Shown here: positions 1 to 35,831 of the stretch, in pieces
How positions within the stretch are numbered: the first letter of the stretch is position 1
Layout of the letters: every line of letters begins with the position of its first letter
Assembly (NCBI GenBank): GCA_963169165.1
Contig: CAUJFL010000394.1
Span: 1 to 35,831, forward strand
DNA: 35,831 nt
Origin: Myxococcota bacterium
Lineage (GTDB): Bacteria > Myxococcota_A > Polyangia > Polyangiales > Polyangiaceae
Direction: 5' to 3'
Notes under the pieces: model-generated
Told to the model about the DNA's origin: nothing
Database searches by the model: none
Seen by the model: only the letters and a program-made list of their open reading frames with translations
Position numbers and translations under genes: made by a program

Positions 1-1
1 G

Positions 2-682
2 GTCGAGGAGAGCATCTACCCGGCGATAGAGGACTTTCAGATCGAGATCATGACCGGCGACGGCCCGTACGCGACCAGCATCCAGCTACCGCTCAAGCCG
101 TTCACGCTCATCGGCGCGACGACGCGCACCGGCCTCCTGACCGCGCCGCTCATCAGCCGCTTCGGGTACCTGATGCGCCTCGACTACTACTCGAAGGCCG
201 ATCTGTCGAAGATCGTCGCCCGCAGCGCGCGGCTGCTCGGCACGCCGATCGAGCCCGAGGGCGCCGAGACCATCGCCGAGCGCGCGCGTGGCACGCCGCG
301 CATCGCGAACCGCATCCTGCGCCGCGTGCGGGATTTCGCCGAGATCGAGGGCAGGGGCGTCATCGACGGCGCGATCGCCCGGCACACCTGCGAGCGGCTC
401 GACGTCGACGCGGCCGGGCTCGACGAGATGGACCGGCGCCTGCTGCGCGTGATCATCGACACCTACGACGGAGGGCCCGTCGGCGTCGAGACGCTGGCCG
501 CGAGCCTCTCCGAGCCACGCGACACGCTCGAGGACGTCGTCGAGCCGTACCTGCTGCAGCAGGGCTATCTAGGGCGCACGCCGCGCGGGCGCGTCGCGAC
601 GCGCAAGGCCTACGAGCACCTCGGCAAGCAGCCCAAGCGCGCGCCGCAGGCGCCCCAGGCGGGCCTGTTCGACGACGAGTAG
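2..682 (+). CDS. ruvB: RuvB Holliday junction branch-migration helicase (3' part)
   Basis: This is the C-terminal 226 residues of RuvB, the hexameric AAA+ motor that drives branch migration of Holliday junctions with RuvA and RuvC; the frame is open at the window's left edge, so the start and Walker A lie outside. The visible part begins in the Walker B to sensor 1 stretch (EDFQIEIM, then [12 protein letters not shown]), followed by the SRFG segment and the sensor 2 helix [17 protein letters not shown]. It ends with the RuvB winged-helix DNA-binding domain ([27 protein letters not shown]). A short Pro/Ala tail precedes the TAG stop, as is common in RuvB. Nothing looks broken. Order and length fit the family, so the identification is firm. 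Confidence 0.97.
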
Positions 683-710
683 CCCGCGATGAGTTGGCAA
701 CGGCGGGCGC
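681..710. terminator. Candidate hairpin between convergent ruvB and lipoprotein gene
   Basis: GCCCGC (682-687) and GCGGGC (703-708) form a 6-bp inverted repeat with a 15-nt loop directly at the ruvB stop, between two convergent genes. There is no T-tract on either side, so this is a weak candidate for a bidirectional terminator. Confidence 0.3.
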
Positions 711-722
711 TGACGCCGACCC

Positions 723-929
723 TCAGCCCTCGGCGCCCTGCCGCGGCGCGCTCACGGGGGGCGTGCTCACCGGAGGCGCCGCGCTGCCGCGGGGCACGGG
801 CTTCCCGTCGGGCGTCCACGCGCGGCCGGGCTCGTACTCGGGCGGAGGCCCCTCTGGCGGCTTCTTCGGGCCGCAACCGACGAGCCACACACAACAGCCC
901 GAGACTAGACAAACCGCGACGCGGATCAT
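723..929 (-). CDS. Small Pro-rich lipoprotein
   Basis: A 68-residue protein with a short hydrophobic signal and the lipobox LVGC (lipidated Cys19), followed by a Pro-rich, low-complexity tail (PKKPPEGPPPEYEPG). It probably sits in the outer or inner membrane as a small surface or periplasmic lipoprotein. I recognise no domain. The ATG overlaps the stop of the upstream peptidase gene as ATGA, so it is very likely translated as the last gene of the TolC/MepA-like operon. Its size and composition resemble small accessory lipoproteins of envelope operons, but no specific function can be read from the sequence. Confidence 0.72.
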   Translation of the reverse strand: MIRVAVCLVSGCCVWLVGCGPKKPPEGPPPEYEPGRAWTPDGKPVPRGSAAPPVSTPPVSAPRQGAEG

Positions 930-1699
930 CCGCCGTCTCCCGAGGGCGCCGAGATGCCCGCCGGCGCGTGGGGGGTCCTGTCGAGGCTGTCGTCGAAGCA
1001 CACTCCCTTCTGCCCCGACGGGCACGCGATGCGCAAGTGAAAGTGATCGTCGTGCGCCTCGGCGTTGGGGGGCTGCATCATCACCAGCTGCGCGCGCTCG
1101 ATCAGCGTCTTCGGAGCGTGCGCCTGCTCGGCGCGCTTCAGCAGCCTGGCCTTCAGCCAGCCGGCGACGAAGAGGCTGCGCACCTCGACCCGTCCGTCGC
1201 CCAGCCAGGCGGTGACCAGCTCCCAGTTGCGCGCGTCGTCGAAGTGCGCGCGCTTGTCGCCGACCGCGACTCCCTCCGCGTCGAACCGAACGAACCTCTC
1301 GAGCTGGAGCGGGCGCCCCGCGGCGTCGCGGACGTAGAAGCCGACGTCTGCGTCTCGCCCGCTCTGGTGCGAGTGGTGACCGGGCAGGTGGCCGCCGTCT
1401 CTGGCGGAGATGTCGCCGAGCATCAGCACCGACCGCGGGTAGCGCTGCGCGACCTTGTGCGCCGAGGACTGCAAGAGCTGGATCATCTGCGGGGTCCCCC
1501 AGCTGCCCGCGCGCCCGGCGCGCTGACGAGCCCACCGGGTGTTCTTCCAGCGCTTGCCGCCGACCAGCTTGCCGCTGTTGGGGAAGCCCTTGGACACCGA
1601 GCCCGTCACGCGCGCGAGCGGGGGACCTGCCAGCGTCGGCGCGGGGGCGAAGGCGAGGGCGGCGGCCGCCGCGATGACGGCGATGACGACGCGCCTCAC
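926..1699 (-). CDS. MepA/LAS-type murein endopeptidase, exported
   Basis: A 257-residue protein with an N-terminal signal peptide (hydrophobic residues 5-18, likely cleavage after TLA near residue 24). The core matches penicillin-insensitive murein endopeptidases of the LAS metallopeptidase group (M74, MepA): HSHQSGRDADVGFY places zinc ligands His111 and Asp118 seven residues apart as in MepA, and DDHFHLRI gives His219/His221. Such enzymes cut peptide cross-links in peptidoglycan in the periplasm. The start is GTG at 1699, overlapping the TolC-like gene's stop as GTGA, which implies translational coupling. Position behind an outer-membrane channel gene suggests a role in opening the wall for envelope assembly, but that is inference. 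It is shorter in its C-terminal half than I would expect for a classic MepA, with a divergent tail after the HxH motif. Confidence 0.85.
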   Translation of the reverse strand: MRRVVIAVIAAAAALAFAPAPTLAGPPLARVTGSVSKGFPNSGKLVGGKRWKNTRWARQRAGRAGSWGTPQMIQLLQSSAHKVAQRYPRSVLMLGDISARDGGHLPGHHSHQSGRDADVGFYVRDAAGRPLQLERFVRFDAEGVAVGDKRAHFDDARNWELVTAWLGDGRVEVRSLFVAGWLKARLLKRAEQAHAPKTLIERAQLVMMQPPNAEAHDDHFHLRIACPSGQKGVCFDDSLDRTPHAPAGISAPSGDGG

Positions 1700-3063
1700 T
1701 GTCCCTCTGCGGGCTCGGCGACGTCGTCCCAGCCTGTCTTCTCGGCCAGGCTGGCCATCGCCAGGTTGAGGTTCATCAGGGCGGAGAGGTAGTTGAACCG
1801 CGCGAGCGCGTACTGGCGCGCTGGATCGACCAGCTCGGCCTCCTCGCGGACGCCGACGTCGATGCCCTGGGAGATCTTCACCATCCACTGCTTGGCGGAG
1901 CGCGTCGCGCGCTGGTAGGCGTCGACCTTCTTCTTGGCCTCTTCGGCCTCGCGAAACGCGCGCTCGACGTCGGCCGACACGCCGCTCGACGCGAACCGCA
2001 GCATCGCGCGGGTCTCCTGGAGCTGCGCCTCGGCCTGCCGCACGCGCGCGGTCGCGGGGAGAAAATCGAGGTTCCATTTGAGGCCGAGCGCGAAGCCGTA
2101 GCGCGAGTAGTTGATGTCGTCGCGGACGAACGGGTTGGTCTGATCGGTGATCTCGGGCGCGCGCGCGTAGCTCCAGAACAGGTAGAGGCCGAGATCGGGC
2201 AGCCGCTTCGAGCGCGCGAGATCGACCTGCGCCTCGCGGGCGCGCACGCCGGCGCGCGCCATGTTGAGCTCGGGGCGCTTGCTGCGGGCGTAGTCGACGT
2301 AGCGAGGCAGATCGGAGAGCTGGTGCTTGGGAGGGCGCAGCGGCGCGTCGGGGATGTCGAACGCGCCCTCGACGCCCGTGTAGAAGCGCAGCGCCGCCAG
2401 CGCGACCCGCTCGCCCTTCTCGGCCTCGGCGAGGCGCCCCTCGAGATCGGCGCGCGCGGTGTCCAGGCGCAGGACGTCGAGCTCGTCGCCGTCGTCCTCC
2501 TTGACGCGCTTCTTCGCGCGCTCGAGGGCCTTGTCGAGCCGCTCGGTGGCCTCGATGATCAGCGCCTTCGTGTCGCGCGACATCTGCAGCCCGAAGTACG
2601 CGCGGCGGACGTCGGTGCGGACGGCGTTGCGCGCGCGCTTGATGTCCTCCTCCCCGAGCTGCGCCTGCGCGTCGGCCGCGCGCCAGGTGTTGGTAATTTT
2701 ACCAAATGTCCAGATGGGGACGGTCCCGTCGACGGTGAAGCGCCACGCCATGCCGAGGCTGGATGACAGGCCGACCTCGCGGTCCTGCGTGTACACCGGC
2801 CCGCCGCGAAACGTCGGGGCCGGGCCCGCGCCGCCGGTCAGCGAGAACGCCGAGAACGGCGCGGTCCGCGCCTCGTCGATCTGGGCGCGGTAGTAGGCGA
2901 GCTTGGCCTGGGCGATCGCGATGTTCGGATGATTGTGATCAGCCAGCTCCAGGCACTGCTTCAGGGTGTAGCCGGGCCTCGCCGGGGGCACGTCGTCCGC
3001 GCGCGCGCTCGCCGACCACGAGAGCGCGGCGGCGCAGGCGAGGGCGGCGGCGAGGCGACGCAT
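1696..3063 (-). CDS. TolC-family outer-membrane efflux protein
   Basis: A 455-residue protein with a signal peptide (MRRLAAALACAAALSWSASARA) and the two-repeat, long-helix layout of the outer membrane efflux (OEP/TolC) family. The first repeat starts at YTLKQCLELADHNHPNI. Long Ala/Glu/Arg-rich amphipathic helices follow around residues 150-225 and 330-400. A second repeat is visible at PELNMARAGVRAREAQVDLARSKRLPDLGL. It should form a trimeric channel across the outer membrane for an RND, ABC or MFP partner, none of which is encoded here. I chose ATG 3063 rather than the in-frame ATG 21 bases upstream because it starts directly on the signal peptide. It is the first gene of a three-gene overlapping operon. 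Confidence 0.9.
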   Translation of the reverse strand: MRRLAAALACAAALSWSASARADDVPPARPGYTLKQCLELADHNHPNIAIAQAKLAYYRAQIDEARTAPFSAFSLTGGAGPAPTFRGGPVYTQDREVGLSSSLGMAWRFTVDGTVPIWTFGKITNTWRAADAQAQLGEEDIKRARNAVRTDVRRAYFGLQMSRDTKALIIEATERLDKALERAKKRVKEDDGDELDVLRLDTARADLEGRLAEAEKGERVALAALRFYTGVEGAFDIPDAPLRPPKHQLSDLPRYVDYARSKRPELNMARAGVRAREAQVDLARSKRLPDLGLYLFWSYARAPEITDQTNPFVRDDINYSRYGFALGLKWNLDFLPATARVRQAEAQLQETRAMLRFASSGVSADVERAFREAEEAKKKVDAYQRATRSAKQWMVKISQGIDVGVREEAELVDPARQYALARFNYLSALMNLNLAMASLAEKTGWDDVAEPAEGQ

Positions 3064-3078
3064 CGAGGTCGCGGACCC

Positions 3079-3093
3079 TAGCACGAGGTGCTA
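3079..3093. promoter_or_regulatory. Palindrome between divergent tolC-like operon and larE
   Basis: TAGCAC-GAG-GTGCTA is a perfect 6-bp inverted repeat with a 3-bp centre, placed in the 41-bp gap between the divergent TolC-like gene and larE. Its position suits an operator that controls both, but no regulator is encoded beside it and no clear -35/-10 pair is visible. Confidence 0.3.
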
Positions 3094-3104
3094 AGGGCGA
3101 GCCG

Positions 3105-3959
3105 ATGAGCGAGACCGAGCAAAAGCTCGCGCGTCTGCGCGACGAGCTGAGGGCGCTGGAGTCGGTGCTCGTGTGCTTCTCGGGCGGCATCGACAGCGCC
3201 CTGTTGCTCAAGGTGGCGCACGACGTGCTCGGCGCTCGCGCGCTCGGGATGACGGCTGTCAGCCCGAGCCTGCCGCCGGGCGAGCGCGAGGCGGCGGCCG
3301 AGGTGGCCCGCGCCGCGGGCGCCGCGCACGTGTTCGTCGACACGCACGAGATCGACAAGCTCGGCTACCAGCAGAACCACGCCGATCGCTGCTTCCACTG
3401 CAAGACCGAGCTCTACGACGTCGCGGCGGTCGAGCGCGAGCGCCGCGGCATCCGCCACGTCGCGGCCGGCATCATCACCGAGGATCTGGGCGATCATAGG
3501 CCTGGGCTCGACGCCGCGCGCGCGCACGGCGTCAGGTTTCCGCTGGTCGACGCCGGGTTCACCAAGGCCGACGTCCGCGCGGCGTCCGAGGCGCTGGGCC
3601 TGTCGATCTGGAACAAGCCGGCGTCCGCCTGCCTGTCGAGCCGCATCCCGTACGGCACCTCGGTGACGCGGGAGCGCCTGGGCAAGATTGGCGGGTTCGA
3701 GGCCGCGCTGAAGGCGCTGGGGCTGCGGCAGCTGCGCGTCCGCTATCACGAGACGGGGGTGGGCGAGCACACCTCGACGCTCGCACGGCTCGAGCTCGCG
3801 CTCGAGGAGCTGCCCCGCGCGCTCGAGCCCGGCGTGCGCGAGGCGATCGTGGCGGCGGGGCGTGAGCACGGCTTCCGACACGTCACGCTCGATCTCGCGG
3901 GCTACCGGATGGGCAGCGCGAACGAGCTGCTCGGCGGGCGCTCGCTGCGCGTCCTGTTA
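3105..3959 (+). CDS. larE: LarE-type ATP-dependent sacrificial sulfur transferase
   Basis: LarE adenylates and then thiolates the pyridinium dicarboxylate precursor of the nickel-pincer nucleotide cofactor used by LarA-type racemases. Seen here: the PP-loop FSGGIDS (residues 25-31), the substrate region RCFHCKTELYD with Cys96 and Cys99, and the conserved NKPASACLSSRIPYG segment with Cys176, then LDLAGYRMGSANELL at the end. Three cysteines in these positions indicate, as I recall the family, the iron-sulfur-cluster variant rather than the single-Cys sacrificial one. The family end is reached at residue 284, where the next codon is TTA (3957-3959), not a stop. The literal frame runs on to 4499 through a tandem repeat and antisense to the next gene. 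I give the end at the TTA. No larA, larB or larC is in the window. Confidence 0.85.
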
Positions 3960-3991
3960 CTCGCTTCAAATCGAAGGGGCGCTGGGGTGCC

Positions 3992-4142
3992 TCCGTCTCC
4001 GTCTCCGTCTCCGTCGCCCGTTCTCCGTCTCCCGTTCTCTGTCGCCCGTCGCCCGTCGTCCGTGCTCCGTCGCCCGTTCTCCGTCGCCCGTTCTCCGTCG
4101 CCCGTTCTCCGTCGCCCGTTCTCCGTCGCCCGTCTCTCGTCC
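3992..4142. repeat. Tandem repeat, 14-bp units (CCGTCGCCCGTTCT)
   Basis: About 150 bp of degenerate tandem repeat. The left part is 6-bp CCGTCT steps; the right part has four perfect head-to-tail copies of the 14-mer from 4067 to 4122, with an imperfect copy after. It fills most of the gap between larE (inferred end 3959) and the convergent Mo-enzyme flavin subunit (end 4184). Its strand asymmetry (C/T on +, G/A on -) is strong. It is not a CRISPR array, since there are no spacers. I believe similar repeats produce spurious Arg/Gly/Glu-rich ORFs in myxobacterial genomes, but I cannot check that here. Confidence 0.85.
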
Positions 4143-4183
4143 GCCAAGCAAGAAAAGCCAGACCCTGGCTCGCGCCCGTCGCC

Positions 4184-5170
4184 TCACCCTCCGGCGAACA
4201 ACCGACCGAGCGCCCGCGTGACGAGGACCGGGACCATCTCCCTCCGCCACGCGACGTCCCCGTCCACGTTGGCGAGCGGCGCGCACTCCGCGAGCGCAGC
4301 CTCCGCGATCGAGTCGATGGGCAGGTCGGCCGCCGCGGCGCCGACGCCGAGCGCCGCGCCACGCACGCGCCGGGGCCTCGCCGCGAGCGCGGACACGACG
4401 ACGTCGAGGTCGCGGATCACGCCGCCCGTGACGTCGGCCCTCGCCGCGACGGAGAGCAGCGGAAAGTCGATCGCGCCCCGCAGCCTCAGCTTCTCGTAGG
4501 CGCTCGCGCGTCCCTCGACGACCGGCACGTCGACGTGCGTGACGAGCTCGCCCGGCCGGAGCGCGACGTTGCGGACGCCGTCGGCCGTGTAGAAGTCGCG
4601 CGCCGACAGCTCGCGCGGCCCTGCCGGTCCCAGGAGCCCGAGCGTCGCTCCGAGCGCGATCACCGCCGCGGCGCAGTCGTTGGACGCCGCCGCGACGCAC
4701 CGCCGCCCGCCGCGCACGACGTGGCACTCGGAGCCGTCCTTCTTGAGGCAGAAGCCGAGCGCCGAGCGCCAGAAATGGCTCTGGTTGTAGTAGCGGCAGC
4801 GGGTGTCGAGGCAGAGGTTCCCGCCGAGCGTGCCCATGCGCCGGTGGTGCGGGCCGCCCACCGCGCGCGCGGCCTCGACGAGCGCGCGCGCCGCCGACGA
4901 GAGCGACGGGTCGCGCGTGACGGCGTCGAGCGTGGTCATCGCGCCCACGCGGATGACGCCCGCTTCGCGCTTCACTTGCACGCCGCGCAGCGACGCGACG
5001 CGCGCGACAGACACGAGCCTGCGCGGCGCGAGCAGGCCCTGCTTCATGTTCGGCAGCAGATCGGTGCCGCCAGCGATGACCGCCGCGTCGTCGCCGTGCT
5101 GCTCGAGCAGGGCCACGACCTCGGCGAGCGTCGACGGCGCGAGTCGCTCGAACGGGGGCAGCGGCAGCAC
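4184..5170 (-). CDS. Mo-hydroxylase FAD/[4Fe-4S] subunit, HcrB-like
   Basis: A 328-residue medium subunit of the xanthine oxidase family. FAD-binding motifs are AGGTDLLPNMKQG (residues 33-45) and GTLGGNLCLDTRC (113-125). Between the two FAD motifs and the C-terminal CO_deh_flav domain lies an insertion with Cys125, Cys141, Cys149 and Cys158. Their spacings of 16, 8 and 9 are those I recall for the four cysteines that bind the extra [4Fe-4S] cluster in the beta subunit of 4-hydroxybenzoyl-CoA reductase. The flanking CRYYNQSHFWRSALGFCLKK also resembles that enzyme. The GTG start at 5170 lies 2 bp after the stop of the large subunit. It should pass electrons between the [2Fe-2S] domains and an external donor or acceptor. 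Physiological substrate unknown. Confidence 0.9.
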   Translation of the reverse strand: MLPLPPFERLAPSTLAEVVALLEQHGDDAAVIAGGTDLLPNMKQGLLAPRRLVSVARVASLRGVQVKREAGVIRVGAMTTLDAVTRDPSLSSAARALVEAARAVGGPHHRRMGTLGGNLCLDTRCRYYNQSHFWRSALGFCLKKDGSECHVVRGGRRCVAAASNDCAAAVIALGATLGLLGPAGPRELSARDFYTADGVRNVALRPGELVTHVDVPVVEGRASAYEKLRLRGAIDFPLLSVAARADVTGGVIRDLDVVVSALAARPRRVRGAALGVGAAAADLPIDSIAEAALAECAPLANVDGDVAWRREMVPVLVTRALGRLFAGG

Positions 5171-5172
5171 GG

Positions 5173-7446
5173 CTACGCGCGCCTCCGCAGGGCCTCGCGC
5201 ACCCGCGAAGGAGAGAACGGCAGCGCGTCGAGCCGCACGCCCACCGCGTCGTGGATGGCGTTGGCGACGGCGGGGATGCTCGAATGGAGCGGGCCCTCGC
5301 CGGCCTCCTTGGCGCCGAGCGGGCCCTCGGGATCGTGAGACTCGACGATGAAGGGCTCGATGTCCGGCACGTCGAGGCTCGTCGGGATGCGGTAGTCGAG
5401 CAGGTTGGGCCCGAGGTGCAGGCCGCGCTCGTCGACCTGGTGTCCCTCGAACAGCGCCTCGGCGACGCCCATGTACACGCTCCCCTCGATCTGGTTCTCG
5501 ACCAGCGTCGGACAGAGCGCGCGCCCGCAGTCGTGCGCGCACCACACCTTCACCACCGTCACGACGCCCGTGGCCTCGTCGACCGCGACCTCGGCGACGT
5601 GCGCGGTGAACGAGTAGGCCGGCGACGCGCCGATCGTGCCGCCGCGGTACGCGCCGCCCAGCCCAGGCGGCGTTTTGTACCAGCCGGTCGCGCCGAGCGT
5701 GCCGTGCCGCGCCTCGGCCATTCGGATCACCTCGTCGGTCGGCAGCGACCGTGACGGATCGTCGCTCGAGCACACGAGCCCCCGAGCGAACACGAGGCGC
5801 CCGGGCGCGCACCCGAGCGCCTCGCTCGCGACCTCGGCGAGCCGCTCGCGGACGGCTCGCGCCGCCATCAGGCACGCGTTGCCGTTCATCAGCGTGCCGC
5901 GGGACGAGTACGCGCCGAGATCGACCGGACAGAGATCGGTGTCGGCCGAGACGACGCGGACGCAGCCGAGCTCGAGCCCCAGCTCGTCCGCGACCAGCGT
6001 CGCGAGCAGGGTGTCGGTGCCCTGACCTATCTCGCTCGCGCCGTTGAAGATCGTGACCACCCCCGAGCGATCTACCTTCAGCTGCACCGCGCTCTGCGGC
6101 AGCTCGTTGGGGTAGATCGGATAGTTGGTGCCCGAGATGTACGCCGACGACGCGACGCCGAGCCCGCGCCCGCGGCCCAGCTTGCCGCGACGGGCGCGCC
6201 AGCCCGACGCCTCCTCGACCTTCGCGAGGCACTCGAGGTAACCGCACGAGGTGATCCTCATGCCGTTCACCGAGGTGGAGTGGGGCGAGACGGCGTTGCG
6301 ACGGCGCAGCTCGATCGGATCGAGCCGCAGCCGCTCGGCGAGCTTGTCGAGCGCGACCTCGAGCGCGAAGCGGGGCTGGACGCTCCCGTGGCCGCGCTTC
6401 GGACCGCAAGGCGGCTTGTTGGTGAAGTAGCGCGTCGACGAGAACCGATAGGTCTCCGCCGCCGTCGGCATCGCGAGCAGCTGGCCCGAGTAGTAGGTGG
6501 TGACGAGCCCGAACGACGAGTACGCGCCGCCGTCGATGTCGGTGCGCACGTCGATCGCGGTGAGCCCGCCATCGCGTCGCGCGCCGAGGGTCAGGCTCAT
6601 TCGCATCGGGTGCCGACCGCGGTGGACGTAGAACTCCTCCTCCCGCGACAGCAGGATCTTGACCGCGCGGCCCGTGACCAGCGCGAGCTTGGCCACCACG
6701 AGCTCGTGGCCGAAGGGCTCGCTCTTGCCGCCGAACGCGCCGCCCACGGGCGGCTGGATGACGCGGATGCGCGCGGGTGACAGCTCGAGCACGCGCGACA
6801 GCTCGCGGTGGAGATAGTGGGGCACCTGCGTGGAAGACCACACGGTGAGCAGGCCGCCGCCGTCGAGCTGCGCCGCCGCGACGTGGGTCTCGATCGGCGC
6901 GTGCGCGCTGCCCTCGAAGAAATAGTCGCCGCGCTCGACGACGTCCGCTCGCGCGAGCGCGCCGTCCACGTCGCCGAACGCGAGGTCGACCGCCTTGCTC
7001 ACGTTGTCTCGCCCCTTCGCGCCCAGGCCCACGTCGGGTCGCGCGATGGCGGCGTCGAGCGTCGTGACCGCCGGCAGGGGCTCGTACTCGACGTCGACGA
7101 GGCGCGCCGCCTCCCACGCGGTGCGCTCGTCCGTCGCGGCCACCGCGGCCACCGCGTCGCCGACGAAGCGCGCGACGTCGTGCGCGAGCGCGAGCTCGTC
7201 GGGCGTCCACGGCAGGATCCCGAACGCGCCCGGCAGCGCGCCGCCATCGAGCACCGCCACGACGCCCGGCAGCGCGAGGGCGCGCGACGGATCGACCGCG
7301 CGGACCCTCGCGTGAGCGTGCGGCGAGCGCACGAGCTTCGCGTGCAGGGCGCGCGGCAGGACCAGATCGTCGCAGAAGCGCACGTCGCCGCGCGCGCGCG
7401 ACACCAGATCTCCGCGCCGTCCCCGGCGTCCGATGAGGCCGCTCAC
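5173..7446 (-). CDS. Molybdopterin-binding large subunit, HcrA/CoxL-like
   Basis: A 757-residue catalytic subunit of the xanthine oxidase family, close in length to 4-hydroxybenzoyl-CoA reductase alpha. Seen in order: the N-terminal a/b hammerhead domain (DLVLPRALHAKLVRSPHAHA), the first Mo-pterin domain with QPPVGGAFGGKSEP, NGASEIGQGTDTL, and the C-terminal active-site segment GPLGAKEAGEGP in which Glu714 is the base conserved across the family. The molybdenum would carry MPT-cytosine dinucleotide, in keeping with the MocA-like gene next door. The start is GTG at 7446, overlapping the stop of the fused small-subunit gene as GTGA. With the subunits on either side it should form an (alpha-beta-gamma)2 enzyme that hydroxylates or reductively dehydroxylates an aromatic or CoA-bound substrate; which one cannot be told from sequence. 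Confidence 0.92.
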   Translation of the reverse strand: MSGLIGRRGRRGDLVSRARGDVRFCDDLVLPRALHAKLVRSPHAHARVRAVDPSRALALPGVVAVLDGGALPGAFGILPWTPDELALAHDVARFVGDAVAAVAATDERTAWEAARLVDVEYEPLPAVTTLDAAIARPDVGLGAKGRDNVSKAVDLAFGDVDGALARADVVERGDYFFEGSAHAPIETHVAAAQLDGGGLLTVWSSTQVPHYLHRELSRVLELSPARIRVIQPPVGGAFGGKSEPFGHELVVAKLALVTGRAVKILLSREEEFYVHRGRHPMRMSLTLGARRDGGLTAIDVRTDIDGGAYSSFGLVTTYYSGQLLAMPTAAETYRFSSTRYFTNKPPCGPKRGHGSVQPRFALEVALDKLAERLRLDPIELRRRNAVSPHSTSVNGMRITSCGYLECLAKVEEASGWRARRGKLGRGRGLGVASSAYISGTNYPIYPNELPQSAVQLKVDRSGVVTIFNGASEIGQGTDTLLATLVADELGLELGCVRVVSADTDLCPVDLGAYSSRGTLMNGNACLMAARAVRERLAEVASEALGCAPGRLVFARGLVCSSDDPSRSLPTDEVIRMAEARHGTLGATGWYKTPPGLGGAYRGGTIGASPAYSFTAHVAEVAVDEATGVVTVVKVWCAHDCGRALCPTLVENQIEGSVYMGVAEALFEGHQVDERGLHLGPNLLDYRIPTSLDVPDIEPFIVESHDPEGPLGAKEAGEGPLHSSIPAVANAIHDAVGVRLDALPFSPSRVREALRRRA

Positions 7447-8876
7447 GCGCCCCTCCGTCCGTACGGCCGGTGCGGCGCGGGCTCGTTCGGGCGCTCGGGC
7501 GCCGCGGGATCGTCACCGCTCGCGAGCCGCGCCGCGAGCTCGACGGCGTCGACGATCGCGCCGTACCCCGTGCACCTGCAGAGGTTGCCGCAGATCGCCT
7601 CGCGGATGGCCTGGCGCGACGGCGCTCGGTCGCGCGCGAGCAGCGCCTTGCTCGCCATCAGCATGCCCGGCGTGCAGAAGCCGCACTGACCCGCGCCGCG
7701 ACGATCGAACGCGTCGAGCAGCGGATCGAGCCTCGGGGCCCCGTTGAGCGACTCGACCGTCGTCACGTGCGCGCCCTCGCAGCCGAGCGCGAGCGTGAGG
7801 CACGCGAGCACGGGCTCGCCGTCGACGAGGACCGTACACGCCCCGCAGTCGCCCTTGTCGCATCCCTGCTTGGTGCCGATGAGTCCGAGATCGTAGCGGA
7901 GCAGCTCGAGCAGAGTCCGGCTCGGGCGCGTGGCGACGTCGACCGGCGCTCCGTTCACGTGGAGCGTGAGGCGATCGAGCGGCTCGTCGAAGCGCGTCGG
8001 ACCGAGCAGCGCCGCCCTCGCGAGCGCCGAGTAGGCGTCGATCGCGCGCGAGGGAGGACAGGCTCGATCGAACTCCGAGGACAGCGCGACCACCAGGTGT
8101 TCCATGGCCGTGTTGCCACACCGCTCTCCCACGCCGCCCGCCGTCCCGTGGACGCCGTCGACGCCGGCGCGCGCGGCCGCGAGGGCGTTGGCCAGCGAGA
8201 GCCCGCGATCGTCGTGGCCGTGCCAGTCGAGCTCGGTCGCGGGCGCGCCCAGCTCGGTCAGCGCCTGCCGCGCGAACCTCACCAGCGCCTCGACGCCGTG
8301 CGGATCGGCGTGGCCCACCGTGTCGCAGAGACAGACGCGGCGCGCGCCCACGTCGACCGCGGCCTGGAACATCGCGCGCAGCGTGTCGGGGGGCGTGCGC
8401 GTCGTGTCCTCGAGCACGAGGCAGAACGGCACGCCCGCTCGCCGCGCGACCTCACCGCTCGCGAGCACGCGCCCACGCAGCAGCTCGAGCGTCCACCCCT
8501 CGACGTAGCGGCGGATCGGCGAGCTGCCGATGAACGCGTAGACCTCGACCGGCCGCCCCGCGCGCTGGCTGACCTCGACCACGGCGAGCACGTCTCCCTC
8601 GGTCGTCCGCGCCGCGGCGGTGCAGGTGAACGGCAGGCGGGCGGCCTCCACCTCGCGACCGAGCGCCACCGCGTCGCGCAGCGCCCGCGGGCCGGCCGCG
8701 GGGAGGCCGAGCGACACACAATCGACGCCGATGCGCGCCATCTGATGCAGCAGCGCCACCTTCCGGTCGATGGGCGGCTCGACCACGGACGCGCTCTGCA
8801 AGCCATCCCTCAGCGTCTCATCCACCACCCGAGGGCGCCCGCGTGTCGTGGGCTGGCCCTGGTTCCAGTCATGCAT
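7443..8876 (-). CDS. Fusion: 2-isopropylmalate-synthase-like domain + Mo-hydroxylase [2Fe-2S] subunit
   Basis: One uninterrupted 477-residue frame holds two complete domains. Residues about 15-290 are a DRE-TIM metallolyase/Claisen synthase of the 2-isopropylmalate synthase type: DETLRDGLQS (metal ligand Asp19, catalytic Arg23), the HGH metal pair His219/His221, and TAGGVGERCGNT (245-256). The C-terminal regulatory domain of LeuA is missing. In its place, residues about 302-455 form the small subunit of a xanthine-oxidase-type enzyme. It has the plant-type [2Fe-2S] site Cys339/344/347/359 and the second site Cys398/401/433/435 (CGFCTPG, NLCRCTGYG). No other small subunit is present, so this one must serve the large and flavin subunits downstream, to which it is coupled by GTGA. 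Composition is even across the junction. The synthase substrate is unknown. An oxoacid plus acetyl-CoA is the family default. Confidence 0.9.
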   Translation of the reverse strand: MHDWNQGQPTTRGRPRVVDETLRDGLQSASVVEPPIDRKVALLHQMARIGVDCVSLGLPAAGPRALRDAVALGREVEAARLPFTCTAAARTTEGDVLAVVEVSQRAGRPVEVYAFIGSSPIRRYVEGWTLELLRGRVLASGEVARRAGVPFCLVLEDTTRTPPDTLRAMFQAAVDVGARRVCLCDTVGHADPHGVEALVRFARQALTELGAPATELDWHGHDDRGLSLANALAAARAGVDGVHGTAGGVGERCGNTAMEHLVVALSSEFDRACPPSRAIDAYSALARAALLGPTRFDEPLDRLTLHVNGAPVDVATRPSRTLLELLRYDLGLIGTKQGCDKGDCGACTVLVDGEPVLACLTLALGCEGAHVTTVESLNGAPRLDPLLDAFDRRGAGQCGFCTPGMLMASKALLARDRAPSRQAIREAICGNLCRCTGYGAIVDAVELAARLASGDDPAAPERPNEPAPHRPYGRRGA

Positions 8877-8926
8877 GCGCTCCTCCTCGACCGGGCACAG
8901 CCTACGGTCCTTCCCGGAGCTCCTCG

Positions 8927-9511
8927 ATGATCACTGTCATCCTCGCCGCTGGAAATGGCCGCCGGCTCGGCGGTGCAAAAGCGGCGTTGTTGCTCGGTGA
9001 CTCCCCAATCGTCGCGCATCATTTGCGCCTCGCCGAGGCGTTGTGTTGTGTGAGGACGATCGCGGTGGGCCGCCCGGAAGACTGTCGCTGGCTCGGCGCG
9101 CTCGGGCTCGAGGCCGTACCGTCGGCGGCGCCCGACCAGGCGGGCTCTCTCGCCGTAGCGGTGCGCGCGCTCGGTCCTGTCGACGCGGACGAGGTGGTGC
9201 TGGTCACGCCGGTCGACGCCGTCCCGGTCCAGACCTCGACGGTAGAGGCGCTGCTGGGCGCGCTCGGGCCCGACCTCGACGCGGTGACGCCGACGCACCT
9301 CGGCCGCGGCGGACACCCGGCGCTCGTGCGCGTGCGCGCGCTCGTGCCCTACCGCGCGGCGCTCCCCCCTCCGCTCCGTGAGGTGCTCCGCGCGCTCGGT
9401 CCGCGCCGCGCGCGGGTCGCGGTCGATGATCCGGCGGTGACGACCGATCTCGACACGCCGGACGAGGTCGCGCGGCTCACCGGAGGGCCGCCGCGCTTCT
9501 GGTCACCGTGA
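8927..9511 (+). CDS. MocA-like molybdenum cofactor nucleotidyltransferase
   Basis: A 194-residue NTP-transferase-fold protein of the MobA/MocA group. The N-terminal signature is LAAGNGRRLGGAKAALLLG (residues 7-24) and the metal-binding Asp is in VTPVDAVP (Asp97). MocA adds CMP to molybdopterin to give the dinucleotide form used by CO dehydrogenase- and 4-hydroxybenzoyl-CoA-reductase-type enzymes. It diverges from the Mo-enzyme operon across 50 bp, which supports a cofactor-supply role for that enzyme. The ATG at 8927 is chosen because it starts on the beta strand of the signature and has GGAG at 8916-8919 upstream; an in-frame ATG 84 bases earlier would overlap the other operon's start. CobY- or MobA-like use of GTP cannot be excluded. 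Confidence 0.82.
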   Translation: MITVILAAGNGRRLGGAKAALLLGDSPIVAHHLRLAEALCCVRTIAVGRPEDCRWLGALGLEAVPSAAPDQAGSLAVAVRALGPVDADEVVLVTPVDAVPVQTSTVEALLGALGPDLDAVTPTHLGRGGHPALVRVRALVPYRAALPPPLREVLRALGPRRARVAVDDPAVTTDLDTPDEVARLTGGPPRFWSP

Positions 9512-9559
9512 GCCGGATGCCGCCGCGACGCGCGCGAGAGGTGTAGCATCGACGATCGC

Positions 9560-10417
9560 ATGCGGGCTCTCGCGCTCGGACTTTCATCCTCCATGCGCGT
9601 CGCATCCCGCGCCGCGGGGGCGCTCGTGCTCACGGTCACTGTCGCGCGCGCGGAGCGGTCGCACGAGCTCTCCCGGACCGGACCGCTCGCGCTGGGCGTC
9701 GAGACGGCGTCGACGCTCGCGCTCGCGCTGGCGATGGACTCGGCGTCCGGCGGCGCGGTGCCCGAGCGGTGCCGCTGGTGCGAGCCGTCGTCGTTCGACC
9801 GCTGGGGACACGACGCGCTCGCGGGCGGAGATCGGCGGCGGCTCGCGCTGGTCAGCCACGCGGGGCCGTTCGTGCTGCTCCCGCTCGGCGCGCTCGCCGG
9901 CGTGATGGCCCCGGCCTTCTCGGCGGGGCGGGGGGACCACGCGTGGCAGAACGCCTGGATCGTCGTGAACGGCTTCCTGCTCACGACCGCGACGGCCAGC
10001 GCGACCAAGCAGGCGACCGCGCGGCGACGGCCGGTCTTCTACTTCGGCCACGAGGCCGACTCGGAGTACGCGAACAGCCCCGTCGAGGAGCACCTGTCAT
10101 TCTTCTCGGGCGACACCGCGTGGGCCTTCGACTTCGCGGCGTCGGGCGCGACGCTCGCGTACCTGCGCGGCTACTCGACGGCGCCGTGGCTCGCGTGGGG
10201 GGGAGGCGCCGTGGCCGTCGCTACCGGCGCCCTGAGGGTCGCGAGCGAGGCGCACTGGCCGACCGACGCGCTCGCCGGCGCCGCGTTCGGGGCGGCGGTC
10301 GGCGTCGGCGTGCCGCTGCTCGTGCACCCGCGCGTCGACGGCGGTGGCCACGCGGTGCGCGTCAGCGTGGGGCGCGCGCGGGGGGCGACCGCCGTGACGG
10401 TGGTCGGTGAGTGGTGA
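9560..10417 (+). CDS. PAP2-superfamily membrane phosphatase-like protein with altered SGH motif
   Basis: A 285-residue protein with an N-terminal signal/anchor and several hydrophobic helices (about residues 100-120, 131-148, 190-225, 236-255). It has the phosphatidic acid phosphatase 2 layout. Motif 1 is KQATARRRP (150-158, KX6RP). Motif 3 is RVASEAHWPTD (Arg226, His232, Asp236; RX5HX3D). Motif 2, normally PSGH, reads FFSGD, so the conserved histidine is Asp185. That His helps protonate the leaving group, so activity may be lost or changed. Family members dephosphorylate lipid phosphates such as undecaprenyl pyrophosphate or phosphatidate. An ATG 33 bases downstream (9593) is an equally good start and begins on the signal peptide. 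Confidence 0.8.
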   Translation: MRALALGLSSSMRVASRAAGALVLTVTVARAERSHELSRTGPLALGVETASTLALALAMDSASGGAVPERCRWCEPSSFDRWGHDALAGGDRRRLALVSHAGPFVLLPLGALAGVMAPAFSAGRGDHAWQNAWIVVNGFLLTTATASATKQATARRRPVFYFGHEADSEYANSPVEEHLSFFSGDTAWAFDFAASGATLAYLRGYSTAPWLAWGGGAVAVATGALRVASEAHWPTDALAGAAFGAAVGVGVPLLVHPRVDGGGHAVRVSVGRARGATAVTVVGEW

Positions 10418-10429
10418 GGACGGGCGCGG

Positions 10430-10454
10430 GCGCGACAGCGTCCGGCCGTCGCGC
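10430..10454. terminator. Candidate hairpin after PAP2 gene
   Basis: GCGCGAC (10430-10436) and GTCGCGC (10448-10454) form a perfect 7-bp stem with an 11-nt loop, 13 bp past the PAP2 stop and before the next start. No T-tract follows, so it is only a plausible terminator. Confidence 0.35.
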
Positions 10455-10496
10455 TCGGCTCCGCCGCCTGCTCCTTCGCGCGTGATACGGTGCGCC

Positions 10497-11477
10497 ATGT
10501 TCGGAAAGGTGAGGGCGTGCGCGCTGCTGCTGTGTCTGGCGGCGGCGGTCGGGTGCGGCCCGAAAGAGGCGGTGACGCCGGTCAGCGACGGCAAGGTGAT
10601 GACCGTGGCCGAGCTCGAGAAGGATCCGCTCGCGCTCTTGCCGGGAGGGATGGTCGCGTTCGGTCGCGCGGACGGGAAGGCGTTCTTCGCCTCACCGTCG
10701 GCGCCGCAGTCGACGCAGGCGGCGCTCGCGCTCATCCCCCTGACGCCCGAGATGGGCTTCGTGCCGTCGCGCGATCTCTCGCTCTTGCACTTCGGCGTGT
10801 ACGCGTTCGGCGGCTCCGATCTCTGCGCGGTCGTCGAGGGCAGCTTCGACAAGGACGCGGTCGCCAAGGCCGCCGACAAGGGCGCGCTCTCCGCCGCCGG
10901 CAAGCCGCTCGTGAAATCGACCTACGCCGACCGCGACGTGTTCGTCTCGGGAGACGTCGCGGTCACCGTGCTCACGTCGAAGCTCGCGCTCGCGGGCAGC
11001 CAGACCGGCGTGCGACGGGCGCTCGATCGCGTGCGCGATCGGCGCGTAAAGCGCGAGGTGCCCGGCGAGTGGCTCGAGTTCGTGCGGAAGCCCGGCGCGC
11101 ACTTCGGCCTCATCGCGGACACCTCGAGGGAGTCGCTGTCCGACGCGACGCTGAAGGAGGCGCCGTACCTGCGCGGCGCGAAGACCGCGAAGGCGCTCGG
11201 CACGTTCGAGGGGCCAGGCGCGAACGTCGGCGGGGTGGTCACCTACGACACCGTCGAGAACGCCCAGCGCGGCGAGGCGCAAGCGAAGGAATGGCAACAG
11301 ATGGCGGGGCTGATGAATTTCTTCGCGATTTTTGGCGCAAAATCGCCCATCAAGCACATGGAGACGCGCATCGACGATCGCGATCTCCAGGTGGCCGCGG
11401 TGCTCGACGGCCCCGCGACGGTGGCGGTGGTCGGGTGGCTGGCGCAGCGCCTGTCGACGCCGGGGGGCGCGCGATGA
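10497..11477 (+). CDS. Lipoprotein of unknown function upstream of aroA
   Basis: A 326-residue protein with a signal peptide and lipobox AVGCG (lipidated Cys18). The mature part is soluble-looking, mixed alpha/beta, with no transmembrane helix and no domain I recognise. Pieces such as GSFDKDAVAKAADKGAL and ALAGSQTGVRRALDRVRD recall myxobacterial lipoproteins that repeat a DUF-like alpha/beta unit, but this is a weak impression. The ATG at 10497 is chosen over an earlier in-frame ATG because it starts the signal peptide. Its stop overlaps the aroA start as ATGA, so the two are co-translated. No functional link to shikimate metabolism is apparent. Confidence 0.8.
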   Translation: MFGKVRACALLLCLAAAVGCGPKEAVTPVSDGKVMTVAELEKDPLALLPGGMVAFGRADGKAFFASPSAPQSTQAALALIPLTPEMGFVPSRDLSLLHFGVYAFGGSDLCAVVEGSFDKDAVAKAADKGALSAAGKPLVKSTYADRDVFVSGDVAVTVLTSKLALAGSQTGVRRALDRVRDRRVKREVPGEWLEFVRKPGAHFGLIADTSRESLSDATLKEAPYLRGAKTAKALGTFEGPGANVGGVVTYDTVENAQRGEAQAKEWQQMAGLMNFFAIFGAKSPIKHMETRIDDRDLQVAAVLDGPATVAVVGWLAQRLSTPGGAR

Positions 11478-12838
11478 GCAGCGGGGAACGGCGAGACTTC
11501 GTCGTCCGGCGCGCGAAGGGGCCGCTCGTCGGCGGCGTGCCAGTGCCCAGCGACAAGAGCATCTCGCACCGAGCCATCCTGCTTGGCGCGCTCGCCGACG
11601 GCGCGAGCGAGGTCAGCGCGTTCTCGTACGGAGGCGACAACGTGTCGACGCTCGAGATCTTCCGCGCGATGGGCGTCCACGTCGCGGACGACGGCGCGGG
11701 CACGCTGCGCGTCCACGGCGAGGGGCTGCGCGGCCTCTCCGAGCCCGCGGGTCCGCTCGACTGCGGCAACTCGGGCACGACGATGCGCGTGCTCGCGGGC
11801 GTGCTCGGCGCGCAGCCGTTTCGCTCGGTGATGGTCGGCGACGCCTCTCTCTCTCGGCGACCGATGGCGCGCGTGGCGGCGCCGCTGCGTCGACGTGGCG
11901 CGGTCATCGAGGGCAGGTTCCACCCCACCAAGGCCGGAGAGATCACCCCCCCGCTCGAGCTCGGACCGCTGCCCGCGGGACAGGCGCTGATCGAGAGCGA
12001 CGAGACGCTGGCGGTCGCGAGCGCGCAGGTGAAGAGCGCGCTCTTGCTTTCGGGTCTGTACGCCGACGGCAACACCTGGGTGCGCGAGCCGGTCGTCTCG
12101 CGCGATCACACCGAGCGGATGTTGAAGGCGCTCGGCGTGCCGCTGTCGTCCGTCGGCGGCGCGGTCGAGCTCGACGCGGCGCGATTTCGAGGAAAATTGC
12201 CCGCGTTCTTGCTCAAGATTCCCGGTGATCTGTCGGCCGCCGCGTTCTTGCTGGTCGCGGCGCATCTCGTGCCCGAGAGCCGCGTGTCGATCCGCGGCGT
12301 CGGCCTCAACCCGACGCGCGCGGGGATCGTCGACTACCTGCGCTCGCTCTCCGCTCGGGTGACCGTCGAGGAGCACGGCGACGCGCTCGGCGAGCCGGTG
12401 GGAGCGCTGCACGTCGAGCACGCAGAGCTCGGCGGGGGTCTGCTCGCGGGCGAGCTGTTGACGCGCGCGATCGACGAGGTGCCGGCGATCTGCGCGCTCG
12501 CCGCGCGCTCGCGTGGTCGCACCGAGATCGCCGACGCGGCCGAGCTGCGGGTCAAGGAGAGCGACAGGCTCGCGGTGATGGCCAGCGTGCTCCGGGCGTT
12601 CGGGGTCGACTGCGAGGAGCGCCCCGACGGCATGACGATCGAGGGGCGCCCCGACGGGCTCCTCCGCGCGGCCGACGTCGAGAGCCACGGCGATCACCGG
12701 ATCGCGATGAGCGCCGCGCTGCTCGGCCTCGTCGCGGACGGCGAGACGCGCGTGCGCGACGTCGCGTGCGTCGCGACCAGCTTCCCGAGGTTCGCCGGCA
12801 CGATCCGCGCGCTCGGCGGCGAGCTCGACGTCGTCTGA
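11474..12838 (+). CDS. aroA: 3-phosphoshikimate 1-carboxyvinyltransferase (EPSP synthase)
   Basis: AroA joins shikimate-3-phosphate and phosphoenolpyruvate in the cytoplasm, the sixth step of the shikimate pathway. The 454-residue length is normal. Hallmarks in order: PSDKSISHRAILLGALA near the N-terminus, the LDCGNSGTTMRVLAGVLG signature, GDASLSRRPMARVAAPLR, AQVKSALLLSGLYADG, PGDLSAAAFLL, AIDEVPAICALAA, the ELRVKESDRLAVM signature, and SHGDHRIAMSAALLGL. All the usual Lys/Arg/Asp/Glu active-site residues appear to be kept. The ATG overlaps the preceding lipoprotein's TGA by ATGA. The gene ends convergently with the hydrolase gene, 4 bp away. Confidence 0.97.
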   Translation: MSSGERRDFVVRRAKGPLVGGVPVPSDKSISHRAILLGALADGASEVSAFSYGGDNVSTLEIFRAMGVHVADDGAGTLRVHGEGLRGLSEPAGPLDCGNSGTTMRVLAGVLGAQPFRSVMVGDASLSRRPMARVAAPLRRRGAVIEGRFHPTKAGEITPPLELGPLPAGQALIESDETLAVASAQVKSALLLSGLYADGNTWVREPVVSRDHTERMLKALGVPLSSVGGAVELDAARFRGKLPAFLLKIPGDLSAAAFLLVAAHLVPESRVSIRGVGLNPTRAGIVDYLRSLSARVTVEEHGDALGEPVGALHVEHAELGGGLLAGELLTRAIDEVPAICALAARSRGRTEIADAAELRVKESDRLAVMASVLRAFGVDCEERPDGMTIEGRPDGLLRAADVESHGDHRIAMSAALLGLVADGETRVRDVACVATSFPRFAGTIRALGGELDVV

Positions 12839-12845
12839 GCGCTCA
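12836..12845. other. Palindrome holding both convergent stop codons
   Basis: TGAGCGCTCA is a perfect 10-bp palindrome whose first three bases are the aroA stop and whose last three are the stop of the convergent hydrolase gene. It leaves no room for separate terminators. Confidence 0.6.
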
Positions 12846-13664
12846 TCGCGCCCAGCGCGCGTCGCCGTCCACGAGCCAGTCGAAGCCGCTCGAGATGGCC
12901 TCGGCGACGCGCCCGCCGTAGCGGTGTCCCTCTCCCTCGCCGACGACGACGCTCGCCTCGACGCCGGTCAGCGCGAGCCGCGCGCTCGCGCGCCGCGACT
13001 CACCGGGGCACCGCGTCTCACCGCACGCGAACAGCACGCGCAGGCCGCCCTTGTCCCGGTACGCTCGGAGGTGCGCGGGGGTCCAGCGATCCCAGCCGCC
13101 TTCGATCAAGAGCGCCCGCGGGAAGAGCTCGCCGCGCTCGGCCAGCACGTGAACGCCGAGCAAGGAGCCGAGCGAGAACCCCGCGAAGACCGCGCCGGAC
13201 AGCTCGACGTGGTCGGCGTAGCGCTTCTCGAGCGCGTCCAGCGACGCGAGCACCTCTCGGCGCAGCGCGGGCGCGCTCTGGTACTCGAAGACCGTCGGCG
13301 CGCCCGGCACCGGCGTGCCACGCGGGCACAGCACGAACCCGCGGTCGCCGACCACCTCGCGGAGCGCGCGGCAGAGGTCTTCAGGGCGGTCGGAGGCGCC
13401 GTGCGCCCCGACGATCACCGGCCTTCGCGTCGTCGCGCCGCGCGGCATCGACACGATCGCGGGCGCGAAGCCTGGCACCGCCAGCGCGACGAACGCGGGC
13501 GCATCGAGCGGTGGAGTCGTGAGCTGGGAGACGACGTGCGGACGCGGCGCGGGCGACGGGGCGGGCGCGACGGCGTGTACGGCGCGCGCTCGGGCGGCGT
13601 CCGGCGCGCTGCCTCCGCAAGAGAGGAGCGCGGCCAAGGACGACAGCACCGCGAGCCGACGCAT
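12843..13664 (-). CDS. Alpha/beta-hydrolase lipoprotein
   Basis: A 273-residue exported lipoprotein: signal peptide with lipobox LLSC (Cys16), then an Ala/Pro-rich linker to about residue 45. The catalytic domain is an alpha/beta hydrolase of the esterase/phospholipase-carboxylesterase type: oxyanion-side strand RPVIVGAHGASDRPEDLC (81-98), nucleophile elbow GFSLGS with Ser164, and the catalytic His247 in GEGEGHRYGG. The acid residue is probably an Asp or Glu near residue 215, not clearly assignable. Extra cysteine pairs (98/113, 214/219) fit a periplasmic location. It lies 55 bp downstream of the protease gene on the same strand and may share its transcript. Substrate unknown. Confidence 0.83.
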   Translation of the reverse strand: MRRLAVLSSLAALLSCGGSAPDAARARAVHAVAPAPSPAPRPHVVSQLTTPPLDAPAFVALAVPGFAPAIVSMPRGATTRRPVIVGAHGASDRPEDLCRALREVVGDRGFVLCPRGTPVPGAPTVFEYQSAPALRREVLASLDALEKRYADHVELSGAVFAGFSLGSLLGVHVLAERGELFPRALLIEGGWDRWTPAHLRAYRDKGGLRVLFACGETRCPGESRRASARLALTGVEASVVVGEGEGHRYGGRVAEAISSGFDWLVDGDARWAR

Positions 13665-13719
13665 CTCTCACAGGTCTACGCCGCGCGACGGCCCGGTGCC
13701 CACTTCCCGACGCGAAATC

Positions 13720-16332
13720 TCAGAGCTTCACCGGCAGCATCGCCGCGCACGACAGCACGGCGCCGCACATCGCCGCGCCGTCTTCCATGCAGGCGACGAA
13801 CGCGTCGATCTTCGCGTCGGTCATCGACGCGGCCAGCACCTCGCAGCCGCTCTGGCAGCCCGAGACGAAGTTGGGCGTGCAGCCGCGGATGGCCTTGTCC
13901 GAGACGCCGTAGCGGCTCTTCACGGCGCTGCAGCTGCCGTCGCCGCACTCGGCGTCCGTCGCGCACGCCTTCACGCAACCGACGCCCGCGCAGAGCTCAC
14001 CGTCGGCGCAGTCGCCCTGGCCGGTGGGGCAATAGCCGCCCTCGCCGCTCGCGCACGCGCCGTCGCCGTCGTCGGTCTTGCCCGAGCAGTCGTCGTCGCG
14101 CCCATTGCACGCCTCCTCGGCGCCGAGGCACGCGCCGCACGACGCGCGCGTCGGCAGGCAGTACAGGCCCTCCTGCGTCTCGCCAGCGGGGCACGCGCCG
14201 CCGGGCGCGATCTTGCCGACGCAGACCGTGGCGCCGAGCGCCGGCAGCGCCTGGCAGACGCCGCTCTCGCAGTCGAGCCCGGTGCGGCACGCGCCGCAGG
14301 TCCCGCGCTTGGGAGACGCCGGCGCGTCGCTCGGCGCGAGGCAGCTCTCGCGCGTCTTGCACGCGCCCTTCGCGCGCTTGACCGCCGCGAACGCGTCCAC
14401 CAGCCCAGCGCCGTACGACGTGCTCAGGCCGTCCTCGTCATAGCCGCCGAACACCGGATCGATGCCGTTCGCCGTCGACCGCAGCGTCTCACGCACCTCG
14501 GCGGCGGTGAGCTCCGGGTTCGCCGACAGGATCAGCCCCGCGACCCCCGCGACCAGCGGACACGCCGACGACGTGCCGCCGAACCGGTTGGTGTACTCGG
14601 CGGCGCCGCCCTTGCCGGCCGACGTGGTCGTGATGCCAACCACGCCGCCGTTGGACGGCGCCGAGATGTCGAGCGGCTTTCCTACGTTAGAATAGTAAGA
14701 TTTTAGCCCGGTGTCGTCGACAGCGCCGACCGCGACCACGGAGGGGTACGCGGAGGTCGAGTCGAGCGGTGAGTTGTCATTGCCGGCGGCGAAGACGACG
14801 ACCGTGCCCTTGCCCGCGCGGCCCTTCGTCTCGGCGTAGTCGAGCGCGGCCGCCACCGCCTTGCCGATCTTGGGGATCTGGAACGTCGAGTCCTTGAAGC
14901 GTGGATCGCCCGTCGCGATGCCCCAGCTGTTCGAGATGACCCACGCGCCCGCGTCCACGATGTCCACGAAGCGCTGCGCGGTGTCGGTGTCCGTGATCTG
15001 GAAGCTGCCCCCCGAGGTCTCGGAGAGGAGCGCCGGGAGCAGCTTGCAGTCGGGACAGACCCCCGAGCCTCCCTCGGCGTTGTCGCCGCGCGCCGCCGCC
15101 ACGCCCGCGCAGCTCGAGCCGTGCTGCCCGAAGTCGCCCGTGTCGCGCTTCTTTCGCCAGTCGTCAGGAAAATTGATCGTCTTGCCTGTTAGGTTTGGGG
15201 CAAGATCGGGGTGATCGAGATCGACGCCGTCGTCGAGCACCGAGATGACGACGTCGGGGCTGCCGCGGGTCATCGACCACGCCTCGGTCACGCGCGCGTC
15301 GACGCCGGGTGTCGCGCCGCGCTGGCCGGTGTTCTCGAGGTGCCACTGATCCGGCAGCAAGGGATCGTCGGACGCCGCGCGGCGCTCGTACTCGCGGAGC
15401 AGATCGAGCTCGGCGTCGACGCCGTCGGCGCGCAGCCTCGCGACCGCGTCGAGCGCCGCCCACGCGTCGGTCGTCTCCGAGACATAGAGCGATCTCGCGT
15501 AGGCGAGCCGCTTCGGCGCCGAGAGGCCGTGGCGAGACAGCCCCGCCGCGGCGCGCGTCACCTCTCCGCTCGAGCCAGCCGTGATCACCACGCGGCCGAG
15601 CGCGACCGCGAGTCGGCCCGCGCCGTCGCGGAACGTCGGCAACGCGTCCAGCCGATCGGCCATCGACGACCCGTCGAGCGCCCGCTCCGCGGTGAGCAGC
15701 GTCGTCCGCCCGAACCCTCGCGCCCTCACGCCCGACGGCAGCCGAGCGGGGAGCGCGCGCACCGCGACCGCGTCGTGCGCGAAGCGATATCCCGAGGGCG
15801 CCACGCGATCTCGCCACCGATCCTCGACGCCCATCCCGCCGAAGAAGCACTTGCAGAGCGTCTTGCACGACGGGCGAGCGTCGGGGACGCTGAGCCACCC
15901 GCCGCACTGCGCGACCGCGCCGCAGCCGTCTTGCGAGGCGCAGCACTTGAAGCTCTGTGACACGTCGTCCCACGCCGGGCCCTTCTCGGCGAGCCCGCAG
16001 CGAGAGAGGCACTCTTGCCGCGACAGCGGGTACTGCGACGTCGCCGCGCCGCACGCCTCGAGCTTGTCACACGCGGCGTTGCAGCTCGTCACGCAGGTGG
16101 ACGGGAAGGTCGTCGGGTCCCCGCGTGACGCTCCGACCGAGCCCGAGGCGCCGCCTGCGCCCGCGCCGCTCGCGCCCGCTTCTCCGGCGGCTCCAGCCCC
16201 CGCGCCGCCCGCGTGGCCTGCGGCGGCGACGGCGGGTGTCGACCGCGCTGGAGCGTCGAGCTCGCCCCCGCACGCGAGCATCGCCGTTGGCAGCGCGGAC
16301 AACAGGGCGAGCGAGAGCTTGACGAGTCGCAT
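13720..16332 (-). CDS. Modular subtilisin-like (S8) serine protease lipoprotein with Cys-rich ends
   Basis: An 870-residue secreted protein. It begins with a signal peptide and lipobox (MLAC), a Gly/Ala-rich linker, and a Cys-rich module (CVTSCNAACDKLEAC onward, about residues 75-170). A propeptide-like region follows, then an S8 catalytic domain. The catalytic Asp is in VISVLDDGVDLDHPDL (about 369), His in GQHGSSCAG (about 403), Ser in FGGTSSACPLVAGVAGL (about 587). The C-terminal quarter is Cys-rich and includes CNGRDDDCSGKTDD, the motif of MopE-like putative metal-binding modules common in myxobacteria. The last module, SGCQSGCEVLAASM onward, echoes the N-terminal one. All three catalytic residues are present, so activity is expected. 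ATG 16332 starts the signal peptide. Expected location: outer-membrane anchored, acting outside the cell. Confidence 0.92.
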   Translation of the reverse strand: MRLVKLSLALLSALPTAMLACGGELDAPARSTPAVAAAGHAGGAGAGAAGEAGASGAGAGGASGSVGASRGDPTTFPSTCVTSCNAACDKLEACGAATSQYPLSRQECLSRCGLAEKGPAWDDVSQSFKCCASQDGCGAVAQCGGWLSVPDARPSCKTLCKCFFGGMGVEDRWRDRVAPSGYRFAHDAVAVRALPARLPSGVRARGFGRTTLLTAERALDGSSMADRLDALPTFRDGAGRLAVALGRVVITAGSSGEVTRAAAGLSRHGLSAPKRLAYARSLYVSETTDAWAALDAVARLRADGVDAELDLLREYERRAASDDPLLPDQWHLENTGQRGATPGVDARVTEAWSMTRGSPDVVISVLDDGVDLDHPDLAPNLTGKTINFPDDWRKKRDTGDFGQHGSSCAGVAAARGDNAEGGSGVCPDCKLLPALLSETSGGSFQITDTDTAQRFVDIVDAGAWVISNSWGIATGDPRFKDSTFQIPKIGKAVAAALDYAETKGRAGKGTVVVFAAGNDNSPLDSTSAYPSVVAVGAVDDTGLKSYYSNVGKPLDISAPSNGGVVGITTTSAGKGGAAEYTNRFGGTSSACPLVAGVAGLILSANPELTAAEVRETLRSTANGIDPVFGGYDEDGLSTSYGAGLVDAFAAVKRAKGACKTRESCLAPSDAPASPKRGTCGACRTGLDCESGVCQALPALGATVCVGKIAPGGACPAGETQEGLYCLPTRASCGACLGAEEACNGRDDDCSGKTDDGDGACASGEGGYCPTGQGDCADGELCAGVGCVKACATDAECGDGSCSAVKSRYGVSDKAIRGCTPNFVSGCQSGCEVLAASMTDAKIDAFVACMEDGAAMCGAVLSCAAMLPVKL

Positions 16333-16467
16333 GACGCGCTCTCTCGCACGGCGCCAGCGGCCGCGCGACGTCGTCCCGTGCTGTCGCAATTGTCTGCTGT
16401 CGTGCCAAATGAACGGGGACGAAGGCGGGCCTCGGCGCGTATCCCGGGCCATGTCAGGGTCGCGCCG

Positions 16468-18297
16468 ATGAGAACCACCCACCTCCACGCCGCGCTCGCG
16501 CTGGGCGCCGTCCTCGCCGGCTGCGCGACGAGCTCGCCTCCGCCCACGCCGCCGCCGTCGGCCAGCGTGGCGGCGTCGGCCGCGCCGCCCGCGCCCGCGC
16601 CGTCGAGCCTCACCGCCGCCGACCTCGACGCGGAGCTGCGTGAAGAGTGGCAGCGCCTCGGGGTCGCGAAGGCCGCTCCAGCCGACGACGCGACGTATCT
16701 GCGGCGCGTCTGGCTCGACCTCGCCGGCACCATACCGCCGCCCGACGTCGTCACCGCCTTCCTGGCCGACAAGGAGCCGAACAAGCGCGCGAAGGCCGTC
16801 GAGGGGCTGCTGGCCAGCAAGCAGCACGCGGACCACATGACCGACGTGTGGGATCGGCTGCTGCTCGGGCGACAGATCAGGCGCAACACCGTCGACCGCG
16901 AGGCCTTCCGTTCGTGGCTTCACGAGCGGTTCGCGCGCAACGAGCCGTGGGACAAGCTCGTCTTCGCGCTCCTCACCGCCGAGGGGCGCAACACCGACAA
17001 GCCGAGCGGGGAGATGGGCGCGCCGACGCCCGCGGCGGCGAAGGAGACCCCGGGCGCCGTGAACGGCGCGGTGAACTACATCATGCGCTTCGAGAACCCG
17101 GCCGATCTCACCGGCACGACGTCGCGCGTGTTCCTCGGCGTGCAGATCCAGTGCGCGCAGTGCCACGATCACAAGACCGAGAAATGGAAGCAGGAGCAGT
17201 TCGCGAGCCTCGCCGCGTGCTTCGTGCAGACCAAGACGGTCCCGCTCGAGAAGGCGGGAGGGAAGGGCACGCGCGAGTTCGAGGTGCGCGATCTGAAGCC
17301 AGGCGAGCGCGTCGGCGGTCAGAAGAAGATGGGCGTCGCCGAGTACCTCCGCGCGAAGCCCACCGCGCTCGACGGCACCGATCTCTCGGGCGGCGAGGGG
17401 CGGCGCAAGGCGCTCGCGGCGTGGATGACCTCGAAGGACAACCCGTGGTTCGCCGACGCGATCGTGAACCGCGTCTGGGGCAGCCTGCTCGGCCACGGGT
17501 TCGTCGATCCGGTGGATGATCTGCGCCCGGGCAACCCCGCGGTCGCCGGGCGCGTGATGAAGCGCCTCTCGCAGGACCTCGTCGCGCACGGATACGACCT
17601 GCGACGGCTGTACACCCTCATCACCGCGACGGAGGCGTACCAGCTGGCCGCCGCTCCGCCGAAGGCGCCCGGAGCGCCCGAGGGCCGCGTGTTCGGGAGG
17701 TTCCGCCCTCAGCCGCTCGCCCCCGAGGAGCTCGTCGACGCGACGGTCGCCGCGACCGGCATCGAGGGCATGCTCGAGCAGGGCGGCGCCGACGTGCAGA
17801 AGATCAAGGCGCAGGTGCGCGCGCAGTTCGGCTTCCTGTTCGATGTCGACGAGGAGAGCTCGAACGACGACGAGTTCGACGGGACGATCCCGCAGGTGCT
17901 CCTGCAGATCAACGGCAGGCTCAGCAACCAGGGCGCGAGCGTGCAGAAGGGCGGCGCGCTCGCGACGGTCCTCGCGATGCCCGGCGACGACGCCGCCAAG
18001 GTGCGCGCGCTCTACCTGCGCGTGCTCTCGCGCGAGCCCCGCGCCGACGAGCTCGAGCGCTGGGTCACGTTCGTCAACGCGCCGCGCGAGTGGGTGTCGA
18101 CGAGCCCCCCGCCCGCCGCCGCCGACGCCGGAAAGAAGGGCAAGAAGGGCGGCGCGCCCCCCGATCCGCTCGCGCGCCTGGAGAAGAAGGGCAAGGGCAA
18201 GAAGGCCGGGGACAAGCACGGCGACCCGAAGCGCCAGGCCTGGGAAGACATGCTCTGGACGCTGCTGAACTCGAGCGAGTTTCTGTTCAACCACTGA
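16468..18297 (+). CDS. DUF1549/DUF1553 lipoprotein with c-type heme motif
   Basis: A 609-residue lipoprotein (lipobox LAGC, Cys19) with a Pro/Ala linker. DUF1549 spans about residues 50-265 (TYLRRVWLDLAGTIPPPDVV, then CAQCHDHK, a CxxCH heme-c attachment motif at about 229-233). DUF1553 spans about 310-605 (NPWFADAIVNRVWGSLLGHGFVDPVDDLRPGN). These proteins were described as planctomycete-specific cytochrome-associated domains and are usually encoded beside DUF1501 genes, as here 13 bp downstream. A Lys/Gly-rich low-complexity stretch (about 555-590) interrupts the end of DUF1553, just before the usual LLNSSEFLFNH ending. Biochemical role unknown; cell envelope location and possible electron transfer are inference. 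Confidence 0.9.
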   Translation: MRTTHLHAALALGAVLAGCATSSPPPTPPPSASVAASAAPPAPAPSSLTAADLDAELREEWQRLGVAKAAPADDATYLRRVWLDLAGTIPPPDVVTAFLADKEPNKRAKAVEGLLASKQHADHMTDVWDRLLLGRQIRRNTVDREAFRSWLHERFARNEPWDKLVFALLTAEGRNTDKPSGEMGAPTPAAAKETPGAVNGAVNYIMRFENPADLTGTTSRVFLGVQIQCAQCHDHKTEKWKQEQFASLAACFVQTKTVPLEKAGGKGTREFEVRDLKPGERVGGQKKMGVAEYLRAKPTALDGTDLSGGEGRRKALAAWMTSKDNPWFADAIVNRVWGSLLGHGFVDPVDDLRPGNPAVAGRVMKRLSQDLVAHGYDLRRLYTLITATEAYQLAAAPPKAPGAPEGRVFGRFRPQPLAPEELVDATVAATGIEGMLEQGGADVQKIKAQVRAQFGFLFDVDEESSNDDEFDGTIPQVLLQINGRLSNQGASVQKGGALATVLAMPGDDAAKVRALYLRVLSREPRADELERWVTFVNAPREWVSTSPPPAAADAGKKGKKGGAPPDPLARLEKKGKGKKAGDKHGDPKRQAWEDMLWTLLNSSEFLFNH

Positions 18298-18310
18298 GGC
18301 GACGACGACG

Positions 18311-19570
18311 ATGAACCACCACGATCTCTCCCGTCGCGCCCTGCTCGGCGCCACCGCCTCTGGCCTCGCGGGCGCCCTCGCCGCGCGCCTCTTCGACCCT
18401 CGCGCCGCCTTCGCCGCGCCCGCCGCAGGTGCCCACGCGAAATCGTGCGTGGTGCTCTGGCTCAACGGCGGACCCTCACACCTCGACACCTTCGATCCCA
18501 AGCCGGGGCAGCCCACCGCCGGCCCGTTCAAGGCCATCAAGACGCGCGCGCGCGCCTTCGAGCTGTCCGAGCACCTGCCCGGCCTCGCAGACGTCGCCGA
18601 CAAGCTCGCGGTCCTGCGGATGACCAGCAAGGAGGGCAACCACCAGCGCGCGCGCTATCTGGTGCACACCGGCTACGCGCCGAACCCCACCGTCGTCCAC
18701 CCGTCGCTCGGAGGATGGGTCAACCACGAGCTCGGCGACAAGGACGCCGACCTGCCGCAGTTCGTCTCGATCGGTGGGCCGGCGCCCGGCGCGGGCTTCC
18801 TCGGCGTGCAGTACGGGCCGTTCACGATCCAGAAGGCCGGCGCCCCGCCGGCGAACCTCGCGCTGCCCCGCAACGTCGACGGCAAGCGGCTCGACGCGCG
18901 CCTCGCGGCGCTCTCCGCGATGGAGGGCGACTTCGAGAAGCGCACCGGCGACGCGCAGGTGAGCGGGCGGCGCCACGTCTACGACCAGTCGGTGCGCCTG
19001 ATGCGGACCGAGAAGACCAAGCTGTTCGATCTCTCCGACGAGCCGGCGCGCCTCGTGAAGCTGTACGGCGACACCGACTTTGGCCGTGGTTGCCTCCTCG
19101 CGCGGCGGCTCGTCGAGGGTGGAGTGCGCCTGGTCGAGGTGGTGCTCGACGGGTGGGACACGCACAAGGACAACTTCGAGCGCGTGAAGAAGCTGTCCAC
19201 CGCGCTCGACGCCGGCTTCGGCGGGCTCGTGCGCGATCTGTCCGAGCGCAAGCTGCTCGCCTCGACGCTCATCGTCTGCATGGGCGAGTTCGGCCGCACG
19301 CCGAAGATCAACGAGAACGAGGGGCGCGACCACCACCCGCAGGCCTGGTCCGCGATGCTCGCCGGCGGCGGCGTGCGCGGCGGCGTCGCGCACGGCAAGA
19401 CCGACGCGACCGGCGCCAAGGTCGTCGAGGCCCCGACCAGCGTGCCCGATCTGTCCGCGACGATCTTCACCGCGCTCGGCGTCACGCCCGACAAGAGCTT
19501 CTCCACGCCGAGCGGGCGCCCGATCTCGATCACCGACGGCGGCGCGCCAGTGAAGGCGGTGCTCGTGTGA
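18311..19570 (+). CDS. DUF1501 protein with Tat signal
   Basis: A 419-residue protein starting with a twin-arginine signal (LSRRALLGATASG, then a hydrophobic stretch ending at AAFAAP), so it is exported folded, probably with a bound metal. The body matches DUF1501, an alkaline-phosphatase/sulfatase-fold family: KSCVVLWLNGGPSHLDTFDPKPG near the start, GWDTHKDN, and GEFGRTPKINENEGRDHHP with conserved Asp/His residues that would bind metal. It follows the DUF1549/DUF1553 lipoprotein by 13 bp, the standard pairing of these families. Its stop overlaps the ybeY start as GTGA. The substrate of DUF1501 proteins is not established. Confidence 0.92.
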   Translation: MNHHDLSRRALLGATASGLAGALAARLFDPRAAFAAPAAGAHAKSCVVLWLNGGPSHLDTFDPKPGQPTAGPFKAIKTRARAFELSEHLPGLADVADKLAVLRMTSKEGNHQRARYLVHTGYAPNPTVVHPSLGGWVNHELGDKDADLPQFVSIGGPAPGAGFLGVQYGPFTIQKAGAPPANLALPRNVDGKRLDARLAALSAMEGDFEKRTGDAQVSGRRHVYDQSVRLMRTEKTKLFDLSDEPARLVKLYGDTDFGRGCLLARRLVEGGVRLVEVVLDGWDTHKDNFERVKKLSTALDAGFGGLVRDLSERKLLASTLIVCMGEFGRTPKINENEGRDHHPQAWSAMLAGGGVRGGVAHGKTDATGAKVVEAPTSVPDLSATIFTALGVTPDKSFSTPSGRPISITDGGAPVKAVLV

Positions 19571-20028
19571 TCTCGGTCGAGCGCAGGCCGCGCACCGCGG
19601 CGGCCGACGGAGTGACCGTCGTCGAGGTGCGCCGCCGCGCGCGCGTGATGCTCGACGCGCTGTCGCTCGCGGACGCCGAGCTGTCGGTGCTGCTGACCGA
19701 CGACGCGACCATCCAGTCGCTGAACCGCTCGTTTCGCGACAAGGACAAGCCGACCGACGTGCTCGCGTTCGCGCAGCGCGAGGGCGAGGTCGCCCCCAGG
19801 ATCCCCGGCGCGCCCGAGCTGCTCGGCGACGTCGTGATCAGCCTGCCGACCGCGAGCGCGCAGGCCCGCGCGCGGCGTCGAGCGCCCCTCGCCGAGGTGA
19901 CCACGCTGCTCGCGCACGGCCTCTTGCACCTCGTCGGCTACGATCATCGCGACGACGAGGAAGAGCGCGAGATGAACGCCGCGACCGCCGCGCTGGTGCG
20001 CCGCGCCGCGCGACCCCGCGGCAAATTA
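19567..20028 (+). CDS. ybeY: YbeY endoribonuclease
   Basis: YbeY is a zinc endoribonuclease that takes part in 16S rRNA 3' maturation and ribosome quality control. Seen here: NRSFRDKDKPTDVLAF (residues 53-68), ELLGDVVISL, and the zinc motif HGLLHLVGYDH (His117, His121, His127). The start is GTG at 19567, overlapping the DUF1501 stop. The family's normal length of about 150-155 is reached at residue 153; the next codon, 20026-20028, is TTA. The literal frame goes on for 29 more codons to a TGA ending at 20118, but that stretch is A/T-richer and has a small hairpin, like intergenic DNA. I therefore place the end at the TTA. Its location behind an export gene looks accidental. Confidence 0.88.
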
Positions 20029-20130
20029 TCGCGAAAAATCGCGGATCTGCGCGTCCGTGTCTGCCCCGCTACTTCGAGGCTCTCGCCCCGCATCCCCGAT
20101 TTTTCCGCGAGATCATGAAGACTTTTTTCC

Positions 20131-20159
20131 TTGCGAGAACAAAAACCGCTTGTTACCTA
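20131..20159 (+). promoter_or_regulatory. Possible sigma70-type promoter for HU-like gene
   Basis: TTGCGA (20131-20136), a 17-bp spacer and TACCTA (20154-20159). The -35 fits four of six consensus bases but the -10 is poor. The A/T-rich setting and position make it the best candidate, giving a leader of about 165 nt. Confidence 0.3.
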
Positions 20160-20178
20160 GGTGCCGCGTCGGTTCGAC

Positions 20179-20194
20179 GCCGCTTTCGAGCGGC
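20179..20194 (+). other. UUCG-loop hairpin in the HU-like leader
   Basis: GCCGCT-TTCG-AGCGGC is a perfect 6-bp stem closed by a TTCG loop, a very stable RNA tetraloop type. It is followed by AAAAA rather than T's, so it is not a terminator for the plus strand. It would lie within the 5' leader of the HU-like mRNA. Confidence 0.55.
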
Positions 20195-20318
20195 AAAAAT
20201 CGGGTCGACGTCGGCGCCGAGGTGGTAGGCGGCGCCGTCACCCCCGCAGTCATCAGGCCCCACGAGGGATGAGGAAGGCCCTGAGCGTCGCGGGAAGTTT
20301 TCTCGACAAGAAACCATC

Positions 20319-20324
20319 AAGGAG
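20319..20324 (+). promoter_or_regulatory. Strong ribosome binding site of HU-like gene
   Basis: AAGGAG lies 6 bases before ATG 20331, the clearest Shine-Dalgarno in the window; it fixes the start and fits a highly expressed nucleoid protein. Confidence 0.8.
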
Positions 20325-20330
20325 AACACC

Positions 20331-20645
20331 ATGGCTGCTGCAAAGCGTCTCACGAAGTCCCAGGTCGTCGCCGAAATCGCCGACGCCGCCGAGCTCGACA
20401 AGAAGAGCGTCTCGCGTGTGTTCGAGGTCCTCGGCGACATCATCAAGAAGCAGCTCGGGTCGCGCGGCCCTGGCGAGTTCGTGATCCCTGGCCTGCTCAA
20501 GCTCAAGGCCGTGAAGAAGCCCGCGACCAAGGATCGCCCGGGCAAGAACCCCTTCACCGGCGAGGCGATGGTCTTCAAGGGCAAGCCCGCCTCGAAGAAG
20601 ATCCGCGCGACCGCGCTGAAGTCGCTGAAGGATCTGATCCAGTTA
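20331..20645 (+). CDS. HU/IHF-like nucleoid DNA-binding protein
   Basis: A 104-residue basic protein of the HU/IHF fold: N-terminal dimer helices (LTKSQVVAEIADAAELDKKSV), the beta-arm region with GPGEFVIPGLLKLK (47-60), KPATKDRPGKNPFTGEAM (63-80), and the C-terminal KSLKDLIQ. It matches the longer HU variant of myxobacteria, about ten residues more than E. coli HU. It should bind and bend DNA as a dimer. The family end, DLIQ, is followed by TTA (20643-20645) instead of a stop. The literal frame then stays open through the next two genes to 22739. A strong terminator-like hairpin 33 bp downstream supports an end at the TTA. Regulation: own promoter and long structured leader are likely. Confidence 0.88.
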
Positions 20646-20678
20646 GCGGCGCTGTCGGGTCCCCCCGACCGCGATGAG

Positions 20679-20712
20679 GCCCGCTCGCCGTCCGCGGCGC
20701 GCGGGCTTCGTC
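20679..20712 (+). terminator. Strong hairpin downstream of HU-like gene
   Basis: GCCCGC-T-CGCCG, loop TCCG, CGGCG-C-GCGGGC (20679-20706): eleven base pairs with one mismatch, followed by TTCGTC. It is very stable but has only a weak T-tract. It lies 33 bp after the inferred HU end and inside the longer literal reading frame, which argues that this stretch is not coding. Confidence 0.6.
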
Positions 20713-20762
20713 GTCTCGCGGGTCTGTTGCCCCACGCGAGCGACGTCTGTCATGCTGGCCGC

Positions 20763-21338
20763 GTGACTCGCGCGCTCCTCCTCACGCTGCTGGCCTTCGG
20801 CGCCGGCTGCCAGGCTTCGGTCAAGGCAGAGGTCAACTCGGGCAAGAAGGCGGCAGAAGAGCCGGATCCGCCGCCGTCGTTCGTGACGACCGCGCACGAC
20901 ACCACCGTGAGGACGTCGCGCATAGGCGTCACGCACCGCCTCTCGCTGACGCCCGAGGCGTCGTCGCACGCGCAGTGTCGGTGCCTCGCGGCGGTGATCG
21001 GGCAGGCCAACGATCCCGCGTTCTCGTGGCGCGGCGAGCCGCCCAGCGTCGGCGATGACGCGTTCGTCGTCGCGGTCTCCAGCGAGGGGACGCCCTGCGA
21101 CTGGCCGACGCGCGGCCGCGGACCGTCGATCATGGCGGTCGAAGAGGAGGCGGGCAACGTGGTCATCACCCTCGAGGAGTCGCGCACCGGCATCCCCGCG
21201 GCGCGCGGCGCGATCGTGCACCGCCCGGCGACGTCCGACCCGTGGGTCATCTTTCGCACCGAGTCGCGCTTGCCCTACGACACGCCGCTGCCCGGCTCGG
21301 GCGAGCCGGTGTGCCGCGTCCGGCTGAGCTCGAAGTTA
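20763..21338 (+). CDS. Lipoprotein of unknown function
   Basis: A 191-residue protein from a GTG start with a clear signal peptide and lipobox (FGAGC, Cys16), a charged linker (KKAAEEPDPPPS), and a compact mature part with cysteines in HAQCRCLAAVIG and TPCDWP. I do not recognise the domain. It shares its reading frame with the HU-like gene upstream, which reaches it without a stop, but an internal signal peptide and lipobox make no sense in a fusion. After VCRVRLSSK the codon is TTA (21336-21338), then 39 bases lead to the next start. I take the TTA as the end. An earlier or later start cannot be ruled out, as no strong ribosome binding site is seen. Confidence 0.72.
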
Positions 21339-21377
21339 GGCGAGCGCCCTCGCGCCCGCGGCATTAGAGTCGCGCCG

Positions 21378-22739
21378 ATGGCAGGTCCGACCGACACGCA
21401 GCCGCTGCGAGGTGACGACGATCTCTACGAGATATTTCGCGGCGCCGAGAAGCCCAGAGAGCAGTTCCGTATCGGCGCGGAGGCAGAAAAATTCGGCGTG
21501 GATGCGCTGACCGGCGCGCCCTTGCGCTACTCCGATCCGAGGGGGCGGAGCGTGCAGGCCGTCCTCGACGCGCTCGTCGAGCGGCACGGCTGGACGCCCG
21601 AGCCCGAGCACCCCGGCGGTCCGGTCATCGCGCTCCGACGCGGTCACGCCTCGGTCACGCTCGAGCCCGGCGGGCAGCTGGAGCTCTCCGGCGCGCCGCT
21701 CGAGGACGTCCACGCGATCTGCGCCGAGTCTCGCGGTCACCTCGCCGAGCTGCGCGACATCTCGACCGAGCTGGGCGTCACCTGGCTCGGCGTCGGCTTT
21801 CACCCGTTCGCGAGGCAAGCCGACCTCGACTGGGTGCCCAAGGCTCGGTACGGCATCATGCAGCGGTACCTGCCGACGCGCGGCGCGAACGGCCTCGACA
21901 TGATGCGCCGCACCGCGACGGTGCAGGCGAACTACGATTTCTCGAGCGAGCGGGACGCGATGCGAAAGCTCCGCGTCGGGCTCACGTTCGCGCCGGTCGC
22001 GGCCGCGATGACCGCGAACTCTCCGTTCTACGAGGGCAAGCCCTGGGGCGGTCGCAGCTACCGCGCGAAGGTGTGGCTCGACGTGGCGAACGAGCGCGCG
22101 GGCCTGTTGCCGATGATGTGGCGGGACGACGCGTCGTACCGCGACTACGTCGAGTGGGCGCTCGACGTGCCGATGTTCCTGTTCAAGCGCGACAACGCGG
22201 TCGTGGGCAACACGGGGCAGACGTTCCGCGCGTTCCTGCGCGACGGCTACGAGGGCCACAGGCCGACCGCCGCAGACTGGGAGATGCACCTCAACACGCT
22301 CTTCCCCGAGGTGCGCCTGAAGCGCACGCTCGAGGTGCGCAGCGTCGACTCGCTGCCCGCCGACCTCGCCTGCGCGCTGCCGGCCCTCTTCACCGGGCTG
22401 TTCTATGACGACGACGCGCTCGGTGAGGCCGAGGCGCTCGCGCGCACGCTGTCGTTCGACGACGTGGCGCGCGCCCGCGCCGAGATCCCTGAGCGCGCGC
22501 TCGGCGCGACGCTGGCGGGCGGTCCATTGAGAGCGCTCGCGCTCGAGCTGCTCACGATCGCCGAGGGCGGGCTCGCGCGGCGCGCTCGCCTCGCCCGGTC
22601 GGGCAAGGACGAGCGCGTTCACCTCGAGCGGCTTCGCGCGATGAACGAGCGCGGCGACTGCCCCGCGGACCTCTTGCTCGCGGGGCTCGACACCGCGGGT
22701 GAGCAACCCGCCGAGCTCCTCCGGCGCACACGGATGTAG
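21378..22739 (+). CDS. gshA: Glutamate-cysteine ligase (plant/alphaproteobacterial type)
   Basis: A 453-residue GCS2-type glutamate-cysteine ligase, which makes gamma-glutamylcysteine in the first step of glutathione synthesis. Family segments: FRIGAEAEKFGVD near the N-terminus (Glu residues for metal/ATP), VTLEPGGQLELSGAP, TWLGVGFHPFA, PKARYGIMQRYLPTRG, MMRRTATVQANYDFSSE, ANSPFYEGKPWGGRSYRAKVW, DWEMHLNTLFPEVRLKRTLEVRSVD. This type is closer to plant GSH1 than to E. coli GshA. ATG 21378 begins the normal N-terminus; the upstream lipoprotein frame runs into it only because it lacks a stop. It ends with TAG directly joined to the ATG of the ParA-like gene. No gshB is present in the window. Confidence 0.92.
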   Translation: MAGPTDTQPLRGDDDLYEIFRGAEKPREQFRIGAEAEKFGVDALTGAPLRYSDPRGRSVQAVLDALVERHGWTPEPEHPGGPVIALRRGHASVTLEPGGQLELSGAPLEDVHAICAESRGHLAELRDISTELGVTWLGVGFHPFARQADLDWVPKARYGIMQRYLPTRGANGLDMMRRTATVQANYDFSSERDAMRKLRVGLTFAPVAAAMTANSPFYEGKPWGGRSYRAKVWLDVANERAGLLPMMWRDDASYRDYVEWALDVPMFLFKRDNAVVGNTGQTFRAFLRDGYEGHRPTAADWEMHLNTLFPEVRLKRTLEVRSVDSLPADLACALPALFTGLFYDDDALGEAEALARTLSFDDVARARAEIPERALGATLAGGPLRALALELLTIAEGGLARRARLARSGKDERVHLERLRAMNERGDCPADLLLAGLDTAGEQPAELLRRTRM

Positions 22740-24332
22740 ATGACCGGGCGTGAGCTCGACCTCGACGAGCGGTTCCCGCCGCCGCCGTCGGTGATCCCGC
22801 CGCGCGGGACCAAGCACGTGATCGCGGTGGGCGGCGGGCGCGGCGGCGTCGGCAAGAGCGTCCTCACCGTGAACCTCGCGGTCTATCTCGCGCAGCTCGG
22901 GCGCTCCGTCGCGGTCGTCGACGCCGACGTCGGCGGCGCCAACCTGCACGTCGGGCTCGGGCTCGCGGCGCCGCCCTCGCCGACGCGCGAGCAGGTCGAC
23001 GCGGGCGAGGTGCGGGTCGTCGACACCGACGTCCCCGGCCTGCGCCTCGTCGGCGCGATGCTCGATCCGACGAGCGCGACGGCCGCGCGCGCCGGGCGAC
23101 GCTCGCGGTGGGCGCAGACGCTGAAGCAGATCGAAGCCGACTTCGTGATCGTCGATCTCGGCGCGGGCTTCGCGCCGGGCACGCTCGATCTCTTCGGCCT
23201 GGCCGACGTCGCCCTGTGCGTGACGGTGCCCGAGCCTCCCGCGATCGAGGCGACGTACACCTTCCTCCGCGCGCTGTTCCTCCGGCGGCTGCGGCGCGCC
23301 CTCCTGCGCGAGCGCTTTCGCCTGCGGATGGTCGAGCGCGCGCTCGCCGAGCTGCCGGCGCTGCCGCGTCCTCCCGAGCTCATCGAGGCGCTCGATCGCA
23401 CCGATCCCGCGCTGGCCGAGCTGGCCGCGGGCGAGCTCTCGCGCCTCGCGCCGCGGCTCGTCGTGAACGGCACCCGCGTGCGCTCCGATCTCGATCTTGG
23501 CCCGTCGATGCAGGCGATCTCGGCGCGATTCCTCGGCATCGAGCTCGAGTATGTCGGCCACGTCGAGCAGGACGACGCCGTGTGGCTCACCGTGCGCCGG
23601 CGGCGCCCGCTGCTCGTCGACAGCCCGACCTCGAAGGGCGCGCGGCTCATCGAGCGCGTCGCCCGCCGCGTCGTCGCGATCACGGCGACACCCGAGGGGC
23701 GCGCGTCGGCGCCGCCGCAGGGCGCCGGGTCGCAGCAGAAGAAGCCCAACCTGTACGAGCTGCTCGGGCTGTCGCGGGGCGCGAGCGACGAGGAGGTGCG
23801 GCGCGCGTTCAAGCGGCAGCGCGAGCTGTTCGGCGTCAACAGCCTGCCGCTCGTCTCGATCCTCGACGAGGCGGGGCTGCGCGCCGAGCAGGCGCGGCTT
23901 CAAGAGGCGCACGACACGCTGCTCGAGCCCAACCGACGCCGCGCGTACGATCTCTCGACCTTCCCCGAGCTCGAGGTCGATCCACACCCGAAGGAGAGCC
24001 GCCGCGCGCCCTCTCCCGACGACCTCCGCTTCATCGCCGAGGTGCAGCGCGAGATCCATACGGCGACCGAGTTCACCGGGAGCTTCCTCCGGCGCGTGCG
24101 CGAGAGCCAGGGCCTCGAGCTCGCCGAGATCGCCCGGCAGACCAAGATCGCCGCGAGCCACCTGTCGGCGATCGAGGAAGAGCGCTGGGAGGAGCTGCCC
24201 GCGCCGGTGTACGCGCGCGGCTTCGTGCGCGAGCTCGCGAAGGTGTTGAAGCTCGATCCGATGCAGGTCGACCGCACCTACGCGAAGCGGCTCCGCGAGG
24301 GCTACGCGTCGATCGGCCGCGCGTCGGAGTGA
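22740..24332 (+). CDS. Fusion: ParA/MinD-like ATPase + J-like domain + RodZ-type HTH
   Basis: A 530-residue protein with three parts. Residues 25-310 are a MinD/FlhG/ParA-type ATPase: deviant Walker A GGGRGGVGKS (31-40), in which the signature lysine is Arg34 while P-loop Lys39 is kept, then VAVVDADVGGANLHVGLGL, FVIVDLGAGFAPGTLDL and LVVNGTRV. Residues about 336-400 look like a DnaJ J-domain (NLYELLGLSRGASDEEVRRAF, then PNRRRAYDL) but the HPD tripeptide is absent. Residues about 443-515 are an HTH of the RodZ cytoplasmic type (LRRVRESQGLELAEIARQTK, PAPVYARGFVRELAKVLKL). There is no transmembrane segment. It begins immediately after the gshA stop. A role in positioning a polar or cytoskeletal complex is inference from the parts; the ATPase may dimerise on membrane or DNA. 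Confidence 0.88.
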   Translation: MTGRELDLDERFPPPPSVIPPRGTKHVIAVGGGRGGVGKSVLTVNLAVYLAQLGRSVAVVDADVGGANLHVGLGLAAPPSPTREQVDAGEVRVVDTDVPGLRLVGAMLDPTSATAARAGRRSRWAQTLKQIEADFVIVDLGAGFAPGTLDLFGLADVALCVTVPEPPAIEATYTFLRALFLRRLRRALLRERFRLRMVERALAELPALPRPPELIEALDRTDPALAELAAGELSRLAPRLVVNGTRVRSDLDLGPSMQAISARFLGIELEYVGHVEQDDAVWLTVRRRRPLLVDSPTSKGARLIERVARRVVAITATPEGRASAPPQGAGSQQKKPNLYELLGLSRGASDEEVRRAFKRQRELFGVNSLPLVSILDEAGLRAEQARLQEAHDTLLEPNRRRAYDLSTFPELEVDPHPKESRRAPSPDDLRFIAEVQREIHTATEFTGSFLRRVRESQGLELAEIARQTKIAASHLSAIEEERWEELPAPVYARGFVRELAKVLKLDPMQVDRTYAKRLREGYASIGRASE

Positions 24333-24342
24333 GCCGCGCGTG

Positions 24343-25059
24343 TCAGAGCGCGACGCCCGCGCCCGGAGCCTTCGCGAGCGCCGCGTCGAGGGCCGCGGGA
24401 TCGAAGCCGACGAGCACCTGCCCGCCGACGTCGATCACCGGGATCTGCCCGCCCGCCAGCCCGGCCCGCGCGAGCTTCTTCGACATCTCGCGCTGCGCTT
24501 CCCTGTCCTGCTCGATGTCCTTGTACACGACCCGAACCCGGCGCTGCGTGAGGTAGGCCTGCGCGGCGTGGCACGGCTTGCACCACTCGGCGCCATAGAC
24601 CGTCGCCGTCACCTTCGACGCGTCGGCCGGCGGCTGATCGGCCGGCGCGGCGACCGTCGCGCGTGGGGGCAGGCCGACGCGACCGCCGCGGCGCTGATCA
24701 GCCTTGGCCTCCCACTCGCCGCGCGACATCGTCGTCACCTTGAACGCGCCGCTCGGGTCGCGCTCGCGCAGGTTGGCGACGTAGACCTGCTCGGTCGCCG
24801 CGCCGTCGTCCGAGTCGGTGCGCACGACGCGCACGGCGTCGCGGCCCTCGGGCGGCACCGCGGCGACGCTCATCGCGGTGTGGAACTCGCCCTTCGCGTC
24901 GATCCACGTCAAGAGGATGTTCGGCGTCGACTCGGTCAGCGTCAGCTTCGGCAGCTCGCGGCTCACCGGTCGGGTCCCGTCGTCGGCGCGCCTGCAGGCC
25001 GAGCTCGCCAGCGCGGCGGTGAGCACGAGGAGCGTCAGCGCTCGGCCCGCCGCGCTCAT
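24343..25059 (-). CDS. Redoxin-domain lipoprotein
   Basis: A 238-residue lipoprotein (lipobox LASSAC, Cys22). The middle (about 35-125) has no domain I recognise. The C-terminal 85 residues are a glutaredoxin/thioredoxin-like fold: TVYGAEWCKPCHAAQAYL with redox pair Cys160/Cys163, KDIEQDREAQREMSKKL, cis-proline loop GQIPVIDV, and GFDPAALDAAL, typical of glutaredoxin-like (NrdH/GrxC-type) sequences. It should act as a thiol-disulfide carrier in the periplasm or on the outer membrane. It lies 97 bp downstream of the ABC-F gene on the same strand and ends 10 bp from the convergent ParA-like gene. Partner unknown. Confidence 0.85.
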   Translation of the reverse strand: MSAAGRALTLLVLTAALASSACRRADDGTRPVSRELPKLTLTESTPNILLTWIDAKGEFHTAMSVAAVPPEGRDAVRVVRTDSDDGAATEQVYVANLRERDPSGAFKVTTMSRGEWEAKADQRRGGRVGLPPRATVAAPADQPPADASKVTATVYGAEWCKPCHAAQAYLTQRRVRVVYKDIEQDREAQREMSKKLARAGLAGGQIPVIDVGGQVLVGFDPAALDAALAKAPGAGVAL

Positions 25060-25156
25060 GCTGACGCGCCTCGCGCGGGGTCGAGCGGACTGCGGGGGAG
25101 GGGCGGCGTCACCCGCGGAGCTTGCGCCCCCTTCGCGCGGATCGCCAGCCTCGGCG

Positions 25157-27076
25157 TCATCGCGGTCCCCTCGCCAGCTCGTCGCCGAGGCTCGACCACT
25201 CGCTCATCAGGCGCTCGACCTCTCGGCGGAGCGCCTGCTCCTCCTTCGCGCGGCGCGCGAGCTTCTCCCAGTCGCCGCCCGGATCCTCCTTCAGTGCCTC
25301 GACCAGGCGCGCGAGCTCGCCCTCCTTCGCGGCGACCTCCTCCTCGAGCTCGCCGAGGCGCTTCTTCTTCTTCTCCCACGCGCGCGCGCGCTGTTTTTCT
25401 GCCTCGAAGCTCGCCTTCGCGTCCTCCTTCTCGCGGGGCTTCGGCGGGGGCGCGCTGGGCTTCGCGGCGGCCGCGCGGCGCGCCTGCCACGTGACCAGCT
25501 CGTCGAACGTGCTCTGGTGGTCCTCTGCGACGCCGCCCTCGACCGTCACGCAGCGCGTGGCGACGTTGGACAGGAAGCGTCGATCGTGGCTGACGAACAC
25601 CACCGTGCCCTCGAAGCCGACGAGCGCCTCCTCGAGGATCTCGGCCGCCGGGATGTCGAGGTGGTTGGTGGGCTCGTCGAGGAACAAGAGGTTGCGCGGC
25701 TCGAGCAGCAGCTTCGCGAGCGCGACCCGGCTGCGCTCGCCGCCGGACATGCCGCGGATCTCGCGGAACGGATCGTCGCCGTAGAACCGGAACCGCGCGA
25801 GGTACTGGCGCGCGCCGTCGACGTTGAGATCTCCCTTCACGCTGCGGATCTCGTCGATCAGCGACCGCGACTCGACCAGCGCGCCGAGGTGCTGGTCGAA
25901 CACGCCCTCGCAGAGGTTGGTCCCGCGCCGCACCGTCCCCTCGTCGTCGGGCGCTCCGAGGCCCGCGAGGAGCTTCAGCAGCGTGCTCTTCCCCGCGCCG
26001 TTGGGGCCGACGACGGCGACGCGCTCGCCGCGCTTGACGAAGAGATCGAGCCCGCGAAACAGCGCGCGACCGCCGCGTGACGCGCCGAGCCCCTTCGCGT
26101 CGAGCACGATGTCGCCCGAGCGCGGCGCGGGCACGAAGCGGAACGACACCCGCTCGGCGCGCGCCCACACGTCTTCGGGGCGCTCGGCCGCGTCGAGCTT
26201 GTCGAGCATCTTGCGGCGGCTCTGCGCCTGCTTGGTCTTCTGACCCGCGATGTTCTTGCGGATGAAGTCCTCGGTCTTCTGGATGAAGGCCTGCTGGTCC
26301 GCGAAGATGGCCGCCTCGCGCGCGAGGTCGACGGCGCGCGCCTCGGCGTACGCGGAGTACGACAGCGGGTACACGCGCAGGCCGCGGCGCCCGAGCTCCA
26401 TCGTCTCGCCGGTCGTGCCGTCGAGGAAGGCGCGATCGTGCGACACGATGAGCACCGCGCCCGCGTAGGTGGACAGGTAGCCCTCGAGCCAGCGGATCGT
26501 GTCGAGATCGAGGTGGTTCGTCGGCTCGTCCAGCAGCAACAGCTCGGGCTCTCGCGCGAGCACGGTGCCGAGCAGCAGCCGCCCGCGCTCGCCGCCGGAC
26601 AGGCTCTCGACGGGTCGCGAGAGGTCGGCGTCGGAGAAGCCGAGGCGCGCGGCGAGCATCCCGACCTTGCGCTCGAGCTCGTCGCCGTGCGCGAGCTGGT
26701 ATCGGTCCATCGCGCGCGCGAGCGCGTCGAGCGCCAGCGGCTCGCCGCTCGCCGCGGCCGCGATCGCCCGGTCTCGCTCGGCGCGCAGCGCGAGCACCTC
26801 GGAGAAGCCCGACAGGAAGGCGCCGAGCACGTCTCCCTCCGACGACAGCTCGTGCGACTGGCGATAGTAGCCGAGCGTCGCGCCCTTCTTGATCGTGACC
26901 GCGCCGGCGTCCGGCGCGAGCTCGCCCGCGATCAACCGCAGCAGCGTGCTCTTGCCGGCGCCGTTGGGCGCGACGAGCGCCGCGCGCTCGCCGGCCTCGA
27001 CCGAGAACGTGACCCCCGTGAACAGCTGGTTCGCGCCGTAGCCGAAGGACAGGTCCGCGACCGCCAGCATCGCCAT
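25157..27076 (-). CDS. ABC-F family ATPase (ribosome-associated)
   Basis: A 639-residue protein with two ABC ATPase domains and no membrane segment. Domain 1: Walker A APNGAGKST, signature LSGGERGRLLLG, Walker B LLLLDEPTNHLDL. Domain 2: Walker A GPNGAGKST, signature MSGGERSRVALAK, Walker B LLFLDEPTNHLDI. The linker between them has the charged helical P-site-tRNA-interaction region (AFIQKTEDFIRKNIAGQKTKQ). A Lys/Glu-rich coiled coil ends the protein (about 565-635), as in Uup. ABC-F proteins bind the ribosomal E site and affect translation or antibiotic resistance. The subtype (Uup or other) is not decided. ATG 27076 is chosen because GAGG lies just upstream on this strand; ATG 27070 is also possible. 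Confidence 0.92.
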   Translation of the reverse strand: MAMLAVADLSFGYGANQLFTGVTFSVEAGERAALVAPNGAGKSTLLRLIAGELAPDAGAVTIKKGATLGYYRQSHELSSEGDVLGAFLSGFSEVLALRAERDRAIAAAASGEPLALDALARAMDRYQLAHGDELERKVGMLAARLGFSDADLSRPVESLSGGERGRLLLGTVLAREPELLLLDEPTNHLDLDTIRWLEGYLSTYAGAVLIVSHDRAFLDGTTGETMELGRRGLRVYPLSYSAYAEARAVDLAREAAIFADQQAFIQKTEDFIRKNIAGQKTKQAQSRRKMLDKLDAAERPEDVWARAERVSFRFVPAPRSGDIVLDAKGLGASRGGRALFRGLDLFVKRGERVAVVGPNGAGKSTLLKLLAGLGAPDDEGTVRRGTNLCEGVFDQHLGALVESRSLIDEIRSVKGDLNVDGARQYLARFRFYGDDPFREIRGMSGGERSRVALAKLLLEPRNLLFLDEPTNHLDIPAAEILEEALVGFEGTVVFVSHDRRFLSNVATRCVTVEGGVAEDHQSTFDELVTWQARRAAAAKPSAPPPKPREKEDAKASFEAEKQRARAWEKKKKRLGELEEEVAAKEGELARLVEALKEDPGGDWEKLARRAKEEQALRREVERLMSEWSSLGDELARGPR

Positions 27077-27127
27077 GGGCGCCTCATACCCCAACCCGCG
27101 AAGCCTGAGCGCTCGCAAGATCACGCT

Positions 27128-27155
27128 TTGACTCTCGTGAGAATCCAACTATAGG
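27128..27155 (+). promoter_or_regulatory. Sigma70-type promoter for the SNF2 gene
   Basis: TTGACT (27128-27133), a 16-bp spacer and TATAGG (27150-27155): five and four of six consensus bases, in the 84-bp gap between divergent genes. The expected transcript start, near 27162, falls on the first possible ATG (27161), so translation is either leaderless or starts further inside the frame. Confidence 0.55.
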
Positions 27156-27160
27156 CAGCG

Positions 27161-30100
27161 ATGACACGGTCGGTGGCGCCTCCAGGGTCACCCTCCGCGC
27201 GCTCCCCCGGGTGGGTGGCTGGGCTCCGCGAGGGGCTGAGCGCCTTCACGGCGCAGACATCGCCCGACGAGCGCGGGTCGTCACAAAGGCAACGTTCCCC
27301 GCCGCGCGAGGTGCATCGCGCGGGCGTCCTCTTGGCGAACACCGACGACATCCCGGCCCCCGCGCCGTCCACCAAGCTCCAGGCGACCATCGCCGACACG
27401 CTCTCGACGCTCAGCGATCGGGGGCTCCGCCGCCTCCTCGGCGCGCGCACGTTCCTCCGCGGGCTCGAGTACTCGCGCCGCCGCGTCGTCGAGGACGTCG
27501 TCGTCGCGGAGAGCGAGGCCACGGGGCGCGTCCGCGGCTCGGACCCCGAGCCGTACGCCGCGCGCGTCTATCTGTCGCCCGAGGGGATCCGCAGCGACTG
27601 CAGCTGCCCCGTCTTCGAGAAGTCGCAGCAGCACTGCAAGCACGTCGCCGCGCTGCTGATCAGCGTGCGCGATCAGGCCCGCGGCTCGAACCCGCGCCCG
27701 CCGGCGCCGCCTCCCCCTCCGGCGCCGCCGACGAGCGCGTCGTCTCAGGCCGCGCCTGGCGGAGGTGGGAGCAAGAGCTCTCGGCGCGAGCGACGCCGTC
27801 AGCGGCTGCTCGCGATGCAGTCGGGGGTGTCGACGACCCACGTCGTCGATCGGCACCACGGCACGGCGCACACGCACGTCGTCGCGTCGTCCCTCGCCGA
27901 CGCGACCCAGCGCTCGACCGGCATCGGCGCGTGGCTGCCGCCCTCCGGCGCGCCGCAACAGGCCCGGCCGATCGAGTTTCGTATCCTCGTCCGGCAGGGT
28001 GGGCTCACGGTCACCGCGCTCGACGCCGAGGCGCGCGCGCCGATGCTGCCTTCAGTCGCGCTCAGCTGGCAGGCGCTGTCCCCGACGGCCGATCGCGAGG
28101 CGCTCCGCGTGCTCGCGCGCTTCGAGAGCGGCAACCCGCGTCACCCGGCGGTCGACATCCGCGGCGAGGAGGTCTCCGAGCTGCTGCCGCTGCTCAACGG
28201 GCGTCGGGTGCTGCTCGAGCCCACGCTGATGCAACTCCGCTTCGGCGACGACGCCCTGCGTCCCCGCTTCGATCTCGAGCTCGCGGGGGACAGCATCGTC
28301 GCGAAGGCGAGCTTCGAGCGGGTCGGCGACAAGCGCAGGTTCTCGCTGTCGCAGGGCGGGTGGTTCGAGGGGCACCCGAGCTGGCACGTCGACACGAGCG
28401 ACGGCGTCGCGCGCCCGATCGATCGGCGCGTGAGCGTCGCGGCGATGCGTCGCCTGGTGAAGAGCCCGACGATCAGCGAGCCCGCGTCCGAGCTGGTGCC
28501 GCTCGTGATGGACGGCCTGCCGCGCGTCGCGCTCGAGATGGGCGCCGAGCTGCCGACGCTCGACCAGATCGCCGACGTCGTCGACATCGAGCCGACGTTT
28601 CGCATGCAGGCGGGCGGCGGCATCACCGAGGTCGTGGTCACGCTCACGGCGGTCTACGACGACACCGAGGTGCAGGTGCGCGCGGACGGCATCTCGCCGC
28701 CTGTGATCCTCAAGCCGCCCACCGAGGGCCAGAAGCGCTTCCGCTGCATCCGCACCGACATCGCCGCGCAGCAGGCCGCCGCAGAGCGCCTGAAAGAGCT
28801 CGGGCTGCTCCCCGACGACGGCGGCCAGAAGTTCTCCGCGATCGGGCCGAAGGCGATCAAGTTCTGGAGCGAGGGGCTCGGCACGCTGCCCGAGTCGTGG
28901 GATCTCTTCGTCCCAGAAGATCTCGTCGACACGCAGGTCCGCAAGGCGCCGCTGTCGATCAGCGCGTTCGTCGATCGCAAGTCGACCTCGGGGATGGACT
29001 GGCTGTCGCTGAAGCTCAACTTCTCGAGCGAGGGCGTCGGCGTCGATCGCGACGAGCTGATGCGCACCATCGCCGCCGGGAAGAAGTACGTGAAGCTCGA
29101 GGATGGCTCGTTCGCCGAGCTCGATCCCCAGGCGGTGCGGGCGCTGCTCGATCGCGAGCTCGAGATCCTCTCGTCGATGGGCAAGGGCGGCAAGATCCCG
29201 CTGTCGCAGGCCGGTCGCCTCGAGGAGCTGCTCGGGCAGATCGACGGCGACGTCCGCGTCGCGGCGAGCGCGAGGGACCTGTTCAAGCAGCTGCGCGACA
29301 TCGACGGGATCGAGGTCGCGAAGAAGCCGAAGGCGCTGAAGGCGACGCTCAGGCCGTACCAGGAGGCGGGGCTCTCGTGGCTCCTGTTCGTCCACAAGCT
29401 GCGCTCGGGCGGCGTGCTCGCCGACGATATGGGCCTCGGCAAGACGCTCCAGACGATCGGCCTGCTGACGGCGGTGAAGCAGGAAGAGAAGCGCGTGCGC
29501 GCGCTGATCGTCGCGCCGACGAGCGTGGTCCCCAACTGGGCGCGCGAGTTCGAGCGCTTCGCGCCGTCGCTGAAGACCGTCGTGTGGCACGGCGCCGATC
29601 GCCACGAGCAGAAGGACGAGGCCGAGAGCGCCGAGGTGCTGATCACGTCGTACCAGCTGCTCCGGCGCGACGAGGAGTACCTGTCGAGCCTCGAGCTGTC
29701 GTACGCCGTCCTCGACGAGGCGCAGCACATCAAGAACTCGACGTCCGCGACGGCCGCCGCGGCGAAGCGCCTGCGCTCCGACCGGAGGCTCGCGCTGACC
29801 GGCACGCCGATCGAAAATCGCCTGTCGGAGCTCTGGTCGATCTTCGATTTCGTGAGCCCGGGGCTGCTCGGCTCGCTCGACAAGTTCGAGGAGCGCTACG
29901 GTCGGCCGATCGACAACGGCGACGTCAAGGCGGCGAACCGCCTCCGCGCGACGATCCACCCCTTCATCCTCCGGCGCACGAAGCTCGAGGTCGAGAAGGA
30001 TCTGCCCGAGATGATCGAGACCGATCGCGTCGTCGAGATGACGGCCGAGCAGAAGAAGGTCTACCAGGCGATCCTGCGCGAGGTGCGCGCGCAGGTGATG

Positions 30101-30739
30101 GGCGAGGTCGAGAAGAACGGCCTCGCGAAGAGCCAGCTCCACATCCTCGCGGGCCTCACGCGGCTCCGGCAGGCGGCGTGCGATCCGCGGCTGATGGGGC
30201 TGCCGCGCACGTTCGGTGACGACGACTCGGGCAAGCTCGACGCCCTGCGCGAGCTCGTGCAGTCGGCGGTCGAGGGCGGCCACAAGGTGCTCGTCTTCAG
30301 CCAGTTCGTGCAGATGCTCCAGCTCATCCGCGCGGCGTTCGACAAGGACGGCGTCAAGTACGAGTACCTCGACGGCTCGACGGTCGATCGCCAGGCGCGG
30401 GTCGAGCGCTTCCAGGCCGATCCGACCTGCAGCGCCTTCTTGATCAGCCTGAAGGCGGGCGGCACCGGCCTCAACCTGACGGCCGCCGACACCGTCGTTC
30501 ACTTCGATCCGTGGTGGAACCCCGCCGTCGAGGAGCAGGCGAGCGCTCGCGCGCACCGCATCGGCCAGTCGAAGGTCGTGACCGTGTATCGCCTCGTGTC
30601 CGAGGGCACGATCGAGGAGAAGATCCTGGTCCTGAAGAGCAAGAAGCAGAAGCTCGTCGAGAGCGTCCTCAGCGAGGATCAAGGCGGCGCGAAGAAGCTC
30701 ACCAAGACCGACATCGAGGATCTCTTCCGGCTCGACTGA
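27161..30739 (+). CDS. SNF2/Swi2-type helicase with SWIM zinc finger
   Basis: A bacterial SNF2 ATPase of up to 1192 residues. An N-terminal SWIM zinc finger has the pattern CxCx9CxH (Cys147, Cys149, Cys159, His161), with a Pro-rich linker and a long middle region (about 265-690) typical of the HepA-like SNF2 group. The ATPase core follows: RPYQEAGLSWLLF, Walker A DDMGLGKT (about 756), VAPTSVVPNWAREF, DEAQ box (about 851), LTGTPIENRLSELWSIFDF, and in lobe 2 VFSQFVQMLQLI, LISLKAGGTGLNLTAAD, DPWWNPAVEEQASARAHRIGQ. It should remodel protein-DNA complexes or track on duplex DNA. The first 60 codons look unlike the family; GTG 27311 or TTG 27332 may be the true start. Confidence 0.93.
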   Translation: MTRSVAPPGSPSARSPGWVAGLREGLSAFTAQTSPDERGSSQRQRSPPREVHRAGVLLANTDDIPAPAPSTKLQATIADTLSTLSDRGLRRLLGARTFLRGLEYSRRRVVEDVVVAESEATGRVRGSDPEPYAARVYLSPEGIRSDCSCPVFEKSQQHCKHVAALLISVRDQARGSNPRPPAPPPPPAPPTSASSQAAPGGGGSKSSRRERRRQRLLAMQSGVSTTHVVDRHHGTAHTHVVASSLADATQRSTGIGAWLPPSGAPQQARPIEFRILVRQGGLTVTALDAEARAPMLPSVALSWQALSPTADREALRVLARFESGNPRHPAVDIRGEEVSELLPLLNGRRVLLEPTLMQLRFGDDALRPRFDLELAGDSIVAKASFERVGDKRRFSLSQGGWFEGHPSWHVDTSDGVARPIDRRVSVAAMRRLVKSPTISEPASELVPLVMDGLPRVALEMGAELPTLDQIADVVDIEPTFRMQAGGGITEVVVTLTAVYDDTEVQVRADGISPPVILKPPTEGQKRFRCIRTDIAAQQAAAERLKELGLLPDDGGQKFSAIGPKAIKFWSEGLGTLPESWDLFVPEDLVDTQVRKAPLSISAFVDRKSTSGMDWLSLKLNFSSEGVGVDRDELMRTIAAGKKYVKLEDGSFAELDPQAVRALLDRELEILSSMGKGGKIPLSQAGRLEELLGQIDGDVRVAASARDLFKQLRDIDGIEVAKKPKALKATLRPYQEAGLSWLLFVHKLRSGGVLADDMGLGKTLQTIGLLTAVKQEEKRVRALIVAPTSVVPNWAREFERFAPSLKTVVWHGADRHEQKDEAESAEVLITSYQLLRRDEEYLSSLELSYAVLDEAQHIKNSTSATAAAAKRLRSDRRLALTGTPIENRLSELWSIFDFVSPGLLGSLDKFEERYGRPIDNGDVKAANRLRATIHPFILRRTKLEVEKDLPEMIETDRVVEMTAEQKKVYQAILREVRAQVMGEVEKNGLAKSQLHILAGLTRLRQAACDPRLMGLPRTFGDDDSGKLDALRELVQSAVEGGHKVLVFSQFVQMLQLIRAAFDKDGVKYEYLDGSTVDRQARVERFQADPTCSAFLISLKAGGTGLNLTAADTVVHFDPWWNPAVEEQASARAHRIGQSKVVTVYRLVSEGTIEEKILVLKSKKQKLVESVLSEDQGGAKKLTKTDIEDLFRLD

Positions 30740-30761
30740 CGCGCCTGCTAACGTCGCGGTG

Positions 30762-31052
30762 ATGGGGCACCGCGGCCAGGTCGGCGGCTCTGCGGCAGCG
30801 CGTGGCGGCGACAGGGTCGAGAGGCTCCTCGCCGTGCTGGAGCGGTACGTCGCGCGGCTCTCCGCGGCCGCCGTCGTGAAGGCCTCGATCGCGCGGCTCG
30901 GCTACACGGGCGCGGCGCTCTCGGCCGATCAGCTCGAGCGCCTCGTAGCCGAGACCATGATCGGGCTCAGGTTGTTCTGCGCGCCCGCGCGGCTGCCGGA
31001 CCTGATGCTCGAGCTCGCGGAGCTCTGCGAACTCGAGCGAGATCACAGGTGA
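30762..31052 (+). CDS. Small helical protein of unknown function
   Basis: A 96-residue protein starting 22 bp after the SNF2 gene on the same strand (GTG 30759 would add one residue). It is Ala/Leu/Arg-rich and predicted mostly helical, with no signal peptide, membrane segment or motif I recognise; it ends with an acidic Leu-rich helix (LMLELAELCELERD). It is likely co-transcribed with the helicase and could be an accessory factor, but that is only position. It ends 1 bp before the stop of the convergent DUF917 gene. Confidence 0.65.
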   Translation: MGHRGQVGGSAAARGGDRVERLLAVLERYVARLSAAAVVKASIARLGYTGAALSADQLERLVAETMIGLRLFCAPARLPDLMLELAELCELERDHR

Positions 31053-31053
31053 G

Positions 31054-32193
31054 CTAGGGCGCGAGCCGCTCGAGGGGCACGTACGGGCCGCCGTAGCCGA
31101 GCGGGCGCATCAGCGCGAGGTAGGCGTCGATGATCGAGCGCGCGCGCCCAGCCTTGTTCGACGCGACGCCGAGCACGACGACCCGCTTGCCCTCCTTCTT
31201 CACCTCGTCGGCCTCCGCGTTGGAGAACGGCGCGCCGTCGGTGGTCATGAAGCAGACGAGATCGGGGGAGAGCGCGACCGGCGAGGTCTTCGACTCGTCC
31301 CACGCGAAGAGGTTCTCGTTCTGGTTATAGATGCGCATCGTGCGGCGGCCGTGGCGCAGGGTGACGATGCCGAGATCGAACCCTCCGGCCGTCTCCTCCG
31401 CGACGTCGACGAGCTCGCCCTCGAAGAGCACGCGCGCGCGGAGGAGCTTCGTGACCGCGGCGACGGGATCCGTCTTCCGTTGTCGCGCGAGGCGCAGGGC
31501 GGCGCCGACCCGACGCGCGCGCGTCAACGTGCCGCCGACCGCGGCGGACTTCATCGTCGCGCCGGTCATCGACCAGAACGCGACGCCGGCGTCCTCGTGA
31601 AACGCGCCGCCGGAGATGATCCCGCGGAGGGTCGCGTCGGCCGTCGCGGCGTCGGGGGCGTCGAAGCGGATGGACAGCTCGCCGTTCGCGACCAACACCG
31701 GGGAGAGCGGCAGGCCGTGCGCGGCGTAGGTCGACACGCCCAGCGTCGGCATCGCGCGGTCCGCGCCCGACGCGTCGACCAGCGGGAGCCCGCGGCTCGC
31801 GCACACGGTCATCGGAAGGATGCTGTTGCCCGCGCCCACCTCGCCGGGCAGGACGAGGTCGAACGTGCCGCCGCGCACCGCTTCGAGCGCGCCGAACGCG
31901 ATGGTGGCCGCGTCGAACGGGAAGCCAGAGGCGGCCGCCGTCGGCGAGCCCACCCCCGCCGAGACCGCCATCGTCGCGTCGTCGGCGACGTCGGCGGGCG
32001 CGACGAGGTCGATGACGGGCGTCTTCGCGAGGATCTCGGTCAAGAGCTGCTGGCCGAGGTCGAACGGCCCGCCGCCGCCCGCGCCGAGCAAGGTCGCGCC
32101 GACGAGCACGTCGTGCAGCGCGGTGGCGTCGAGCTGCGTGGCGCGGGGACGCGTCGTGGATCTGGTCTGCTGCTGGGGCTTGGTGGTCTTCAT
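31054..32193 (-). CDS. DUF917 (S-methyl thiohydantoin desulfurase-like) protein
   Basis: A 379-residue cytoplasmic protein of the DUF917 family: DVLVGATLLGAGGGGPFDLG at the start, VLPGEVGAGNSILPMTVCASRG, SGADRAMPTLGVSTYAAHG, and a C-terminal LVCFMTTDGAPFSNAEADEV. The family occurs alone or fused to hydantoinase-like proteins and has been linked to S-methyl thiohydantoin breakdown; whether this member acts on that compound is not visible. The ATG has a good ribosome binding site (AGGAGAGG upstream) and overlaps the stop of the cyclase gene as ATGA, so it is translated in the same operon. No hydantoinase gene is nearby in the window. Confidence 0.85.
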   Translation of the reverse strand: MKTTKPQQQTRSTTRPRATQLDATALHDVLVGATLLGAGGGGPFDLGQQLLTEILAKTPVIDLVAPADVADDATMAVSAGVGSPTAAASGFPFDAATIAFGALEAVRGGTFDLVLPGEVGAGNSILPMTVCASRGLPLVDASGADRAMPTLGVSTYAAHGLPLSPVLVANGELSIRFDAPDAATADATLRGIISGGAFHEDAGVAFWSMTGATMKSAAVGGTLTRARRVGAALRLARQRKTDPVAAVTKLLRARVLFEGELVDVAEETAGGFDLGIVTLRHGRRTMRIYNQNENLFAWDESKTSPVALSPDLVCFMTTDGAPFSNAEADEVKKEGKRVVVLGVASNKAGRARSIIDAYLALMRPLGYGGPYVPLERLAP

Positions 32194-35100
32194 GGTCCTC
32201 TCCTGTGTGGCGTTGCGAGCCTCTTCGTGATCGCCTGCGCGCCCTGCGCCGCCGCGACCTCCGCGGCGCGGGCGAGCAGCGAGGCGTCGCTCCGCGCGAG
32301 CCCGCGCAGCCGCAGCAGCTCCGCGACGAACACGCGCTCCCCCGTCGCGTCCGCCGCCTCGAGGCCCTGCTCGAGCGCCCGCTCGGCCACGTCGCGCGCT
32401 CCCGCGTCGAGCGCGGCGCGCGCGATGAGCGCCGACGAGAGCGTCGTGGAGACCTTCACCCCTCGCGCGTGCATCGTCGCCGCCGCCTCGGTCGCCGTCG
32501 AGAGGCCCTCTTCGACGCGTCCGCTCCGCGCGATCGCGCAGCCGCGGACCAGCGCTCCGACCGGCGCGTACGCGGGGAAGCCCTCTCCGACCGCCAGCCG
32601 CACCAGCTCGGCGGCGCGCGCCTCGGCGAGCTCGAGCTCGTCGCGGTGAAGGTGCAGGTACGCGAGCGTCTGCAGCACGAGCGCCTCGCTGAACGGCTGA
32701 CGCAGCTCCCTCGCGAAGGCGTGCGCGCCCGTCGCCGCGGTCAGCGCGAGGTCGGCCTCGCCCATCAGCCAGAGCGTGGTCGCGTAAGGGAACATCGCCG
32801 TCACTCGCGGCGTCTGCGCGAACCGCGCGAGGTGCGCGGCGTGCATCTCCTCGCGGACACCGACGATCGCCGCCTCGAGGTGCGCGCGCGCGCGGCCGAG
32901 CTCGCCCGCCCAGAACAGCGAATTTCCGAGCACGTGATCGGCCTCGATCGTCATGTGAGGATCGTTCGATGTGGCCGCGAGCGCGTGGCAGGCCTCGGCG
33001 AGCTGTCGTGAGCGCGCGTGATCGGCGCGGAACAGGTGAAACGTGCGGAGCCCGAACAGCGCGGCGAACCTGGGCCCCGGGTCGTCGGAGCCGCTGGAGA
33101 GCTCGTCCGCGCGCTCGTAGGCGCGGCGGGTCTCGTCGGCGCCCTGGCCGTGCGTGACGATGCGCACGACGCCCTCGTGCATCCTCAGCGCGAGCTCGTG
33201 CGCGCGCCTGGCGCCGGCGTCGGCGAGCTGGGGGAGGAGCGACAGCGCGCGCTCGACGTGGGCGCCCGCCTCGCGGTGCGCGCCGTCTCGCAGCGCGCGC
33301 TCGGTCGCCGTGCGGTACGACGAGATCGCCGGCTCGAGCTCGCCCGCGGCCGCGTGGTGAAACGCGAGGCGCCCTGCCTGCGCCTCGAGCGTGCCCGCGT
33401 AGAGCGCGCGCAGGGCGACCGCGACCTTGCCGTGGAGCTCGCGCCTCGTCGACGCGAGGGACAGCTCGTAGGCCGCGTCGCGCAGCAGCGCGTGCGCGAA
33501 CATCAGCCGGTGCGCGTCGACGGGGCTCCACACGCCTCGTCGCTCCGCCTCCCCGATCCGCGGCGTCGCCGTCGGCGGCGTCAGGCCGCGCGCGACGAGC
33601 AGCGCCTCGAGCTCGTCGGCGTCGAACTCGCGACCGAGCGCCGACGCGTCCGACACCACCGCGCGCACGTCGGGGGGCAACCGATCGAGCCTCGCGACGA
33701 GGACGGCGCGGAGGTCGGGCGGCACGACCGCCGAGTCTGGTGGGTGATCGAGCGCGTCGAGATCTCGCAGCAAGAGCACCGTGTGCTCGACGAACAGGGG
33801 GTTGCCGTCGGTGCGGGCCGCGAGCCAGGCCGCGACCTCGGGCGACAGCGCCCGACCCACGAGCGACTCCCCGAGCGCCCGGACGTCCTCGAGCGAGAGC
33901 GCCCCGAGGGTCACGCCGAGATCGACGTCGACGAGCGGTCGATCGAGGGGGCGCGCTGTCGCCAGGAGGGCGACGCGGCACCCGCCGAGCGCGGCGCGCG
34001 CGCGCTCGAAGAAGCCACGGGTCTCGGGGTCGGCCAGGTGGAGATCGTCGAGCTGCAGGACCAGCGGTCGCGCGCGGGACAGCGCCGAGAAGAGCGCGAT
34101 CGCCGCGCGCTCCTGCGCGGCGAGGCGAGCAGGGGGCGGCATCCGAAAGAAGGGCGAGTCGCTCGCGCTGGCGTCGAGCAGCGCGTCGAGCAGCGGCGCG
34201 TGGGCGTCGAGCGCGCCGCCTCGCTCCGCGCACGCGTCGAGCGTCGCCCTGAGCTTGGCGCGCACGACCTCTGGCGCGTCGAGCCGCGTCGCGCCGACGA
34301 TCGCGCCGACGATCGCGCGGACGGGGCCGAGGGCGCGGGCGTCGATCGGATCGACGGCCGCTGCGTGCCAGGTCGTCTCGTCGCGCAGCGTGTCGCGCGC
34401 GTCGGCGACGAGGCGACTCTTGCCGACGCCCGCCTCGCCCTCGACGAGGATCGCGCCGCCGTCGCCGGCGAGCGCCCGGCGCAGCCCGTCGAGGAGCGCC
34501 GCGCGCTCTCGCGCTCGCCCGAGCAGCGGGCCGCTCGCGGACGTCGCCGCGTGCGCGCCGACGAGGCGGTGGATCGGGACCTCGGAGGCGAACCCTTTGA
34601 ACTGCCGCTTCCCGAGCGGCTCGAAGGCGTGCGAGGCGCGGCCGAGGCGCTCGAGCTCGGGGTCGATCGAGATCTGCCCTGGCGGCGTCGCCGCGAGCAT
34701 CCGCGCGGCCAGGTTCACCGCGTCGCCGTAGCACGCGTACTCCTCGCGGCTCCTCGCGCCCACGAACCCGGCGAACACGCGGCCCCTCGCGAGGGCGGCG
34801 CGGAGCTCGGGCCGCCGCGACGTGAGCGCGAGCGCCGCCGACAGCGCGAGCTCGGGATCGCGCTCGGAGGCGCGCGGCGCGCCCCAGTAGACGAGCGCGA
34901 CCGGACCCTTGTCACCCAGCTCGATCTGGCGGAGGTGCCCGGCGTACCGAGCGCACACCGAGAGGACGTCTCCGACCGCGTCGTCGAGCGACTCTCCGGC
35001 GAGCGCCACGAACATCACGACGACGTCGCGCAGCTCCCCGAAGCGGGCTTCGTCCAGCAGCGTCGGGGAGAAGAAGCGGCAGGCGACCGATCGCGCGTCG

Positions 35101-35672
35101 GCGGGCGCGGGGACCTCGACCGGGGCGACTGAAGACAGGCGCTCGGTCGCGGCGCCGCGCTCTTCGAACGCGAACGGCGCGGCCGCCGCCTGGGCCTCGA
35201 CCGCGCGATCGATGGCCGATCCGCCGAAGGCGTAGGTGGACCGGTCGCCGCGCGAGAACACGTGGCCGCGCACCTCGCCGATGCCGACGCCGACGCGCAC
35301 CGCGAGGTCGAAGGTGCCGAGCGCGGTCCGGCGCGGGGTCACGGCGCGCACGGCCGTGATCACCGCGTCGGCGGACTCGCGCGCGCGCGCCGCCGCCTCG
35401 TCGGGCGGGCCCAGGAACACCGCGGTGAAGGCGTCGCCCGCGTAGCTCGCGATGAACCCGCCGTGCGCCGCGACCGCCGCGACCGACGGCTCGAACAGCG
35501 CGGTGATCGTCTCCGCGAGGATCTCGACGCCGAGCGGCCCCTCGGCCGCGAGCGCGCGCGTCAGGGCGACGAACCCGCGCACGTCGACGAACAGCACAGC
35601 GCCCGGCTCGCGCGTGGCCGCGACCCCTGCGGCCGCGCGCGCGATGACCACGGAGGGGACGAGCGCGCGCAT
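32190..35672 (-). CDS. Tandem class III nucleotide cyclase + AAA ATPase + TPR protein
   Basis: A 1160-residue soluble signalling protein with the layout of soluble adenylyl cyclase. Cyclase domain 1 keeps both metal-binding Asp residues (LFVDVRGF, Asp30; YAGDAFTAVF, Asp80) but its transition-state Asn/Arg are lost (AIDRAVEA). Domain 2 lacks the first metal Asp (MFVALAGE) but keeps Asn/Arg in YGDAVNLAARM and a Lys in LGDKGPVALVYWG. The two halves thus complement each other to make one active site. The base-selecting residue before the YGD segment is Ala, so ATP versus GTP preference is open. Then come a STAND/AAA ATPase (Walker A EGEAGVGKS, Walker B LVLQLDDLHLADP) and TPR-like helices to the C-terminus. 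The ATG overlaps the stop of the upstream partial gene (TGATG). Confidence 0.93.
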   Translation of the reverse strand: MRALVPSVVIARAAAGVAATREPGAVLFVDVRGFVALTRALAAEGPLGVEILAETITALFEPSVAAVAAHGGFIASYAGDAFTAVFLGPPDEAAARARESADAVITAVRAVTPRRTALGTFDLAVRVGVGIGEVRGHVFSRGDRSTYAFGGSAIDRAVEAQAAAAPFAFEERGAATERLSSVAPVEVPAPADARSVACRFFSPTLLDEARFGELRDVVVMFVALAGESLDDAVGDVLSVCARYAGHLRQIELGDKGPVALVYWGAPRASERDPELALSAALALTSRRPELRAALARGRVFAGFVGARSREEYACYGDAVNLAARMLAATPPGQISIDPELERLGRASHAFEPLGKRQFKGFASEVPIHRLVGAHAATSASGPLLGRARERAALLDGLRRALAGDGGAILVEGEAGVGKSRLVADARDTLRDETTWHAAAVDPIDARALGPVRAIVGAIVGATRLDAPEVVRAKLRATLDACAERGGALDAHAPLLDALLDASASDSPFFRMPPPARLAAQERAAIALFSALSRARPLVLQLDDLHLADPETRGFFERARAALGGCRVALLATARPLDRPLVDVDLGVTLGALSLEDVRALGESLVGRALSPEVAAWLAARTDGNPLFVEHTVLLLRDLDALDHPPDSAVVPPDLRAVLVARLDRLPPDVRAVVSDASALGREFDADELEALLVARGLTPPTATPRIGEAERRGVWSPVDAHRLMFAHALLRDAAYELSLASTRRELHGKVAVALRALYAGTLEAQAGRLAFHHAAAGELEPAISSYRTATERALRDGAHREAGAHVERALSLLPQLADAGARRAHELALRMHEGVVRIVTHGQGADETRRAYERADELSSGSDDPGPRFAALFGLRTFHLFRADHARSRQLAEACHALAATSNDPHMTIEADHVLGNSLFWAGELGRARAHLEAAIVGVREEMHAAHLARFAQTPRVTAMFPYATTLWLMGEADLALTAATGAHAFARELRQPFSEALVLQTLAYLHLHRDELELAEARAAELVRLAVGEGFPAYAPVGALVRGCAIARSGRVEEGLSTATEAAATMHARGVKVSTTLSSALIARAALDAGARDVAERALEQGLEAADATGERVFVAELLRLRGLARSDASLLARAAEVAAAQGAQAITKRLATPHRRGP

Positions 35673-35831
35673 CAGCCGCCGCCTGGCAGGAACGGGACCG
35701 TCAGCGCGCCCTTGAAGTAGCCCATGAGCGTGTCGACGTCATAGCCCCCGAACCAGAACGACAGCGGCCAGGGCTGCGACGTGCCGACGACGCCGCCGAG
35801 GAGCCCGTCGGTGTCCTCGACGCGGGGCGGG
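35672..35831 (-). CDS. Unknown protein, C-terminal part
   Basis: The last 52 residues of a gene that enters from the right edge; it ends in TGA at 35672-35674, overlapping the cyclase start as TGATG. The visible part contains GLLGGVVGTSQPWPLSFWFG and GYFKGALTVPFLPGGG. It is rich in aromatic and Gly residues, with no clear transmembrane segment and no motif I recognise. Tight coupling says it belongs to the cyclase operon. Function unknown. Confidence 0.7.
   Translation of the reverse strand, partial: PPRVEDTDGLLGGVVGTSQPWPLSFWFGGYDVDTLMGYFKGALTVPFLPGGG

Follow-up and report, generated by a model that had tools for sequence, protein, structure and literature searches.

We found that three genes in the window, the 35,831-nucleotide stretch of DNA analysed here from a myxococcal host that belongs to the Polyangiaceae, probably encode an Hcr-type hydroxybenzoyl-CoA reductase that would feed benzoyl-CoA to the benzoyl-CoA reductase (Bcr) and Box pathways encoded elsewhere in the genome, a reading to which we give a probability of roughly 0.6. 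We infer the reaction, the substrate and the direction of electron flow as follows: a hydroxybenzoyl-CoA, with the 4-hydroxy compound as the most likely candidate, would lose its aromatic hydroxyl group reductively and so become benzoyl-CoA. In Thauera Hcr, electrons pass from a [4Fe-4S] cluster through FAD and two [2Fe-2S] clusters to the molybdenum site. If the window enzyme works like Thauera HcrABC, a low-potential donor would hand electrons to the FAD subunit at its [4Fe-4S] cluster, from where they would cross FAD and two [2Fe-2S] clusters on their way to molybdenum. The Bcr enzymes belong to the class-I benzoyl-CoA reductase pathway, which operates under anoxic conditions, and the Box enzymes to the oxic benzoyl-CoA pathway; the benzoyl-CoA formed could enter the first when oxygen is absent or the second when it is present.

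The three genes (P0004, P0003 and P0002) are tightly packed on the minus strand and are read from 8876 to 4184. The first (7443-8876, 477 aa) encodes a hybrid protein in which an isopropylmalate synthase/HMGL-like TIM barrel is joined to a [2Fe-2S] subunit, and it overlaps by 4 bp with the gene for the HcrA-like molybdenum subunit (5173-7446, 757 aa). The third encodes the HcrB-like FAD subunit and runs from a GTG start at 5170 through 328 codons to a stop at 4184. The original prediction had located a flavin subunit with an HcrB-type [4Fe-4S] insertion correctly at 4184-5170 and had given no strand, which is minus. Directly past the stop of the FAD-subunit gene lies a terminator-like hairpin (4155-4171, minus strand; pattern match only), which fits an operon of three genes ending here. 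Upstream, 50 bp from the hybrid gene, a divergent gene on the plus strand (8927-9511) encodes a MocA/MobA-like nucleotidyltransferase, a family that also flanks Hcr at several other loci. On the other side, a plus-strand gene at 3123-3923 converges on the Hcr operon and encodes LarE, an ATP-dependent sacrificial sulfur transferase (TIGR00268, 277 bits against a cut-off of 150), with an open reading frame that continues into low-complexity sequence. A 14-bp tandem repeat of about ten copies (3996-4138) occupies the space between LarE and the FAD-subunit gene. A search of a plasmid collection returned no match.

The FAD subunit has cysteines at positions 120, 125, 141, 149, 158, 166 and 296, and four of these, Cys125, Cys141, Cys149 and Cys158 (codons within 4697-4798, minus strand), had been proposed as cluster ligands from their HcrB-type 16-8-9 spacing. 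This proposal held up: they pair without gaps to Cys122, Cys138, Cys146 and Cys155 of Thauera HcrB (1rm6_B; phmmer, E 4e-54, the best PDB match), residues that we take to be the published [4Fe-4S] ligands, and the spacing is conserved. A 24-sequence alignment covering several phyla shows no variation at any of the four positions, and the exact 16-8-9 spacing is kept in 106 of 113 homologues, so that chance cysteines are ruled out. The exceptions are small indels within the loop (L078, L114, L141, L150 and L152), while the cluster is wholly absent only from second copies in two Planctomycetota loci (L067 and L082). FAD subunits at L141:6742-7767, L150:1984-2991 and L152:8571-9578 are longer between the second and the third ligand cysteine, and the loop therefore tolerates changes in length. 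The predicted structure of the subunit is closest to 1rm6_B (TM 0.86). Its loop at 125-161 was modelled with low confidence (pLDDT below 50 at 125-130 and 137-161), which makes the AlphaFold model unusable as proof of the cluster site; the superposition of the cysteines thus rests on sequence. The [4Fe-4S] site is presumably occupied.

The family placement is Hcr-like and non-canonical. Among NCBIfam models, those for Hcr rank first for the FAD subunit, the molybdenum subunit and the [2Fe-2S] half of the hybrid, and all three score under the equivalog cut-offs (TIGR03195, 275.7 against 404.55 bits; TIGR03194, 775.8 against 994.55; TIGR03193, 168.7 against 257.8). Nor does any of 144 genomes of the order contain an HcrB above its cut-off. 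The best PDB matches are 1rm6_B for the FAD subunit and 1rm6_A for the molybdenum subunit (E 1.2e-170); for the [2Fe-2S] half 1rm6_C is second best. The tree of FAD subunits pairs the window protein with that of locus L056 as sisters (support 99/92), inside a large group that includes sequences from Myxococcota, Planctomycetota and Gemmatimonadota, among others. A separate clade holds Thauera HcrB together with four HcrB proteins above the cut-off. The original prediction would have been overturned by a position among CoxM proteins without the cluster, and the tree instead places the subunit in the cluster-bearing clade; with its [4Fe-4S] loop and its place apart in the tree, it differs from CoxM and plain xanthine dehydrogenase subunits, and the alignment and tree together rule out a CoxM-like subunit without a cluster.

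The enzyme shares with Thauera aromatica HcrABC (PDB 1rm6 and 1sb3) the three-subunit plan, the 16-8-9 loop, the catalytic glutamate (the Glu726 equivalent) and RGH motif of the molybdenum subunit, which also keeps the Gln of the TQ motif, and the linkage to, or co-occurrence with, class-I benzoyl-CoA reductase. It differs in its FAD subunit (34-36% identity, separate clade), its pocket motifs, its scores under the equivalog cut-offs and the TIM barrel at the N-terminus of its [2Fe-2S] subunit. The cluster insertion and an Hcr-like enzyme of three subunits are both supported; because cut-offs, clade and pocket all differ from canonical HcrABC, we regard the enzyme as Hcr-like and cluster-bearing yet of a distinct subfamily. 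These departures count against the preferred reading, as do a genome with both kinds of HcrB and the Hcr genomes without BcrB described below. Reductive dehydroxylation is known from two members of the xanthine oxidase family, Hcr and Ucdh, the urolithin C dehydroxylase of Enterocloster bolteae (PMC12771579). By its description, Ucdh resembles the window enzyme in family and in catalysing reductive dehydroxylation, but its substrate is a free polyphenol and not a CoA thioester (PMC12771579).

The enzyme had been described as lying outside a recognisable aromatic pathway, with the alternative that the pathway is elsewhere. The first statement is true of the window and does not extend to the genome, where a search for benzoyl-CoA genes recovered both bcr and box genes and so bore out the second. 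One contig (C48) carries had, oah, dch, bcrC, bcrB, bcrA and bcrD in one run and another (C156) carries boxC, boxB and boxD, which rules out an organism without an aromatic pathway. Of these ten genes, five score over NCBIfam cut-offs and four fall under them by 1 to 10 per cent; dch was assigned by similarity to locus L097. A benzoate-CoA-ligase-like stretch on a third contig (C310) is barely over its cut-off (377 against 375.25 bits). The tetranucleotide composition of the bcr and box contigs correlates with that of the window at r 0.995 and 0.993, respectively, and their membership of the genome depends on binning, since the assembly consists of 479 contigs and is 85% complete.

Related loci place an Hcr of this type beside bcr genes. 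In the sister locus L056, Hcr adjoins bcrB-A-D, a CoA ligase and a thiolase, and bcr operons also neighbour more distant relatives within the group, in L097/L137, L089, L135, L136 and L147. In L135 and L147, Hcr and bcr-dch-oah genes form one same-strand run, a compact pathway island. Among 144 genomes of the order, with a strong Hcr match defined as more than 240 bits (a threshold chosen after the scores were seen), 32 had Hcr, 22 had BcrB over its cut-off and 19 had both, against 4.9 expected; BoxB accompanied Hcr in 32 of 32. Hcr was thus present in 19 of 22 BcrB genomes (P 1.6e-12) and, counted by genus, in 14 of 16 Bcr genera (P 5.6e-8); neither P value accounts for shared ancestry above genus level. 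The genome pathways and this linkage in relatives speak against an enzyme that stands apart from aromatic metabolism.

The same linkage can accommodate an enzyme of the same kind acting on another ring substrate, an aryl-CoA dehydroxylase for 2-hydroxybenzoyl-CoA or 3,4-dihydroxybenzoyl-CoA, for example, with a pocket altered accordingly. The molybdenum pocket of the window enzyme is NKPPCGPKRGHG and not NTPPCGAMRGHG as in canonical HcrA, with PKRGHG in place of AMRGHG, FGGKSEPF in place of FGARTEAL and a loop Met replaced by Lys, and throughout the non-canonical group the loops depart systematically from canonical HcrA. In one genome (G146) a canonical HcrB is accompanied by a second, non-canonical one, which suggests that the two kinds have different roles, at least there. 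Since Hcr is still linked to bcr genes, a benzoyl-CoA-type product would also fit. Against this, no direct evidence favours any alternative substrate. Moreover, the non-canonical Hcr is the only Hcr found in the bcr-bearing members of the order, so its task may just be the reduction of 4-hydroxybenzoyl-CoA. A different substrate is therefore possible but rather improbable. The papers searched included none on the dehydroxylation of 2-hydroxybenzoyl-CoA.

In aerobes the enzyme could instead run in the oxidative direction, like most of the xanthine oxidase family, and hydroxylate an aromatic acyl-CoA of Box-type metabolism. BoxB is present in all 32 Hcr genomes and BcrB in 19; seven of the 13 without BcrB are Polyangium-type, six of these seven from one genus (g18). 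A related Hcr-like clade adjoins boxB/boxC in L101, L126 and L169 (Acidobacteriota and Betaproteobacteria). However, genomes without Bcr also retain the cluster cysteines, a feature linked to reduction, and the window genome itself has Bcr, so we consider oxidative catalysis unlikely. Least probable is an aldehyde or heterocycle dehydrogenase of the usual kind in this family, whose cluster would be a neutral leftover: the molybdenum subunit does score with xanthine dehydrogenase and aldehyde oxidoreductase models, but the Hcr model is far ahead (775.8 against 502.6 bits), the cluster ligands are invariant across phyla and related Hcr loci are linked to bcr.

The unexpected feature is the fusion of the [2Fe-2S] subunit to a TIM barrel, which the original prediction missed. 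The barrel is an HMGL-like (PF00682) domain of residues 15-266 (8079-8834, minus strand) and the HcrC-like [2Fe-2S] domain spans residues 303-449 (7530-7970, minus strand; Foldseek 1sb3_C/1rm6_C, 51% identity). A frameshift or assembly artefact is ruled out, because the hybrid matches full-length in genome G102 (64% over 1-474) and the same in-frame fusion occurs in many other assemblies; within Polyangiaceae it is conserved and occurs in many members. The barrel has the isopropylmalate/homocitrate synthase motifs DxTLRDG, EDxxR, HxHxD and GERxGNT, here as DETLRDG, EDTTR, WHGHDD and GERCGNT, and its fold is nearest to methylthioalkylmalate, isopropylmalate and homocitrate synthases. These DRE-TIM metallolyases (3ewb, 3rmj, 6e1j and 6ktq) share its motifs but only about 26% identity, and in contrast to them the window barrel is fused to a molybdenum-enzyme subunit and lacks the C-terminal lid subdomain (DAF...GxH). 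The lid is missing from the fused group and from most, not all, other Hcr-adjacent copies; most other paralogues keep it. Canonical LeuA (126.5 bits against a cut-off of 532) and NifV (124.6 against 462.9) were rejected, as was HMG-CoA lyase, to which matches were much weaker than to the synthases.

An unfused homologous barrel gene adjoins Hcr in other Myxococcota loci and in one Acidobacteriota locus. It lies on the Hcr strand in L059, L089, L093, L104, L136, L141 and L150 and is divergent in L039, L040/L129, L139, L140, L142 and L145 (those of L139 and L140 were located by tblastn); in L135 it is 13 kb off, past the bcr genes. Hcr-adjacent copies occupy several positions in the barrel tree; the fused ones group together, along with a few unfused copies. 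The label 'far' in the barrel set was also given to loci too short to include the FAD gene, and group counts by label were left unused.

The motifs with which acetyl-CoA-condensing synthases bind metal and catalyse their reaction are kept in the fused barrel, and we think that it may be a working C-C-bond enzyme of the same metabolism, held beside the reductase. Going further, we offer as a tentative idea that the hybrid physically joins a synthase-type barrel without a lid to a molybdenum dehydroxylase so that a CoA-bound or keto-acid intermediate is handed over, that this partner was acquired or kept more than once in Hcr loci of the phylum, shortened in several lineages and fused in Polyangiaceae, and that in the Bcr-less Polyangium-type genomes the machine would feed benzoyl-CoA to the oxygen-dependent Box pathway.

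In Myxococcota genomes, then, an Hcr-like dehydroxylase occurs alongside Box genes and a class-I benzoyl-CoA reductase; among the papers searched in full text, none names Hcr, Bcr and Myxococcota together. The enzyme type of the fusion partner has been assigned no part in the metabolism of benzoyl-CoA, which raises the concrete question of why a leucine-synthase-type barrel travels with hydroxybenzoyl-CoA reductase. Elsewhere, in genome G126, barrel paralogues (L042 and L046) adjoin very large multidomain genes of 2661 and 1964 aa, perhaps belonging to biosynthetic clusters.
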